Shown: positions 1 through 64,000 of the stretch, piece after piece
Layout: each line of letters opens with the position of its first letter
Position numbering within the stretch: position 1 is the stretch's first letter
NCBI RefSeq assembly: GCF_005877005.1
Contig: NZ_SSNH01000005.1
Location: forward strand, 186,001-250,000
Source: Sinomonas susongensis
GTDB taxonomy: Bacteria; Actinomycetota; Actinomycetes; Actinomycetales; Micrococcaceae
Length of the DNA stretch: 64,000 bases
Reading direction: 5' to 3'
Position numbers and translations under genes: made by a program
Notes under the pieces: model-generated
The model's database searches: none
Seen by the model: the letters and a program-made list of their open reading frames with translations, nothing else
Told to the model about the DNA's origin: nothing

Positions 1-495
1 GTCCACCGCGGCATGAAGGGCCCCTCGATCACGCTCTCGCGGTCCCACCCGGGGCTCGTGAAGAAGCTCTTCGAGCTCGAAGTGCCCGAGATCGCGGACC
101 GGAGCGTCGAAATCGTCGCGATCGCCCGCGAGGCCGGCCACCGCACCAAGATCGCTGTCCGCGCCAACGTGCCCGGCATCAACGCGAAGGGCGCGTGCAT
201 CGGCGAGATGGGCTCGCGGGTGCGCGCTGTCATGACGGAGCTGAACGACGAGAAGATCGACATCGTGGACTACAGCGACGAAGCCGCGACGTTCATCGCG
301 AATGCGCTCTCCCCGGCGAAGGTCAAATCCGTGAGCATCGTCGACGAGGGAAGCCGCTCCGCGCGCGTGACGGTTCCGGACTACCAGCTCTCCCTCGCGA
401 TCGGCAAGGAAGGGCAGAACGCCCGCCTCGCGGCGAAGCTGACGGGGTGGCGAATCGACATCACCTCCGACGCCGCGGCCAAGGCTGTAGAATAG
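1..495 (+). CDS. nusA: Transcription termination/antitermination factor NusA, C-terminal part (5' truncated by window)
   Basis: The reading frame is open from the first base, so the gene starts upstream; about 164 C-terminal residues are visible. They cover the tandem KH RNA-binding region: residues such as [21 protein letters not shown] and later [18 protein letters not shown] carry the GxxG-type loops (GEMG, GKEG) of the two KH domains. NusA binds RNA polymerase and nascent RNA and modulates pausing, termination and rRNA antitermination. It heads the widely conserved nusA-ylxR-infB-rbfA-truB cluster seen here. It ends just after KH2, so it lacks the acidic repeats of the E. coli protein, as is usual in actinobacteria. 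Confidence 0.96.
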
Positions 496-550
496 TCAGG
501 TCCGGGTAACGCGCCCGGCAGCAAGCCAAACAAGCCAGGGGCAGTGGAAC

Positions 551-868
551 GTGCAGAGTAAGGCGCAACCACTGCGGACCTGCATCGGCTGCCGCCAGAG
601 TGCGCCCCGGTCTGTATTGCTCCGGTTGGTGCGGGACCCCGAGGACCCACAGCGCGTCGTCGCCGATCCGCGCCGCCGAATGCCCGGTCGTGGTGCTTGG
701 CTGCATCCCGACCGTGCATGCCTGACGCAAGCCGTCAAACGTCGAGCGTTCTCCCGTGCCTTCCGGGGTGCCGTGGAGCACGCGGCGGTCGACGACTTCT
801 TCGGCACCGCCGTGCTGGCCCCCGCCGGCACGGTCACCGTCCAAGCTGAAAGCGGGTCAGAAATCTGA
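551..868 (+). CDS. ylxR: YlxR family (DUF448) RNA-binding protein
   Basis: This 105-residue basic protein carries the YlxR signature near the N-terminus ([20 protein letters not shown]) followed by [13 protein letters not shown]. The family has an RNA-binding fold and sits between nusA and infB in many bacteria; roles as a nucleoid or RNase P-associated regulator have been proposed elsewhere. I chose the GTG at 551, which gives the normal family start just before the conserved C-x-G-C-R. It begins 55 bp after nusA and is likely cotranscribed with it. The C-terminal 30 residues are weakly conserved in composition and probably not functional core. Confidence 0.9.
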
Positions 869-970
869 TGGAAACCCGATGAGTCCCCGTCCCATGAGCG
901 CGTAGCGATGAACCAGTTGTTCCGCGCCGCCGACGGCCTCGCACACGACGAGGCCTGCAGCAAGCAGTAG
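868..970 (+). other. Chain of three mini-ORFs between ylxR and infB
   Basis: The ylxR stop overlaps an ATG (TGATG). That starts a 4-codon ORF (868-882), whose ATGA overlap opens an 8-codon ORF (879-905), followed 2 nt later by a 20-codon ORF (908-970). infB starts 42 nt further on. The stop-start overlaps look like translational coupling, but none of the mini-ORFs has a clear Shine-Dalgarno sequence. The arrangement could also be chance in a 144-bp spacer. Confidence 0.3.
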
Positions 971-1012
971 ACGGTCCACGCCTGGCTCGGCGCGGACCGA
1001 GACAGGAGAAAT

Positions 1013-3937
1013 GTGGCCAAGGTCCGCGTACACGAGCTCGCCAAGGAGCTCGGTATCACCTCCAAGGACGCCCTTTCCAAGCTTCAGGAGCTTGGAGAAT
1101 TCGTGCGTTCTGCGTCCTCGACGATCGAGGCGCCCGTCGTGAAGAAGCTTCGCGACGCCTACCCGGCCGGCTCGCCCAAGCAGGCGAAGGCCTCCGCGCC
1201 CGCGTCGGCCCGGCCTGCTGCGCCGCGGCAGCCGGCTCCGGCTCCCCGGACAGCGCCGTCGACCCAGTCGGCCCAGACAGCACAGCCGGCGCCATCTGCG
1301 CCAGCCGCTCCTGCGCCGTCCCAGAACTCCGGTTCCCGGAACTCCGGATCCCAGAACTCGGGATCCCAGAATTCCCACAGCACCGGGATCAAGCCGGGGC
1401 CTGCCCGTCCTGCGGCGCCTTCGCCCGCTCCGGCCTCGCGACCGTCGTCGGACGCCGCGCGCCCTGCGGCGAACTCGGGCTCCGGCCCGCGCCCGGGTAC
1501 GCCCGGCCCGCGGCCGAGCGGCCCCCGTCCCGGCAACAACCCGTTCTCGTCCTCCCAGGGCATGCAGCGCCCGGGCCGCGAGGACCGCGCGCCTCGTCCC
1601 GGCAACAACCCCTTCGCGACATCCCAGGGCATGCCCCGGCCTGGTTCGCGCGATGGGGACAGGCCGGGCGGACCGCGCCCTGCCCCCCGTCCCGGTGGCA
1701 CCGCGGGCATCCCGCGGCCGCAGGCTCCGCGCCCGGGCGCTCCGCGTCCCGGTGCGCCTCGACCCGGGGGTGCCCGTCCCGGTGCACCGCGCCCGGGTGG
1801 CTCCGGCGCTCCCCGTCAGGGCGGCGGCGGCGCGGGTGGAGCACGCCCGAACCCCGGCATGATGCCTCCTCGCTCTGACCGTCCCCAGCCGGGCGCACGC
1901 CCGGCCGGAACCGGCGGACGCGGCCCGGGACGCCCGGGTGGCGCTCCTGGCGGCGCTCCTGCCGGCGGTGGCTTCGGCAAGGGCGGCCGCGGACGCGGCG
2001 GCACCCAGGGCGCGTTCGGCAAGGGTGGCGCCGGTCGTGGCAAGCAGCGCAAGTCGAAGCGCGCGAAGCGCCAAGAGCTCGAGCAGATGAGCGCTCCGTC
2101 GCTCGGCGGCGTTTCGGTGCCCCGTGGCGACGGCGACACGATCGTCCGCCTGCGCCGTGGCTCCTCCATCACGGACTTCGCTGAGAAGATCGATGCGAAC
2201 CCGGCGTCGCTCGTCACGGTGCTCTTCCACCTCGGCGAGATGGCGACGGCGACCCAGTCGCTCGACGAGGAGACGTTCAGTGTCCTCGGCGAGGAGCTCG
2301 GCTACAAGATCCAGATCGTCTCGCCCGAGGACGAGGAGCGCGAGCTGCTCGAGTCGTTCGACATCGACCTCGATGCCGAGCTCGAGGCGGAGACCGACGA
2401 CGAGCTCGAGACCCGCCCGGCCGTCGTGACCGTCATGGGCCACGTCGACCACGGTAAGACCCGCCTTCTCGACGCCATCCGGCACACGAACGTGGTCGAG
2501 GGCGAGCACGGTGGCATCACGCAGCACATCGGTGCCTACCAGATCTCGTTCGAGCACGACGGCCAGCCGCGTCAGCTCACCTTCATCGACACCCCGGGCC
2601 ACGAGGCGTTCACCGCCATGCGTGCCCGTGGCGCCCAGGTCACGGACATCGCGGTGCTCGTGGTGGCCGCGGACGACGGCGTCATGCCGCAGACGGTCGA
2701 GGCGCTCAACCACGCCCAGGCCGCCGGTGTGCCGATCGTGGTCGCGGTCAACAAGATCGACAAGGAGGGCGCCAACCCGGACAAGGTCCGCGGCCAGCTC
2801 ACCGAGTACGGTCTCGTGCCCGAGGAGTACGGCGGCGACACGATGTTCGTGGACGTCTCCGCGCGCCAGGGCCTGCACATCGACGACCTCATCTCGGCGG
2901 TCCTCCTGACGGCGGACGCTGCGCTCGACCTCCGCGCGAACCCGAACAAGGACGCGCGCGGTGTTGCGATCGAGGCCAACCTCGACCGCGGCCGCGGTGC
3001 CGTCGCGACGGTGCTCGTTCAGTCCGGTACGCTCCACGTCGGCGACAACATGGTCGCCGGCACGGCCCACGGCCGTGTCCGCGCCATGTTCGACGAGGAC
3101 GGCGAGCCGGTCGAGGCCGCGCTCCCGTCGCGTCCCGTCCAGGTCCTGGGCCTCTCCTCGGTGCCGCGTGCAGGCGACACGTTCCTCGTGACCGAGGACG
3201 ATCGCACCGCCCGCCAGATCGCGGAGAAGCGCGAGGCGGCAGAGCGCAACGCGCAGCTCGCCAAGCGCCGCAAGCGGATCAGCCTCGAGGACTTCGACAA
3301 GGCTGTGGCCGAGGGCAAGATCGACACCCTCAACCTCATCCTCAAGGGCGACGTGTCCGGTGCCGTCGAGGCACTCGAGGACTCGCTGCTCAAGATCGAC
3401 GTCGGCGAGGAAGTCCAGCTCCGCGTCATCCACCGTGGCGTCGGCGCGATCACGCAGAACGACGTCAACCTCGCCACGGTCGACAACGCGATCATCATCG
3501 GCTTCAACGTCCGCCCTGCGGAGCGTGTGGCCGAGCTCGCGGACCGCGAGGGTGTGGACATGCGGTTCTACTCCGTGATCTACGCAGCCATCGAGGACAT
3601 CGAGCTCGCCCTCAAGGGCATGCTCAAGCCGGAGTACGAGGAGGTTCAGCTCGGCACCGCCGAGGTGCGCGAGATCTTCCGGTCCTCGAAGTTCGGCAAC
3701 ATCGCCGGCTCGATCGTCCGCAGCGGGATCATCCGACGCAACACGAAGGCCCGCCTCCTGCGGGACGGCGTGGTCGTCGGGGACAACCTCACGATCGATT
3801 CGCTCAAGCGGTTCAAGGATGACGCAACCGAGGTCCGCGAGGGCTTCGAGTGCGGTATCGGCCTGGGGTCGTTCAACGACATCCAGCTCGAGGACATCAT
3901 CGAGACGTTCGAGATGCGCGAGAAGCCGCGCGTCTGA
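1013..3937 (+). CDS. infB: Translation initiation factor IF-2
   Basis: IF-2 is the GTPase that places formylmethionyl-tRNA on the small ribosomal subunit and promotes subunit joining. The 974 residues show an IF2 N-terminal domain (about 1-50), a long Pro/Gly/Arg/Ala-rich linker (about 55-370) with a basic [14 protein letters not shown] end, then the G domain with GHVDHGKT at about 476, DTPGHE at about 525 and NKID at about 579, and the C-terminal fMet-tRNA binding domains. The GTG start follows the purine-rich GACAGGAGAA. The linker is long and contains a small tandem repeat, typical of high-GC actinobacteria. The 858-residue ORF on the opposite strand is a shadow of this gene. Confidence 0.98.
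1322..1381 (+). repeat. 15-bp in-frame tandem repeat in infB linker
   Basis: Four imperfect 15-bp units of the form CAGAACTCGGGATCC encode repeated (Q/R)NSGS in the disordered IF-2 linker. The repeat keeps the frame, so copy number could vary without breaking the protein. Confidence 0.7.
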
Positions 3938-3950
3938 CAGCGTCCGCCAA

Positions 3951-3980
3951 GAAGGGGCCCCGCGGGTGCGGGGCCCCTTC
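3951..3980 (+). terminator. Hairpin terminator between infB and rbfA
   Basis: A perfect 13-bp inverted repeat, GAAGGGGCCCCGC then GCGGGGCCCCTTC with a 4-nt loop, begins 14 nt after the infB stop. There is no U-tract, as is common for actinobacterial terminators. It may attenuate rather than stop read-through into rbfA, which starts 23 nt later. Confidence 0.75.
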
Positions 3981-4002
3981 CCAGTTCATCTAAGGAGTTC
4001 CC

Positions 4003-4485
4003 ATGGCCGATCCGGCCCGCGCTGCGCGCCTCGCGCAGCGGATCAAGGTGGTCGTGGCCGAAGCGCTGCGCAAGGCCGTCAAGGACGAGCGCGCCGAGGC
4101 GATCACCATCACCGATGCCCGCGTCACGAACGATCTCCAGCACGCGACCGTGTACTACACCGTCCTCGGCGACGCTGCGGCCCAGGAGGGCGCGCGGGAG
4201 GTGCTCGACGCCAAGAAGGGCATCCTGCGCCGCGAGCTCGGGCGCAACCTGACCATCCGCCTCACGCCTACCCTCGAGTTCGTCGCCGACGAGGTGCCCG
4301 TGAACGCTTCGCACGTCGAGGACCTCCTGCGGCAGGCGCGTGCCCGCGACGAGGAGGTGGCCCGGCTTGCCGAGAGGGCCCGCCCGGCCGGCGACCCGGA
4401 TCCCTACCGCAAGCCGGAGAACCGCGACGAGGACGACGTCGAGCACGAGTCCGAGTTCGACGACGTGGACGTCGACGCGGAATAG
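4003..4485 (+). CDS. rbfA: Ribosome-binding factor A
   Basis: RbfA is a single KH-like domain protein that binds the immature 30S subunit and assists 16S rRNA 5'-end maturation. The N-terminal ARAARLAQRIKVVVAEALRKAVKDER and the ITDARVTNDLQHATVYYTV block match the family, and LRRELGRNLTIRLTPTLEFVAD is the conserved C-terminal helix region. At 160 residues it is slightly longer than usual because of an acidic, low-complexity tail. The ATG has a strong AAGGAG at 3992-3997. Position between infB and truB is canonical. Confidence 0.96.
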   Translation: MADPARAARLAQRIKVVVAEALRKAVKDERAEAITITDARVTNDLQHATVYYTVLGDAAAQEGAREVLDAKKGILRRELGRNLTIRLTPTLEFVADEVPVNASHVEDLLRQARARDEEVARLAERARPAGDPDPYRKPENRDEDDVEHESEFDDVDVDAE

Positions 4486-4562
4486 TGCGGTTCCCGGGGC
4501 AGGACCGTGTGGCCCTGCGCCCTGGCGCAGTTGCATGCTCCGCGCTCCATATACTGGGAGGC

Positions 4563-5501
4563 GTGCTTTCTGGACTCGTGATCGTCGACAAACCGCAGGG
4601 ATGGACGAGCCACGACGTCGTCGGCCGTGTGCGCCGGCTCGCCGGCACCCGGAAGGTCGGGCACGCCGGGACGCTTGACCCGATGGCGACGGGCGTCCTG
4701 GTGGTCGGCATCAACCGCGCGACCCGGCTCCTCTCGTACATCGTGGGGACCTCGAAGACCTACACCGCTACGATCCGGCTCGGACAGGCCACCGTGACCG
4801 ACGACGCCGAGGGGGAGGTCGTGTCCGAGACGATCGCCGCCGCGGTCACGGAGGAGCAGATCCGCGCGGCCGCGGCCCGCCTCACAGGAGAGATCCTGCA
4901 GGTCCCGAGCAGTGTGAGCGCCATCAAGGTCGCCGGCCAGCGCTCATATGCCCGCGTGCGTGCGGGCGAGAGCGTCGAGCTCGAGGCCCGGCCCATCACC
5001 GTCCACTCGTTCGAGATCCACGGCGTCCGCCGGGAGCGTGGGGGCCGCGTGCTCGACGTCGACGCGACCGTCCGCTGCTCCTCGGGAACCTACATCCGTG
5101 CCCTCGCGCGGGACCTGGGCGTGGATCTTGAAGTAGGCGGACACCTCACCGCGCTCAGGCGGACCCAAGTCGGTCCCTACGGCATCGACGAGGCACGCAC
5201 GCTCGAGGAACTCGCCGAGGACTTCTCGGTGCTGCCCCTCGCGGAGGCCGCACGGGCGCTCCTGCCGGTCCGCGAGCTGAGTGCTGACGAAGCCGTCGAG
5301 CTCTCGTTCGGGCGCAAGGTCGCGCCGAGCGGACGGGACGAAGTAACTGCGGCGTTCGCGCCCGACGGCAGCCTCGTCGCGCTCCTCAAGGACGCAGGGC
5401 CAGCCGCACGCCCGGAACTCGTCTTTGCCCCACACGGGGGAGACGGACACGGGGGAGACGCACACGGGGGAGACGCACACGGGGGAGAGCAGTCCGAGTG
5501 A
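4563..5501 (+). CDS. truB: tRNA pseudouridine(55) synthase TruB
   Basis: TruB makes the universally conserved pseudouridine 55 in the tRNA T-loop. The N-terminal LVIVDKPQGWTSHDVV and GHAGTLDPMATGVLVVG are diagnostic, with the catalytic Asp at about residue 39. The open frame extends far upstream, but the family start is the GTG at 4563, which sits 7 nt after a TATACT -10 hexamer (4550-4555) and so may be on a leaderless mRNA. The 312-residue protein ends in a His/Gly/Asp repeat tail outside the family core. Its stop overlaps the GTG of the next gene (GTGA). Confidence 0.95.
   Translation: MLSGLVIVDKPQGWTSHDVVGRVRRLAGTRKVGHAGTLDPMATGVLVVGINRATRLLSYIVGTSKTYTATIRLGQATVTDDAEGEVVSETIAAAVTEEQIRAAAARLTGEILQVPSSVSAIKVAGQRSYARVRAGESVELEARPITVHSFEIHGVRRERGGRVLDVDATVRCSSGTYIRALARDLGVDLEVGGHLTALRRTQVGPYGIDEARTLEELAEDFSVLPLAEAARALLPVRELSADEAVELSFGRKVAPSGRDEVTAAFAPDGSLVALLKDAGPAARPELVFAPHGGDGHGGDAHGGDAHGGEQSE
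5433..5492 (+). repeat. 15-bp in-frame tandem repeat at the truB 3' end
   Basis: Four 15-bp copies of CACGGGGGAGACG(G/C)A encode HGGDG/HGGDA repeats in the last residues of TruB. The last copy degenerates just before the stop codon. Confidence 0.85.
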
Positions 5502-5863
5502 CCGACCCCTTCTTCTGGATCGGGACTGCAGTCTGCGCCGTCTCGGCCGCCCTGTGCATCATCGCGACCGCGACCAAGCGGTACCCGGGGGACGCGGCAA
5601 TCCTGTCCGTGGCCGCCGTCGAGCTGTTCCTCGTCGTCTTCGGCGTCGCCGCGGGGGTCCGCCAGGCAGCTGGAGAGTCGGTCCGTGGGGCGCCTTGGGA
5701 GTTCTGGGGATACCTCATCACGGCGTTCATCCTTCCGATCGCCGGATTCTGGTGGGCCGTCCTCGACAAGACCCGCTGGAGCAACCTCGTCCTGGCCGCT
5801 GTGCCGATCACCGTATTCGTCATGCTGTTCCGCATGGAGCAGATCTGGAATGGAGCGTTCTGA
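5498..5863 (+). CDS. Small integral membrane protein, unknown function
   Basis: I do not recognise a named family. The 121-residue product has about four hydrophobic segments (roughly residues 6-24, 34-52, 67-86 and 94-112), short loops and few charges, so it is almost certainly an inner-membrane protein with both ends on the same side. The GTG start overlaps the truB stop by 4 nt, which implies translational coupling to truB. The next gene also encodes a small membrane protein and follows after 3 nt, so the two may work together. Confidence 0.75.
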   Translation: MTDPFFWIGTAVCAVSAALCIIATATKRYPGDAAILSVAAVELFLVVFGVAAGVRQAAGESVRGAPWEFWGYLITAFILPIAGFWWAVLDKTRWSNLVLAAVPITVFVMLFRMEQIWNGAF

Positions 5864-5866
5864 GAC

Positions 5867-6313
5867 GTGTCTGAGACCACTGAGCACTCGCCAAGCGCAC
5901 GGAGCCGGGGCCTTGGCCGCCTCATCGTCGCGGTCTACGGGATCTTCGCCCTGTCCGCGACGGCGCGTGCCGGCTTCCAGATCGCGACCAAGTTCGGGGA
6001 GGCGCCGCTCGCCTACCTTCTGAGCGCCTTTGCCGCGGCGGTCTACATCGTCGCGACGGTGGCGATGGCCAAGAAGGGGGTGACGAGCTGGTACGTCACG
6101 TGCGGTGCCGTGCTCGTCGAGCTCCTGGGGGTCCTCGTCGTCGGGACGGTGAGCGTCCTTGCGCCCCAGGACTTCCAGCAGGACACCGTGTGGAGCGTGT
6201 ACGGCCGCGGCTACGGCTTCGTCCCGCTCATCCTGCCGTTCGTCGGGCTCAGCTGGCTGTGGACCAACCGGCCCCGGCAGGGGAGTGCGAGGGGCTCCGT
6301 CGGGAGCCGCTAG
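5867..6313 (+). CDS. Small integral membrane protein, unknown function
   Basis: The 148-residue product has a short polar N-terminus and about four membrane segments (around residues 17-35, 47-67, 75-97 and 116-135). The C-terminus is Arg/Ser-rich and presumably cytoplasmic. The sequence around VYGIFALSATARAGFQIATKFGEAPLAY resembles actinobacterial conserved hypothetical membrane proteins found between truB and ribF, but I cannot assign a function. GTG start, 3 nt after the preceding gene. A run of imperfect GGCAGCA repeats (about 6315-6345) follows it. Confidence 0.75.
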   Translation: MSETTEHSPSARSRGLGRLIVAVYGIFALSATARAGFQIATKFGEAPLAYLLSAFAAAVYIVATVAMAKKGVTSWYVTCGAVLVELLGVLVVGTVSVLAPQDFQQDTVWSVYGRGYGFVPLILPFVGLSWLWTNRPRQGSARGSVGSR

Positions 6314-6402
6314 GCAGCAGGCAGCACGCCACCAGGCAGCAGGGAGCAACGCGCAGCCGGTAGTGTAAGGCTCGCGAGACATTGGGCGACGAGGCGAGGA
6401 TG

Positions 6403-7395
6403 ATGGTGCAGATCTGGCGCGGGCTGGACGAGGTCCCTGACGATTTCGGCCGGGCGGCGGTCACCATCGGCAACTTCGACGGCGTCCACCGGGGGCATCA
6501 GCAGGTCCTTGCCACGCTCATGCGGACCGCCCGTGACACGGACAGCAGGCCCGTCGCCGTGACATTCGACCCCCATCCGGCCCAGGTGCACCGCCCTGAC
6601 ACTGCCCCGGACCTCATCATGGGGATCGACGACAGGATTGCAGCTCTTGCCGGCTACGGGCTCGAGGCCGTTCTCGTGCTCCACTACACGCTTGAATTCG
6701 CGGCACAGACGCCGGAGGAGTTCGTCCGCAATGTCCTCGTCGACGGGCTCCGCGCGAGCGCGGTCGTCGTCGGCCACGACGTGCGGTTCGGACGGGGCAA
6801 CGCCGGCGACCTGTCCACGATGCAGCACCTCGGGCGGCAGTACGGCTTCGAGGTCGTAGTGGTCGAGGAGTTCCGCGAGAAGGATCCGGAGCCGCTCGCG
6901 GAGGACGAGGGGACAGAACGGCGCTGCTCGTCGACCTGGGTCCGGGAGGCCCTCGACCGCGGCGACGTCCACACCGCCTCCGGGATTCTCGGCCGACCGC
7001 ACACGATGCACGGCACTGTGGTCCACGGCGCCGCACGCGGCCGTGCCCTCGGATTCCCGACGGCGAACCTCTCCCATGACTCGATCGGGCACATCCCCGC
7101 GGACGGTATCTACGCCGGGTGGCTCGTCGACGAGGCGGGAACCCCGTGGCCGGCCGCCATCTCGGTAGGATCGAACCCGACGTTCGTGGGCGTCACGCGG
7201 CAGGTCGAGGCACACGTCATCGACCGCCCGGACGAGGCGCCCGAGGACTTCGATCTGTACGGGCAGCGGGTAGCCATCGAATTCGTCGAGCGGCTACGGG
7301 GAATGGTCGCCTACCGCGGCCCCGAGGCGCTCGTGGAGCAGATGAAGGTCGACGTCGATCAGGCGCGCCGGATTCTCGCTACCCTTGCTGGGTGA
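6403..7395 (+). CDS. ribF: Bifunctional riboflavin kinase / FAD synthetase
   Basis: RibF phosphorylates riboflavin to FMN and adenylylates FMN to FAD. The FAD synthetase nucleotidyltransferase motif [13 protein letters not shown] is near residue 25, the ISSTxxR-like equivalent is seen as [10 protein letters not shown], and the C-terminal flavokinase domain carries [11 protein letters not shown] and the G-x-NPTF sequence. I chose the ATG at 6403 because the family begins with a (M)[11 protein letters not shown]-like sequence; a TTG at 6382 and an ATG at 6400 are alternatives. GAGGCGAGG at 6391-6399 could serve as the ribosome site. The stop overlaps the GTG of kynA. Confidence 0.95.
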
Positions 7396-8252
7396 CAGAT
7401 CCAGTCCCTGCCAATACCCGGGCACTCGAAGACGGCATTGTCCGTGACCTCTCAGGCCGCATGACCTACGGCGGCTACCTCGAGCTCGATCGGCTCCTGA
7501 ACGCCCAGCACCCTGTGAGCGTCCCCGAGCACCACGACGAGCTCCTCTTCATCATCCAGCACCAGACCACAGAGCTGTGGCTCAAACTCGTTCTCCACGA
7601 GCTGCGGAGCGCCTGCGAGTGGCTCCGCGGGGACAACCTCGGCGCCGCACTCAAGGCGATTGCCCGCGTCAAGCACATCCAGAAGACCCTCACCGAGCAG
7701 TGGAGCGTGCTCGCGACGCTCACGCCCCACGAGTACGCGCAGTTCCGGGGCTTCCTGGGCCATGCCTCCGGGTTCCAGTCCGGCCAGTACCGGTGCGTCG
7801 AATTCATCCTCGGCAACAAGAACGCCGGCATGCTCCCGGTCTTCGACGGCGAACCCGAGATGCGTGCCCAGCTCGAGGAACTCCTCGACGCGCCGAGCCT
7901 CTACGACGAGTTCCTCGCCTACCTCTCCCGCCACGGCTACGCGGTGCCGGCAGAGGTCCTCGAGCGGGACGTGCGGGTCGCGCACACGTTCTGCGCCGAG
8001 CTCGTGCCGCTGTTCAGGGAGATCTACGAGGACGCCGAGAAGCACTGGTCCGCGTACGAGACCTGCGAGGAGCTCGTGGACCTCGAGGACAACTTCCAGC
8101 TCTGGCGCTTCCGCCACCTGCGGACCGTCCAGCGCACGATCGGTCTGAAGACGGGCACGGGCGGCTCGAGCGGGGTCAGCTTCCTGCACCGGGCCCTGGA
8201 CCTGACATTCTTCCCGGAGCTCTTCGCCGTGCGGACGGAGATCGGCCGGTGA
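7392..8252 (+). CDS. kynA: Tryptophan 2,3-dioxygenase
   Basis: This haem enzyme opens the indole ring of L-tryptophan to give N-formylkynurenine. The 286 residues include the substrate and haem pocket motif [33 protein letters not shown], and [27 protein letters not shown] near the C-terminus, where the haem-proximal region lies. The GTG at 7392 overlaps the ribF stop (GTGA), so the gene appears translationally coupled to ribF. It is followed with the same overlap by kynU. No formamidase (kynB) is present in the window, so that step must be encoded elsewhere. Confidence 0.95.
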
Positions 8253-9515
8253 GCAGGACGGCCCGCAACGACGCACGAGATGAGGCCGCGCTCGTCACCC
8301 GGGCCTCGGAACTCGACGCCGCGGATCCCCTCGCGCGCTTCGGCGGCCAGTTCGTCGGCTCCGAGGGGCTCGTGGCCTATCTCGACGGAAACTCCCTCGG
8401 CCGCCCGCTCCGGAGCACCGCGGAGGAGGTCCGCCGCTTCATCGACGAGGAATGGGGCGGCCGCCTCATCCGCGGCTGGGACGAGCAATGGCTCGCCGAG
8501 CCTTTCGTGCTCGGGGACAGGCTCGGGAGCGCCTGCCTCGGCGCCGCTCCAGGGCAGACGGTCATCGCGGACTCGACGACGGTCAATCTGTACAAGCTCA
8601 TCCGTGCCGCGGTGGAGCTCGCACGCGCCCCTGAGAGCGGGGCGGACCGAGATCGTCGTGGACACCGACAACTTCCCCACGGACCGCTACCTCGTCGAGG
8701 GCATCGCGGCCGAGCGCGGGCTCGCACTCCGCTGGATCGAGGCGGACCCGTCCTCCGGGGTGACAACGGCGCAGGCCGCCGGGGCCATCTCGGAGCGGAC
8801 CGCCGTCGTCGTCCTCAGCCATGTCGCCTATCGTTCCGGCTATCTCGCGGACGGCGCGGCGATCACCGAGCTCGCGCACCGCTCGGGCGCCCTCATCGTG
8901 TGGGACCTGTGCCACTCCGCGGGTTCGGTCCCGGTCGCCCTCGACGAGTGGGGCGCGGACTTCGCAGCGGGCTGCACCTACAAGTACCTCAATGGCGGCC
9001 CTGGCTCGCCTGCCTTCGCGTATGTGGCCGAGCGGCACCACGAGTCCTTCCACCAGCCCGTGCAGGGGTGGCTCGGGCGGCGCGAGGCGTTCGAGATGGC
9101 CCTCGGCTACGAGCCGGCGGACGGCGTCCGGCGGTTCGTGAGCGGGACGCCGCCGATATTCGGGATGCTCCCGCTCCGGGGCATGCTGGCCCTCGTCGAA
9201 GAGGCCGGCATCCAGGCGATCCGGGAGAAGTCGGTCAAGCTCACCGAATTCGCGGTCGCCGCGCACCGGGAGCTCCTCGAGCCCCTCGGGGTCGTCCTTG
9301 CCTCACCAGCCGAGGCAGAGCGCCGGGGCGGCCACGTCACGCTCGAGCACCCGGCGTTCCGGGAGCTCACCCAGCGCCTGTGGGCCGGTGGGGTCATCCC
9401 GGACTTCCGGGCGCCGCAGGGGCTGCGGATGGGCCTGTCGCCGCTCAGCACGAGCTTCGGAGAGGTGCTCCGCGGCGTCGAGGCAGTGCGGGAAGAGCTC
9501 GTACGCGTCGTTTGA
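8249..9515 (+). pseudogene. kynU: Kynureninase, interrupted by an apparent +1 frameshift
   Basis: Kynureninase is a PLP enzyme that cleaves kynurenine to anthranilate and alanine. The N-terminal third (DAADPLARF, YLDGNSLGRP, EWGGRLIRGWDEQW) reads in the frame starting at GTG 8249; the rest (TEIVVDTDNFPTDRYL, WDLCHSAGSVPV, CTYKYLNGGPGSP with the PLP lysine, FRAPQGLRMGLSPL) reads one frame later. The switch falls at a GGGG run, 8639-8642; with GGG the frames join seamlessly as E-S-G-R-T-E and give about 421 residues, the normal length. This is either a sequencing error or a recent inactivating mutation. The start overlaps the kynA stop (GTGA). Confidence 0.88.
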
Positions 9516-9656
9516 TAGAATTTCCTGTGGTCCTCGCTGCAGTCCGTGGCGGCCTGGGCCGCGCTGGCCCCGTTCTCAGAGGTTTTCAGAGCACGGGCCG
9601 GTGTTCCCCGGGGACGAGCGTCCAGCGGGCCGCACGGCACGAAACGAGGAGTTCCA
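9516..9656 (+). promoter_or_regulatory. Putative rpsO promoter and 5' leader
   Basis: A TAGAAT -10-like hexamer at 9516-9521 immediately follows kynU and leaves a leader of roughly 130 nt before rpsO. The leader contains a tight inverted repeat GCGGCC/GGCCGC. Structured rpsO leaders bound by S15 are known in several phyla; whether this one works that way is inference. Confidence 0.35.
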
Positions 9657-9926
9657 ATGGCTTTGGATCCCGCCGTCAAGCAGGAGATCATCAAGGAATA
9701 TGCGACCAAGGAAGGCGACACCGGGTCCCCCGAGGTCCAGATCGCCGTTCTGACCAAGCGCATCAAGGACTTGACTGAGCACATGAAGCAGCACAAGCAC
9801 GACTTCCACACCCAGCGCGGCCTTCTCGCGCTCGTGGGCCGTCGCAAGCGGATGCTCGCCTACCTGCACGACACCGACATCGACCGCTACCGTTCGCTCA
9901 TCGAGCGTCTCGGCCTGCGTCGATAG
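9657..9926 (+). CDS. rpsO: 30S ribosomal protein S15
   Basis: S15 binds the central domain of 16S rRNA early in small-subunit assembly and forms an intersubunit bridge. The 89-residue sequence is complete, with the conserved [36 protein letters not shown] and the basic [11 protein letters not shown]. The ATG at 9657 follows ACGAGGAG and gives the family-standard [10 protein letters not shown] start; the open frame extends upstream but does not encode conserved sequence there. It precedes pnp as in most bacteria. Confidence 0.98.
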
Positions 9927-9934
9927 TCTGTGAA

Positions 9935-9988
9935 GCGGCCTGCCTCATCCCTGGGGAAGTGCTCTTCTCCAGGGTAGGGGCGGGCCGC
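9935..9988 (+). terminator. Long rpsO-pnp intergenic hairpin (terminator or RNase III site)
   Basis: The outer arms GCGGCCTGCC (9935-9944) and GGCGGGCCGC (9979-9988) pair fully, counting one G-U. An inner CCCTGG/CCAGGG stem stacks inside. The position matches the rpsO-pnp processing hairpin cut by RNase III in E. coli and Streptomyces; it could also act as a partial terminator after rpsO. Confidence 0.7.
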
Positions 9989-10158
9989 AACACCACCACG
10001 TAAGCGTTTACGCACCGACTACGAGAATCCACGTGAGGCGCCGGCAATCTGCGGTCCTCGGTAGTGGCCTTTGCGGGCGGCCTCCGGGCGGCGCCAAGGG
10101 CCTCGATCGAAGACCGGGTTCCGCGCCTCCGCCGACAATGAAACGGAGGTGCTCTCCT

Positions 10159-12414
10159 ATGGAGGGTCCCGAGATCCAGTTCGCCGAAGCCGTCATCGAC
10201 AACGGCCGCTTCGGCCAGCGCGTCGTGCGCTTCGAGACCGGCCGGCTTGCCAAGCAGGCCGCCGGATCGGCGATGGCGTACATCGACGACGAGACCGCGC
10301 TCCTCTCCGCGACGACGGCCGGCAAGGCCCCGCGTGAGGGCTTCGACTTCTTCCCGCTCACGGTCGATGTCGAGGAGCGCATGTATGCCGCGGGCCGCAT
10401 CCCCGGCTCGTTCTTCCGCCGCGAGGGCCGTCCCTCGACAGACGCGATCCTCGCGTGCCGCCTCATGGACCGCCCGCTCCGCCCGGCGTTCGTCAAGGGC
10501 CTTCGCAACGAGGTCCAGGTCGTCGTGACCGTCCTTGCAATCCACCCCGACGAGCTCTACGACGTCGTCGCGATCAACGCGGCCTCGATGTCGACCCAGC
10601 TCGCCGGCCTTCCGTTCTCCGGCCCGATCGGCGGCGTGCGCGTCGCGCTCGTGCACGACGCCGAGGGCCCGCAGTGGGTTGCGTTCCCGAAGCACTCGCA
10701 GCTCGAGAATGCGACGTTCGACATGGTCGTCGCCGGCCGGATCGCGGGTGACGACGTCGCGATCATGATGGTCGAGGCCGAGGCAACCGACCGCTCGTGG
10801 AACCTCATCAAGGAGGAGGGCGCGACCGCCCCCACCGAGGAGGTCGTCGCCGAGGGCCTCGAGGCCGCGAAGCCGTTCATCCGCGCCCTGTGCGAGGCCC
10901 AGCAGGACCTCGCCGAGCGCGCCGCGAAGCCGACCACCGAGTTCCCGATCTTCCTCGACTACGAGCAGGACGTGTACGAGGCCGTCGACTCCGCCGCTGC
11001 CGAGCGCCTCGCCGAGGTGTTCAGCATCGGCGACAAGCAGGAGCGCGAGGCCGCCTCGGATGCGCTCAAGGACGAGGTCCTCGGCCAGCTCGCGGGCCAG
11101 TTCGAGGGTCGCGAGAAGGAGCTCTCAGCCGCCTTCCGCTCGGTCACCAAGAAGGTCGTCCGCCAGCGGATCCTGCGCGATCAGGTCCGCATCGACGGGC
11201 GTGGCCTCACCGACATCCGCCAGCTCACGGCCGAGGTCGAGGTCCTGCCGCGCGTCCACGGCTCGGCGATCTTCGAGCGCGGTGAGACGCAGATCCTCGG
11301 CGTGACCACGCTCAACATGCTCAAGATGGAGCAGCAGATCGACTCGCTGTCGCCTGAGACGCACAAGCGGTACATGCACAACTACAACTTCCCGCCGTAT
11401 TCGACGGGTGAGACGGGCCGCGTCGGTTCCCCGAAGCGCCGCGAGATCGGCCACGGTGCCCTCGCCGAGCGGGCCCTCGTGCCCGTGCTCCCGTCCCGCG
11501 AGGAGTTCCCGTACGCCATCCGCCAGGTCTCCGAGGCCCTCAGCTCGAACGGCTCGACGTCGATGGGCTCCGTGTGCGCCTCGACGCTCTCCCTGCTCAA
11601 CGCAGGTGTCCCGCTGCGGGCTCCGGTCGCCGGGATTGCGATGGGCCTCGTCTCGGACGAGGTCGACGGCCAGACCCGCTACGCGGCCCTCACCGACATC
11701 CTCGGTGCGGAGGACGCGTTCGGCGACATGGACTTCAAGGTCGCCGGCACGAGCGAGTTCGTCACGGCGATCCAGCTCGACACGAAGCTCGACGGCATTC
11801 CGGCCTCGGTCCTTGCCGCGGCGCTCAAGCAGGCCCGCGAGGCCCGTCTCCACATCCTCTCGGTGATCAACGCCGCGATCGAAGGCCCGGATGAGCTCTC
11901 CGAGTTCGCGCCGCGCATCATCGCGATCAAGATCCCCGTGGACAAGATCGGCGAGGTCATCGGCCCCAAGGGCAAGATGATCAACCAGATCCAGGAGGAC
12001 ACGGGCGCGGACATCTCGATCGAGGACGACGGCACCGTGCTCATCGGCGCGACCGACGGCTCCTCGGCGGAGGCTGCCCGTTCCGCGATCAACGCGATCG
12101 CGAACCCGCAGCTCCCCGAGGTGGGCGAGCGCTACCTCGGCACGGTCGTGAAGACGACGACGTTCGGCGCGTTCGTCTCGCTCACCCCGGGCAAGGACGG
12201 CCTCCTGCACATCTCCGAGCTGCGCAAGCTCGCGGGCGGCAAGCGCGTGGACAACGTCGAGGACGTCGTCTCGGTCGGCCAGAAGGTCCAGGTCGAGATC
12301 ACGAAGATCGACGACCGGGGCAAGCTCTCGCTCGCGCCGGTGGTCGCCGAAGACGAAGCCAGCGACGAGGAGGCTGTGACCGTCGAGGCGAGTGCCGAGG
12401 CGGCCGACGCCTAG
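10159..12414 (+). CDS. pnp: Polyribonucleotide nucleotidyltransferase (PNPase)
   Basis: PNPase degrades RNA phosphorolytically from the 3' end and can add tails. The 751 residues contain two RNase PH-like domains separated by an all-helical segment, then a KH domain with [13 protein letters not shown] near residue 595 and an S1 domain starting near 655 ([15 protein letters not shown]). The conserved [25 protein letters not shown] is present. The ATG at 10159 has GGAGGT at 10145-10150; the longer open frame upstream has no conserved sequence. The C-terminus ends in an acidic Glu/Ala tail. Autoregulation through the upstream hairpin is plausible. Confidence 0.97.
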
Positions 12415-12417
12415 GCC

Positions 12418-13782
12418 ATGGCCAGTGTTGCCTTGCCGCTGACCTCCGGTCAGCTGGTCGACGGTGCGCCGTCGACGACCACGATCTTCGGGCAGGATGG
12501 GGGCGCCGTCGTGCGCCGGTCCATCCTGCCCGGAGGCGTGCGTGTCCTCACCGAGGCGATGCCGGGCCAGCGCTCGGCATCCATCGGCTTCTGGGTCGGT
12601 GTCGGCTCCCGCGACGAGGCCGCGGGACAGCACGGCTCGACCCACTTCCTCGAGCACCTGCTGTTCAAGGGAACCCATCGTCGGACGGCCCTCGAGATCG
12701 CCTCGGCCTTCGACGAGGTCGGCGGCGAGTCCAATGCGGCGACCGCCAAGGAGAGCACGTGCTACTACGCGCGGATCCTCGACACCGACCTGCCCATGGC
12801 GATCGACGTCATCGCCGATATGGTGACCTCCGCCGTCCTCGACCCTGACGAGCTCGAGCAGGAGCGCGACGTCATCCTCGAGGAGATCGCGATGGACGGC
12901 GACGACCCGACGGACGTCGCCCATGAGCATTTCGTGGCCTCCGTCCTCGGGAGCCACCCCTTGGGCCGGCCGATCGGGGGCACCCCGGAGGCGATCCGCG
13001 CCGTCGCCCGCGACTCGGTCTGGGAGCACTACCGCCGCTACTACCGCCCTTCGGAGCTCGTGGTGACGGCCGCCGGCGGCCTCGACCACGACGTCGTCTG
13101 CCGACTCGTGCTCGAGGCGCTCGAGTCAGCCGGCTGGAAGCTCGAGGAGGGTGCCGCTCCGGTCGCACGCCGTTCGACCGTCGCCGCGGAGATCGTCGGC
13201 CGACCGGGTCTCACGGTGGTCAAGCGGCAGGTGGAGCAGGCCAACGTCATCCTCGGCTGTCCGTCGATCACTGCAACGGATGAACGCCGCTACGTCATGA
13301 GCGTCCTGAACGCGGTGCTCGGCGGCGGAATGTCCTCGCGCCTGTTCCAGGAGATCCGCGAGAAGCGGGGGCTCGTGTATTCCACCTATTCGTTCGCCTC
13401 GGCGTACGCCGACGCAGGTTACTTCGGCCTCTACGCCGGCTGCGCTCCCGCCAAGGTGCGGCAGGTGCTCGGCCTCATGGACGCCGAGCTCACGAAGCTC
13501 GCCGAGCATGGGGTCACCGAGGAGGAGCTGCGCAAGGCAGTGGGGCAGCTTTCGGGGGGCATCGTGCTGGCGCTCGAGGACACAGGCTCGCGGATGTCAC
13601 GGCTGGGCCGCGCGGAGCTCGTCTCCGGCGAGTTCCAGGATGTCGACGAGACGCTACTGCAGATCCGGTCGGTGACGGCCGACGAAGTCCGGGAGCTCGC
13701 GGGTCAGCTCGCGGCCGCACCGCGCACCATCACCGTCGTGGGGCCGTTCGACGAGGCGGAGACCTTCGGGCTGGCTGTCTGA
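12418..13782 (+). CDS. M16 family zinc metallopeptidase (processing-peptidase-like)
   Basis: The inverted zinc motif HxxEH appears as HFLEH at about residue 77, with the distal glutamate supplied by the ERDVILEEIAM segment, so this is an active-type M16B peptidase. The R/Y pair region of the C-terminal half is visible as SSRLFQEIREKRGLVYSTYS. Homologues next to pnp (YmxG/PepR type) are common in Gram-positive bacteria; their substrates are not well defined. It starts 3 nt after the pnp stop and is likely in the same operon. Length, 454 residues, is normal. Confidence 0.92.
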   Translation: MASVALPLTSGQLVDGAPSTTTIFGQDGGAVVRRSILPGGVRVLTEAMPGQRSASIGFWVGVGSRDEAAGQHGSTHFLEHLLFKGTHRRTALEIASAFDEVGGESNAATAKESTCYYARILDTDLPMAIDVIADMVTSAVLDPDELEQERDVILEEIAMDGDDPTDVAHEHFVASVLGSHPLGRPIGGTPEAIRAVARDSVWEHYRRYYRPSELVVTAAGGLDHDVVCRLVLEALESAGWKLEEGAAPVARRSTVAAEIVGRPGLTVVKRQVEQANVILGCPSITATDERRYVMSVLNAVLGGGMSSRLFQEIREKRGLVYSTYSFASAYADAGYFGLYAGCAPAKVRQVLGLMDAELTKLAEHGVTEEELRKAVGQLSGGIVLALEDTGSRMSRLGRAELVSGEFQDVDETLLQIRSVTADEVRELAGQLAAAPRTITVVGPFDEAETFGLAV

Positions 13783-13812
13783 CGACCGGTCCCGGCGCGC
13801 GCTGCTCCGGGC

Positions 13813-14670
13813 CTACGCCAGGATGTCCTTCGTGGTGAACCGTCCATACGCAAGCGCGCCGAAGAAGGCGACGTAGGCCGCCTGGAGGAGGGCGTTCTCC
13901 CCGAAGGATCCCCACGAGATCGGTTGGCGCAGGAGGTCTGCGAGGTCGAGCCAGTGGTCGCTCAGGAGCCACGGATGGAGCCAGTCGAGCTGGTCGAGCG
14001 CGTCGAGCACTTGGGAGACGACGGCGAGGACGATCGTCGCGGCCATCGCGCCGACCGGAACCGTGGTCATGGTCGAGGCGAAGAGGCCGATGGCGGCGAG
14101 CCCGAGCAGCGAGACAGTCGCGAAGCCGCCCATGAGGAGCAGCCGCCCGAAGGCTTCCCCCGGTCCGATCGTGTCGCCCGAGAGCAAAGTTGCCCGCCCG
14201 ACCGGGAACAGGGCCAGGCCTGCGAGGACCCCGCCGAGGACGACGGCGAGCGCCGCGGCCACGCAGAACACCACCGTCGCGAGGTACTTGATCACGAGCA
14301 GCCGTATTCGCCCCGCGGGCGCGACGAGCAGGTAGCGCAGGGTCCCGAGGCTGGCTTCGCCCGCGATGGTGTCCCCGGCCACGACTCCTACCGTGAGCGG
14401 GAGGAACAGGGGCATGCAGACGATGAGCCCGATGACGCCGACGAAGAGGCCGTTGTGGGTGACCTGATCGAGGAAGGCGGGCCCGCGGCCCGTGGGCGGT
14501 CCTTTGGGCGAGAAGCGCACCGCGAGCCCGATGAGCACCGGCACCGCGGCGAGCGCCACGAGCATGGCCCACGTGCGCCAGCGCCGGAACAGGACCGACA
14601 CTTCCGAGAGGAAGAGCCTGAGACTGGTCGGCAGGGCGTTGGGCAGACTCTTCGGCTGACTTTCCGACAT
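13813..14670 (-). CDS. ABC transporter permease
   Basis: This 285-residue hydrophobic protein has a cytoplasmic N-terminus and about six membrane segments. It includes the GDTIAGEASLGTLRYLLVAPAGRIRLLVIKYLA sequence typical of ABC-2 type permeases that follow a Nod factor/daunorubicin-type ATPase. I chose the ATG at 14668-14670, 1 nt beyond the stop of the ATPase gene, over an upstream in-frame TTG at 14682. It forms a transporter with the overlapping upstream gene; the substrate cannot be read from sequence. It ends convergently 30 bp from the M16 peptidase gene. Confidence 0.88.
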   Translation of the reverse strand: MSESQPKSLPNALPTSLRLFLSEVSVLFRRWRTWAMLVALAAVPVLIGLAVRFSPKGPPTGRGPAFLDQVTHNGLFVGVIGLIVCMPLFLPLTVGVVAGDTIAGEASLGTLRYLLVAPAGRIRLLVIKYLATVVFCVAAALAVVLGGVLAGLALFPVGRATLLSGDTIGPGEAFGRLLLMGGFATVSLLGLAAIGLFASTMTTVPVGAMAATIVLAVVSQVLDALDQLDWLHPWLLSDHWLDLADLLRQPISWGSFGENALLQAAYVAFFGALAYGRFTTKDILA

Positions 14671-14671
14671 G

Positions 14672-15610
14672 CTATTCGGCAACGTCGAACCCCTCTCCGG
14701 TCAGCTCGACGAAGCGTTCCTCGAGGCTCGGTGCCGCGGCGCTGAAGCCTCTGACCCGGGCTCCCGCCCGGACGAGGGCTGCCACGATGTCCTCGGCGGG
14801 CGGCGCACCGTCGGCCTCCGCGGTGAGCGTGCCGGGGGCCGAGGCTTCCAGTTCTAGGCCGAGCTTGCGCAGGACGTCGGCGGCGACTCCGGTATCCGGC
14901 GTCCGGACCTCGATGCGGTGGCGCGCGGCGCCGCGGAGTTCGTCGAGGGGGCCCTGCGCGACGAGCCGCCCGGCGCGAAGCACCGCGGCATGTGTACAGA
15001 TCTGCTCGACCTCGGCGAGAAGGTGGCTCGAGACGAAAACGGTCGTGCCGTCGTCCGCGAGCGAGCGGATGAGCGACCGTACCTCCCGCGTCCCCTGCGG
15101 GTCGAGGCCGTTGGTGGGCTCGTCGAGGACGAGCAGCTCGCGCGGTGCGAGGAGCGCCCCGGCCAGGCCCAGGCGCTGCTTCATGCCGAGCGAGTAGGCG
15201 TGGACCTTCTTGTGCGCGGCATGCGAGAGCCCTACCCGCTCGAGCGCTCGTGCGACACGCCCCGGCTGGGAGGATGCGGAGGCCTTGGGGTCCGCCGTGT
15301 CGAGGCGCCGGAGGTTGGCCTCGCCCGAGAGGAACGGATAGAACGCGGGCCCCTCGACCAGGGCTCCCACTCGCGGGAGCACGCTCGCGAGACGGTCGGG
15401 CATCCCCTCGCCGAGCACCTCGGCGTTGCCCTCGGTCGGGGAGACGAGCCCGAGGAGCATGCGGATCGTCGTCGTCTTCCCCGAGCCGTTGGGTCCGAGG
15501 AAGCCGAAGACGGCGCCTCGGGGCACGGCGAGATCGAGGCGGTCGACGGCGGTCTGGTGTCCGAAGCGCTTCGTGAGTCCGGTGGTGCGGACAGCGAGCT
15601 CTTCCGTCAC
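14672..15610 (-). CDS. ABC transporter ATP-binding protein
   Basis: The 312-residue ATPase shows Walker A GPNGSGKTT at about residue 39, the signature YSLGMKQRLGLAGAL at about 143, Walker B LLVLDEPTNGLDP just after, and the H-loop in VSSHLL. The C-terminal region after about 230 (EVRTPDTGVAADVLRKLG...) is the accessory domain seen in CcmA/DrrA-type exporters. The GTG start overlaps the stop of the upstream secreted-protein gene (GTGA), and the permease follows by 1 nt, so the three genes form one unit. It would power an ABC-2 exporter or a membrane-assembly function. Confidence 0.93.
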   Translation of the reverse strand: MTEELAVRTTGLTKRFGHQTAVDRLDLAVPRGAVFGFLGPNGSGKTTTIRMLLGLVSPTEGNAEVLGEGMPDRLASVLPRVGALVEGPAFYPFLSGEANLRRLDTADPKASASSQPGRVARALERVGLSHAAHKKVHAYSLGMKQRLGLAGALLAPRELLVLDEPTNGLDPQGTREVRSLIRSLADDGTTVFVSSHLLAEVEQICTHAAVLRAGRLVAQGPLDELRGAARHRIEVRTPDTGVAADVLRKLGLELEASAPGTLTAEADGAPPAEDIVAALVRAGARVRGFSAAAPSLEERFVELTGEGFDVAE

Positions 15611-16716
15611 TTCGCGGCGGCCATGAGGGTCGCTGCGGGGACGGCTCCGGCGACGACCCTACCGTCGTTCGTGACGAGGACGTTCACGAGCGAGGTCGAG
15701 AGCAGCTTCCCGTCCGCGACGGGCGAGGCGAGCTGCTTCACGAGGGCCGAGTCGGTGAGCCCTGCGGGCACCTTGTCGGCCGGGATGACGACGACGGAGT
15801 CCCAGCTCTTCGCGGCGCTTGCCTGGGAGGACCCGGTCTGGGAAGGCTTGGGCGACGCGCTCGCCTTGGGCGTCGCTCCCGAGCCCGCCTTGGGGGCGGG
15901 GAGGGGCTCCTGCTTCACCGTCGCGCCCGCGGGTGGCGTGAAGGCGAAGACGGAAGCATCCGGCGCGTGGAGGTCGAGATTCTGGAAGGCCGTATGGAGC
16001 GCAGGGTCGGACTGGCCCTTGGCATAGACGTCTACCGAGAGCGGGAGGCCGGTCTGGGACTCGACGGCGATCTGAACGGAGGCGACGAGCGTGCCCGGGG
16101 TCTTGGGGGTCAGAACCAGCGTGTAGGCCGTGTGGCCGGCGACCGTGGTGGTGGGGCCCAGACTGATGTCCGTGCTCGTGCCTGCCGCGGTCAGGAAGCG
16201 CTGGGCGAGCTGGTCAGGAGTGACCGCGGGGACGCTGGGCGACGCTGTGCTCGGCACTGATCCCTCGGCCGTCGAGCCGCCGGCGGGGACGCTCACCCGG
16301 GTCGCGGTATTGGTCTTCGAGTCGTAGGTCCACGCGTCGTTCCCGTTCCGCACGGCATCCCGTTCGGCGAGCTGGTCCATGACCTGCACCCGGAGCTTCG
16401 TCGGCCCGTCGGCGTAGACACGGGCAGTGTGCGAGGTCGTGAGGAGTTCGAGGATCGTTGCCGCGGAGCCGAGGCTCGCGCTGTTGGTCGCTGGACCGAG
16501 CGCCTGGGACGGGATCGAGGGCAGCCCGAGGTCCGCCTTCTCTTCCACGGTCCCTGAGAACTGTCGGGCGGTGTGCGCTGCGACGAGGGCGAGCACCTGT
16601 TCGGGGGTCGAGGGCGACGGCGGTGGGACGGCCGAGGCGCCTCCCGCGAGCACGGCAACCGCGACAGCGGCTGGCACAGCGGCCGCGGGCAGCCATCGGG
16701 TCCAGATTCGCTTCAT
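15607..16716 (-). CDS. Secreted LolA-like (DUF2092-type) protein
   Basis: The N-terminus KRIWTRWLPAAAVPAAVAVAVLAGGASA is a clear Sec signal peptide without a lipobox cysteine, so the protein is probably exported or N-terminally anchored. The body (TARQFSGTVEEKADLGLP, LRVQVMDQLAERDAVRNGNDAWTYDSKTNTATRV) resembles actinobacterial outer-membrane-lipoprotein-sorting-like domains of the LolA/LppX fold. A Pro/Ala/Ser/Lys-rich linker (about 270-300) precedes a small C-terminal domain. It is coupled to the ABC ATPase through a GTGA overlap, suggesting a shared role in lipid or lipoprotein handling. Assignment of fold is by resemblance only. Confidence 0.75.
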   Translation of the reverse strand: MKRIWTRWLPAAAVPAAVAVAVLAGGASAVPPPSPSTPEQVLALVAAHTARQFSGTVEEKADLGLPSIPSQALGPATNSASLGSAATILELLTTSHTARVYADGPTKLRVQVMDQLAERDAVRNGNDAWTYDSKTNTATRVSVPAGGSTAEGSVPSTASPSVPAVTPDQLAQRFLTAAGTSTDISLGPTTTVAGHTAYTLVLTPKTPGTLVASVQIAVESQTGLPLSVDVYAKGQSDPALHTAFQNLDLHAPDASVFAFTPPAGATVKQEPLPAPKAGSGATPKASASPKPSQTGSSQASAAKSWDSVVVIPADKVPAGLTDSALVKQLASPVADGKLLSTSLVNVLVTNDGRVVAGAVPAATLMAAAK

Positions 16717-16778
16717 ACCCCAACGCTACGCCGCGCGCTGACCCGTGTCGTCCTCCCGTGGTCGTATCCGTGGAGGGA

Positions 16779-17618
16779 TCACTCCTGATAGGCGACGTAT
16801 GCGAAGCGGTCTCCGCCGGGGGACCAGCTGGGGACATTGATCGTCCCCTGGCCTCCCCAGAGCGGCAGCCGCCGGACCGGCTGGGTCCAGTCGTCGGCGA
16901 CCACGCACAGTTCGACGTCGAGGCCGCCCGGATGGCCCCGCGTCCCCGAGGGGTAGCTCAGGTACACGGCCGCGGTGCCGTCCGGGGTCAGGTGCGGGAA
17001 CCAGTTGACCCGCTCGTCGAACGTGAGCTGCTCGGCGTCGCCGCCCTCGGACGGGATGCGCGCGATCTGGGCCTGACCGGGCGAGAACGCCTCCGTGTTG
17101 AAGTAGATCCAACTGCCGTCGGGGGAGAATTCGCAGCCGTCGGCGGGCGCAGTGCCGAACGTGACCTGACGGTCAGGGCCGCCCTGCGACGGGATGGTGA
17201 AGATGTTCACACGGCCCCACCGGTTGTCGCCCTCGGCTTCGACGCCGACGTAGGCGAGCGTTCCGCCGTCCGGGCTCACGCCGTGGAGGAAGTGGAGCCG
17301 GCCGTCGTCGTTGGTGACGCGGGACGCGCGCCCTCCGGCGAGCTGCGCCCGGTAGATGTGGCCGTCCTCGGCCGAGACGAAGACGTGCTCGCCGTCGGGG
17401 TCGAGGACGTGGTCGTTGTTGAGTTCGGGGACGTCGGAGATCGGGATCCGGTCCAGGCTGCTCGTAGCGAGGTCGAAGCGCCACAGGACGCCGTCGCCGT
17501 TGAGGATGAGCGCGCGCCCGTCCCGCGTCCAGTTCGGGGCCTCGAGGTGGAGGCGGTGCGTCTCGAGGACGAGTTCGGGGTCGCCGGAGATGGAGGTGGT
17601 GAAGACCTGGGAGATCAC
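16779..17618 (-). CDS. TolB-like beta-propeller (WD40-like PD40) protein
   Basis: The 279 residues are a series of about six WD40-like PD40 blades, seen as repeated P-D-G motifs: NWTRDGRALILNGDG, DPDGEHVFVSAEDGHIYR, SPDGGTLAYVGV, SPDGSWIYFNT, TPDGTAAVYLSY and SPGGDRFAYVAY. There is no signal peptide, so it is cytosolic, unlike true TolB. Such stand-alone propellers often act as sugar or peptide lyase-like enzymes or binding scaffolds; I cannot say which. The GTG start lies 15 nt after moaD and it may be cotranscribed with moaA-moaD. Confidence 0.78.
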   Translation of the reverse strand: MISQVFTTSISGDPELVLETHRLHLEAPNWTRDGRALILNGDGVLWRFDLATSSLDRIPISDVPELNNDHVLDPDGEHVFVSAEDGHIYRAQLAGGRASRVTNDDGRLHFLHGVSPDGGTLAYVGVEAEGDNRWGRVNIFTIPSQGGPDRQVTFGTAPADGCEFSPDGSWIYFNTEAFSPGQAQIARIPSEGGDAEQLTFDERVNWFPHLTPDGTAAVYLSYPSGTRGHPGGLDVELCVVADDWTQPVRRLPLWGGQGTINVPSWSPGGDRFAYVAYQE

Positions 17619-17633
17619 GCGCCCATCCTCGCG

Positions 17634-17903
17634 CTATCCCCCCGCGAACGGCGGGAGGACGTCGACGAGGTCCCCTTCGGCGAGTCGCCGCTGGGGGTCC
17701 TTGGCCGCGACCTCGTTGACGAGGTACGAGCACCGGCGCAGGACGTCGGCGAGCACGGGCGCGTCGCCGCCCGGCGACCGGACGACGGCGCGGGCTGCCT
17801 CCAGGACGCGGGCGAGGGTGGCGCCGTCAGGGACCTCGAGGGCCTCGCTCTCGACGCCGGCGGCGGCGGAGGCCGCGGCGTAGTACCGGAGGGTGATGAC
17901 CAT
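17634..17903 (-). CDS. moaD: Molybdopterin synthase small subunit MoaD (ThiS/MoaD ubiquitin-like)
   Basis: This 89-residue beta-grasp protein ends in the essential Gly-Gly (PPFAGG), which is thiocarboxylated to donate sulfur to precursor Z. The YYAAASAAAG and the VNEVAAKDPQRRLAEGDLVDVLPPFAGG region fit the family. It pairs with MoaE, which is encoded on the other strand at 22.9 kb. It lies 9 nt downstream of moaA and is probably cotranscribed. Confidence 0.9.
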   Translation of the reverse strand: MVITLRYYAAASAAAGVESEALEVPDGATLARVLEAARAVVRSPGGDAPVLADVLRRCSYLVNEVAAKDPQRRLAEGDLVDVLPPFAGG

Positions 17904-17912
17904 CCTCGTGCC

Positions 17913-19007
17913 TCAGCCTCCGATCGCGCTCATGGAGCGGTCGGGCTGGACGAAGTCGGGGGCACCGAGGCCGACGTGGCCCATGCCGTGTGCACGGGGC
18001 TTGAGCCACATCGCGTCCTGCCAGCGGGCGGCGATCTCGTCGTCGTCGGCCCCGCCACGCAGGAGGCCGCGGAGATCGACCTCCTCGCGGGAGAAGAGGC
18101 AGCTCATGACCTTGCCCTCCGCGGTGACCCGGGTCCGCTTGCAGTCTGCGCAGAACGGCTCGGTGACGGATGCGATGATGCCGACTGTCCCCAGCGGCGG
18201 CCCCAGCGGTGCCTCGCCGGCTGCGGCGTCGCGGTCGCGGACCTCGAAGCGCTCGGCGGGAGCGCCGTCGCGCGCCCTCGGGTCGGGGGAGAGCAGGAAA
18301 CGCTCGTCGAGGCGCTCGCGGATCTCCGACGCGGTGACCATGCCCTCGCGCGTCCAGCCGTGGTCGGCGTCGAGGGGCATCTGCTCGATGAACCGCAGCT
18401 CGTAGCCGCGCTCGAGGCACCATGCGAGGAGTTCTGCGCCGTCGCCGTCGTTGATCCCGCGCATGAGCACCGCGTTGATCTTGATCGGACCGAGGCCGGC
18501 GCGGTCGGCCGCTTCGATTCCGGCGAGCACGCGGTCGAAGAACGGCCTCCGGGTGAGCTGCGCGAACGTCCCGGGGTGGAGGGTGTCGAGGGAGATGTTG
18601 ATCCGGGTCAGGCCCGCGGCCTTGAGCGGCGCTGCCTTCGCAGTAAGCCCGACGGCGTTGGTGGTCAGGGCGATCGGCAGGTCGGGGTGCGCGGCCCGCA
18701 GCCCCGCGACGATCTCGACGACGTCGGCCCGGACGAGGGGCTCGCCTCCCGTGAGGCGGAGCTCGCGGATGCCCAGCCTGTCGACGCCGATGCCGACCAG
18801 CCGGATGATCTCGTCCGCGGTGAGCACGGCCTGTCTCGAAAGCCACTCGAGGCCCTCCGCGGGCATGCAGTATGAGCAGCGCAGGTTGCATTTGTCGGTC
18901 AGCGAAAGACGGAGGTCCGTCGCCACACGCCCGAACTGATCGCGCAGCCCTTCGGAGGCCGGCAGTTCCCCCAGCAGCCCCTTGGGGGCAGGGCGCTCTA
19001 CTGTCAT
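17913..19007 (-). CDS. moaA: GTP 3',8-cyclase MoaA
   Basis: MoaA is the radical SAM enzyme that converts GTP to the first committed intermediate of molybdopterin synthesis. The N-terminal 4Fe-4S motif CNLRCSYC has cysteines at residues 40, 44 and 47; the second cluster is in CADCKRTRVTAEGKVMSC near the C-terminus. The protein ends in SAIGG, the Gly-Gly tail needed for activity. Other family blocks are LRLTGGEPLVR and RINISLDTL. It is transcribed away from the molybdopterin oxidoreductase gene; the 70-bp gap between them must hold both promoters. Confidence 0.97.
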   Translation of the reverse strand: MTVERPAPKGLLGELPASEGLRDQFGRVATDLRLSLTDKCNLRCSYCMPAEGLEWLSRQAVLTADEIIRLVGIGVDRLGIRELRLTGGEPLVRADVVEIVAGLRAAHPDLPIALTTNAVGLTAKAAPLKAAGLTRINISLDTLHPGTFAQLTRRPFFDRVLAGIEAADRAGLGPIKINAVLMRGINDGDGAELLAWCLERGYELRFIEQMPLDADHGWTREGMVTASEIRERLDERFLLSPDPRARDGAPAERFEVRDRDAAAGEAPLGPPLGTVGIIASVTEPFCADCKRTRVTAEGKVMSCLFSREEVDLRGLLRGGADDDEIAARWQDAMWLKPRAHGMGHVGLGAPDFVQPDRSMSAIGG

Positions 19008-19077
19008 AGGTCCACGTTACGCCAGTGGCCCCCACCACGCCCCGCTTGCGCTCAGGATACGGACCTATTCTGGAACC

Positions 19078-20655
19078 ATGGGAGCAACCCAGCTGCGCCC
19101 CCCGGTCAACACGGCGCGGCATCCGTACTGGTGGTCGGCCGCAGCGGGAGTGCTCGCCGCCGTCGCGGGGGTCCTCGCGGGCGAGCTGCTCGCGGGCCTC
19201 GCGAGCCCGTCGCTCAGCCCCGTCTCCGCGGTTGGGAGCGCGGTGGTCGACTTCGCGCCGCCTCCCGCCAAGGAATGGGCGATCCAGACGTTCGGGACGG
19301 GAGACAAGACCTTCCTCGTCACCGTGATCTCGATCGTGCTGCTGGCCGTCGGTGCCGCGGCGGGCGTCCTCGAGCTCCACCGCCCCGGCGCCGGTGTGGC
19401 CGTCGCAACCCTCATCGGCATCGTGGGGATCGCCGCCGTCGCGACGCGGTCCCTGTCGAATCCGCTCGCCATCGCGTGTGCCGTCGCCGCTGCCGCTGTC
19501 GCCGCAGCCCTCGTGCGCTGGCTCGTCAAGGCCCTCCGGGCAGAAGACAGCGGTCCTGCAGACCCTGACGGCGAACCCGGGCTCGCACGCCGGAAGTTCC
19601 TGAGGGCCATGGCGGGCAGCGCCGTGGTCGTAGCCCTCGGCGGAGTCGTGACCGCCGTCGTCCGCGGCACAGCCCTCGCGGCCAGCGCAGCCCGGGACGC
19701 CCTCCGGCTGCCCACTCCCGCTTCGCCTGCGCCGCCGGTGCCCCCGAGTGCCTCGGTCGGGCTCTCCGGCATCGACCCGCTCGTGACGCCCAGCGCCGGC
19801 TTCTACCGGATCGACACGGCCCTCGTGGTTCCCTCAGTGGATCCGAACGGCTGGTCGCTGCAGGTCACCGGAATGGTCGAGGAGCCGCTCAGCATCTCGT
19901 GGCACGAGCTCCTGGCCCAGCCGCTCATCGAGCGGTACGTGACGATCGCGTGCGTCTCGAACCCCGTCGGCGGAAACCTCATCGGCAACGCACGCTGGCT
20001 CGGCTGGCCGATCCGCGAACTGCTGGCACGGGCGCGGCCCAAGGCCGGAGCCGACATGGTCCTCTCGCGCAGTGTCGACGGCTTCAGCGCGAGCACCCCG
20101 CTCGAGGTGCTCACTGACACGGGGACCGACGCGATGCTGGCGATCGCCATGAACGGCGAGCCCCTCCCACCGGAGCACGGCTTCCCGGTCCGGATGATCG
20201 TGCCCGGACTCTACGGCTTCGTCTCCGCGACCAAGTGGGTCAGCGAGCTCAAGGTCACGACCTTCGCGGCCGACCAGGCCTACTGGTCGACCCGCGGCTG
20301 GTCGGAGCGCGGCCCCATCAAGACGTCGTCCCGCATCGACGTCCCCAAGGACGCCGCCCGGGTCCCGACCGGCGACGTGATGGTCGGCGGAGTGGCGTGG
20401 GCACAGCACCGCGGGATCTCCAAGGTCGAGGTCATGGTCGACGACGGCAATTGGCAGCCTGCCGTCCTCGGCACGGGGATCTCCCGCGACACGTGGTACC
20501 AATGGTCGGCGAAGGTGCAGCTCTCTGCAGGAAGGCACCGGATCACGGTGCGTGCCACGGACGGGACGGGCGCACTCCAGACGGACCAGGCAGCGCCCCC
20601 GCCGCCCGACGGGGCGAGCGGCTACCACTCCGTCACCATCGAGGCAGGAGGTTGA
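19078..20655 (+). CDS. Membrane-anchored molybdopterin-dependent oxidoreductase (sulfite oxidase fold)
   Basis: The N-terminal 190 residues hold about five membrane segments, then a Tat-like twin-arginine stretch ARRKFLRAMAGSAVVVALGG leads into an extracytoplasmic sulfite-oxidase-type domain. The molybdenum-ligating cysteine is in VTIACVSNPVGGNL, and the dimerisation domain follows TRGWSERGPIKTSSRID. Similar proteins occur in mycobacteria (Rv0218 type); the electron acceptor and substrate are unknown. A TATTCT hexamer ends 6 nt before the ATG, so the mRNA may be leaderless. It sits at the head of the moeA-moaC-mogA-moaE genes that would supply its cofactor. Confidence 0.9.
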   Translation: MGATQLRPPVNTARHPYWWSAAAGVLAAVAGVLAGELLAGLASPSLSPVSAVGSAVVDFAPPPAKEWAIQTFGTGDKTFLVTVISIVLLAVGAAAGVLELHRPGAGVAVATLIGIVGIAAVATRSLSNPLAIACAVAAAAVAAALVRWLVKALRAEDSGPADPDGEPGLARRKFLRAMAGSAVVVALGGVVTAVVRGTALAASAARDALRLPTPASPAPPVPPSASVGLSGIDPLVTPSAGFYRIDTALVVPSVDPNGWSLQVTGMVEEPLSISWHELLAQPLIERYVTIACVSNPVGGNLIGNARWLGWPIRELLARARPKAGADMVLSRSVDGFSASTPLEVLTDTGTDAMLAIAMNGEPLPPEHGFPVRMIVPGLYGFVSATKWVSELKVTTFAADQAYWSTRGWSERGPIKTSSRIDVPKDAARVPTGDVMVGGVAWAQHRGISKVEVMVDDGNWQPAVLGTGISRDTWYQWSAKVQLSAGRHRITVRATDGTGALQTDQAAPPPPDGASGYHSVTIEAGG

Positions 20656-20657
20656 GC

Positions 20658-21881
20658 ATGGGAACGAGCGTCGACGACCACCGGAGGTCCATCCGGGACC
20701 TCCTCGCGCCGCTCGCCCAGCGCGCGCCTGTCGTGCGCCACCTCGACGGAGCCCTCGGCCTCGCCCTGGCGGCTGACCTCGCCGCCCCGGTCAGCCTCCC
20801 GCCCTTCGACAACTCGCAGATGGACGGCTTCGCAGTGCGGAGCTCGGATTTCGGGCCGGGGGAGCTCGCGATGGGGCGCGCCTTCGTGCCCGTGCGGCCC
20901 ATTCCTGCCGGCACGGTCCCGGCTCCGCTCGCGCCCGGGCAGGCGGCGCCCATCATGACCGGAGCCATGCTTCCCGACGGCGCCGATGCAGTGGTTCCCG
21001 TCGAGCGGGCGCAGCCCCCGCGCTTCCCCGAGCCCGCTGAGCTCATGGACCACGCGCGCGTCGTGCTGCCCGCCGTCGATCCAGGCACGTACGTGCGGCG
21101 TGCCGGGAGCGACGTCGCTGCCGGCCGCATCGTGCTCGCCGCGGGGACTCGTCTCGGTCCGGCACAGCTTGGTCTTGCCGCCGCCCTGGGGCTCACGGAA
21201 CTGCCCGTCCGGCCACCGCTGCGTGTCGCCGTCGTCAGCACGGGGGCCGAGCTCGCCGCGGCCGGCGAGCCGCTCTCGCCGGGCCAGATCTACGACTCCA
21301 ACGGTGCCCTCCTCGTCGGGTCACTGCGCGACGGGGGAGTCGAGGCCACGGCGACGGCGGTGCGCAGCGACGATCCGGACGCGCTCCGGGCGGCCCTCGC
21401 CCAGGCCGCCCGGTCCGCGGACCTCCTCGTGACCACGGGAGGCGTTTCGAAGGGCGCGTTCGAGGCGACGAAGCTCGCGCTCGCGGACGCAGACGTCGAG
21501 TTCGTCCACCTCTCGATGCAGCCCGGCGGCCCACAGGGGATCGGGCGGGTGGCCGGCGTGCCGTTCCTCGGATTCCCCGGTAACCCGGTGAGCTGCTGGG
21601 TCTCATGGGAGATCCTCCTGAGGCCCGTCCTCGCGGAGCTCCTCGGTGTGCCAGCCGCCCGTCGGCGCCTCCGGCTCCCGCTCGCCGCCCCCCTCGACTC
21701 GCCGTCCGGAAAGCTCCAGGTGCGGCGCGCCCGCGTCGACGAGGACGGGCGCGCCAGCCTGGTCGGCGGCCCCGGTTCCCATCTCCTCGGCGCGCTCGCC
21801 GCCTCCGATGCCCTCGTCCTGGTGCCCGAGGACGTGACTGGGCTTCCGGCTGGCGCCGACGTGGAAGTATGGCTCCTGTGA
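20658..21881 (+). CDS. moeA: Molybdopterin molybdenumtransferase MoeA
   Basis: MoeA inserts molybdate into adenylylated molybdopterin. The 407 residues include [17 protein letters not shown] near the N-terminus, [19 protein letters not shown], the G[19 protein letters not shown] region and [12 protein letters not shown] and [10 protein letters not shown] of the MPT-binding domain. The ATG at 20658 follows GAGGCAGGAGG in the 3' end of the oxidoreductase gene and is separated from it by 2 nt. Its stop overlaps the moaC start. Confidence 0.96.
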
Positions 21882-22408
21882 ACGACTCCGAACACCCCCA
21901 GGGACTCACTCACGTGCGCCCTGACGGCAGCGCCTACATGGTCGACGTGAGCGAAAAGCCCGAGACGAGCCGTGAGGCAACCGCCCAGGCCGTGCTGCGC
22001 ACGACCACCGAGGTCATCTCGCTCCTGTCCGAGGGCGGCCTCCCCAAGGGCGACGCGCTCGCCGTCGCTCGCGTGGCCGGAATCATGGCAGCCAAGAGGA
22101 CCCCCGAGCTCATTCCCCTGTGCCATCCCCTCCCGATCTCCAAGGTGACCGTCGACTTCGAGCTCTCCGAGAACTCTGTCCGTATCCTTGCGGCCGTCAA
22201 GACCCGGGGCGTGACAGGGGTCGAGATGGAGGCGCTCACCGCCGCATCCGTCGCGGCGCTCGGCGTCTACGACATGGTCAAGGCCGTGGACAAGCACGCC
22301 GTGATCGGCGAGGTCAAGGTGCTCGCGAAGAGCGGCGGAAAGAGCGGAGACTGGGCCCTGTCGCAGGAGCCGGGGGTACCGGGGGACGCGGCGGGGGAGC
22401 CCGCGTGA
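21878..22408 (+). CDS. moaC: Cyclic pyranopterin monophosphate synthase MoaC
   Basis: MoaC rearranges the MoaA product to cyclic pyranopterin monophosphate (precursor Z). Key sequences are [17 protein letters not shown], the active-site [13 protein letters not shown] and [27 protein letters not shown] prefer the GTG at 21878, which gives the GTGA overlap with moeA used repeatedly in this region and suitable spacing from GGAAG at 21863-21867; an ATG at 21869 is the alternative. The last 25 residues (Gly/Pro-rich) lie outside the family core. Confidence 0.95.
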
Positions 22409-22881
22409 CGCGCCGGGCAGGCATCGTCATCGCCTCGACCCGGGCGGCGACGGGAGTCTACGAGGACCAGTCGGCGCCCGTCATCGCCGACTGGCTCGCC
22501 GAGCACGGCTTCGACGTCGTCCCGGCCGCCGTGGTTCCCGATGGGCCCCCCGTCGGAGCCGCGCTCCGAGGACTCCTCGCGCTCGCGCCGTCCGTCGTCG
22601 TCACGAGCGGCGGTACGGGCCTGAGCCCCGACGATGCCACGCCGGAAGAGACGCTGCCGCTCCTGGACCGGGAGATCCCGGGCATCATGGAAGCCATCCG
22701 CCGTGCCGGAGCGGCGAAGACCCCGCTTGCGGCGCTCAGCCGCGGGCATGCGGGAGTCGCGGGGAGGACCTTCGTCGTGAATCTCCCGGGTTCGCCATCG
22801 GGCGTCATGGACGGCCTCACCGTGCTCGACCCGCTCATCGGGCACCTGTGCGACCAGCTGGAGGGCGGGCATGGCCACTGA
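22405..22881 (+). CDS. mogA: Molybdopterin adenylyltransferase (MogA/MoaB family)
   Basis: This 158-residue MPT-binding domain protein adenylylates molybdopterin before molybdate insertion. It carries [20 protein letters not shown] and [15 protein letters not shown], the two family blocks around the nucleotide site. The GTG start overlaps the moaC stop (GTGA) and its own 3' end overlaps moaE by 11 nt. Whether it is orthologous to MogA or MoaB cannot be decided from sequence alone, but the activity is expected to be the same. Confidence 0.92.
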
Positions 22882-23344
22882 TAACGCCTCGGAACAGGTC
22901 GAGATCGTCCACGCGGAGATCTCCCGCGAGCCCCTCGACGAGTCTGCGGCCCGGCAGGCCGTCGACGCCGCGGACGCCGGCGCCGTCGTCTCCTTCGCCG
23001 GGGTCGTGCGCAACCACCACGAGGGCCGCGGCGTCCTCCGGCTCCACTACACGGCGCATCCGACCGCCCAGGCCGCCCTCCGCGGCGTGATCGACGCGGT
23101 CGTCTCGGAGCATCTCGAGCGGCGCGGGGCCTCGGAGCGCGCGATGCGCGTATGGATCGCGCACCGGATCGGCGACCTCGGAGTCGGCGATGTGGCGTTC
23201 GTCTGCGCCGTCTCCTCGGCCCACCGCGGCGAGGCGTTCCGCCTGTGCTCGGACCTCGTGGACCGGGTCAAGGCCGAGGTGCCCATCTGGAAGGAGCAGT
23301 TCTTCGACGACGGCGGCAAGGAGTGGGTCGCGGCGCTCGGCTGA
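22871..23344 (+). CDS. moaE: Molybdopterin synthase catalytic subunit MoaE
   Basis: MoaE binds MoaD and inserts two sulfurs into precursor Z. The family features are VSFAGVVRNHHEGRGVLRLHYTAH, IAHRIGDLGVGDVAFVCAVSSAHR and the active-site lysine in VKAEVPIWKEQFF. The ATG at 22871 follows GAGGGCGGGC and lies inside the mogA end, an 11-nt overlap. It is the last gene of the plus-strand cofactor cluster; its partner moaD is on the minus strand 5 kb upstream. Confidence 0.95.
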   Translation: MATDNASEQVEIVHAEISREPLDESAARQAVDAADAGAVVSFAGVVRNHHEGRGVLRLHYTAHPTAQAALRGVIDAVVSEHLERRGASERAMRVWIAHRIGDLGVGDVAFVCAVSSAHRGEAFRLCSDLVDRVKAEVPIWKEQFFDDGGKEWVAALG

Positions 23345-23367
23345 TGCGCTCCATTAGGCTTGAACCC

Positions 23368-24126
23368 ATGGCAGAACGACTTCCCGTGGCAGTGCTGGGT
23401 GCAAACGGGCGCATGGGATCCGAGGCGGTGAGGGCCGTCGAGGCGGCCCCGGACATGGAGCTCGTGGCCGCGCTGGGCCGCGACGACGCACTCGAGCCGA
23501 TCGTCGACGCCGGAGCCCGCTACGTCGTCGACCTCACCGTGCCTGACGCCACCGAGCGGAACGTCCGCTTCGCCGTCGAGCACGGTGTGCACGCCGTCGT
23601 CGGGACCACCGGGTGGACCGGCGAGCGGCTCGACCGACTCCGCGTCCTGTTGGCAGAGCACGACGGCGTGGGCGTGCTCATCGCGCCGAATTTCGCGCTC
23701 GGTTCCGTACTCGCCACGGCATTCGCCGCGAAGGCCTCCCGCTACTTCGAGTCCGTGGAGATCGTCGAACTGCACCATCCCGACAAGATCGACGCGCCGT
23801 CAGGGACCGCCATCCGGACCGCCCAGCTCATCGCGGCGAACCGGGCCGAGGCCGGGCTCGGCGCGTCGCCGGATGCGACCCAGAAGGAGCTCGACGGCGC
23901 CCGCGGCGCCGAAGTCGACGGGGTGCGGGTGCACGCAGTCCGCCTCCGCGGGCTCGTTGCCCATCAGGAGGTCCTGCTCGGGGGCGCCGGAGAGCAGCTG
24001 ACGATCCGCCACGACTCGTTCGACCGGGCCTCGTTCATGCCCGGCGTCCTCCTCGGCCTGCGCGGTGTCGCCGAGCACCCCGGCCTGACCGTCGGTCTCG
24101 ACGGCTATCTGGACCTGGGGCTCTGA
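23368..24126 (+). CDS. dapB: 4-hydroxy-tetrahydrodipicolinate reductase
   Basis: DapB reduces the DapA product in lysine and diaminopimelate synthesis. The nucleotide-binding GANGRMGSEAV is at the N-terminus, VVGTTGWTGERLDRL and IAPNFALGSVL follow, and the substrate and catalytic block is VEIVELHHPDKIDAPSGTAIRTAQ. The ATG at 23368 has a TAGGCT hexamer ending 7 nt upstream, suggesting a leaderless mRNA independent of moaE; an in-frame ATG at 23344 is less likely. 252 residues, normal actinobacterial length. Confidence 0.96.
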   Translation: MAERLPVAVLGANGRMGSEAVRAVEAAPDMELVAALGRDDALEPIVDAGARYVVDLTVPDATERNVRFAVEHGVHAVVGTTGWTGERLDRLRVLLAEHDGVGVLIAPNFALGSVLATAFAAKASRYFESVEIVELHHPDKIDAPSGTAIRTAQLIAANRAEAGLGASPDATQKELDGARGAEVDGVRVHAVRLRGLVAHQEVLLGGAGEQLTIRHDSFDRASFMPGVLLGLRGVAEHPGLTVGLDGYLDLGL

Positions 24127-24128
24127 GC

Positions 24129-24611
24129 GTGGACTGGATCAGGCAGCACAGGACCAAGCTGTGGGTCGCAGGAGTCGCCCTGCTGCTCGTGTTCTACCTC
24201 GTGCTCACCTTCAACCGCGCGTTCCTGCTCCTGGCCGATCCCCAGCCCATCGCGAAGGCCATCGGAGCCGGATACCTCGTGCTGCCGGTCATCGGGGCGT
24301 GGGCGCTCGTGCGGGAGATCATGTTCGGCAGCGGGCTCGAGCGGCTGGGCCGCGAGCTCGACGCCGAGGGCGGGCTGCCCGTGGATGCCCTGCCGCGCAC
24401 GCCGGGCGGCCGCATCGTGCGCTCGTCGGCCGACGCCGAATTCCCCAAATACCAGGCCGAGACCGAGGCCGCACCTGAGGACTGGCGTTCGTGGTACCGC
24501 CTTGGGCTCGCGTACGACGCCTCGGGCGACCGCAAGCGTGCCCGGGCCGCGATGCGCCACGCCATCGCCCTCCACCGTGGAACCGCGGGGGCCACGGGCC
24601 ACGGCCACTGA
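24129..24611 (+). CDS. Small membrane protein with C-terminal TPR-like segment
   Basis: The 160-residue product has two hydrophobic segments (about residues 9-28 and 40-59), followed by a soluble domain. The end of that domain, DWRSWYRLGLAYDASGDRKRARAAMRHAIALH, reads as one TPR-like helix pair. Similar short proteins follow dapB in Arthrobacter relatives, but I know no function. The GTG start lies 2 nt after dapB, so the two are probably coupled. It could be a scaffold at the membrane. Confidence 0.75.
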   Translation: MDWIRQHRTKLWVAGVALLLVFYLVLTFNRAFLLLADPQPIAKAIGAGYLVLPVIGAWALVREIMFGSGLERLGRELDAEGGLPVDALPRTPGGRIVRSSADAEFPKYQAETEAAPEDWRSWYRLGLAYDASGDRKRARAAMRHAIALHRGTAGATGHGH

Positions 24612-24635
24612 GCCTTCGAATCCACCTCTTGCCGT

Positions 24636-24651
24636 TCGAACATGCGTTCGA
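24636..24651. promoter_or_regulatory. Perfect LexA (SOS) box with no clear target gene
   Basis: TCGAACATGCGTTCGA matches the actinobacterial LexA consensus TCGAAC-N4-GTTCGA at every fixed position. It lies 25 bp after the preceding gene and 200 bp before the nitrilase-family gene. A 62-codon open frame starts at ATG 24653, but its Arg/Pro/Ser-rich sequence does not look like a conserved protein. The 240-bp spacer (24612-24851) otherwise shows nothing recognisable. Confidence 0.8.
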
Positions 24652-24851
24652 TATGCTCGAACTCGAGCGGTCGGATGTCCGCGACAAGACGTCCGGGCCC
24701 GCCCTGCCGCCTGTCCCGCGGCGGGGCGGCCCCGGATCCCGGCGGGCCCGCACACCGACCGGAGGAACGCGCCGCTCCCGCGGAGACCTGCCGTCGTCGT
24801 CCGGTTCGACGCCCTCTGAGACTCCCATGCTGATGCCCTAATATGGGCCGC

Positions 24852-25601
24852 ATGTCCGCTGAGCTCACCGTCGCAGCCGTGCAGTACGAGTCGAGCCCGG
24901 GCGGGATCGCGGCGAATATCCATGCGCACGTGAGTGCCCTCGAGGACGCGGACGACCACGGAGCCCGCGTCGCCGTGTTCCCCGAACTCTCACTCATCGG
25001 CTACGACCTCTCGCGGCTCGACGACGATGCGTGCTGGCTGACGAATCCGTCCGTCGAACTCGCCGAGATCCAGGCGGCCTGCGAGGACATGGGGATTGTC
25101 GCCGTCGTCGGGGCGGCAGTCCGGGAGCCCGACGGCACGCCGCGCCTCGCCTCCGTGCTCCTGCGCCCGGGGACCATACCGCTCATCGCGCCCAAGACAC
25201 ACCTCTGCGGTGACGAACAACACTACTTCGAGCCCGGGGGAGGGCCAACCCTCGTCGACATCGACGGATGGAGCATCGCGCTTGCCGTCTGCTTCGACGT
25301 CGCGAAGCCTTCGCACGCGGCCGAAGCAGCGGCGGCGGGGGCCGACCTCTACGCGGCGTCCGCGGTCTACGCCGTGGGGGACGAGCGGCGTCTCGACCTG
25401 CATTTCGGGGCCAGAGCGATGGACAGCCGCTTCTTCGCGCTCCTCGCGAACGCCGCGGGAACGACCTCGTTGGGCCGCTCCTGCGGAGGGAGCGGCGTGT
25501 GGGGCCCTGACGGCCACCGCATGACGCAGGCGCGCGGATCGGGCCCGGAGGTGGTCTCGGCCCTTCTCTTTAGGTCCGCGCTCGACCGTTACAGGCGGTA
25601 G
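24852..25601 (+). CDS. Carbon-nitrogen hydrolase (nitrilase/amidase superfamily)
   Basis: The Glu-Lys-Cys triad of the superfamily is visible: E in VAVFPELSLIGYDLS, K in LIAPKTHLC and C in LAVCFDVAKPSH. At 249 residues it is a single-domain amidase-like enzyme; the substrate cannot be inferred. I chose ATG 24852 because a TAATAT -10 hexamer (24839-24844) ends 7 nt before it, the leaderless spacing; ATG 24843 overlaps that hexamer. It is separated from dapA by about 50 bp. Confidence 0.88.
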   Translation: MSAELTVAAVQYESSPGGIAANIHAHVSALEDADDHGARVAVFPELSLIGYDLSRLDDDACWLTNPSVELAEIQAACEDMGIVAVVGAAVREPDGTPRLASVLLRPGTIPLIAPKTHLCGDEQHYFEPGGGPTLVDIDGWSIALAVCFDVAKPSHAAEAAAAGADLYAASAVYAVGDERRLDLHFGARAMDSRFFALLANAAGTTSLGRSCGGSGVWGPDGHRMTQARGSGPEVVSALLFRSALDRYRR

Positions 25602-25654
25602 GACGCGCGCCCGCCGTTGTCCAGGACCTGCCGCGACAGGGTAACGTTTTGAGC

Positions 25655-26563
25655 ATGGCTGACTCTGACATCCGGACGCAAACTTTCGGCACTCTCCTGA
25701 CCGCCATGGTGACCCCTTTCACCAAGGACGGCGAGGTCGACTACGAAGCGGCGGGTCAGCTGGCGGCGAAGCTTGTCGACGACGGGTGCGACGGGCTCGT
25801 CGTCACCGGCACCACGGGAGAGACCTCGACCCTCACCGACGAGGAGAACCTCGGCATGTTCAAGGCGGTCCTCGAGGCCGTCGGCGGCCGGGCGAAGGTC
25901 ATTGCCGGCACCGGGACGAACGATACGCGTCACTCCATCAGCCTCTCCCGCCGGGCGGCGGACCTCGGGGTGGACGGACTCCTGCTCGTCACCCCCTATT
26001 ACAACAAGCCCAGCCAGGCGGGAGTCCAGGCCCACTTCGAGGCCATCGCGTCCGCCGTCGAGCTCCCCGTCATGCTCTACGACATCCCCGGCCGCACGGG
26101 CATCCCGATCGCGACCGAGACGATTCTCCGGCTCGCGGAGCACCCGAACATCCAGGGCCTCAAGGACGCCAAGGCGGACTTCGCCTCGCTCACCCGGGTC
26201 CTGGCAAAGACGGACCTCGCCGTCTACTCAGGCGACGACGGCCTCACCCTCCCGTGGATGGCCGCCGGCGCCCTCGGCGTCGTCAGCGTCACGGCCCACG
26301 TTGCCACCAAGCAGTTCCGTGCCCTGGTCGACGCTGCCCTTGCCGGCGACTTCGCCACGGCCCGAAAGATCCACTTCGATCTCGACCCCGTCATCCGCGG
26401 CATCATGACCCGAGTCCAGGGCGCGGTCGCGACGAAGCAAGTTCTCACGTGGCAGGGAGTACTGCCCACCTCCACCGTCCGACTCCCGCTTGTGGAGCCG
26501 GGCGACACGGAGCTCGCCCTCATCCGAGCCGACCTGGCCGAAGCCGGAATGGACTTCGCCTAG
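25655..26563 (+). CDS. dapA: 4-hydroxy-tetrahydrodipicolinate synthase
   Basis: DapA condenses pyruvate with aspartate semialdehyde, the first step specific to lysine/DAP. The 302-residue barrel has GTTGETSTLTDEEN, the catalytic Tyr in VMLYDIPGRTG and the Schiff-base Lys in QGLKDAKAD. A TAACGT hexamer ends 7 nt before the ATG, consistent with a leaderless transcript; an in-frame TTG 6 nt upstream is not needed. RNase J follows 46 bp downstream, a pairing common in actinobacteria. Confidence 0.97.
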   Translation: MADSDIRTQTFGTLLTAMVTPFTKDGEVDYEAAGQLAAKLVDDGCDGLVVTGTTGETSTLTDEENLGMFKAVLEAVGGRAKVIAGTGTNDTRHSISLSRRAADLGVDGLLLVTPYYNKPSQAGVQAHFEAIASAVELPVMLYDIPGRTGIPIATETILRLAEHPNIQGLKDAKADFASLTRVLAKTDLAVYSGDDGLTLPWMAAGALGVVSVTAHVATKQFRALVDAALAGDFATARKIHFDLDPVIRGIMTRVQGAVATKQVLTWQGVLPTSTVRLPLVEPGDTELALIRADLAEAGMDFA

Positions 26564-26609
26564 ATGGCCGGTGCTTAGCTACATGGCCTGTGCCTAGAAA
26601 GAAGAAGCA

Positions 26610-28301
26610 ATGACCCAACTTGCCCTCCCGGTTCTCACCACGCCGCCGAAGCTGCCGCAGGGCACGCTCCGCATCGTGCCCCTCGGGGGACTGGGCGAGG
26701 TCGGCCGCAACATGGCCGTCTTCGAAATCGACGGCAAGCTCCTCATCGTCGACTGCGGCGTCCTCTTCCCTGAGGAGAATCAGCCGGGCGTGGACCTCAT
26801 CCTGCCCGACTTCTCCTACATCGAGAACCGCATCCAGGACGTCGTGGCCTGCGTGCTCACCCATGGGCACGAAGACCACATCGGGGCTGTCCCGTACCTC
26901 CTCCGGCACCGCCGGGACATTCCCCTCGTGGGGTCGCAGCTCACGCTCGCCCTCGTCGAGGCGAAGCTCGCCGAGCACCGCATCACCCCGGTGCTGCGGG
27001 TGGTCGAAGAGGGCCAGGTGCTCGACTTCGGCCCCTTCCAGACCGAATTCGTCGCCGTCAACCACTCGATTCCCGACGCCCTCGCGGTGTTCATCCGCAC
27101 GGCGGGTGGAACGGTGCTCCACACCGGCGACTTCAAGATGGACCAGCTCCCGCTCGACGGCCGCATCACCGACCTGCGGCACTTCGCCCGGCTGGGGGAG
27201 GAGGGCGTGGACCTCCTCATGGCCGATTCGACGAACGCCGACATCCCGGGCTTCACGACCGCCGAGAAGGAGATCGGGCCCGTGCTCGACCGCCTGTTCG
27301 GCCAGGCCCGAAAGCGGGTCATCGTCGCGAGCTTCTCGTCGCACGTCCACCGTGTGCAGCAGGTGCTCGACGCGGCCCACCACCATGGCCGCAAGGTCGC
27401 CTTCGTCGGTCGGTCGATGGTGCGGAACATGACCATCGCCGCGAAGCTCGGCTACCTCGACGTCCCGCCGGGCATCCTCATCGACGTCAAGCACCTCGAG
27501 GACTACCCCGACCACCAGCTCGTCCTCATGTCGACCGGTTCGCAGGGCGAGCCGATGGCTGCCCTCTCCCGGATGGCCAACGGAGACCACCGCGTCCAGG
27601 TGGGCCCGGGGGACATGGTGATCCTTGCGTCGTCGCTCATCCCGGGCAACGAGAACGCGGTGTTCCGTGTCATCAACGGCCTGCTCAAGCTCGGCGCGAA
27701 CGTCGTCCACAAGGGCAATGCCAAGGTGCACGTCTCGGGCCACGCGGCGGCGGGGGAGCTCCTCTACTGCTACAACATCATCGAGCCCCTCAACGCGATG
27801 CCCGTCCACGGCGAGACCCGCCATCTCATCGCGAACGGGAACCTCGCGCTCGAGACCGGCATGGAGCCGGGCAGCGTGATCCTCGGGGACAACGGCACCG
27901 TCGTCGACCTCGCGAACGGCCGGGCACGGATCGTGGGCCAGGTCGAGGTCGGCTTCGTGTACGTCGACGGCAGCAGCGTCGGCGCAATCACCGACGCCGA
28001 CCTCAAGGACAGGCGGATCCTGGGCGACGAGGGCTTCATCTCCGTGATCACGGTTGTGAACCGATCCACCGGCAAGGTTGTCTCTGGCCCCGAGATCCAC
28101 GCCCGCGGCGTGGCGGAGGACGACGCCGTCTTCGACGACATCATCCCGAGGGTCAACGAGGCGCTCGAGGAAGCGATCCTCGCCAAGCCGGACCACACGC
28201 CGTACCAGCTGCAGCAGGTCGTGCGCCGCGTCATCGGAACCTGGGTGAGCCGCAAGCTGCGCCGGCGTCCGATGATCATTCCCGTGGTGCTCGAGGCCTG
28301 A
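26610..28301 (+). CDS. rnj: Ribonuclease J
   Basis: RNase J is a metallo-beta-lactamase/beta-CASP nuclease with 5' exonuclease and endonuclease activity in mRNA decay and rRNA maturation. The 563 residues show the zinc motif HGHEDHIG at about residue 90, the beta-CASP segment with FSSHVHRVQQVLDAA and the C-terminal block HVSGHAAAGEL. The C-terminus IGTWVSRKLRRRPMIIPVVLEA is conserved in the family. AAAGAAGAAG precedes the ATG. The gene ends before a strong hairpin terminator. Confidence 0.97.
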   Translation: MTQLALPVLTTPPKLPQGTLRIVPLGGLGEVGRNMAVFEIDGKLLIVDCGVLFPEENQPGVDLILPDFSYIENRIQDVVACVLTHGHEDHIGAVPYLLRHRRDIPLVGSQLTLALVEAKLAEHRITPVLRVVEEGQVLDFGPFQTEFVAVNHSIPDALAVFIRTAGGTVLHTGDFKMDQLPLDGRITDLRHFARLGEEGVDLLMADSTNADIPGFTTAEKEIGPVLDRLFGQARKRVIVASFSSHVHRVQQVLDAAHHHGRKVAFVGRSMVRNMTIAAKLGYLDVPPGILIDVKHLEDYPDHQLVLMSTGSQGEPMAALSRMANGDHRVQVGPGDMVILASSLIPGNENAVFRVINGLLKLGANVVHKGNAKVHVSGHAAAGELLYCYNIIEPLNAMPVHGETRHLIANGNLALETGMEPGSVILGDNGTVVDLANGRARIVGQVEVGFVYVDGSSVGAITDADLKDRRILGDEGFISVITVVNRSTGKVVSGPEIHARGVAEDDAVFDDIIPRVNEALEEAILAKPDHTPYQLQQVVRRVIGTWVSRKLRRRPMIIPVVLEA

Positions 28302-28321
28302 TCGGGAACCGCGAGCCGGAA

Positions 28322-28377
28322 GAGGGCCGCCGAACCGGGGACGCCAGCCGTGGATGTCCCCGGAATCGGCGGCCCTC
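28322..28377 (+). terminator. Strong hairpin terminator after rnj
   Basis: GAGGGCCGCCGA (28322-28333) pairs perfectly with TCGGCGGCCCTC (28366-28377), and CCGGGGA pairs with TCCCCGG inside it. It begins 20 nt after the rnj stop. An ATG at 28354 in the ftsK frame lies in its loop, which argues against that ATG as the ftsK start. Confidence 0.88.
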
Positions 28378-28395
28378 CGCGTTACCGTAGGGAAC

Positions 28396-31248
28396 ATGGC
28401 GACCCGCACCTCCTCCGCGCCACGGACCACCCGAGCCGGCCAGCCCAAGGGCTCTGGCTCCGGATCGAAGCGCCCCTCTGGCCGGTCCTCCTCCGTCACG
28501 ACCCGGGACTCCGGGCAGCCGTGGCTCGCGCGCGTCGTCGGGGGAGCATGGCAGGCCATCGCCCACACGGTGGGGGCAGGGGTGCGCCGCATCGGCACGG
28601 ACGTGAGCGACGTCGACCCGGCTGTGCGCCGGGACGGCGCCGGCCTGTTCAACCTCGCTCTGGCCGTGTTCATCGCGACGTTCGCCTGGTGGGGCTGGCA
28701 TGGCTGGTTCCCCGACGCGGTCTACGCGGTGGTCAACGGGACGTTCGGCTGGATCTCGCTCCTGCTCCCGCTCATGCTCGCCGTGTGCGCGTTCCGGCTC
28801 TTCCGCCATCCTGAGGACCAGCGCGGGAACAACCGAGTCGGCATCGGGTTCCTCGTCATGGCCTTCTCCGGCACGGGGATCGCAGACGTCGTCGGGGGCC
28901 TTCCCTCGGTCTCGGGCGGTTTCGACGGACTGCGTGCCGCGGGCGGCATGCTCGGCTTCCTCGCGGCTTCGCTCCTGGCAACGGTCCATCCTGCTGTTCC
29001 GCTCCTGGTCTACTCGTTCCTCGCCTTCGTCTCGGTGCTGATCGTCACCGCGACGCCGTTCACCGCCATCCCTCGGCGGCTCCGGGGAGCTTGGAACCAC
29101 CTCGTGGGCGCGGATCTCGTGGACCATCACGACGACGACGCGCATGACCGCAGCTACCTGTACGACTCCGAGCGCCGCGCCCGCGAGGCCTCGCCGAGCC
29201 CGCAGAAGCCCGCCAAGAAGAAGCGCCGTCTCTTCGGGCGCGCCCAGGAGTCAGGAGAGGCGGAGGCGCCGGAGGGCTTCGCCGGCGACGAGCCCTACGA
29301 ACGGGCGGTCGTCGGCGAACCCGACCCCACCGAGGCCCTGACGGCTCCGGGACGTTCCCAAGCCGAGGCGGCGATCGAGAAGATCCGCGCCGCGCGCGGC
29401 GGCAGCAGCCGCGCCGACGCCAAGGGCCCGGAGGACGCGACGGAGTCCATTCCGACCGTGGCCGTGCCCGCGGCCCTCGCCCAGGCCGCCGCGGCGGTGC
29501 CGTCCGCGCCCCGGCCGCCGGCGGCCCCGCCGTCGCCCATTCCCCAGCGGACGGAGCAGCTCCAGCTCGCCGGAGACGTCACGTACACCCTGCCCTCGTC
29601 GGAGCTCCTCGTCCAGGGCACGGCGCCGAAGGAACGCACGGAGGCGAACGACGCGATCGTCGCGGCCCTGACGAACACGCTCCAGCAGTTCAACGTCGAC
29701 GCCGAAGTGACGGGCTTCAGCCGCGGGCCCACGGTCACGCGCTACGAGATCGAGCTCGCGTCCGGGACGAAGGTCGAGAAGGTCACCGCGCTGAGCAAGA
29801 ACATCGCGTACGCGGTCGCGAGTTCCGACGTGCGCATCCTGAGCCCCATCCCGGGCAAGAGCGCCATCGGCATCGAGATCCCCAACACCGACCGCGAGAC
29901 GGTCTCGCTCGGCGACGTCCTGCGCAGCCAGAACGCGCGCCGCACCGACCACCCGATGGTCATGGGCGTCGGCAAGGACGTCGAGGGCGGCTTCGTCGTC
30001 GCGAACCTCGCCAAGATGCCCCACCTGCTCGTCGCGGGCGCCACCGGCGCGGGCAAGTCCTCGTTCGTGAACTCCATGATCACGTCGATCCTCATGCGTG
30101 CCACCCCCGACGAGGTCCGCATGGTCATGGTCGATCCCAAGCGAGTCGAGCTCACCGCCTACGAAGGCGTCCCCCACCTCATCACCCCGATCATCACCAA
30201 CCCGAAGAAGGCCGCGGAGGCGCTCCAATGGGTCGTCCGCGAGATGGACGCCCGCTACGACGACCTTGCGAACTACGGCTTCAAGCACATCGACGACTTC
30301 AACAAGGCAGTGCGTGCGGGAAAGGTCGTCCCGCCGCCCGGCTCGGAGCGGAAGGTCAAGGCCTACCCCTACCTGCTCGTGATCGTCGACGAGCTTGCGG
30401 ACCTCATGATGGTCGCCCCGCGCGACGTCGAAGACTCGATCGTCCGCATCACCCAGCTCGCGCGTGCGGCTGGCATCCATCTCGTGCTGGCGACCCAGAG
30501 GCCGTCGGTCGACGTCGTGACGGGCCTCATCAAGGCGAACGTCCCCTCGCGCATGGCCTTCGCGACGTCGTCCGTGACGGATTCCCGAGTCGTCCTCGAC
30601 CAGCCGGGTGCGGAGAAGCTCATCGGACAGGGTGACGCGCTCTTCCTGCCCATGGGCGCCTCCAAGCCGATGCGTGTGCAGGGTGCGTGGGTCTCCGAGT
30701 CGGAGATCCACCAGGTCGTCGAGCACGTCAAGGGCCAGCTGCAGGTCACCTACCGCGAGGACGTTGCCGCGGAGCCCGAGAAGAAGCAGATCGACGAGGA
30801 GATCGGCGACGACCTCGAGGTCCTGCTCCAGGCCACCGAGCTCGTCGTGACGACCCAGTTCGGCTCGACGTCGATGCTCCAGCGCAAGCTCCGGGTCGGC
30901 TTCGCGAAGGCGGGGCGGCTCATGGACCTCCTCGAGAGCCGAGGCGTCGTCGGCCCGTCCGAGGGTTCCAAGGCCCGCGACGTCCTGGTGAAGCCGGATG
31001 ACCTGCCTGCGGTGCTCGCCGCGCTCCGGGGCGAGGATGCGCCGTCGTCCGCCTCTCCGGCAAGCCACGCCGAGCAGGCCCTCGCAGACAACGCAAACGC
31101 AAACCACCGCCTGGGCGACCAGGCGGTCGACTCGCCCTACGCGGAAGACCTCGTTGCCCGGGACCTCGACGACCGGACCCAGGCGACGGAGTACTACGAC
31201 GAGGACGACGACGGCGGCGAGGACGCCTGGCAGCTCACCGGCCGCTAG
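28396..31248 (+). CDS. ftsK: DNA translocase FtsK/SpoIIIE
   Basis: FtsK pumps DNA at the division septum and supports dimer resolution and segregation. The 950 residues have an N-terminal basic region, about four membrane segments (roughly 70-230), a charged Pro/Ala-rich linker, then the RecA-like motor with Walker A GATGAGKSS at about 548 and Walker B LLVIVDELADL at about 660. The C-terminal winged-helix gamma domain recognising KOPS-type sequences is QFGSTSMLQRKLRVGFAKAGRLMDLLE. ATG 28396 has TACCGT ending 7 nt upstream, suggesting a leaderless mRNA; the in-frame ATG at 28354 lies inside the rnj terminator. Confidence 0.95.
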   Translation: MATRTSSAPRTTRAGQPKGSGSGSKRPSGRSSSVTTRDSGQPWLARVVGGAWQAIAHTVGAGVRRIGTDVSDVDPAVRRDGAGLFNLALAVFIATFAWWGWHGWFPDAVYAVVNGTFGWISLLLPLMLAVCAFRLFRHPEDQRGNNRVGIGFLVMAFSGTGIADVVGGLPSVSGGFDGLRAAGGMLGFLAASLLATVHPAVPLLVYSFLAFVSVLIVTATPFTAIPRRLRGAWNHLVGADLVDHHDDDAHDRSYLYDSERRAREASPSPQKPAKKKRRLFGRAQESGEAEAPEGFAGDEPYERAVVGEPDPTEALTAPGRSQAEAAIEKIRAARGGSSRADAKGPEDATESIPTVAVPAALAQAAAAVPSAPRPPAAPPSPIPQRTEQLQLAGDVTYTLPSSELLVQGTAPKERTEANDAIVAALTNTLQQFNVDAEVTGFSRGPTVTRYEIELASGTKVEKVTALSKNIAYAVASSDVRILSPIPGKSAIGIEIPNTDRETVSLGDVLRSQNARRTDHPMVMGVGKDVEGGFVVANLAKMPHLLVAGATGAGKSSFVNSMITSILMRATPDEVRMVMVDPKRVELTAYEGVPHLITPIITNPKKAAEALQWVVREMDARYDDLANYGFKHIDDFNKAVRAGKVVPPPGSERKVKAYPYLLVIVDELADLMMVAPRDVEDSIVRITQLARAAGIHLVLATQRPSVDVVTGLIKANVPSRMAFATSSVTDSRVVLDQPGAEKLIGQGDALFLPMGASKPMRVQGAWVSESEIHQVVEHVKGQLQVTYREDVAAEPEKKQIDEEIGDDLEVLLQATELVVTTQFGSTSMLQRKLRVGFAKAGRLMDLLESRGVVGPSEGSKARDVLVKPDDLPAVLAALRGEDAPSSASPASHAEQALADNANANHRLGDQAVDSPYAEDLVARDLDDRTQATEYYDEDDDGGEDAWQLTGR

Positions 31249-31257
31249 GCTGGGTCA

Positions 31258-31881
31258 GTGACCAACGCACCGCCGCCCGAGCCGATGGGTCCTGAGCAGA
31301 GGGGAAAGGTGCCGTCCCGCCTCTGGAATGTGCCGAACGTCCTGACGATGTTCCGGATTGTCCTCGTCCCGGTGTTCGTCTGGCTGATGCTCGTGGACGG
31401 CTCCCGGCAGGGTCTCCTCCGATGGCTCGCGGTCGGGGCCTTTGCCCTCGCGATGTACACCGATCAGCTCGACGGCCAGATTGCCCGCAGTCGGAACCTG
31501 GTCACGAATTTCGGGAAGATCGCCGACCCGATTGCCGACAAGCTCCTCACCGGCGCCGCGCTGGTGCTGCTCTCGGTGCTGGGCGAGCTTCCGTGGTGGA
31601 TCACGATCGTGATCCTCATCCGGGAATGGGGCATCACTGCCCTGCGTTTCGTGGTGATCCGCTACGGAGTCATGCCGGCGTCGTCGGGCGGGAAGCTCAA
31701 GACGGTGCTCCAGACGGTCGCCCTCGGGCTGTTCCTCCTTCCGCTGCGGTCCATAGCCCCGGCGGTCCCCGTGGTGGCGCTCGTCGTCATGCTCGCCGCG
31801 GTCGCGGTGACCGTCGTGACCGGAGTCGACTACGTCCTCAAGGCGATGCGGCTCCGTGCCGAGGCGCTGAAGGCAAGGTGA
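31258..31881 (+). CDS. pgsA: CDP-diacylglycerol-glycerol-3-phosphate 3-phosphatidyltransferase
   Basis: This membrane enzyme makes phosphatidylglycerophosphate. The CDP-alcohol phosphatidyltransferase motif D-G-x2-A-R-x8-G-x3-D-x3-D is intact in LDGQIARSRNLVTNFGKIAD and the following PIADK at about residue 70, with all metal-binding aspartates. About five membrane segments are predicted over 207 residues. The GTG start follows TAGGCT (31246-31251) by 6 nt; the ftsK stop codon forms part of that hexamer. Location between ftsK and cinA/clgR matches mycobacterial synteny. Confidence 0.95.
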   Translation: MTNAPPPEPMGPEQRGKVPSRLWNVPNVLTMFRIVLVPVFVWLMLVDGSRQGLLRWLAVGAFALAMYTDQLDGQIARSRNLVTNFGKIADPIADKLLTGAALVLLSVLGELPWWITIVILIREWGITALRFVVIRYGVMPASSGGKLKTVLQTVALGLFLLPLRSIAPAVPVVALVVMLAAVAVTVVTGVDYVLKAMRLRAEALKAR

Positions 31882-31888
31882 GGTGACC

Positions 31889-32386
31889 ATGACAGTGGGA
31901 GCACAGGACGTCGTCTCGGCCTTCATCGCCCAGGGAGCCACCGCGGCCACCGCGGAGTCGTTGACCGCAGGCCTTGTCGCGGCGACGCTGGCCGATGTCC
32001 CCGGCGCTTCGGGGATGCTGCGCGGCGGAGTCGTGAGCTATGCGAGCGAGGTCAAGGCGGGCCTCCTCGGCGTCTCGCGCGAGCTCCTCGCCGAAGCCGG
32101 ATCCGTGGACGCCGAGGTCGCTCGGCAGATGGCGCGTGGGGCACGTGCTGCATGCAGGGCCGACTACGGCGTGTCGACGACGGGCGTCGCCGGACCCGAT
32201 CCGCTGGACGGCAAGCCCGTGGGGACCGTGTTCGTCGCAGTGGCGGGTCCTGAGCGCACCGAGGTCCGCGAATGCCACTTCTCCGGCTCGCGCGAGGACA
32301 TCCGGGGCGCTGCACGGGATGCCGCCCTTGAGATGCTCCTCTCGGCGCTCAGCTGGGAGCGGGCTGCGACTTTGGGTAGGCCCTGA
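31889..32386 (+). CDS. pncC: CinA C-terminal domain protein, nicotinamide-nucleotide amidohydrolase (PncC)
   Basis: PncC deamidates nicotinamide mononucleotide to nicotinate mononucleotide in NAD salvage. Only the CinA C-terminal domain is present, as is common: ATAESLTAGLVAATLADVPGAS at the N-terminus and YGVSTTGVAGPDPLDGKPVGTVFVAV in the middle. I chose ATG 31889 for its spacing from AAGGTGAGG; a GTG at 31883 is possible. It lies 7 nt after pgsA and is probably cotranscribed, with the clgR gene downstream. Confidence 0.92.
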   Translation: MTVGAQDVVSAFIAQGATAATAESLTAGLVAATLADVPGASGMLRGGVVSYASEVKAGLLGVSRELLAEAGSVDAEVARQMARGARAACRADYGVSTTGVAGPDPLDGKPVGTVFVAVAGPERTEVRECHFSGSREDIRGAARDAALEMLLSALSWERAATLGRP

Positions 32387-32423
32387 GGTCATGGGGGAAC
32401 AAACCACCACGTCAGAGAGTTGA

Positions 32424-32456
32424 TCCTAGTGTCGCCGAGGATAGGCGGCACTAGGA
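32424..32456. promoter_or_regulatory. 13-bp inverted repeat overlapping the clgR promoter
   Basis: TCCTAGTGTCGCC and GGCGGCACTAGGA flank a 7-nt spacer, with a single G-T pair. The right arm runs into TAGGAT (32452-32457), a possible -10 hexamer. It could be an operator for autoregulation or a hairpin ending the pncC transcript. Confidence 0.55.
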
Positions 32457-32515
32457 TGGATCACACGGAAGCCCGGGAAACCGGGCCCCGCCCAACAAGG
32501 AGCGCACTGATACAC

Positions 32516-32941
32516 ATGGTCAAGCAGCCCGTAACCGTCAATGGCGTAGTCCGCTGGCGTGATGTGGGCTTGGCTGAAATCGCCCCTGAAGAGAAGAAGG
32601 AGCGCAAGATGGTAGTTCTGCGTCATGAGATTGGAGACGTCCTTCGCGACGTCCGCCAGCGTCAGGGCCGTACGCTCCGTGAAGTCTCCCACAACGCCCG
32701 GGTTTCACTTGGATACCTGAGCGAGGTGGAGCGGGGCCAGAAGGAAGCATCTTCCGAGCTTCTCTCGTCGATTTGCTCGGCATTGGACGTTCCGCTGTCG
32801 GCCATGCTCCGCGAGGTGAGCGACCGCGTCGCCGTCGCCGAGGGAGTCTCCGTGCCGGACACGGTTCCCCAGGAGTTCTCCCAGCGCTACGGACGCGACC
32901 TCACCGAAGAGCTCGGCATCGAACTCAGCGGATCACACTAG
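32516..32941 (+). CDS. clgR: XRE-family regulator ClgR
   Basis: ClgR activates clp protease and stress genes in actinobacteria. The HTH domain reads [60 protein letters not shown], the canonical ClgR sequence, followed by a short C-terminal tail. Two starts are plausible. ATG 32516 gives 141 residues with a 31-residue extension; ATG 32609 gives the classical [10 protein letters not shown] start and has a far better ribosome site (AAGGAG at 32597-32602). I keep the longer form because its extension is open and gene-like, without certainty. Confidence 0.9.
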
Positions 32942-32943
32942 TC

Positions 32944-33495
32944 TCAGTCAGCTGAAAGGCTGTCTTCAGGAGGGGCCGGACTCGAGTCCGGCCCCTCCTG
33001 CGTGTGCCTGAGTGCCTGCGACCTTCGCCGTCCCGCGATCGCGAGGGCCTCGTTGAGGCGCGAGAAGTAGCCGGCGAGGCTCGAAAGATCGGACAGGTCC
33101 CATGAGCCGAGTGCCTCGCGGAAGAATGAGAGTCGGCGACGCCGCAGCTCGCCGACTTCGGCGGCTCCGGCTGCGCTGAGGGTCACCCTCTGCGCACGGC
33201 GGTCGTCGGGATCGTCTTCCTTGACCACGAGCCCGAGCTGTTCGAGCAGCGCAACCTGCCGGCTCACCGAGGGCTTGCCGATGCCGATGAGGGCCGCGAG
33301 TTCGGTGACCCGGAGCGGACCCTCCCTCAGGAGGATCATGAGCAGGCCGTAGGCGCCCGGTTCGATCTCGGGGTGCAGGGAGCGTGAGATCGTGTGCGAG
33401 ACGGCGCGGGCGCGGCGCCAGAAGAGGCTCAACTGCTGTTCGATCGACTCGAACGCCTCGTCGAACTCTTCCGGTTCCTGGCTCGGGGTGGGCAT
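32944..33495 (-). CDS. MarR family transcriptional regulator
   Basis: The 183-residue winged-helix protein has the MarR core: PGAYGLLMILLREGPLRVTELAALIGIGKPSVSRQVALLEQLGLVVKEDDPDDRRAQRVTLSAAG, including the D-x-R-D/R wing DPDDRRAQR. It should bind DNA as a dimer; the ligand and targets are unknown. I chose ATG 33495, giving MPTPSQEPEEF; a longer frame to 33558 would run into the divergent DUF3046 gene. Its 3' end contains a long perfect palindrome that also lies just downstream of clgR. It interrupts the usual clgR-DUF3046-recA order. Confidence 0.88.
   Translation of the reverse strand: MPTPSQEPEEFDEAFESIEQQLSLFWRRARAVSHTISRSLHPEIEPGAYGLLMILLREGPLRVTELAALIGIGKPSVSRQVALLEQLGLVVKEDDPDDRRAQRVTLSAAGAAEVGELRRRRLSFFREALGSWDLSDLSSLAGYFSRLNEALAIAGRRRSQALRHTQEGPDSSPAPPEDSLSAD
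32967..33000. terminator. Perfect 34-nt palindrome, bidirectional terminator for clgR, inside marR coding end
   Basis: The two 17-nt arms (CAGGAGGGGCCGGACTC and its exact complement) leave no unpaired loop bases. It starts 26 nt after the clgR stop, as a terminator should. It lies inside the last codons of the opposite-strand marR gene, whose stop is at 32944. Confidence 0.8.
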
Positions 33496-33549
33496 GAGCC
33501 CATCATAGGTGGGCGGGTGAACCGGGATCAGGGATGGGAGAATAGGGCG

Positions 33550-33771
33550 ATGCGGCACAGCGACTTCTGGCGGCTCATGGAGGACGAGTTCGGCGCGGGC
33601 TATGCGCGGGTCCTCGCGTCCACGCTCGTGCTGACGTCGATGGGAGGACGCACAGCTGCCGAGGCCCTCAAGGCCGGTCAGAACCCCCGGACCGTGTGGC
33701 TCGCCGTGTGCGACATGCAGGACGTCCCAGCCGAAAGGCGTCTGGGCAAGGACCGGCCGCTCAAGGACTGA
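33550..33771 (+). CDS. DUF3046 family protein
   Basis: This 73-residue protein (RHSDFWRLMEDEFGAGYARVLASTLVLTSMGGRTAAEAL...VWLAVCDMQDVPAERRLG) belongs to DUF3046, a family found almost only in actinobacteria just upstream of recA (Rv2738c in M. tuberculosis). No function is known. It is small, soluble and mostly helical. The ATG at 33550 lies 54 bp from the divergent marR start; both promoters must fit there. Confidence 0.88.
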   Translation: MRHSDFWRLMEDEFGAGYARVLASTLVLTSMGGRTAAEALKAGQNPRTVWLAVCDMQDVPAERRLGKDRPLKD

Positions 33772-33820
33772 ACCGGCAACCTGAAGCGGGAACGGCTGCG
33801 CAACACGCCGCGGCGCCTAT

Positions 33821-33836
33821 TCGAAGGTGTGTTCGG
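33821..33836. promoter_or_regulatory. LexA (SOS) box upstream of recA
   Basis: TCGAAGGTGTGTTCGG differs from TCGAAC-N4-GTTCGA at two fixed positions. Its GTGTTCGG half is like that in the mycobacterial recA box. A TATCCT hexamer at 33844-33849 lies just downstream, so LexA would cover the -35 region of that promoter. Confidence 0.75.
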
Positions 33837-33882
33837 TCCGGCGTATCCTCGATGTCGAGGAGATTCACGGTTTCCCGCCGGG

Positions 33883-33891
33883 TTATCCACA
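33883..33891 (+). promoter_or_regulatory. Consensus DnaA box (TTATCCACA) in recA upstream region
   Basis: An exact TTATCCACA occurs between the two putative recA promoters. One isolated consensus box may be chance, titration site, or a DnaA regulatory site. Confidence 0.4.
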
Positions 33892-33913
33892 TAGGCCAGT
33901 GCGAGTCGCTGGA

Positions 33914-33936
33914 CTGTCGGTGGCCCTCGGTAGCGT
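33914..33936 (+). promoter_or_regulatory. RecA-NDp (PafBC-type) promoter of recA
   Basis: CTGTCGGTG (33914-33922), exactly 8 nt, then TAGCGT (33931-33936) fits the LexA-independent damage-inducible promoter consensus tTGTCRgtg-N8-TAnnnT, with one mismatch at the first weak base. The recA ATG is 40 nt downstream. In mycobacteria this motif is read with the PafBC activator. Confidence 0.75.
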
Positions 33937-33976
33937 AGCGAGTGGATTGAACGACAACCCCGACCGGAGGTGGACC

Positions 33977-35023
33977 ATGGCGGCAGCGCCAGATCGTGAA
34001 AAGGCCCTTGAGGCGGCTCTCGCGCAAATCGACAAGCAGTTCGGCAAGGGCTCGATCATGCGGCTCGGCGACGACACGCGCGCCCCCATCGAGGTCATTC
34101 CGACGGGCTCGATCGCGCTCGACGTCGCCCTCGGCATCGGCGGTCTCCCGCGCGGCCGTGTCGTGGAGATCTACGGCCCTGAGTCCTCGGGCAAGACGAC
34201 GGTCGCCCTGCACGCGGTGGCCAATGCCCAGCGCAACGGCGGCATCGCGGCCTTCATTGACGCAGAGCACGCGCTCGACCCCGAATATGCCGCGAAGCTC
34301 GGCGTCGACACCGACGCGCTCCTCGTCTCTCAGCCGGACACGGGTGAGCAGGCCCTCGAGATCATGGACATGCTGGTCGGTTCAGGCTCGATCGACATCG
34401 TCGTGATCGACTCCGTTGCTGCCCTGGTGCCCAGGGCGGAAATCGAGGGCGAGATGGGCGACAGCCATGTCGGCCTCCAGGCCCGGCTCATGAGCCAGGC
34501 CCTCCGCAAGGTCACGGGTCGCCTCAACCAGACGAAGACGACGGCGATCTTCATCAACCAGCTGCGTGAGAAGATCGGCGTCTTCTTCGGGTCCCCCGAA
34601 ACGACGACAGGCGGTAAGGCGCTCAAGTTCTACGCCTCGGTCCGCATCGACGTGCGTCGCGTCCAGACCCTCAAGGAGGGTGCCGATTCGGTCGGCAACC
34701 GGACGAAGGCGAAGATCGTCAAGAACAAGATGGCTCCGCCCTTCAAGCAGGCAGAGTTCGACATCATCTACGGCCAGGGGATCTCGCGTGAGGGCGGGAT
34801 CATCGACATGGGCGTCGAGCACGGCATTATCAAGAAGTCGGGCTCGTGGTTCACGTACGACGGTGACCAGCTCGGCCAGGGCATGGAGAATTCGCGCCGG
34901 TTCCTTCGGGACAACCCGGAACTTGCCGACGAGCTCGAACGCCTCATCAAGGAGAAGCTCGGGGTGGGCGTCAGCAAGCCAGCCGAGGAGCAGCCGCGGC
35001 TCAAGGCTGTCGACGGCGAGTAG
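33977..35023 (+). CDS. recA: Recombinase RecA
   Basis: RecA forms filaments on single-stranded DNA, catalyses strand exchange and stimulates LexA self-cleavage. The 348 residues have Walker A GPESSGKT at about 66, [23 protein letters not shown], and the L2/Walker-adjacent [22 protein letters not shown]. No intein is present. The ATG has ACCGGAGG at 33963-33970. Upstream sit both a LexA box and a RecA-NDp promoter. recX follows 3 nt after the stop. Confidence 0.99.
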
Positions 35024-35026
35024 CCG

Positions 35027-35569
35027 TTGACTGCAACCGAAGCGGGTAGGTTCGCGACCGGGGAGGCCGAGCCCGAAGACCAGGAGGCCGACCCAGAGTC
35101 GGTTGCCCGGGCGATTCTCCTCCGGCAACTCACGCTTGGTCCTAGGAGCAGGCACCAACTCGCCGTGAAGCTCCGAGAGCGTCACGTTCCGGAGGAGGTG
35201 GCCGAGGCGGTGCTCGGGCGATTCGAGGAGGTCGGCCTCGTCAACGACGCTGCCTTCGCCGAGATGTGGGTGCGGAGCCGATTCGCGGCGAAAAGCCTGT
35301 CGAAGTCGGCTCTTCGCCGGGAGCTCGCCTCGAAGGGCATAGAGGGCGTGGTTGCGGAGGAGGCGCTTTCCGAGCTCAGCGACGACGCCGAGATGGAGGC
35401 TGCGCGGGAACTCGTGGCACGTCGGATCCGACCTTTCGCCCGGGAGGATCCTGCCGCCCGGGACCGGGAACTGCGTCGGCTCGTGGGGATGCTGGCCCGG
35501 AAGGGTCACCCCCCGGGGAGGGCGTTCCGGGCTGCGGCAGAGGTCATCGACGCTGAGAATACGCAGTGA
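35027..35569 (+). CDS. recX: Regulatory protein RecX
   Basis: RecX inhibits RecA filament growth. The 180-residue protein is built of three-helix RecX repeats: AILLRQLTLGPRSRHQLAVKLRERHVPEEVAEAVLGRFEEVGLVNDAAFAEMWVRSR and the following SALRRELASKGIEGVVAEEAL and LRRLVGMLARKGHPPGRAFRAAAEV. The TTG start at 35027 is only 3 nt after recA and gives about 25 extra acidic residues before the conserved region, typical of the family. Translational coupling to recA is likely. Confidence 0.93.
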   Translation: MTATEAGRFATGEAEPEDQEADPESVARAILLRQLTLGPRSRHQLAVKLRERHVPEEVAEAVLGRFEEVGLVNDAAFAEMWVRSRFAAKSLSKSALRRELASKGIEGVVAEEALSELSDDAEMEAARELVARRIRPFAREDPAARDRELRRLVGMLARKGHPPGRAFRAAAEVIDAENTQ

Positions 35570-35624
35570 ATTGGGCGTGGTGCGTGGACTGAAGCGTTGC
35601 AGTGCCCGAATACTCTGAGGCAGT

Positions 35625-36899
35625 ATGCGACGTCAATCAGCGATCCGACTGCGCCAGTCAGCCCTGGCGGCCACAGCCAGCGTGTTCCTCGCGCTGAGCT
35701 TGGCCGCGCCGTCCGCCATCGCCGACGACGGTCCGCCGACGGGATTTCCCACCTGGGACGACGTGCAGGCCGCCAAGGCAAACGTAGCCTCCGCCCAGGC
35801 CGAGGTGGACAAGATCAACGGACTCCTTGCGTCAGTGCAGGCCACGGCGGCAGACGCATCCGCGAAAGCAGTAGCGGCCGGTGCCGCCTACGCCAAGGCG
35901 GACTTGGCGGTGAAGAATCAGCAGAAGGTCGTGGACGCGCTCCAACAGGTCACGCAGCAGCGGATCCAGCAGCGTGACGCGAGCAAGCAGGAGGCCGGGC
36001 GCATCGCGGCCGCTGCGTATACGGGTGGATCGCCCTCTGGTGCGCTCGACGCCTTCTCGGTGATCGGGCAGCCCAACGGGCTCGACCGGCTGGGCACGTT
36101 GCAGATCCTCGGCGACCAGGCGGCGAAGGCTGTGGCCGACTATCAGAGCGCGGCGAACAACGCCGCTCAGGCGCAGGCGCAGTCGAGCGCGGCAGAGGAC
36201 GCGCTCGCAAAGCTCTCGGACGCGGCGCAGCAGGCCCTCGTTGCGGCTCAGGCGGCGCAGAAGCACGCCCAGGGCGTCGTGTCGCAGACGCAGCAGCAGC
36301 AGAGCACGATGACGGCGCAGCTCGCCGATCTCAAGGGCACCTCGACCTCGGTCGAGCAGAAGTACGAAGAAGGCCAGCAGGCACTCGCGGCCTACGAGGC
36401 CGCTCAGGAGGCCAAGCGGAAGGCCGCGGAGGAGGCAGCCGCCCAGCAGGCCGCACTGCTCCAGCAGCAACAGCAGGCCGCCGCAGCCGCCGCAGCGCAG
36501 GCCCAAGCGGCGGCGCAGGCGCAGGTCCCGGTCCAGGTTCAGGTCCAGTCGACGCCGACTGTTGTGAGCCCCGGTGTGGGAGCCGTGAAGGATGACCCCG
36601 CCGGAGCCCAGGCCTATGCGTCGTCGATGATCGGGGGCTACGGCTGGGACGGCTCGCAGTTCCAGTGCCTCCTGCAGCTGTGGACGCGGGAATCGAGCTG
36701 GATGACCGACGCGACGAACCCTTCGAGCGGGGCCTACGGAGTCGCACAGGCGCTGCCGGCGTCCAAATACGACTCCGCGGGAGCCGACTGGCTCACGAAC
36801 TACCGCACTCAGATCAACTGGGGTCTCGGGTACATCCAGGACCGCTACGGCAGCCCGTGCAATGCGTGGGCGCACGAGGTCTCGATCGGCTGGTACTGA
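35625..36899 (+). CDS. Secreted coiled-coil protein with C-terminal transglycosylase-like domain
   Basis: A Sec signal peptide (SALAATASVFLALSLAAPSAIA, cleavage near residue 33) leads into a long Ala/Gln-rich coiled coil (about 40-290), a linker of Gln/Ala runs, and a C-terminal domain of about 90 residues. In that domain FQCLLQLWTRESSWMTDATNPSSGAYGVAQALPASKY resembles the lysozyme-like fold of aggregation-promoting factors, with the E-S catalytic glutamate motif in TRESSW. The layout resembles RipA/PcsB-type cell-wall remodelling proteins. It sits between recX and miaB, where mycobacteria have other genes. Confidence 0.82.
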   Translation: MRRQSAIRLRQSALAATASVFLALSLAAPSAIADDGPPTGFPTWDDVQAAKANVASAQAEVDKINGLLASVQATAADASAKAVAAGAAYAKADLAVKNQQKVVDALQQVTQQRIQQRDASKQEAGRIAAAAYTGGSPSGALDAFSVIGQPNGLDRLGTLQILGDQAAKAVADYQSAANNAAQAQAQSSAAEDALAKLSDAAQQALVAAQAAQKHAQGVVSQTQQQQSTMTAQLADLKGTSTSVEQKYEEGQQALAAYEAAQEAKRKAAEEAAAQQAALLQQQQQAAAAAAAQAQAAAQAQVPVQVQVQSTPTVVSPGVGAVKDDPAGAQAYASSMIGGYGWDGSQFQCLLQLWTRESSWMTDATNPSSGAYGVAQALPASKYDSAGADWLTNYRTQINWGLGYIQDRYGSPCNAWAHEVSIGWY

Positions 36900-36936
36900 T
36901 CGTCGACTGGGTGCCGGCGACCGGTACCCTTGACGG

Positions 36937-38454
36937 GTGAGTTCCACGATCGACGAGAGCAGCCCGCGCAGCTACGAGGTGCGCACCTTCGGCTGCCAGA
37001 TGAACGTCCACGACTCTGAGCGCATGTCGGGCCTTCTCGAAGCTGCGGGGTACGTCCGCGCCCAGGAAGGGACCGAGCCGGACGTCGTCGTCTTCAACAC
37101 CTGTGCTGTGCGCGAGAACGCAGACAACCGTCTCTACGGCAATCTCGGACAGCTCCGGCCCGTGAAGGACCGGCACCCGGGAATGCAGATCGCCGTCGGC
37201 GGCTGCCTCGCCCAGAAGGACCGCGACACGATCCTCGAGAAGGCCCCGTGGGTCGACGCCGTGTTCGGAACCCACAACGTAGGCTCCCTGCCGGCCCTGC
37301 TCGAGCGGTCACGGCACAACCACGAGGCCCAGCTCGAGATCCTCGAGTCGCTCGAAGTCTTCCCCTCGACCCTTCCGACGAAGCGCGACTCCGTCTACAG
37401 CGGCTGGGTGTCCATCTCGGTCGGGTGCAACAACACGTGTACGTTCTGCATCGTTCCGAGCCTGCGGGGCAAGGAGCGAGATCGGCGCCCGGGCGAGATC
37501 CTCGCCGAGATCCAGGCGCTCGTGGACGACGGCGCGATCGAGGTGACGCTGCTGGGGCAGAACGTGAACTCGTACGGCGTCGAGTTCGGCGACCGGCTCG
37601 CGTTCGGCAAGCTCCTCCGGGCATGCGGGGAGATCCGTGGGCTCGAGCGCGTCCGCTTCACGAGTCCGCACCCGGCGGCGTTCACCGACGACGTGATCGA
37701 CGCGATGGCCGAGACGCCGAACGTCATGCCGCAGCTGCACATGCCGCTCCAGTCCGGCTCGGACCGCCTGCTCCGCGCGATGCGCCGCTCCTACCGTTCG
37801 TCGAAGTTCCTCGGGATCCTCGACCGGGTGCGCGAACGCATTCCGCACGCGGCGATCACGACCGACATCATCGTCGGCTTCCCGGGCGAGACCGAGGAGG
37901 ACTTCCAGGCGACCCTAGATGTCGTCGAGCGGTCCCGCTTCTCGAGCGCCTTCACTTTCCAGTACTCCAAGCGGCCTGGCACGCCCGCAGCCGAGATGGG
38001 GGAGCAGCTGCCCAAGGCAATCGTGCAGGAGCGCTACGAGAGGCTCGTCGCCCTGCAGGAGCGCATCTCCGAGGAGGAGAACGCCCATCAGGTGGGTCGT
38101 GAGGTGGAGCTTCTCGTGACCGCGCAGAGCGGCCGCAAGGCCGGCGAGACCCACCGCCTCTCCGGGCGCGCGAAGGACCACCGCCTCGTCCATTTCAGTG
38201 TTCCGGCCGGTGCAGAGGAGCCGCGCCCCGGCGATCTCGTGACCCTGACCGTCACCGAGGCAGCGCCGCACCACCTCATCGCCGACCCGGTGGCCGAGCA
38301 GTATTCTGTGCGCCGCTCTCGCGCGGGCGACGCGTGGGACCGCGCCCAAGCCGAGTCCTGCGCTGTTCCCGTCGCAGGGGCACAGCAGACGACGGCGGGA
38401 GCACGGGCTTCCGTAAGCCTCGGGATGCCCTCCCTTCCCGTCCGCGTGGGCTAG
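36937..38454 (+). CDS. miaB: tRNA-2-methylthio-N6-dimethylallyladenosine synthase MiaB
   Basis: MiaB adds the 2-methylthio group to i6A37 of tRNAs reading UNN codons. The N-terminal UPF0004 domain supplies three cysteines ([30 protein letters not shown]), the radical SAM core carries CNNTCTFC, and a TRAM domain follows ([32 protein letters not shown]). The GTG start has TACCCT ending 6 nt upstream, a leaderless layout. The last 50 residues are a non-conserved tail. Its partner miaA follows directly. Confidence 0.96.
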
Positions 38455-38456
38455 CT

Positions 38457-39407
38457 GTGCCCCGGCAGGGTGGGCTCCGCGAGGCGCCCGGGCCGGTGAT
38501 CGCCGTCGTCGGCCCCACCGGGACCGGCAAGTCGGACCTCGCCGTCGAGCTGGCACTCGCCCTGGACGGCGAGGTCGTGAACACTGACTCGATGCAGTTC
38601 TACCGGGGCATGGACATCGGGACCGCCAAGCTCACCGTCGAGGAGCGGCGAGGAGTTCCGCACCACCTGCTCGACATCCTCGACGTCCGCGACGAGGCAA
38701 GCGTCTCGGCCTTCCAGTCCGCCGCGCGGGCAGCGATCGAAGACATCCATTCGAGGGGGCGCTGGGCCATCCTTGCCGGCGGTTCGGGTCTCTACGTCCG
38801 TGCCGCGACCGATGTCCTCGAATTCCCGGGCACCGACCCAGCGGTCCGGGCCCGGCTCGAGGCTGAGGCGGAGCGCGATGGGCTCGGACCTCTCGCCAGA
38901 CGGCTCTCGGACATCGATCCAGAGTCAGCCGCCCGGCTCAAGGATGCCCGGCGGATCATCAGGGCTCTCGAGGTCCACGAGGTGACCGGTCGGCCGTTCA
39001 GCGCCTACATGCCGCGACGGCAGTATGTGCAGCCGACCCTTCAGATTGGCCTCGACATGGACCGCTCCGTGCTGCATGGCCGCCTTGCAGAGCGCGTCGA
39101 CCGCATGGTGGGGGCGGGACTCCTCGAGGAGGTGCGGAGGCTCGAGGCCGAGGGGCTCCGCGAGGGGCGCACTGCTTCCCGTGCGCTCGGGTACGCCCAG
39201 TTCCTGACCGTGCTCGACGGCGACGCGGCGGTCGAGGAGGCGGCCGAGGCGACGATCGTCGCAACCCGTCAGTTCGCCCGACGGCAGGTGACCTGGTTCC
39301 GCGCCGACCCTCGGGTCCGCTGGCTCGACGCCCTCCGGCCTGATCTCCTGCACGCCGCGCTGGCGATCCTCGGCGGGCAGGTTCCCGAAGCGCCGTCGGT
39401 ATCCTAG
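38457..39407 (+). CDS. miaA: tRNA dimethylallyltransferase MiaA
   Basis: MiaA transfers a dimethylallyl group to A37, the substrate for MiaB. The P-loop [15 protein letters not shown] is at about residue 18, followed by [29 protein letters not shown] and [13 protein letters not shown]. The GTG at 38457 is 2 nt after the miaB stop and gives a standard start; the frame is open further upstream but is not conserved there. 316 residues. Confidence 0.95.
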
Positions 39408-39411
39408 AGGC

Positions 39412-40362
39412 ATGACCGCCGCCCCTGATTCCCTGACCTTCGCCGCGCGCCCGCTCGCCGAGCTTGCCGGGCTCCCGTTCGCGAAGGGCCACGGCACGGG
39501 AAACGACTTCGTCCTCATCGCCGATCCGGAGGGCCTGCGCGACGTCACCGCCGCACAGGCCGCCGCGCTCTGCGACCGCCATCTGGGCATCGGCGGGGAC
39601 GGCCTCATCAGGGCTGTCCGGTCCGAGCACCTTCCGGAGGGCCGGGTGATCCTCGCCGAAGATCCCGAGGCCGTGTGGTTCATGGACTATCGGAACGCGG
39701 ACGGCTCGGTCTCGGAGATGTGCGGCAACGGGGTGCGCGTCTTCGTGGCTTTCCTCCTGGACCAGGGACTCGTCGAACTCGAGCCCGGTGGTGTCCTGCC
39801 CGTGGGCACGCGCGCCGGCGTCAAGCGCGTTGAGCGGCGCGACGGCGGCTTCGCGGTCGACATGGGGCCCTGGGAGTTCATCCATGCGGCCCAGGCCGAA
39901 GCCGAGGCAGGGGACGCGCTCGTCACCGCGGACGGCCTGGACGTGTCCCGCCCGGGACTCAGCGTGAGCATGGGCAACCCGCACACGGTCGTCGCCCTGG
40001 CGGAGGACGCGGAGCTCGACCGGCTCCGGCTCTTCGCCGCGCCGAAGGTCGAGCCGGTCCCTCCGCACGGAACGAACGTCGAGTTCGTCGTCCCCGCGGA
40101 GCCGCTTGTCCGGGAGGGCATCGGAAGCATCGCGATGCGAGTCCACGAGCGTGGGGTGGGGGAGACGCAGTCCTGTGGGACCGGGGCGTGCGCTGCTGCC
40201 ATCGCGATCCGGCACTGGGCGGGCGCCGGCGCGCCGAACCGGTGGGACGTCCACGTGCCGGGCGGGACCGTGCAGGTTGCCTTCGTGACCGCCGCCGAGG
40301 GCGCCGAGCATGTCGAGCTCAGCGGCCCCGCGGTGATCGTGGCGCACGGCACCCTCGGCTAG
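39412..40362 (+). CDS. dapF: Diaminopimelate epimerase
   Basis: DapF converts LL- to meso-diaminopimelate for peptidoglycan and lysine. Both catalytic cysteines are present: C in SEMCGNGVRVFVAF and C in TQSCGTGACAAAIA. The N-terminal FAKGHGTGNDFVLIAD is canonical. A TATCCT hexamer ends 6 nt before the ATG, so a leaderless start is possible even though miaA lies 4 nt upstream. 316 residues, slightly longer than average, as in other actinobacteria. Confidence 0.96.
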   Translation: MTAAPDSLTFAARPLAELAGLPFAKGHGTGNDFVLIADPEGLRDVTAAQAAALCDRHLGIGGDGLIRAVRSEHLPEGRVILAEDPEAVWFMDYRNADGSVSEMCGNGVRVFVAFLLDQGLVELEPGGVLPVGTRAGVKRVERRDGGFAVDMGPWEFIHAAQAEAEAGDALVTADGLDVSRPGLSVSMGNPHTVVALAEDAELDRLRLFAAPKVEPVPPHGTNVEFVVPAEPLVREGIGSIAMRVHERGVGETQSCGTGACAAAIAIRHWAGAGAPNRWDVHVPGGTVQVAFVTAAEGAEHVELSGPAVIVAHGTLG

Positions 40363-40412
40363 CCGCCTCGGTCTCGAGTTCAATCCGGGCTTGGAGTCAG
40401 GCCGAACTGGAT

Positions 40413-40751
40413 TCACGCCTGGGCGAGGCCTATGAAGTTCCCGTCGCCGTCCTTCAGGACGGCGACGACGAGGCCGCCGCCCACGTCCTTCGGCTCGTCG
40501 AGGACTTGGGCGCCGGCGGCCGTGAGTGACTGGATCTCGGCACTGATGTCCGCGGTCTTCCAGTACGCGATGGGCCCGGTATGGCCGTGCCGGTGCCCGT
40601 GCGGGTCGAGGCCGATCTGAAGGCCCTCGGCCATGTAGCCGACGTAGTACGGGGACTCGGTGAACGGTTCGCCGAGCAGGGCAGTGTAGACGGACTTCGC
40701 TGCTTCAAGATCGGTGACGGGGATCGCGATGTTGTTGAGCTCCTTGGCCAT
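40413..40751 (-). CDS. VOC (glyoxalase/bleomycin-resistance) family protein
   Basis: The 112 residues form one VOC module: LNNIAIPVTDLEAAKSVYTALLGEPFTESPYYVGYMAEGLQIGLDP, then a second half ending VGGGLVVAVLKDGDGNFIGLAQA. Such proteins work as dimers and may be metal-dependent lyases, dioxygenase-like enzymes or binding proteins. The Asp/Glu/His metal ligands are not all obvious, so catalysis is uncertain. It lies on the minus strand between dapF and a methyltransferase gene and is convergent with dapF. Confidence 0.85.
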   Translation of the reverse strand: MAKELNNIAIPVTDLEAAKSVYTALLGEPFTESPYYVGYMAEGLQIGLDPHGHRHGHTGPIAYWKTADISAEIQSLTAAGAQVLDEPKDVGGGLVVAVLKDGDGNFIGLAQA

Positions 40752-40787
40752 TGCCGTCCTGCCCTTCTCGTTGCCTGCCTGGGTCTC

Positions 40788-41414
40788 CTACTTCTCCGGC
40801 CCCTCAATTCTTCGCGCGACGCGCAGGATCCGGAAGCCCTTCGACGTGGCTTCCCGGCCGACGTCGTAGGCCTCCCCGAGCGCCTGTGCGAGCCACTGCT
40901 GGAGCGAGTCGGCTCCGAGATTCTTCTGGACGACGAGCCATGCCTCCCCGCCCTCCTCGAGGCGGGGGAGCCATTGCAGGAGGAGCTCGTGGAGGGCCTC
41001 CTTGCCGACCCGGATGGGCGGGTTGGACCAGATGGTGGAGAAACGCACGTCCGCGGGGACATCCTGGGGGAGGCTCGCTCGGACGTTGGCGAGCCCGAGC
41101 CGGCGGGCGTTCGCCCGGGTGATCGAGAGGCTCCTCTCGTTGACGTCGACGGCGTGCACGGTCGCCCCGGGGGAGCGCAGTCCCATCGTGAGGGCAATCG
41201 GGCCCCAGCCGCAGCCGATGTCGAGGAGGTTGCCCTCCGGTGAGGGATCCGGGACTTCGGCGAGCAGCACGGCTGTGCCTTTGTCCAGGCCGTCCGGGCT
41301 GAAGATGCCGCCGGACGTTTCGAGGGACCGCTCGGCTCCTTCGAGGACGACGGCGAGGGGTCGCCGGACATCGGGCACGGCCGGCTGGGCGTTGAAATAG
41401 TGGGCGGGTTCCAT
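40788..41414 (-). CDS. Class I SAM-dependent methyltransferase (RsmC/RlmG-like)
   Basis: The 208-residue protein has the SAM motif LLDIGCGWGPIALTMGL, followed by VHAVDVNERSLSITRANARRLGL, and the catalytic NPP-type motif in FSTIWSNPPIRVGKEAL, which indicates methylation of an amino nitrogen of RNA or protein. This is the C-terminal domain of the small-subunit rRNA guanine methyltransferase family (RsmC), here alone. I chose ATG 41414 (MEPAHYFNAQ); in-frame ATGs at 41417 and 41435 are alternatives. The 41435 start would overlap the hflX leader promoter on the other strand. Confidence 0.85.
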   Translation of the reverse strand: MEPAHYFNAQPAVPDVRRPLAVVLEGAERSLETSGGIFSPDGLDKGTAVLLAEVPDPSPEGNLLDIGCGWGPIALTMGLRSPGATVHAVDVNERSLSITRANARRLGLANVRASLPQDVPADVRFSTIWSNPPIRVGKEALHELLLQWLPRLEEGGEAWLVVQKNLGADSLQQWLAQALGEAYDVGREATSKGFRILRVARRIEGPEK

Positions 41415-41421
41415 CATCAAG

Positions 41422-41427
41422 TAGAAT
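41422..41427 (+). promoter_or_regulatory. TAGAAT -10 hexamer for the hflX leader
   Basis: TAGAAT ends 6 nt before the ATG of the 5-codon leader ORF, the leaderless spacing found at many genes in this window. No good -35 is visible. Confidence 0.5.
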
Positions 41428-41433
41428 AGATCC

Positions 41434-41451
41434 ATGCGCCTGTTCAAGTAG
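41434..41451 (+). CDS. Putative leaderless leader peptide MRLFK upstream of hflX
   Basis: ATG-CGC-CTG-TTC-AAG-TAG encodes MRLFK. It lies directly after a TAGAAT hexamer and 149 nt before hflX, with a hairpin-forming region in between. Ribosome-protection and rescue genes are often controlled by such short leader peptides; that role here is inference. Confidence 0.4.
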   Translation: MRLFK

Positions 41452-41465
41452 CCACCTCTCCCCGC

Positions 41466-41506
41466 TGGCCCACGCCCCGCCGTCGACCTCTGTCCGGTCG
41501 GGGCCA
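41466..41506 (+). promoter_or_regulatory. Hairpin in hflX leader, possible attenuator
   Basis: TGGCCC (41466-41471) can pair with GGGCCA (41501-41506), and CGACC (41484-41488) with GGTCG (41496-41500). The structure sits between the MRLFK ORF and hflX. There is no U-tract. Confidence 0.35.
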
Positions 41507-41600
41507 ACAGGACAAACCCTTTGGAGACGCTTTGACGCGTGACCTCTCTTCTGTCACCCCTGAGACCTATTCTGGAAAGGAATCCCCTACGAAGGAGAAC

Positions 41601-43202
41601 ATGACCAACAACAACGCAGCGCCCGAGCCGCAGCCGCAGGACCTGAGTGCGCAGGACATCCAGGCAGTGATCGACCGGATCCTCGCCAAGGAGGAGGCTG
41701 CAACCGCCAAGGGCGCCGCCCACCGAGCGGAGGACGACGGCGACGGCGCCCCGTCCGCTCGGCGCGGGGGCCTCACGAGCGGCAAGGCGCTCGCGCTGTC
41801 GGAACTGGACGACGAGCACGGCGAGTACGACGGCGAACAGCGAGACCTCGAAGAGCGCCGGGCCCTTCGCAGGACCGCGGGACTCTCGACGGAGCTCGAG
41901 GACGTCACCGAGGTCGAGTACCGGCAGCTGCGCCTCGAGCGCGTCGTGCTCGCAGGACTCTGGAGCGAAGGAACGCTCGAAAACGCCGAGAACTCGCTCC
42001 AGGAGCTTGCAGCACTCGCTGAGACCGCGGGATCCGAAGTGCTCGACGGCATCGTCCAGCGCCGGCTCAAGCCCGACGCAGGGACGTTCCTCGGCTCAGG
42101 CAAGGCCCAGGAGCTCAAGGACATCGTCTACGCGACGGGTGCCGACACCGTGATCGTCGACTCGGAACTGTCGCCGTCGCAGCGACGCGGACTCGAGGAC
42201 ATCGTCAAGGTCAAGGTCATCGACCGCACCGCGCTCATCCTCGACATCTTCGCGCAGCACGCCAAGAGCCGCGAGGGCAAGGCACAGGTCGAGCTCGCGC
42301 AGCTCGAGTACCTCCTCCCGCGCCTCCGCGGCTGGGGCGAGTCGATGTCCCGACAGGCCGGTGGCCGCGTGGGTGCCGCCGGCGGCGGCATCGGCTCGCG
42401 TGGTCCTGGCGAGACGAAGATCGAGCTCGACCGGCGCCGCATCCGCACGCGCATGTCGAAGCTGCGGCGGGAGATCGCGGGGATGAAGCCCGCGCGCGAG
42501 ACGAAGCGCGCGAACCGCAAGCGCAACGAGGTCCCCTCGGTCGCGATCGCCGGGTACACGAACGCAGGCAAGTCCTCCCTGCTCAATCGGCTCACCGATG
42601 CCGGGGTGCTCGTGGAGAACGCGCTGTTCGCGACGCTCGATCCGACGGTCCGTCGGGCGGAGACGCCGGACGGCCTGCCCTACACGCTCTCCGACACCGT
42701 CGGCTTCGTGCGGTCGCTTCCGACGCAGCTCGTCGAGGCGTTCCGCTCGACGCTCGAGGAGGTCGCGGACGCGGACCTGATCCTCCACGTCGTCGACGCC
42801 TCGCATCCCGACCCGGAGGGCCAGATCGCCGCCGTGCGGGCGGTCTTCTCGGAGGTCGACGCGCGCAAGGTCCCGGAGATCATCGTCCTCAACAAGGCCG
42901 ACGCCGCGGATCCCTTCGTCCTCGAGCGCCTTCGCCAGCGCGAGCCGCGCAACGTCGTCGTCTCGGCGAGGACGGGACTGGGAATCGAGGCGCTCAAGCA
43001 GGCCATCAGCGCCGCGATCCCGCGGCCGGATGTCCTGCTCACGCTGCTGATCCCCTACAACCGGGGCGATCTCCTCAGCAAGCTCCACGAGAGCAGCTCG
43101 GAGATCCGCTCGCTCGAGCACACCGCGGACGGCACCGTCGCCCGCGTCGTGGTGCGCGAGGAGTTCGCGGCAGAGCTGGAGCCGTTCGTCGTCCATGACT
43201 GA
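41601..43202 (+). CDS. hflX: GTPase HflX (ribosome-splitting factor)
   Basis: HflX is a ribosome-associated GTPase that splits stalled 70S ribosomes. The 533 residues have a variable acidic N-terminus, the HflX domain with GTFLGSGKAQELKDI, the Gly-rich GGRVGAAGGGIGSRGPGETKIELDRRRI, then the G domain with GYTNAGKSSLLN, DTVGFVRSLP and LNKAD. ATG 41601 has AAGGAG at 41592-41597; an upstream TTG at 41532 in frame lacks such a site. The gene overlaps the downstream helicase by 8 nt. Confidence 0.95.
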   Translation: MTNNNAAPEPQPQDLSAQDIQAVIDRILAKEEAATAKGAAHRAEDDGDGAPSARRGGLTSGKALALSELDDEHGEYDGEQRDLEERRALRRTAGLSTELEDVTEVEYRQLRLERVVLAGLWSEGTLENAENSLQELAALAETAGSEVLDGIVQRRLKPDAGTFLGSGKAQELKDIVYATGADTVIVDSELSPSQRRGLEDIVKVKVIDRTALILDIFAQHAKSREGKAQVELAQLEYLLPRLRGWGESMSRQAGGRVGAAGGGIGSRGPGETKIELDRRRIRTRMSKLRREIAGMKPARETKRANRKRNEVPSVAIAGYTNAGKSSLLNRLTDAGVLVENALFATLDPTVRRAETPDGLPYTLSDTVGFVRSLPTQLVEAFRSTLEEVADADLILHVVDASHPDPEGQIAAVRAVFSEVDARKVPEIIVLNKADAADPFVLERLRQREPRNVVVSARTGLGIEALKQAISAAIPRPDVLLTLLIPYNRGDLLSKLHESSSEIRSLEHTADGTVARVVVREEFAAELEPFVVHD

Positions 43203-45228
43203 TGTGAGGGTGAGCGGGGCTGAGGAGACCGCCGTGCGCCTGCTCGACGTGGCCGTTGCCGCGATGGGCGGCCAGCAGCGTGACGGCCAGCACGAGATGG
43301 CGCGGCAGGTGGCCCGCTCGATCGAGGAGGGCAGGCACCTTCTCGTCCAGGCGGGGACGGGAACCGGAAAGTCGCTGGCCTACCTGGTCCCGCTCATCGC
43401 CCACGCACAGCAAAGCGACCGCCCGGCCGTCGTCGCAACGGCCACGCTAGCCCTCCAGGCCCAGATCGTGGGCCGGGATCTCCCTCGACTGCTCTCGGCG
43501 GTCACTCCGGAGCTCGAACGCCCCGTCGAGGTCGCCCTCATCAAGGGGCGTTCGAACTACCTGTGCAAGCACAAGCTCTCGGGAGGCTTCCCTTCCGACG
43601 AGGGCGGCGAGGGGACGCTCTTCGCCCTCGGCGAGGACACCGGCGTCGCCCATCCTGGGGCCTCCGGCCCCTCCTCCCAGCTCGGCCGCGAGGTCAAACG
43701 ACTTCGGGAGTGGGCGGAGGAGACCGAGACGGGGGACCGCGACGACCTCGTCCCTGGGGTCACCGACCGAGCGTGGCGCCAGGTCTCGGTCACCGCACTC
43801 GAGTGCCTCGGCGCCCAGCGGTGCCCTCTGGCGGCGGAATGCTTCAGCGAACTCGCACGCCAGCGGGGCTCGGAGGCAGACATCGTCGTGACAAACCACG
43901 CGATGCTTGCGATCAACGCGTTCGCCGGGCTCAACGTCCTGCCGGAGCACGACGTCGTCGTCGTCGACGAGGCACACGAGCTCCAGGACCGTGTGACCGG
44001 GGCGGTGAGCGGGCAGCTGTCCGCAGCGATGGCGACAGCCGCAGCGTCGAGCCTGCGACGGCACTGCGGACTAGCGGTCGAGGCGCTGCAGTCCGCCGCT
44101 GCTCAGCTTGAGCTCGCGCTGGCGAACGTACCGACCGGGCTCCTGGCCCGGGGACTCACCGAGGAGCTCGGCCAGGCCCTGGTGCTGCTGCGCGACGCGA
44201 GCCGCGCGGCGCTCTCAGACTCCAAGCCCGCGGACGGGCAGAGCGCCGACGGCGGGCGGCAGGTCGCACGGTCGAGGACGAGCGCCGTGCTCGAATGCTG
44301 CGAGCGCATGCTCGACGCCGAGGCCCAGGGCGAGGTCGTGTGGGTTTCGCGAACGGGGACCTTCGATCCCGCGTCCGGCTACTCCGCGCCCGGCGACGAC
44401 GCGCCCGCGACCCTATGCATTGCCCCGCTCAACGTGGGAGGAAAGCTTCGGGACGGGCTCTTCGCCGACCACACCGTGGTGCTGACGTCCGCCACCCTGG
44501 CGGTCGGAGCGGCGTTCGAACCCGCGGCGGGAGGTCTCGGGCTGCTCGGCAACGGAGCTCCGAGCTGGACCGGGGTCGACGTCGGCTCTCCCTTCGACTA
44601 TCCGCGCCAGGGCATCCTATACGTCGCGCGTCACCTGCCGAAGCCGGGCCGGGGAGTGTCCGTCGAGGCGATCGACGAGCTCGAGGCCCTCATCCGTGCG
44701 TCCTCCGGTGGGGCGCTGTGCCTCTTCTCGTCGCGGCGGGCTGCCGAGGACGCCGCCGACGAGCTCCGCGGGCGGCTTGACGTTCCGATCCTCTGCCAGG
44801 GCGAGTCCTCGATGAGCGCCCTCGTGCGCCAGTTCGCGGACGAGCCGAACACGTGCCTCTTCGGGACGATGTCCCTGTGGCAGGGAGTCGATGTGCCCGG
44901 GCGCTCGTGCCGCCTCGTCGTGATCGACCGCATCCCGTTCCCGCGCCCCGACGACCCTCTTGCAACGGCGCGCTCTCGCGCCGTCGCCCAGGCGGGTGGG
45001 AACGGCTTCATGAGCGTTTCGGCCTCGCACGCCGCGGTGCGCCTTGCCCAGGGCGCGGGGCGGCTCATCCGCTCCACTGAGGACCGCGGCGTCGTCGCCG
45101 TCCTGGACTCCCGGCTCGCCACCGAGCGCTACGGGGCCTTCCTCCGCGCGGCGCTTCCTCCCCTGTGGGGAACGACCGACCGTGGGGCAGTCCTCAGTGC
45201 GCTCGAGCGCCTCGCCGCGGCGGGGTAG
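43195..45228 (+). CDS. dinG: ATP-dependent DNA helicase, DinG/XPD-like (Fe-S superfamily 2)
   Basis: The 677 residues contain Walker A QAGTGTGKSLAYLVPL at about residue 52, the DEAH box VVVDEAHEL at about 260 and the helicase C-terminal motifs (LFSSRRAAEDAA, LWQGVDVPG, QGAGRLIRS). Cysteines in YLCKHK and ECLGAQRCPLAAEC are placed as the 4Fe-4S ligands of the XPD/DinG group. It probably unwinds damaged or R-loop DNA. ATG 43195 lies inside the hflX end. No LexA box is visible directly upstream, but lexA is convergent with it. Confidence 0.92.
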   Translation: MTDVRVSGAEETAVRLLDVAVAAMGGQQRDGQHEMARQVARSIEEGRHLLVQAGTGTGKSLAYLVPLIAHAQQSDRPAVVATATLALQAQIVGRDLPRLLSAVTPELERPVEVALIKGRSNYLCKHKLSGGFPSDEGGEGTLFALGEDTGVAHPGASGPSSQLGREVKRLREWAEETETGDRDDLVPGVTDRAWRQVSVTALECLGAQRCPLAAECFSELARQRGSEADIVVTNHAMLAINAFAGLNVLPEHDVVVVDEAHELQDRVTGAVSGQLSAAMATAAASSLRRHCGLAVEALQSAAAQLELALANVPTGLLARGLTEELGQALVLLRDASRAALSDSKPADGQSADGGRQVARSRTSAVLECCERMLDAEAQGEVVWVSRTGTFDPASGYSAPGDDAPATLCIAPLNVGGKLRDGLFADHTVVLTSATLAVGAAFEPAAGGLGLLGNGAPSWTGVDVGSPFDYPRQGILYVARHLPKPGRGVSVEAIDELEALIRASSGGALCLFSSRRAAEDAADELRGRLDVPILCQGESSMSALVRQFADEPNTCLFGTMSLWQGVDVPGRSCRLVVIDRIPFPRPDDPLATARSRAVAQAGGNGFMSVSASHAAVRLAQGAGRLIRSTEDRGVVAVLDSRLATERYGAFLRAALPPLWGTTDRGAVLSALERLAAAG

Positions 45229-45230
45229 GG

Positions 45231-45290
45231 CTGACCGGGGGTAGCTCAGACCGACCGGGGGCAGGTCAGACCGACCGGAGGTAGCTCAGA
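45231..45290. repeat. 20-bp tandem repeat between dinG and lexA 3' ends
   Basis: Three 20-bp copies of the form CCGACCGGGGGTAGCTCAGA lie between the convergent dinG and lexA stops, touching the last lexA codons. Confidence 0.75.
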
Positions 45291-45993
45291 CCGAGCGGAG
45301 CACCGAGACGACGCGGCCCATGATGGTGGCGTGGTCGCCGAGGATGGGCTCGTAGCGGGTGTTCTGGGGGAGCAGCCACGTGTGGCCGTCACGCTGCCGG
45401 AACGTCTTGACCGTCGCCTCGTCGTCGAGGAGGGCGGCAACGATGTCTCCGTTGTCCGCGTTGTTCTGGCGCCGCACGACGACCCAGTCGCCGTCGCAGA
45501 TCGCGGCGTCGACCATCGAATCTCCCCGGACGCGGAGCATGAAGAGCTCGCCGTAGCCCACGAGCTGCCGGGGGAGCGGCATGACGTCCTCGACGACCTG
45601 GTCGGCGAGGATCGGGCCGCCCGCGGCGATGCGTCCGACGAGCGGGACCATCGCCGTGTCCGCCGCGCTCGCCATATCGTCCAGGGGAATGCCGCCGATG
45701 CCGAGGACAGGGGCCGTGCGCTCGGCATCCATGGTGAGCGGACCCTCGTCGAGGCTCAGCGGCATGAGGACCTCCATCGCCCGCGGGCGCTTCGGGTCGC
45801 GGCGCAGGTATCCGAGCTTCTCTAGCTGGGCGAGCTGATGCGTCACACTCGACAGGCTCGCGAGGCCCACTGTGTCGCCGATCTCGCGCATCGACGGAGG
45901 GTAGCCCTTCGTCTGGACTGAGCGCTGGATCGTCTCGAGGATCTTCCGCTGGCGGACCGTGAGTCCCTTGGCGGCTCTGGCCACTCCTGCCAT
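45286..45993 (-). CDS. lexA: SOS repressor LexA
   Basis: LexA represses SOS genes and is inactivated by RecA-stimulated self-cleavage. The 235 residues have an N-terminal winged helix ([36 protein letters not shown]), the Ala124-Gly125 cleavage site in VGRIAAGGP, and the Ser159 (GDSM) and Lys196 (TVKTF) dyad. I chose ATG 45993 ([10 protein letters not shown]), preceded by GGAAAGAGGG; the longer open frame to 46089 runs through the operator region. Two LexA-box-like palindromes lie in the 194-bp divergent region, so autoregulation is expected. Confidence 0.97.
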
Positions 45994-46081
45994 GCGTGCC
46001 CTCTTTCCAAGTCTGGTGGTTCTTATTTTGTCGGTGCCCGTCTGGATGCTGGTTCCACCGTAGGGGACACAGCGGCACCTT

Positions 46082-46097
46082 TCAAACATGTGTTCTA
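46082..46097. promoter_or_regulatory. LexA box, lexA-proximal
   Basis: TCAAACATGTGTTCTA matches TCGAAC-N4-GTTCGA with two changes. It lies 89 bp upstream of lexA and is the likely autoregulatory site. Confidence 0.65.
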
Positions 46098-46147
46098 GCG
46101 AGTCTGGACATCATTCGTCGAGAAGTGCTAAAAGTGTTCTGGATGGT

Positions 46148-46163
46148 TCGAAGACATGTTCGA
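46148..46163. promoter_or_regulatory. LexA box, LysM-gene-proximal
   Basis: TCGAAGACATGTTCGA matches the consensus with one change. It is centred about 32 bp upstream of the GTG of the LysM gene and would control it directly. Confidence 0.78.
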
Positions 46164-46187
46164 AAACATTCCTGAGGAGGAAGAACC

Positions 46188-46544
46188 GTGGCACACGCAT
46201 TCGCAGTCCCGTTCGGAACGGCACCGGCCCAGCGCACCCGCCTGCGGCTGACGCGCCGCGGCCGGCTCGTGCTCATCGCGCTCCCGGCATTCCTCGCCTC
46301 GGTGCTCCTGCTCGCGGTCCTGAGCGGACTCATCGCGCCGGCGCACGCTGGCGATTCGCCGGCTTCGGTGACGCACACGACGCAGGTCACGCTCCAGGAG
46401 GGGCAGTCGCTCTGGACGGTCGCCTCGCAGTACGCTCCCGACCGTGACCCGCGCGTCGTCATCGGAGAGATCGTCGAGCTCAACAACCTCGACTCCACAA
46501 AGGTCCTTCCGGGGCAGCAGATCCAGGTGCCGACCGCCGGTTGA
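46188..46544 (+). CDS. LysM-domain membrane protein, probable SOS-induced division inhibitor
   Basis: The 118-residue protein has a basic N-terminus, one membrane segment (about residues 28-53, GRLVLIALPAFLASVLLLAVLSGLIA) and one extracellular LysM domain (VTLQEGQSLWTVASQYAPDRDPRVVIGEIVELNNL...LPGQQIQVP). The GTG has GAGGAGG 7 nt upstream. Divergence from lexA and the shared LexA boxes match the position and layout of YneA in Bacillus and Rv2719c in Mycobacterium, which halt division or act on the wall after DNA damage. The role here is inferred from that context. Confidence 0.85.
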   Translation: MAHAFAVPFGTAPAQRTRLRLTRRGRLVLIALPAFLASVLLLAVLSGLIAPAHAGDSPASVTHTTQVTLQEGQSLWTVASQYAPDRDPRVVIGEIVELNNLDSTKVLPGQQIQVPTAG

Positions 46545-46618
46545 ACCCGCCGTTTCGCGGAGCGGCCGGTTCAGGTCACGAATACGGGCCGCCAGCAGTG
46601 CGGGCGTAGGCTGGACCG

Positions 46619-47764
46619 GTGAACGAGCAGACTGTCCAGCCCACCTCCGCCGAGGAGCGCCTCGCGCGGCTCCCCTTGCGTGAGGACCTGCGCGGTCAGC
46701 ATCCCTACGGGGCGCCGCAGCTGGATGTTCCCATCATGCTGAACGTCAACGAGAACACCTACGGTGTGCCGCAGGATGTGCAGGATGCCATCGCTCGCGC
46801 GATCCGCGATGCCGTCTCTAGCCTCAACCGCTATCCGGACCGTGAGTTCACCGAACTGCGCGAGGCGCTGGCCGAGTACTTGGGGCATGGCCTGAGTCCG
46901 GACCAGCTGTGGGCAGCGAACGGGTCGAACGAGGTGCTCCAGCAGCTCCTCCAGGCTTTCGGCGGCCCCGGTCGCTCGGCGCTCGGCTTCCCCCCGACGT
47001 ATTCGATGTACCCGCTGTTGGCCGCAGGCACGGGGACCGCCTACCTCAAGGGCGTCCGCGACGACGACTACGCGCTCACCGCCGAATCCGCCGCGCGCCA
47101 GGTCCGCGAGCTCGCACCCAACGTGGTCTTCCTCTGCTCTCCGAACAATCCGACGGGGACGGCGCTGGGCTTGGACGTCGTCGAAGCGGTGTACGAGGCC
47201 GGCGAGGCAAGCCAGGCCATCGTGATCGTCGACGAGGCGTATGCGGAGTTCGCCAAGCTCGGGACGCAAAGCGCCCTCACGCTCCTCCCCGGCCGCCCAC
47301 GGCTCGTCGTCAGCCGGACCATGAGCAAGGCGTTCGCCCTTGCGGGCGCGCGTCTGGGGTATCTGGCCGCGGCGCCCGAGGTGACGGATGCGCTCCGCCT
47401 CGTCCGGCTCCCGTATCACCTTTCCGCAGTGACCCAGGCGACGGCGCTGGCCGCCCTGCGCCATCGTGCGTCCCTCATGGCCGAAGTCGAGGCCATTAGG
47501 CACCAGCGCGACCGCATCGTGAAGGAACTCAAGCGGCTCGGCCTGAGTCCTGCCTCCTCCGACTCGAATTTCGTGTTCTTCACGGGACTCGCCGATCAGC
47601 AGCGGATCTGGCGCGGCCTGCTCGAGGCCGGGGTGCTGGTCCGCGACGTCGGGATTCCGGGCAGCCTTCGCGTGACCGCCGGGACCGAGTCCGAGACCTC
47701 CGCGTTCCTCTCGCGGCTCGAGGAGCTCCTCGAGGAGGAGCGAGCCGAGGTCCACGCGAACTGA
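46619..47764 (+). CDS. hisC: Histidinol-phosphate aminotransferase
   Basis: HisC transaminates imidazole acetol phosphate in histidine synthesis. The 381 residues have VNENTYGVP near the substrate-binding N-terminus, CSPNNPTGTALGLDVV, VIVDEAYAEFAK and the PLP lysine in VSRTMSKAFALAGARLGYL. The GTG start has TAGGCT (46607-46612) ending 6 nt upstream, so the his operon transcript may be leaderless. It is followed by hisB, hisH and hisA in the usual order. Confidence 0.96.
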   Translation: MNEQTVQPTSAEERLARLPLREDLRGQHPYGAPQLDVPIMLNVNENTYGVPQDVQDAIARAIRDAVSSLNRYPDREFTELREALAEYLGHGLSPDQLWAANGSNEVLQQLLQAFGGPGRSALGFPPTYSMYPLLAAGTGTAYLKGVRDDDYALTAESAARQVRELAPNVVFLCSPNNPTGTALGLDVVEAVYEAGEASQAIVIVDEAYAEFAKLGTQSALTLLPGRPRLVVSRTMSKAFALAGARLGYLAAAPEVTDALRLVRLPYHLSAVTQATALAALRHRASLMAEVEAIRHQRDRIVKELKRLGLSPASSDSNFVFFTGLADQQRIWRGLLEAGVLVRDVGIPGSLRVTAGTESETSAFLSRLEELLEEERAEVHAN

Positions 47765-47814
47765 GCGCCGGGCATGCCAGCTGTCTGGCTCCTGCGCGCC
47801 CAATGTCCCGCCCG

Positions 47815-47820
47815 TAGAAT
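47815..47820 (+). promoter_or_regulatory. TAGAAT -10 hexamer between hisC and hisB
   Basis: TAGAAT lies in the 98-bp hisC-hisB gap, 42 nt before the hisB ATG. It suggests an internal promoter with a short leader containing a GTGAAGGACG ribosome-site region. Confidence 0.4.
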
Positions 47821-47862
47821 GAATTGGTCCCCCGCATTAGCTTCAGTGAAGGACGTTCACCC

Positions 47863-48495
47863 ATGACCACCGAGCTGCAGTCCGCGCTTCGTACTTCGCG
47901 AACCGCCAGGATGGAGCGCATCACGTCAGAGTCGTCCGTGTTCGTCGAGATCAACCTCGACGGCACTGGGCGATCTGACATCTCGAGCAGCGTCCCGTTC
48001 TACGACCACATGCTCACGGCGCTGTCGAAGCACTCCCTCATCGACCTCACGGTCAAGGCAACGGGGGACACCCACATCGATGTCCACCACACGGTCGAGG
48101 ACATCGCGATCGCGTTCGGCGAGGCGCTCAAGGAGGCACTGGGTTCGAAGGCCGGCATCCGTCGGTTCGGCGAGGCGACGATTCCGCTCGACGAAGCTCT
48201 CGCGAACGCCGTCGTCGACGTTTCCGGGCGCCCCTACCTCGTGCACTCCGGAGAGCCTGCGGGGCAGGAGTACCACCTCATCGGAGGCCACTTCACGGGT
48301 TCCCTCACCCGCCACGTCTTCGAGGCGATCACGCTGCACGCGGGCATCTGCCTGCACATGACCGTGCTGGCCGGCCGGGACCCCCACCACATCGTGGAGG
48401 CGCAGTTCAAGGCGTTCGCGCGGGCCCTCCGCGCCGCCGTCGAACGCGATCCGCGCATCGGGGAGGCGATTCCGTCGACGAAGGGTGCCCTGTGA
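47863..48495 (+). CDS. hisB: Imidazoleglycerol-phosphate dehydratase
   Basis: HisB dehydrates imidazole glycerol phosphate. The manganese-binding repeats are intact: [39 protein letters not shown], and later [33 protein letters not shown]. At 210 residues it is the monofunctional enzyme without the phosphatase domain of E. coli HisB. The stop overlaps the hisH GTG (GTGA). Confidence 0.97.
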
Positions 48496-49337
48496 ACGAG
48501 GTAGGCCCGGCGGGCGGGGAAGCGAACTCCACCCCCAACGGCATTGCCGTCGATGCCCGCAACGAGGGCGGTCCCGCCCCGGACCCCGAGGGCCGGCCGA
48601 CCGTCGTCGTCCTCGACTACGGTTCGGGAAACGTGCGCTCCGCCGTGCGGGCGCTCGAGCGCGCGGGTGCCGCCGTGACGCTGAGCTCCAAGCCGCAGGA
48701 CGCCCTCAATGCCGACGGGCTCGTCGTGCCGGGGGTCGGCGCCTTCGCGACCGTCATGGACGAGCTCAAGTCCGTGGACGGCCTGCGGATCATCGGCCGA
48801 CGCGTCGCCGGCGGCCGTCCTGTCCTCGCGATCTGCGTGGGCCTGCAGGTCATGTTCGAGCGAGGGGTCGAGCACGGCGTCGAGTCCGAAGGACTGGGGG
48901 AGTGGCCCGGAACGGTGGAGCTGCTGCCCGCGCCCGTCGTCCCGCACATGGGGTGGAACACGGTGAGCGTCCCCGAAGGGTCGACGCTCTTCGACGGAGT
49001 GGAGAACGAGCGCTTCTACTTCGTGCACTCCTACGGGGTGCAGGAATGGGAGTTCGACGCGAGCCACCCCGGCATGGCCGCGCCCCTCGTGACCTGGTCG
49101 GAGCACGGCGCGCCGTTCATCGCTGCCGTCGAGAATGGCCCCCTGTGCGCGACGCAGTTCCACCCCGAGAAGTCGGGCGACGCCGGCGCGCGGCTCCTGC
49201 GGAACTGGGTTGCCTCGCTCAAGCCGAAGAAGTCGCCGTCGACGGATACGGCATCGACGAATACACCGTCGACGGATACGGCATCGACGAATACACCGTC
49301 GACAAATACACCGTCGAGCAGTGGCGGGGCCGTCTGA
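48492..49337 (+). CDS. hisH: Imidazole glycerol phosphate synthase subunit HisH
   Basis: HisH is the glutaminase that feeds ammonia to HisF. The catalytic Cys is in [12 protein letters not shown] and the His-Glu in [13 protein letters not shown]. The core starts at [18 protein letters not shown], after about 36 non-conserved residues from the GTG. The C-terminal 30 residues are Ser/Thr/Pro repeats ([10 protein letters not shown]) encoded by a 30-bp tandem repeat and lie outside the fold. 281 residues in all, against about 210 typical. hisF is not in this window. Confidence 0.95.
49236..49310 (+). repeat. 30-bp in-frame tandem repeat at the hisH 3' end
   Basis: Two perfect 30-bp copies beginning CCGTCGACGGATACGGCATC plus a 15-bp partial copy encode [10 protein letters not shown] repeats in the HisH tail. 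Confidence 0.85.
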
Positions 49338-49492
49338 TGTGGTCCGTCCTGCTGTTCGGCCTCGCCGGAATCCTCATCGGCGGAGTCGTGTCCTTCCGCC
49401 GTCAGGGCATGGCGAACTGGATCTGGATCTCGTTCGGCGTCCTCGCCGCAGCGTCCCTGGTTGCTGCGTACCTGTTCACCCAATCGGCCTGA
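49337..49492 (+). CDS. 51-residue two-span membrane protein in the his operon
   Basis: The ATG overlaps the hisH TGA (TGATG), so translation is probably coupled. The product has two hydrophobic segments (about residues 3-21 and 30-47) joined by a short basic loop, RRQGMANW. I do not recognise a family. The tight fit between hisH and hisA (31 bp to hisA), third-position GC and coupling suggest a real gene. Short proteins of this type occur at this place in Arthrobacter relatives, to my knowledge, without known function. Confidence 0.7.
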
Positions 49493-49523
49493 CCGCCGCC
49501 CCACCATCCCAAGGAGATCCTCC

Positions 49524-50264
49524 ATGACCGTTGGCGAGTCCATCCTCGAGCTGCTGCCTGCCGTCGACGTTGCCGACGGCCAGGCCGTGCGCCTCGTGCA
49601 GGGCGAGGCCGGGAGTGAGACGAGCTACGGAGAGCCGCTCGAGGCGGCCCTCGCCTGGCAGAACGACGGGGCCGAGTGGGTGCACCTCGTCGACCTTGAC
49701 GCCGCCTTCGGCCGCGGCAGCAACCGTGAGCTGCTCGCCGACGTCGTCCGCCAGCTCTCGGTGAAGGTCGAGCTCTCCGGCGGCATCCGGGACGACGAGT
49801 CGCTCGATGCCGCGCTTGAACTCGGGGCGGCGCGCGTCAATCTCGGCACTGCCGCGCTCGAGGACCCGGCCTGGACGGCGCGCGCCATCGAGCGCTACGG
49901 CGACCAGATCGCCGTCGGCCTCGACGTCCGCGGCACGACCCTCGCGGCGCGCGGCTGGACGAAGGAGGGCGGGGACCTCTGGGAGGTGCTCGAGCGCCTC
50001 GAGGACGCCGGCTGTTCGCGCTACGTCGTCACGGACGTCACGAAGGACGGGACCCTCCGCGGCCCCAACGTCGACCTCCTCCGCGAGATGTGCGAGCGCA
50101 CCGACAAGCCTGTCGTGGCCTCGGGCGGCATCTCGAGCCTCGACGACCTCCGCGCGCTCCGCGAGCTCGTGCCGCTGGGCGTCGAGGGCGCGATTGTGGG
50201 CAAGGCGCTCTACGCCGGAAAGTTCACCCTGCCGGAGGCGCTCGACGTCGCCGGCCGGCGCTGA
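49524..50264 (+). CDS. priA: HisA/PriA, phosphoribosyl isomerase
   Basis: The TIM barrel isomerises ProFAR in histidine synthesis. In actinobacteria lacking trpF the same enzyme (PriA) also isomerises phosphoribosylanthranilate. The two catalytic aspartates lie in [17 protein letters not shown] and [12 protein letters not shown], and the phosphate-binding GGI and [11 protein letters not shown] loops are present. The ATG has AAGGAG 8 nt upstream. 246 residues, normal length. Bifunctionality cannot be settled from the sequence alone. Confidence 0.94.
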
Positions 50265-50265
50265 C

Positions 50266-51132
50266 ATGGGCGAAGAGCACGCACCCCGGCACCTTCCGGG
50301 ACACATCGCTGCCGCCCTCGCGCGCGCCGGCGAGCCGTCGGATTCGGCCGGAAGGCCGTGGTCGGGGCGTGACCTCGCAGGAGAGGGCAACCCGCTCCAT
50401 CGCTTCGACGCGGACGACGGCGCGGCGGATCCCGGCGTCGAAGCAGCCCTGGAGGCCCTCGCGGCGGACGGCGACGAGGAGTCGGTGCATGTCGCGCTGG
50501 CCACAGCACGGCTGTTCGTGCCCGTCGTGGCAACCCTTGCTGAGGGTGCCGTGGGGCTCGAGGGCTTCACGGAGGACAAAGAGGCGGACATGGCGCTCGT
50601 GACGCTCAGCGCGCCCGACGGCCGCAAGGCGCTGCCGGCATTCACGTCGGTCGACCGGCTCGCGGCATGGCACGCGGAGGCACGCCCCGTGGCTGTCTTC
50701 GCTCCCCGGGCCGCCCTCTCCGCGGTCTCCGAGGGGGCGGAGCTGCTCGTCCTCGATCCGGGTGCCGAAACCACGTTCGTGCTGCGACGGCCGGCCGTGT
50801 GGGCGTTGGCCCAGCAGAGGGTCTGGACGCCGTCGTACCGCGACGAGGGACTCGTGGATGTCGTCGGAGACGCGATCGAGGGGATCGGCCAGATTCGGGG
50901 CGTCCGCCTCGAACCGGGCAGGGGGGTCGTGAGCCGGGCGCGCTCTGGGAGGATCCTGAACGGCGGCGGGCACGGCCCGGAGCTCCGAATCGTGCTCGAG
51001 CTGAGCCCCGGCTTGCCTGCCGACTCCGTGCGTGACATCGTGGCAGAGCTGAACGGCCGTCTCGCCGGCAGCGAGCGCTTCGCGGAGGCCGTGGACTCGG
51101 TCGAGATCTCCCTCCGCTCTGCGGCGGACTGA
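50266..51132 (+). CDS. SseB-like domain protein
   Basis: The 288 residues contain an SseB N-terminal-like domain (VHVALATARLFVPVV, MALVTLSAPDGRKALPAFTSVDRLAAWHAEARPVAV, AELLVLDPGAETTFVLRRPAVWALAQ). A C-terminal region of about 110 residues (GLRLEPGRGVVSRARSGRILNGGGHGPELRIVLELSPG-like) follows. These proteins follow hisA in many Micrococcaceae; function is unknown. The ATG is 1 nt after the hisA stop. It is cytosolic with no signal peptide. Confidence 0.82.
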   Translation: MGEEHAPRHLPGHIAAALARAGEPSDSAGRPWSGRDLAGEGNPLHRFDADDGAADPGVEAALEALAADGDEESVHVALATARLFVPVVATLAEGAVGLEGFTEDKEADMALVTLSAPDGRKALPAFTSVDRLAAWHAEARPVAVFAPRAALSAVSEGAELLVLDPGAETTFVLRRPAVWALAQQRVWTPSYRDEGLVDVVGDAIEGIGQIRGVRLEPGRGVVSRARSGRILNGGGHGPELRIVLELSPGLPADSVRDIVAELNGRLAGSERFAEAVDSVEISLRSAAD

Positions 51133-51188
51133 ACGCTGCCGACCCGGTCCTCTACGGTGAGGCCCGGGGACGGGAATGAGGGGGATCG

Positions 51189-52502
51189 ATGGACTTCGCC
51201 CTGTATGGGCAACTATGGCGGCGGCGCCCGGTGCGGAAGCTGCTGCTGGTCGCGATGGTCGCCAGGCTCCCGCACTCGGCGGCAGGCATCCTCCTGACCC
51301 TCCACGTGGTCCAGACCCTCGGGCTCGGCTACGGCGCGGCCGGCGCAGTTGCCGCGGTCCTCACCATCGGCATCGCGGTCGGTGCGCCCTGGCGTGGTCG
51401 CCGCGTCGATACGGCTGGGCTGCGCGTGGCGCTCATCCCGTCGATCGTGGCGGAGGCCGTCGTCTGGGCCATCGCACCGCACCTCAACTATCCGGGGCTC
51501 CTTGCAGCCGCCCTCGTCGGCGGCATGTTCGCCCTGCCGATCTTCTCAGTGGTACGTCAGTCCCTCGGCGTCATGACGACCGCGGCCCAGCGGCGGACTG
51601 CCTTCGCGCTCGACTCGATCTGCACCGAGGTCACCTTCATGGTCGGCCCCGCCCTCGCGGCCCTCGTCGCGGTGCAGCTTTCGACGACGGTCGGCCTGAC
51701 CGCGGTCGGGCTCTCGGCTGCCCTCGCGGGACTGGCCCTGGTCTGGTTCAACCCGCCCACGCGCTCCGGCCAGCCGGGCGCCGTGGCGAACGAGGGCGAC
51801 GAGGCCTGCGAGAGCGACGTGGCTGCTGGTGTCGAATCGGCTGAGAGTCCCGCGCCCACAGAGGTCGCCGCGGGCCAGGCCGACGGCGCCTCGGGCCTCC
51901 GGCGCCTCGTGGGCCGCACCCGTGGAGGGCTCGCCTGGCTGACGATCGGCGTCGTCGTCGTCCTCGTGGTCGCCGCCGGCGCCGGGATCGTCCTCTCCGG
52001 GACGGACGTCGGGATCGTCGCGGTGCTCCGGGGCCACGGCGAGGGAGAGCAGCTGGGCGTCGTGTTCTTCGCGTGGTGCCTGGCCTCGCTCGTCGGAGGC
52101 CTCGTCTACGGGGCGATGACCCGCAAGGTGCACCCGCTCGTGCTCCTGCTGCTCATGGCCGCGCTCACGACGCCCATGGGCTTCGCAAGCGATGTGTGGA
52201 GCCTCGCCCTGCTTTCGTTGCCCGCGGGACTCCTCTGCGCGCCCACGCTGTCGGCGGCCTCGGAGGCGGTGGCCTCGCTCGTCGACGAGGCGCGCCGGGG
52301 CGAGGCGATGGGCTGGTACGGATCGGCCCTCACAGCTGGGACAGCGCTTGGCTCACCGTTCACAGGACTCATGATCGACACGACGGGACCCTGGGCGGGC
52401 TTCGTGGGAATCGGGGTGGTCGGCGTCGTGCTGTGTGCCGTGGGCCTTCTTGCGCAGGCGGTCCGACGGCGGCGGCGAGCCGCCGTCGGGCGCGTCAGTT
52501 GA
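51189..52502 (+). CDS. MFS transporter
   Basis: This 437-residue protein has about twelve hydrophobic segments with a central cytoplasmic loop of about 55 polar residues (around 195-245, rich in Glu/Ser/Ala). The N-terminal half starts RRPVRKLLLVAMVARLPHSAAGILLTLHV. It resembles drug-exporter-type MFS proteins, but no substrate can be named. GAGGGGGA precedes the ATG. Its 3' end overlaps the convergent DUF1844 gene by 8 bp. Confidence 0.88.
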   Translation: MDFALYGQLWRRRPVRKLLLVAMVARLPHSAAGILLTLHVVQTLGLGYGAAGAVAAVLTIGIAVGAPWRGRRVDTAGLRVALIPSIVAEAVVWAIAPHLNYPGLLAAALVGGMFALPIFSVVRQSLGVMTTAAQRRTAFALDSICTEVTFMVGPALAALVAVQLSTTVGLTAVGLSAALAGLALVWFNPPTRSGQPGAVANEGDEACESDVAAGVESAESPAPTEVAAGQADGASGLRRLVGRTRGGLAWLTIGVVVVLVVAAGAGIVLSGTDVGIVAVLRGHGEGEQLGVVFFAWCLASLVGGLVYGAMTRKVHPLVLLLLMAALTTPMGFASDVWSLALLSLPAGLLCAPTLSAASEAVASLVDEARRGEAMGWYGSALTAGTALGSPFTGLMIDTTGPWAGFVGIGVVGVVLCAVGLLAQAVRRRRRAAVGRVS

Positions 52503-52872
52503 CCGGACCGGTGTACTTCTCGCCCGGGCCCTTGCCCGGCGCGTCCTGGATGGCGGACGCCTCGCGGAACGCGAGCTGAAGCGAGCGCAGGCCGTCGCGG
52601 AGCGGGGCGGCGTGCTGGGACCCGATTTCGGGGGCGGCGGCGGTCACGAGGCCAGCGAGGGCGGTGATGAGCTTCCGTGCCTCGTCGAGGTCCTTGAGCT
52701 CGTCACCCTCGTCGGCCAGACCCACCTTGACGGCGGCCGCGCTCATGAGGTGAACGGCGGTCGTCGTGATGACCTCGACGGCGGGAACCTCCGCGATGTC
52801 CCGGAGTTCGGTGCTGGCTTCAGTGTTCGTGCCTGCGCTCATGCCGTGCTGGTCAGTGTGGTTGGTGCTCAT
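52495..52872 (-). CDS. DUF1844 family protein
   Basis: The 125 residues contain the DUF1844 core: VITTTAVHLMSAAAVKVGLADEGDELKDLDEARKLITALAGLVTAAAPEIG, ending in a hydrophilic tail. This family is found upstream of infC in many actinobacteria and has no known function. The N-terminal 25 residues are low-complexity. It is divergent from infC and shares the 299-bp intergenic region with it. Confidence 0.88.
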   Translation of the reverse strand: MSTNHTDQHGMSAGTNTEASTELRDIAEVPAVEVITTTAVHLMSAAAVKVGLADEGDELKDLDEARKLITALAGLVTAAAPEIGSQHAAPLRDGLRSLQLAFREASAIQDAPGKGPGEKYTGPVN

Positions 52873-52929
52873 GCTGCTAAGCTTGGCACAGACCGACTGG
52901 ATGTCGTTATTCAGGTGCCCGTTTGCCTG

Positions 52930-52935
52930 TATACT
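52930..52935 (+). promoter_or_regulatory. TATACT -10 hexamer, likely infC promoter
   Basis: TATACT lies about 240 nt before infC and defines a long leader. A clear -35 is not visible. The hexamer is 57 bp from the divergent DUF1844 start. Confidence 0.5.
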
Positions 52936-53095
52936 TGATTGACAGTTTGCAAGCGGAGTTCTCTCCCACCCGCGTCGGCGTGCAGATTGCTAAGGATTCA
53001 AATCCCTAGGAATCGCATTGCTGCCGGGTACTCAGGTTGGCTGGCGCGGCTTCCGCCGCAGCCGGACATGGCGTTCACAGGGACGTTCACCTTCC

Positions 53096-53130
53096 GAGGC
53101 CTCCGATTGCACCGGCAATCGGGGGCCTTC
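53096..53130 (+). promoter_or_regulatory. Terminator-like hairpin in the infC leader
   Basis: GAGGCCTCCGATTG (53096-53109) pairs almost completely with CAATCGGGGGCCTTC (53116-53130) around a 6-nt loop. It ends 41 nt before the infC start. infC-rpmI-rplT leaders are controlled by L20 or by attenuation in other bacteria. Confidence 0.7.
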
Positions 53131-53171
53131 CTCGTTGCCGGGCTGTACCGGACAACTTGAGGAGCTTGAAC

Positions 53172-54368
53172 ATTAGCGATCCACGCATCAATGAGCGAAT
53201 CCGCGTCCCTGAGGTGCGCCTCGTGGGGCCTGCTGGCGAGCAGGTCGGCATCGTGCGTATCGAGGACGCGCTGCGTCTGGCGGCGGAGTCAGACCTTGAT
53301 CTCGTTGAGGTAGCACCCCAGGCGAAACCGCCGGTGTGCAAGCTGATGGACTTCGGCAAGTACAAGTACGAGGCCGCGGTCAAGGCCCGCGAGGCGCGCA
53401 AGAACCAGACGAACACCGTTCTGAAGGAAATTCGCTTCCGCCTGAAGATCGACACCCACGACTACGAGACGAAGAAGGGCCATGCGCTGCGCTTCCTCGG
53501 AGCCGGGGACAAGGTCAAGGCGATGATCCAGTTCCGTGGCCGCGAGCAGCAGCGTCCCGAGATGGGCATCCGCCTTCTCCAGCGCTTCGCGGAGGACGTG
53601 GCGGAGGTCGGCACGATCGAGTCCGCTCCGCGTATCGACGGCCGCAACATGGTCATGGTGATCGGTCCGCTCAAGAACAAGGCCGAGGCGAAGGCCGAGG
53701 CCCGCAGGGTTGCACAGCGTGCTGCCGACAAGGCCAAGGCCGAGGCAGCGAAGACCGCGAGCGTGACCGAGGGCCAGGCGCCGCTGACGCAGTCTCTGGG
53801 CGATGCGCTGCCCGAGGCCCTGCGTCAGGCCGCGATGCAGGCCGACGAGCAGCCCTCGGAGGTCGGCGAGCTTGCTGAGGCTCCTGAGGCTCCCGAGGCC
53901 TCGGAGGAGCAGGCCCCTGACGAGGCGCCTGAAGCCCCTGAGCCGGTCGAAGAGCCGGCCCCGGTGGCTGAAGAGCCCGCCGCGGAGGCTGAAGAGCCGG
54001 CGGCTGAGGCTGAAGAGCTGGCCGCTGAGGCTGAAGAGCCTGCGGCTGAGGCTGAAGAGCTGGCCGCTGAGGCTGAAGAGCCTGCCGCTGAGGCTGAAGA
54101 GCCTGCCGCTGAGGCTGGCCAGCCTGCGGCGGAGGCTGAAGAGCCGGCCCCGGCTGCTCAGGCTGAGCGCCGTCCGGCCGCCCCTGCTGCGCCAAGGCCG
54201 GCACCGGCTCCTCGTCCGCAGGCACCCAAGCCAGCTGAGGCAGCCAAGCCCGCAGCGCCGAAGCCGTCGGCGCCCCGGCCCCAGGCCCCGAAGCCCGGTG
54301 CGCCCCGCCCCGGAGCGGGAACGCCCAAGCCCTCGGCACCCCGCCCGTCGGGACGCCGGGGCAACTAG
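53172..54368 (+). CDS. infC: Translation initiation factor IF-3, with ATT start and long acidic tail
   Basis: IF-3 binds the 30S subunit and discriminates initiation codons. The core ([64 protein letters not shown] and the C-domain block around [10 protein letters not shown]) covers about 180 residues. No ATG or GTG fits the family start. ATT at 53172 lies 7 nt after GAGGAG and gives (M)SDPRINERI; a TTG at 53166 is too close to that site. Rare ATT starts are known for infC and permit autoregulation. The extra 200-residue Glu/Ala/Pro tail contains seven-residue repeats and a basic end. Confidence 0.93.
53970..54158 (+). repeat. 21-bp in-frame tandem repeat in infC tail
   Basis: About nine 21-bp units of the form GAAGAGCCTGCCGCTGAGGCT encode EEPAAEA heptads in the C-terminal extension of IF-3. 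Unit variants differ by one or two bases. Confidence 0.88.
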
Positions 54369-54491
54369 CCCACCGCAGCCGCTCTGACCTCCAGGTCTGG
54401 CGGCCAGCGGAACCACCAGTCGGCCCGCGAAAGCGGGCCGCCAGAGAAAGCCGCGGCCTCGTGCCGCGGGAAACGAAGGAGATCGGTCACC

Positions 54492-54686
54492 ATGCCGAAG
54501 ATGAAGACCCACAGTGGCGCCAAGAAGCGCTTCAAGCTGACCGGCTCGGGCAAGCTCAAGCGCCAGCAGTCGAACCGCCGCCACTACCTCGAGCACAAGC
54601 CGACGACGCTCACGCGCCGCCTGCACGCGGACAAGATCGTGTCCGGTGGCGACGCCAAGGTCATCAAGCGGATGCTCGGCATCTGA
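54492..54686 (+). CDS. rpmI: 50S ribosomal protein L35
   Basis: The 64-residue basic protein ([42 protein letters not shown]) is a textbook L35. The ATG has AACGAAGGAG upstream at about 54474-54483. It is the second gene of the infC operon; a 123-bp gap separates it from infC, which holds no other feature I can support. Confidence 0.98.
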
Positions 54687-54784
54687 GTTCTTTCCCAGTC
54701 AACCGGCCCTTCGGGGCCACCTAGCCGTCCCGGCCGGGCGCAGGGCGCCCGCGGCTCTGGGAAGGATTTTGAAGGAGTACCCCC

Positions 54785-55171
54785 ATGGCACGTGTGAAGC
54801 GGGCGGTCAACGCCCACAAGAAGCGCCGTACAGTCCTCGAGCGGGCGTCCGGCTACCGAGGCCAGCGTTCGCGCCTGTACCGCAAGGCCAAGGAGCAGCT
54901 GCTGCACTCGTTCGTGTACAGCTACCAGGACCGCCATAAGCGCAAGGGCGACTTCCGTCGCCTCTGGATCCAGCGCATCAACGCCGCTGCCCGTGCGAAC
55001 GGCCTGACGTACAACCGCCTCATCCAGGGCCTCAAGGCCGCCGAGGTTGAGGTCGACCGCCGCATGCTCGCCGAGCTCGCAGTCTCCGACGCGGCCGCGT
55101 TCGCCGCGCTCGTCGAGGTTGCCAAGAAGGCGCTCCCGTCGGACGTCAACGCTCCGGTCGCAGCAAAGTAG
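54785..55171 (+). CDS. rplT: 50S ribosomal protein L20
   Basis: L20 binds 23S rRNA early in assembly and represses its operon in several bacteria. The 128 residues show [59 protein letters not shown] and [41 protein letters not shown] precedes the ATG. A strong hairpin terminator follows 20 nt after the stop. Confidence 0.98.
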
Positions 55172-55191
55172 TCTTCGCTCTCACAGCGTTC

Positions 55192-55229
55192 CGAACGCCC
55201 GCACTGCCGCTCGGCAGTGCGGGCGTTCG
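55192..55229 (+). terminator. Strong terminator after rplT
   Basis: CGAACGCCCGCACTGCC (55192-55208) pairs perfectly with GGCAGTGCGGGCGTTCG (55213-55229) around a 4-nt loop, followed by CTTTGG. It ends the infC-rpmI-rplT operon. Confidence 0.92.
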
Positions 55230-55286
55230 CTTTGGCAAGGATTGCGGCTCCGATCACCTCAGGGCCGATCAGTTTAAGGTGGACCC

Positions 55287-56288
55287 GTGACCTCAATGAC
55301 CAACCCGCGCGCCGACCGCGTCCGGGATGTCGCCAAGCTCGCCCAGCGCTCGGCCCGGCAACGGCGGGGCCTGTTTCTCGCCGAGGGGCCCCAGGCCGTG
55401 CGGGAAGCGCTGAGGCTCGATGCCCGGCGCCGCGGCCCGCTGGCGGCTGGGGAGACGAAGGCGGCTGGGCAGACGAAGGCGGCTGGGGAGACGAAGGCGG
55501 CTGGGGAGACCATTTCGCCGCTCGTCACCGAGGTCTACGCAAGCCCTGCCTGCCTCGAGCGGTATCCCGAGCTGGACGAGCTGGCCTCAGCCGCGGGCGT
55601 CCTCCGCGTCGCGACGGAGGAAGTGGTCGCGGCGATGGCCGACACCGTCAACCCGCAGGGCATCGTCGCCGTGTGCAGGCAGCTCGACGTGTCCCTCGAC
55701 GAGGTCCTCTCCCGATCACCGCGCCTCGTCGCCGTCCTCTGCCGGGTGCAGGACCCGGGGAACGCCGGGACCATCCTGCGGGCCGCGGACGCGGCGGGCG
55801 CGGACGCGGTGGTCTTCGCTGAGGGCAGCGTCGACATCTACAACCCGAAGGCGGTCCGCAGCACGGCCGGGTCGCTGTTCCACGTGCCCGTCGTAGTCGG
55901 AACCGACGCCGACCAGCTTGCCGTCCGGATGCGGGCCGCGGGCTTGGGCGTTCTCGCCGCAGACGGCTACGGCTCTATAGACCTCGATGTGCTGCAGGAC
56001 GAGAGCGCTTCCCGCCGGCTGGGACTGCCAGCGAGCGCCGGCCCGAGCGCAGCCTCCGGCCCGAGCGCTACTGGGAACGCGCCGTCGTACGCCCTCGAGG
56101 CGCCCACCGCGTGGCTCTTCGGCAATGAAGCCCAGGGCCTTTCTGGAGACGAGCTCGCGCTTGCCGACGCAAGGGTCGCGGTGCCCGTCTACGGCGAGGC
56201 CGAGAGCCTGAACGTCGGGACGGCGGCCACCGTCTGCCTGTACGCGAGCGCTCGGGCGCAGCGGCTTGGCGTCGGAGCGAACGGGTAG
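55287..56288 (+). CDS. SpoU/TrmH family RNA 2'-O-methyltransferase (RlmB-like)
   Basis: The 333 residues have a substrate-binding N-terminal domain (RRGLFLAEGPQAVREAL) and the knotted SPOUT domain with VQDPGNAGTILRAADAAGADAVVF, WLFGNEAQGLSGDEL and PVYGEAESLNVGTAATVCLY, the three SpoU motifs. It methylates a ribose in 23S rRNA or tRNA; the target is unassigned. The GTG at 55287 follows TAAGGT (55275-55280) by 6 nt, so the longer start is supported over ATG 55296. An 18-bp repeat lies between the domains. It follows rplT as in many actinobacteria. Confidence 0.93.
   Translation: MTSMTNPRADRVRDVAKLAQRSARQRRGLFLAEGPQAVREALRLDARRRGPLAAGETKAAGQTKAAGETKAAGETISPLVTEVYASPACLERYPELDELASAAGVLRVATEEVVAAMADTVNPQGIVAVCRQLDVSLDEVLSRSPRLVAVLCRVQDPGNAGTILRAADAAGADAVVFAEGSVDIYNPKAVRSTAGSLFHVPVVVGTDADQLAVRMRAAGLGVLAADGYGSIDLDVLQDESASRRLGLPASAGPSAASGPSATGNAPSYALEAPTAWLFGNEAQGLSGDELALADARVAVPVYGEAESLNVGTAATVCLYASARAQRLGVGANG
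55443..55514 (+). repeat. 18-bp in-frame tandem repeat in the SpoU methyltransferase gene
   Basis: Four 18-bp units of the form GCGGCTGGGGAGACGAAG encode AAGETK repeats between the N-terminal domain and the next segment of the protein. Confidence 0.88.
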
Positions 56289-56298
56289 ATTCAGAAGC

Positions 56299-57282
56299 AT
56301 GTCGGCTTCCGGGGGTCCCAAGGCAGTGGTCGCTGCGCTCGCGGCCAACCTCTCCATCGCGGCGATGAAGTTCGTCGCGTTCGTCCTGACGTCCTCATCG
56401 TCGATGCTCGCAGAGGCCATCCACTCGGTGGCCGACTCGGGCAACCAGATCCTGCTGCTCATCGGCGGGAGGCGCTCCGCGCGGCACGCGAGCCCCCAGC
56501 ACCCTTTCGGCTACGGGCGCGAGCGCTACATCTACGCGTTCCTGGTGTCCATCGTCCTGTTCACGCTCGGTGGCCTGTTCGCGCTGTTCGAGGCCTGGGA
56601 GAAGTTCCAGCATCCGCATGGGATCGAGGGCCCGTGGTGGTGGGTTCCGCTGGCAATCCTCGTCGGCTCCATCGTTGCCGAGGGCCTCTCGTTCCGGACG
56701 GCTATCAGCGCCTCGAGGCCGGACCGCGGAGGGCAGAACCTCGTGCAGTTCATCCGTGCGGCCAAGCAGCCAGAGCTTCCGGTCATCCTCCTCGAAGACT
56801 TTGGTGCACTTGTCGGCCTTGCCTGCGCACTGTTCGGTGTCTCGCTCACGCTTGCCACGGGCAACGGGGTGTGGGACGCCCTGGGTACCGCGATGATCGG
56901 GATCCTGCTCGTGGTCATCGCCGTCGTCCTCGCCTTCGAGACGAGTTCGCTCCTGCTCGGCGAGTCGGCCACCTCGGCGGACATCGCGAAGATCGAGTCG
57001 GCGCTCGAGAGCGACGGGACGCGCATCATCCACCTTCGCACGCTTCATCTGGGTCCGGAGGAACTGCTCGTCGCTGCAAAATTCAGCGTCGGAACGGCGT
57101 CGACCGGTGCGGAGATCGCGAAGGCGATCGACGACGCCGAGGCTCGGATTCGCGCCGCCGTACCGAGCGCCCGGGTGATCTACCTCGAACCCGACATCCC
57201 GCGCGGACGGGTAGCGGTTGCCTCAGACGAGCGGGCGACGCCGCTCGAGCCGCCCGCTCACGGCGGCAACGCCGAGTCCTAG
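56299..57282 (+). CDS. Cation diffusion facilitator (cation efflux) family protein
   Basis: The 327-residue protein has about six membrane segments and the CDF metal-site signature ASSSMLAEAIHSVADSGNQILLLIGG (as SSSSMLAEAIHSVADSGNQ) near residue 45 and a second site in LLEDFGALVGLACAL. The C-terminal cytoplasmic domain follows ESATSADIAKIESALESDG. It probably exports zinc or another divalent metal with protons. TAGATT (56286-56291), which includes the stop codon of the preceding gene, ends 7 nt before the ATG. Its 3' end overlaps the convergent MFS gene by 60 bp. Confidence 0.9.
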   Translation: MSASGGPKAVVAALAANLSIAAMKFVAFVLTSSSSMLAEAIHSVADSGNQILLLIGGRRSARHASPQHPFGYGRERYIYAFLVSIVLFTLGGLFALFEAWEKFQHPHGIEGPWWWVPLAILVGSIVAEGLSFRTAISASRPDRGGQNLVQFIRAAKQPELPVILLEDFGALVGLACALFGVSLTLATGNGVWDALGTAMIGILLVVIAVVLAFETSSLLLGESATSADIAKIESALESDGTRIIHLRTLHLGPEELLVAAKFSVGTASTGAEIAKAIDDAEARIRAAVPSARVIYLEPDIPRGRVAVASDERATPLEPPAHGGNAES

Positions 57283-58491
57283 GACGGCGAGCACTGCGCC
57301 CACGAGGGCGGGTGCCGTGAAGCCCCAGCCCCAGCCGATGACGATGCCGCCGAGGAACGCGCCGAGGGCGTTCGCCACGTTGAGGGCCGAGTGGTTGAGC
57401 GAGGACGCGAGCGTGGGTGCGTCCGGCGCCGAGTCCAGCAGGCGGGCTTGGAGCGCAGGAATGAGGATCGAGCCCGAGCCGCCGACGACGAACACCATGA
57501 GGAGCGCCGTGGGCCACCAGAGCGCGCCGAGCGCGTAGAGGACCATGCAGACCGCCACGATCGCCAGGCCGCGGTAGACGGTTCCCATGACCGACTGGTC
57601 GGCGAGCCGGCCCCCCACGATGTTGCCGAGCACCATGCCCAGCCCGTAGAGCCCGACGACGAGCGGCATCAGGTCCTCGGGCAGCCCGGAGACACTCGTC
57701 ATGGTGTGCGAGATGTACGTGTACGTGGCAAAGAAGCCTCCGAAGCCCACGATGCCGATCAGTAGGGCGAGCCACATCTGCGCGCGCGAGAGCGCGCCGA
57801 GCTCTCGGCGGATGCTGGCCTCCGGGTGCGCGGGCTCGAACGGCACGAAGCGCCAGATCATCGCCACGGCGACCAGCCCGATGAAGGCCGTCAGGACGAA
57901 CAGAAGGCGCCAGCCGAAGGACTGGCCGAGCCACGTCGCGAACGGGACGCCCAGGACGTTGGCGACAGTGAGCCCGGACATGACGGTCGCGATCGCCCAG
58001 CCCCGCTTGGTCGGGGCGACGAGCGAGGCGGCGAGCACGGCTGCCGCGCCGAAGTAGGCGCCGTGCGGGAGGCCGGACGCGAACCGCGACACGAGCATCT
58101 GGCCGAAGCCGGCGGCGAAGACGGAAGACAGGTTCGCGAGGCCGATGAACCCCGCGAGGCCCATCACGAGGAACTTGCGCGGGAGGCGTGCGCCGACGGC
58201 AGCAAGCACCGGCGCCCCGACGACGACGCCGAGCGCGTACGCAGAGATCAGCTCGCCGGCCTGCGGCGTCGTGATGCCGAGGCCCCGCTCGATCTCCTTG
58301 AGCAGGCCCATGGTCGTGAACTCCACGGTGCCGATCCCGAAACCGCCGATCGCGAGCGCGACCATGGCCCAGAACAGGGCTTTCGGGGCAAGCGGTGGTC
58401 GGTGGGCGGGACTGTGGTCTGAGCTTGGGGATCGGGTAGGGGACGGTACGCGGGCGGAGCCCGGCGCGAGCTGAGCGTCGGATGTCGTCAC
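57223..58491 (-). CDS. MFS transporter (AraJ/drug-resistance type)
   Basis: The 422-residue protein has a Pro/Ser-rich cytoplasmic N-terminus of about 40 residues and twelve hydrophobic segments. ALAIGGFGIGTVEFTTMGLLKEIERGLGITTPQAGELISAYALGVVVGAPVLAAV is the typical N-terminal part of AraJ-like MFS exporters. I chose the GTG at 58491; the open frame continues far upstream but that part is shadow sequence of the Nudix and radical SAM region. The substrate is unknown. Confidence 0.9.
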   Translation of the reverse strand: MTTSDAQLAPGSARVPSPTRSPSSDHSPAHRPPLAPKALFWAMVALAIGGFGIGTVEFTTMGLLKEIERGLGITTPQAGELISAYALGVVVGAPVLAAVGARLPRKFLVMGLAGFIGLANLSSVFAAGFGQMLVSRFASGLPHGAYFGAAAVLAASLVAPTKRGWAIATVMSGLTVANVLGVPFATWLGQSFGWRLLFVLTAFIGLVAVAMIWRFVPFEPAHPEASIRRELGALSRAQMWLALLIGIVGFGGFFATYTYISHTMTSVSGLPEDLMPLVVGLYGLGMVLGNIVGGRLADQSVMGTVYRGLAIVAVCMVLYALGALWWPTALLMVFVVGGSGSILIPALQARLLDSAPDAPTLASSLNHSALNVANALGAFLGGIVIGWGWGFTAPALVGAVLAVLGLGVAAVSGRLERRRPLV

Positions 58492-58602
58492 GCGGGCGTC
58501 AACCCCCGACGGCACCCGTGCATTCCTTGGATCCTCATCGGAGGCCCCGCAGGTCCGTCTCGGAGCTGCGCAAGTCCAACGGCTGGCGTCTACACTTGCA
58601 CG

Positions 58603-59046
58603 GTGCAGCTGGGTCGAGCGCAAGTCACGGTACAGGTAGTGGGCGCGGCGATCGTCGATTCGCTTGAACGCCCTACGCGGATGCTCGCGGCCCGAAGGAC
58701 GGCCCCGCCTGCCTTGGCCGGGATGTGGGAGTTCCCGGGCGGGAAGGTCGAGGCCGGCGAATCCCCAGAGGGGGCGCTTCACCGTGAACTCGCCGAAGAG
58801 CTCGGCGTGCGCGTTGAGCTCGGACAGGAAGTCCTGGCGCCACAGCCCAGCGGGTGGCCGCTCAACGCCAAGGCGGCGATGCGCGTCTGGTTTGCCGAGA
58901 TCGTCGATGGTGATCCGGCCCCCCTCGAGGACCACGACGAGCTCTGCTGGGTGGGGCTGGACGACGTCGGAGGGCTGACAGGACTCGCCTGGATCCCCGC
59001 CGACTTTCCCATCGTCGAGGCAGTGCGATCGGCGGTCCGAGCCTAG
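58603..59046 (+). CDS. Nudix hydrolase (MutT-like)
   Basis: The Nudix box G-x5-E-x7-REU-x-EE-x-GU is intact at residues 47-69 (GKVEAGESPEGALHRELAEE then LGV). The preceding ARRTAPPALAGMWEFPGGK is the MutT-type block, so removal of 8-oxo-dGTP is a fair guess but unproven. The GTG start has TACACT ending 6 nt upstream, a leaderless arrangement. Its last 4 bp overlap the convergent radical SAM gene. The short 147-residue form is normal. Confidence 0.92.
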   Translation: MQLGRAQVTVQVVGAAIVDSLERPTRMLAARRTAPPALAGMWEFPGGKVEAGESPEGALHRELAEELGVRVELGQEVLAPQPSGWPLNAKAAMRVWFAEIVDGDPAPLEDHDELCWVGLDDVGGLTGLAWIPADFPIVEAVRSAVRA

Positions 59047-60128
59047 AAGAGCTCGCCCTGCACGCCCGCCGGTCGGAGCTCGATGGCGGGCTCGGAGCCC
59101 CCGGGGCCGGTGCCGTCGGGCCCGGTGCCTTCGGGGCCTCCGCTGCCGGCCATGCGGTGTCCAAAGCTCTCGGAACCGCCAAAGCCGTGTCTTGTCTTGG
59201 CCGCATTGACGCGGCGCGCCAGCCATGCCCGGTAGTCCTTGGGGGCGTACGCCCCGTTGCCGTAGAGCCTCCGGTAGCGGCCGACGAGGCGCGGGTGCTC
59301 GCGGGCGAGCCATTGCAGGAACCATTCCTTGGTGCCTGGGCGCAGGTGGAGCGCCCCGGCCGTGACCCCTGTGGCTCCCGCCGCGGCGAGGGAGCCGAAG
59401 AGCGCATCGAGCTGGTCCTCTCCGTCCGTGAGCCAGGGCAGGATCGGCATGGCCATGACGCCGCATGCCAGGCCCGCGTCGCGCAGCTTCGAGATGAGCG
59501 ACAACCGGGCCGCGGGTGCCGGGGTGCCCGGCTCGATCATGGACTGGAGCTCTGGGTCGAGCATCGCGAGTGAGATCGCGGTTCCCACGGGCACGTGCGC
59601 AGCCGCCGCCTTGAGCAGCGGCAGGTCCCGGGCGAGGAGCGTCCCCTTGGTCAGGATCGAGAACGGGGTGCCCGATTCGGCAAGAGCGCGGATTATGCCG
59701 GGCATCAGGGCGTACCGCCCCTCGGCACGCTGGTACGGATCAGTGTTGGTGCCGAGGGCCACGTGCTCGCGGGACCACGAGGGCCGGGCGAGCTCGGCCT
59801 TCAGGACGTCGACGACGTTGACCTTGACCACGAGCTGCCGGTCGAAGTCCAGGCCTGCATCGAGGTCCAGATAGGTGTGGGTGCCGCGCGCAAAGCAGTA
59901 GACGCATGCGTGGCTGCACCCCCGATAGGGATTGATCGTCCACCTGAACGGCATGGAGGACGCCGGCGGCACCTTGTTGAGCGCCGATCTCGCGGCGACC
60001 TCATGAAACGTGATGCCTTGGAACTCCGGCGTCCGGACGGCGCGGAGGAGGCCGGCAAGCGGAATGAGGGGAGCGCCCCCAGTCCTCTCTTCGGTGTCAC
60101 CCTGCGCTGTCTGCGTGTTCCATCGCAT
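59043..60128 (-). CDS. Rv2578c-like radical SAM protein
   Basis: The 4Fe-4S motif C-x3-C-x2-C lies in YRGCSHACVYCFARGTHTYL with cysteines 71, 75 and 78; this spacing and the following FARGTH are those of the Rv2578c family, distantly similar to spore photoproduct lyase. The 361-residue protein continues with LGTNTDPYQRAEGRYALMPGIIRALAESGTPFSILTKGTLL. A Gly/Pro-rich tail ends in QGELF. A LexA-box-like palindrome lies 10 bp upstream of the ATG. Function is unknown; DNA repair is an inference from the family resemblance and the box. Confidence 0.9.
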   Translation of the reverse strand: MRWNTQTAQGDTEERTGGAPLIPLAGLLRAVRTPEFQGITFHEVAARSALNKVPPASSMPFRWTINPYRGCSHACVYCFARGTHTYLDLDAGLDFDRQLVVKVNVVDVLKAELARPSWSREHVALGTNTDPYQRAEGRYALMPGIIRALAESGTPFSILTKGTLLARDLPLLKAAAAHVPVGTAISLAMLDPELQSMIEPGTPAPAARLSLISKLRDAGLACGVMAMPILPWLTDGEDQLDALFGSLAAAGATGVTAGALHLRPGTKEWFLQWLAREHPRLVGRYRRLYGNGAYAPKDYRAWLARRVNAAKTRHGFGGSESFGHRMAGSGGPEGTGPDGTGPGGSEPAIELRPAGVQGELF

Positions 60129-60137
60129 AGAACCTAT

Positions 60138-60153
60138 TCGAATACATTTTCGA
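60138..60153. promoter_or_regulatory. LexA-box-like palindrome upstream of the radical SAM gene
   Basis: TCGAATACATTTTCGA is symmetric and matches TCGAAC-N4-GTTCGA except for one paired change in each half. It lies in the 33-bp gap between the SIMPL gene and the radical SAM gene, 10 bp before the latter's ATG. Confidence 0.65.
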
Positions 60154-60161
60154 ACCGGCTG

Positions 60162-60854
60162 TCAAGCGCTGTGGCCGTTGCCCTCGTGCTCACGCCTCGG
60201 CGCCGGCGAGAGCCTCCACACGACGGAGACCGAGGCGCTGACCGTGGTCTCGCCCGCTTCAATCGGCATGGGTTCGACAGAGCTGGCCAGTGCTGCGCGC
60301 GCGAGCGGGACGGGCGTCCCGGGCGGGCTGAAGGCCGCGGCGTCGATCCGCAGGACCGGCCCCAAGGTGCGCCCGGCCATTCGGGCGAGCCGCTCAGCCG
60401 CCGCCCGCGCGTCGTCGAACGCCGCCTCCTGGGCGGCCGCCTGGAGGCCCGACCGATCGCCCACCTCGAAGGACAGCCCGTGGAGCCTCAAGCTGTCGCC
60501 CGCACTGCGGACGACGGCGTCGAGCAGCTCGGGCGCCCGCCCGAGCTCGCGGACGGTGACGGTGAGCTCCGAGCTCGCCACGTAGGCGACCACCTGCTGG
60601 CCGCTCGTTTCGCGCCACACCGTCTCGCTCCTGACGCTGAGGCCGCCCGTCGAGAGGTCCGGGCGCGCAACGCCGTGCTCGACAATGCTGTCCACCACCC
60701 TGCGGGCAGCGGCGGACGCGCCCGCGTAGGCCTGGGCAAGGCCGGGTTCGCGCACCTCGACGGAGAGGCGGAGGACGGCGGCGTCCGGTGCGGTGCGGAC
60801 AACCCCCACGCCGGTCGTGCTGACAATGTCGGGCTTGTGTACCACGCCTCTCAC
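60162..60854 (-). CDS. SIMPL (DUF541) domain protein
   Basis: The 230-residue protein has the SIMPL fold sequence: IVSTTGVGVVRTAPDAAVLRLSVEVREPGLAQAYAGASAAARRVVDSIVEHGVARPDLSTGGLSVRSE, then the second half from DARAAAERLARMAGRTLGPVLRIDAAA. Family members are usually periplasmic or outer-surface; this one has no obvious signal peptide from the starts I considered. GTG 60854 has GGGACGGAG at a reasonable distance; GTG 60845 is an alternative. Function is unknown. It is divergent from pheS. Confidence 0.8.
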   Translation of the reverse strand: MRGVVHKPDIVSTTGVGVVRTAPDAAVLRLSVEVREPGLAQAYAGASAAARRVVDSIVEHGVARPDLSTGGLSVRSETVWRETSGQQVVAYVASSELTVTVRELGRAPELLDAVVRSAGDSLRLHGLSFEVGDRSGLQAAAQEAAFDDARAAAERLARMAGRTLGPVLRIDAAAFSPPGTPVPLARAALASSVEPMPIEAGETTVSASVSVVWRLSPAPRREHEGNGHSA

Positions 60855-60946
60855 GGTAGCCGTGCTCCGTCCCGTCGCCCAGAGCCGAGCGCGTCTGCCG
60901 AGGGCGCGTCTACTAGACTGAGGGCGCAAACCCACCCGCTGCGTAA

Positions 60947-62017
<1,071 letters not shown>

Positions 62018-62021
62018 GCAC

Positions 62022-64000
62022 ATGCGAATCCCCCTTTCCTGGCTGCGCGAATACACGCAGCTCCCGGCGGACGAGACCGCCGAAGACCTCATGGCGGACC
62101 TCGTCTCGGTCGGGCTCGAGGAGGAGGCCGTCCACCGGCCCTCCGAGAGCATCAGCGGGCCCATCGTGGTCGGGCAGGTCCTGAGCCTCGTCAAGGAGCC
62201 GCAGACCAACGGCAAGACCATCAACTGGTGCCAGGTCCGCGTGGTCCCCGAGGGCCAGGAGCAGACCCTCACGGGCAAGGGCATCGACCCCTCGGGCGTG
62301 CAGGGCATCGTGTGCGGAGCCCACAACTTCGTCGAGGGCGACAAGGTCGTCGTGACGCTGCCGGGTGCGACGCTGCCCGGCGACTTCCACATCGCCGCCC
62401 GCAAGACCTACGGCCACGTTTCGGCCGGCATGATCGCTTCGGCCCGAGAGCTCGGCATCGGGGAGGACCACGACGGGATCATCGTCCTCTCGCGCCTCGG
62501 CCTCGACCCTGAGATCGGAACCGACGCGCTCGCGCTCTTCGGCCTGGACGACGAGGCTGCCGAGATCAACGTGACGCCGGACCGCAGCTACTGCTTCTCG
62601 ATCCGCGGGATCGCCCGCGAGTACGCGCATGCCACGGGAACGTCGTTCGAGGACCCGGCCACGCGCGTCACGCCGCCGGCATCCCTTGAAGGCGGCTACG
62701 ACGTCGTCCTCGACGACCGGGCCCCCATCCACGGCGTGCTCGGCTGCGATCGCTTCGTGGCCCGCACCGTCCGCGGGATCGATCCGACCCGCCCGACCCC
62801 TCAGTGGATGGTCTCGCGCCTCCGGCTTGCGGGCGTGCGCTCGATCTCGCTGCCGGTCGACATCTCGAACTACGTCATGTTCGAGCTCGGCCAGCCGACC
62901 CACTGCTACGACCTCGACAAGCTCACCGGAACGATCACCGTGCGCCGCGCGGAGGATGGCGAGAAGCTCGAGACCCTCGACGGGAAGGTCCGCGAGCTCG
63001 ATCCCGAGGACCTGCTCATCACGGACGAGTCGGGACCGATCGGCATCGCCGGCGTCATGGGCGGCGCGTCCACCGAATGCTCCGACACGACGGTCAGCGT
63101 GCTCATCGAGTCCGCCCACTTCGACACGGTCACCGTCGGCCGCTCGCGCCGTCGGCACAAGCTGCCGTCCGAGGCATCGAAGCGCTTCGAGCGCGGCGTC
63201 GACTGGCAGGTCGCCGACGAGGCCGCCCAGCGAGTCGTCGACCTGCTGGTCGAGCTCGGCGGCGGTGTCGCGGACGAGGCCGGGACCGACGTCGGCAGCG
63301 CGCCGGCGCCCACCCGGATCCTCCTGCCCGGGACGTTCGCCTCGGAACGCATCGGCATGGAGTTCAGCGAGGAGCTCATCGCCCGGACCCTCGGCGACCT
63401 CGGGGCGGCAGTCGAACGGCGCGGCGCAGACTTCCTCGTGACGCCGCCGAGCTGGCGCCTCGACCTCGAGACCAAGGAGGACCTCTCCGAAGAGATCGCG
63501 CGGCTCGTCGGCTACGACAAGATCCCGTCGCGTCTCCCGGTTGCCCCTCCCGGTCGAGGCCTCACAAGGACCCAGCAGCAGCGCCGGCGCCTCGTGCAGG
63601 CGCTCGCCGACGCTGGGCTGACCGAGGTCCTCGCCTACCCGTTCGTCTCGGAGACGGCCAACGCGACCTTCGGTATGGCGGAGGCGGGCGCGCCGCGCCC
63701 TGCCGTCAAGCTCGCGAATCCGCTGAGCGAGGAGCTCGGCTGGCTGCGGACGTCGATGCTGCCAGGCCTCCTCGAGGTCGCCAAGCGGAACAACGCCCGT
63801 GGCCTCCGCGACCTCGCGCTGTTCGAGGCGGGACTCGTGTTCCTCCCCGAGGACGGTGCGATCGGCTCCGCCTCGATCCCCCCGCTCGGGGAGCGGCCCA
63901 CCGACGACATCCTCGACGCCCTCGAGGCTGGGCTCCCGCACCAGCCGCTGCACGTCGCGGCCGTCTTCACGGGTCACGACTCGCCAGCCGCCGCGAACCA
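62022..64000 (+). CDS. pheT: Phenylalanyl-tRNA synthetase beta subunit, 5' part (3' truncated by window)
   Basis: The visible 659 residues start at ATG 62022 (MRIPLSWLREYTQLP) and run off the window end without a stop. They contain the tRNA-binding/OB domain (VVGQVLSLVKEPQTNGKTINWCQVRV... IVCGAHNFVEGDKVVVTLPGATLPG), the B3/B4 editing domain (about 200-400) with RFVARTVRGIDP, and the B5 domain. PheT edits mischarged tyrosine. It is coupled to pheS. Confidence 0.97.
   Translation, partial: MRIPLSWLREYTQLPADETAEDLMADLVSVGLEEEAVHRPSESISGPIVVGQVLSLVKEPQTNGKTINWCQVRVVPEGQEQTLTGKGIDPSGVQGIVCGAHNFVEGDKVVVTLPGATLPGDFHIAARKTYGHVSAGMIASARELGIGEDHDGIIVLSRLGLDPEIGTDALALFGLDDEAAEINVTPDRSYCFSIRGIAREYAHATGTSFEDPATRVTPPASLEGGYDVVLDDRAPIHGVLGCDRFVARTVRGIDPTRPTPQWMVSRLRLAGVRSISLPVDISNYVMFELGQPTHCYDLDKLTGTITVRRAEDGEKLETLDGKVRELDPEDLLITDESGPIGIAGVMGGASTECSDTTVSVLIESAHFDTVTVGRSRRRHKLPSEASKRFERGVDWQVADEAAQRVVDLLVELGGGVADEAGTDVGSAPAPTRILLPGTFASERIGMEFSEELIARTLGDLGAAVERRGADFLVTPPSWRLDLETKEDLSEEIARLVGYDKIPSRLPVAPPGRGLTRTQQQRRRLVQALADAGLTEVLAYPFVSETANATFGMAEAGAPRPAVKLANPLSEELGWLRTSMLPGLLEVAKRNNARGLRDLALFEAGLVFLPEDGAIGSASIPPLGERPTDDILDALEAGLPHQPLHVAAVFTGHDSPAAAN

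Follow-up and report, generated by a model that had tools for sequence, protein, structure and literature searches.

A DnaA-box-like element conserved between predicted LexA and PafBC promoters at recA in Micrococcaceae and other actinobacteria

What controls recA in a genome of the Micrococcaceae? In mycobacteria, recA is under the dual control of LexA and PafBC (PMC5656591, PMC8223512). PafBC is described as working by sigma adaptation and as being activated by single-stranded DNA (PMC11804915); it is a fused protein in Arthrobacter aurescens (PMC6789036, PMC8223512). RecA-NDp promoters have been described in Streptomyces at recA and SCO6735 (PMC5087735; for RecA-NDp see also PMC9411070). 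A first-pass annotation proposed that a LexA box and a RecA-NDp promoter stand in tandem before recA of Sinomonas susongensis and that the dual control of mycobacteria operates there. We examined this proposal in the window, meaning the whole stretch of 64,000 nucleotides that was analysed, in the remainder of the genome, and in the recA regions of other actinobacteria.

Both elements lie where they had been reported (Table 1). The LexA-like box TCGAAGGTGTGTTCGG agrees with TCGAACnnnnGTTCGA at 10 of 12 fixed positions. The box CTGTCGGTG, followed by N8 and TAGCGT, departs from the consensus tTGTCRgtg-8-TAnnnT only at the weak first position and conforms to the promoter pattern; 40 nt separate the end of this motif from the recA ATG at 33977, which is preceded by the Shine-Dalgarno sequence ggaggtgg. 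Two features had been overlooked. The TCGAAG of the LexA box is exactly 17 bp upstream of TATCCT, and thus the box covers a predicted sigma-70-type promoter, P2. In addition, a perfect TTATCCACA lies between P2 and the RecA-NDp promoter, P1. Upstream of recA are an HTH regulator, which we take to be ClgR-like, a MarR-type gene, and a DUF3046 gene, and recX lies downstream. The nearest named RecA is that of Sinomonas albida, at 97%, which fits a Micrococcaceae genome.

Table 1. Features of the recA and lexA regions, in window coordinates
Feature	Position	Strand	Basis or remark
HTH regulator	32420..32941	+	PF01381
DUF3046 gene, directly upstream of the recA control region	33550..33771	+	PF11248 (scanned from 33571); start from window sequence
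LexA (SOS) box TCGAAGGTGTGTTCGG	33821..33836	+	its TCGAAG placed as P2 -35
P2 -10 TATCCT (predicted)	33844..33849	+	window sequence; LexA-anchored profile
DnaA-box-like nonamer TTATCCACA	33883..33891	+	22 nt upstream of NDp box; about -60 to -52 of predicted P1 start
RecA-NDp / PafBC box CTGTCGGTG (P1)	33914..33922	+	pattern match; conservation
P1 -10 TAGCGT	33931..33936	+	window sequence; alignment/profile
recA	33977..35023	+	TIGR02012, 567 bits
recX, downstream of recA	35027..35569	+	PF02631, PF21982
lexA reading frame	45286..46089	-	TIGR00498 above cut-off, PF01726
NDp-like site TTGTCGGTG-N8-GATGCT, lexA/LysM intergenic	46028..46050	+	NDp pattern scan
LexA-like box TCAAACATGTGTTCTA	46082..46097	+	LexA pattern scan
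LexA-like box TCGAACATGTCTTCGA	46148..46163	-	LexA pattern scan
LysM-domain protein gene, divergent from lexA	46188..46544	+	PF01476

Could these motifs have arisen by chance? The LexA-type 16-mer with at most three mismatches occurs 7 times in the window against 0.51 expected, a count in which one palindromic place appears twice, once per strand. For the NDp pattern with at most two mismatches there are 5 occurrences against 1.23 expected; because 1 of 100 shuffled sequences also reaches 5, this is only weakly beyond chance in the window alone. This weak excess, and the departure of both sites from their consensus, would suit an explanation in which at least one of the two motifs arose by chance and has no function in this genome. 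However, among 157 actinobacterial recA upstream regions the LexA box (at most two mismatches) is kept in 143 and the RecA-NDp motif (a score of at least 11 of 13.5) in 144, against 1.0 and 3.2 expected from shuffled sequences, counts that are not independent because the genomes are related. Three other Sinomonas-like genomes (G006, G037, and L100) keep both motifs. Given this conservation, we regard chance as scarcely credible.

The 157 regions comprised those of 61 genomes of the family, 56 of 80 named loci, and 40 class genomes that we chose from the rows listed among 280 with recA. The named loci left out were L151, which was cut, L156-L160, and L162-L179; these are mostly from other phyla, although L159 (Nitriliruptoraceae) and L171 (Actinomarina) are among them. 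We retained L116, which bears the title of a Proteobacteria MAG, and set L329 aside on account of a frame that failed to fit. Group labels such as Mycobacteriales-like and Streptosporangiales-like are our own assignments. Family f25, judged by RecA likeness, we take to be probably Streptomyces; its eight genomes carry the full NDp motif at recA, and a LexA box with at most two mismatches is present in only 2 of the 8 regions. The f32 genomes are probably acI-like, judging from their likeness to L145. An earlier reading of f32 as Bifidobacteriaceae without NDp was rejected, since alignment revealed NDp-like boxes at f32 recA; an NDp motif scoring at least 11 was absent at recA in all 3 Bifidobacteriaceae loci. 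Seven of the 13 f32 genomes (L333, L334, L336, L337, L338, L341, and L343) carry one more NDp motif in front of recA, and its -10 directly adjoins the LexA box; such a layout looks like that of a promoter activated by PafBC and at the same time blocked by LexA.

The LexA side of the arrangement was examined with a profile anchored on the box in 109 of 117 regions (at most two mismatches). At a distance of 17 bp downstream of TCGAAn, the fixed letters T, A, and T of a -10 TAnnnT occur in 60, 53, and 52% of them, respectively. A TCGAACnnnnGTTCGA-type palindrome overlapping a promoter and kept at recA is accompanied in this genome by lexA itself; the true lexA start is probably inside the reading frame, and the LexA domain runs from residue 41. 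Between lexA and the LysM gene (46028-46163) are an NDp-like site, with GATGCT in place of TAnnnT, and two LexA-like boxes, a layout that resembles the mycobacterial lexA-Rv2719c region. Elsewhere in the window, a perfect LexA-type palindrome, TCGAACATGCGTTCGA, lies at 24636-24651; a gene for a carbon-nitrogen hydrolase (24843) follows after about 190 nt. A genome-wide LexA scan with the loose consensus TCGAACnnnnGTTCGA and at most two mismatches was unspecific, with 479 matches per strand against 241 for the reversed pattern, and therefore no LexA regulon was drawn.

For the RecA-NDp pattern with at most one mismatch, 16 matches were found in the whole genome, against 1 for the reversed pattern. 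Ten are placed at genes; they lie not only before recA but also before sbcD, dnaB, and clpX, with one in the lexA/LysM intergenic region. The others are at genes for HsdM, an anti-phage 6A-MBL protein, a glyoxalase-like protein, and two small unknown genes. Four matches (L007, L008, L012, and L018) read as inside coding sequence, and two (L010 and L011) are in neither set. The motif before the HsdM gene is perfect (G000:C12:381285-381307, L005), and the one before the 6A-MBL gene, which encodes an MBL-fold protein (NF058524), lies at G000:C12:415254-415276 (L009); together they suggest that phage defence may be damage inducible in this genome. At sbcD and the two small unknown genes (L004, L013, and L019) the ATG follows the NDp -10 at 6 nt, and these messages are probably leaderless.

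Which regulator would read P1? The genome encodes a fused PafBC, which has two WYL domains, at G000:C12:80866-82833, and a match to it was found in 61 of 61 family genomes, some of them split, the weakest having E values of 3e-5 (G002) and 4e-6 (G043). It could be argued that the reader of P1 is instead the ClgR-like HTH regulator whose gene lies upstream of recA, since recognition of the mycobacterial P1 region by ClgR has been reported (PMC5656591). However, P1 induction in Mycobacterium smegmatis is accounted for by PafBC in the same report, PafB binds the -26 motif (PMC11804915), and the fused PafBC is present here; we consider a ClgR-read P1 very unlikely. With both motifs kept across family and class and both LexA and PafBC encoded, the sequences support the dual control of recA that had been proposed.

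Dual LexA/PafBC promoters at recA are in kind already known, from mycobacteria and, for NDp, from Streptomyces. The DnaA-box-like third element, conserved between the two promoters, appears to be novel, and the interest of this locus would lie there rather than in the dual control first proposed. A search of open-access papers found no report of such an element. In the window, TTATCCACA matches the classical DnaA box TTRTNCACA at 9 of 9 positions and is the DnaA box of Escherichia coli (PMC8203912). When 114 of 117 regions were aligned on the NDp box, the column profile displayed a block TT(A/G)TCCACA at -31 to -22, with about 20 little-conserved columns on each side. At 20 to 25 nt upstream of the NDp box, TTRTNCACA occurs with at most one mismatch in 84 of the 157 regions (0.40 expected) and perfectly in 45 (0.01 expected).

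Among 115 regions, a third box with at most one mismatch to TTRTNCACA was found in the expected window on the strand of the gene in 66, against 5 on the other strand and 0.5 in shuffled sequences. When two mismatches were allowed and the stretch 18 to 27 nt from the NDp box was searched, all 76 boxes fell at distances of 21 to 24 nt. Boxes were also found in windows shifted by -10, -20, -30, and +12, in 5, 11, 15, and 1 of the 115 regions, respectively; the counts in the three upstream windows exceed those of shuffled sequences, so some genomes have further boxes of this type upstream. The distance from third box to NDp box is unchanged where the gap between LexA box and NDp is 57, 125, or 168 nt (G009, G015, and G045). 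The notion of a constant LexA-NDp spacing near 79 to 80 was dropped, as this spacing ranged, in the 48 regions as parsed, between 34 and 168, whereas in most the box-NDp distance was 21 to 24. In several genomes CACAG follows the P2 -10, a possible second copy of the box close to the start of P2; it did not stand out in the LexA-anchored profile, and we make no claim for it.

The distribution of the third box is uneven. In our own family, 50 of 66 regions have it at 20 to 25 nt with at most one mismatch and 30 of 66 have it perfect, while four have it at 30 to 35 nt, about one turn further away. All 8 f25 regions carry a perfect TTRTCCACA 22 to 23 nt upstream of NDp, and the remaining groups have the box in 26 of 54 regions. 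At 20 to 25 nt it was found in 0 of 16 Mycobacteriales-like, 0 of 10 Streptosporangiales-like, and 0 of 3 Bifidobacteriaceae recA regions; one Rhodococcus (L119) has TCCACA 32 nt from NDp. The absence from the first two of these groups indicates that PafBC control can do without the third box. The extent of the nonamer varies as well, being full in many own-family regions and in the 8 f25 regions and reduced in f32 to a core, (T/C)CCAC(A/G). The proximal NDp scored in 10 of the 13 f32 genomes and fell below the score in the other 3; in 9 of the 10 with a scoring motif, the core precedes it by 22 to 23 nt.

Is the third box confined to recA? For the 12 NDp sites examined in our own genome, recA alone has it in place; dnaB, with its NDp at C3:24741, has two TTGTCCACA boxes upstream (G000:C3:24833 and 24923) at a spacing unlike that at recA. 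Across the class the idea of a recA-only element was rejected. Of 296 class genomes, 186 contain the composite TCCACA-N22-25-TGTCNG-N10-TAnnnT and, by our reading of the counts, 5 the reversed pattern; besides recA, the composite precedes radA-like, DEAD-box helicase, exonuclease V gamma/RecC-like, C-C lyase, and DUF222/HNH genes. One f10 genome (G062) has two composites, one of them before a DUF222 gene, and its recA is without the box. The presence of one module at genes unrelated to each other speaks against an origin by descent alone. TCCACA was at the composite distance in 49 of 410 strict NDp sites from 20 genomes and in none of the reversed control, a share (12%) that is no general rate because the genomes were chosen partly for their many sites. 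The ATG at the composites away from recA is mostly 6 to 9 nt after the -10, which suggests leaderless messages. The radA-like genes were named from sequence, with Pfam giving KaiC ATPase, LapB zinc ribbon, and ChlI; the RecC-like fragment has PF04257 above and TIGR01450 below the cut-off; DUF222 is above the Pfam cut-off in 3 of 5 matching scanned proteins and slightly below it in 2; and 1 of the 10 scanned proteins downstream of a composite gave no family. At two sites (L308 and L320, in G296) a TCCACAG, a LexA-type box, and an NDp motif lie within about 50 bp, and the frame after L308 is without a Pfam family.

On these sequences, the best reading of the third site is an upstream modulator site of the PafBC promoter, and we put binding by DnaA at about even. 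The region that we read as this genome's dnaA-dnaN contains TTGTCCACA twice together with near-matches. Position 5 of the 76 boxes is C in 86%, G in 9%, A in 3%, and T in 3%, and CAC is invariant; since the E. coli DnaA consensus tolerates variation at position 5, this pattern fits DnaA, as do the perfect TTRTNCACA boxes of our own family and f25. However, the TTR half is absent in f32, several Microbacteriaceae, and other named loci, as well as before the radA-like and helicase genes, which have tcgTCCACAG, and such sites would fit a strict DnaA box poorly. The box may thus be functional and yet read by something else, either a class-I activator, which a site near -55 would suit, or the polymerase alpha-CTD acting with PafBC. 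We consider a reader other than DnaA a substantial possibility, somewhat less probable than DnaA itself.

Alternatively, the third box and the NDp box might form a direct repeat, the former being another site for PafBC. TTGTC can begin both this box and TTGTCRGTG, and the two are about 31 bp apart from start to start, or about three helical turns. The NDp box and the upstream box are not conserved at the same positions, however: TGTC hardly varies in the former, whereas the latter always has CAC and shows A and G in similar proportions at position 3. Moreover, TTGTCCACA or TTTTCCACA is present in two recA regions from Bifidobacterium in which no NDp box reached the score. These two observations make a second PafBC site improbable, and in the PafBC-polymerase complex the HTH of PafB is on the -26 motif and that of PafC on sigma (PMC11804915).

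We therefore return to a modulator site as the preferred reading and propose the following model. P2, with TCGAAG as its -35 and TATCCT as its -10, would lie under the LexA box and be freed once RecA on single-stranded DNA triggers LexA self-cleavage. P1 would be read by the housekeeping polymerase together with PafBC activated by single-stranded DNA, through sigma adaptation as in mycobacteria. TTATCCACA, two helical turns upstream of the PafBC box, is predicted to fall in the zone of class-I activators and the alpha-CTD, and DnaA bound there would modulate P1, most likely as an activator, coupling RecA supply to replication. As a whole, this explanation, with tandem promoters under LexA and PafBC and with DnaA modulating the PafBC promoter, seems to us likely. 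Its extension is more tentative, and we hold it a little short of even: many actinomycete lineages may have composite PafBC promoters, at recA, some repair genes, and DUF222/HNH genes, with DnaA two turns upstream, so that RecA supply would integrate SOS derepression, sensing of single-stranded DNA, and replication state, and mycobacteria may lack or have lost this input at recA.

By these results, control of recA by both LexA and PafBC, known from mycobacteria, would also hold in Micrococcaceae and, judged by sequence, in much of the class. The third element would give the PafBC response an upstream input, linked to replication or of another kind, that is invisible at mycobacterial recA. It also yields a testable prediction for Streptomyces, where an initial search in S. 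venezuelae suggested that the PafBC motif was not conserved (PMC9380542).

Compared with the known systems, the locus is closest to the P2/P1 promoters of mycobacterial recA, with which it shares the order (LexA promoter distal, PafBC promoter proximal), the consensus of P1, and the regulators (PMC5656591, PMC8223512). It differs in that PafBC is one fused protein here and in the DnaA-box-like element upstream of P1, which the Mycobacteriales-like regions lack in this place. The RecA-NDp promoters of Streptomyces have the same NDp motif at recA (PMC5087735); the account consulted makes no mention of an upstream box, whereas the f25 regions carry one. At E. coli uvrB, LexA and DnaA boxes likewise occur in one multi-promoter region of a repair gene (PMC6015884), a precedent for DnaA acting together with LexA on repair genes. 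In that region DnaA is a repressor, and at one promoter it is in competition with LexA, whereas here a single box stands at a fixed distance from the PafBC promoter.
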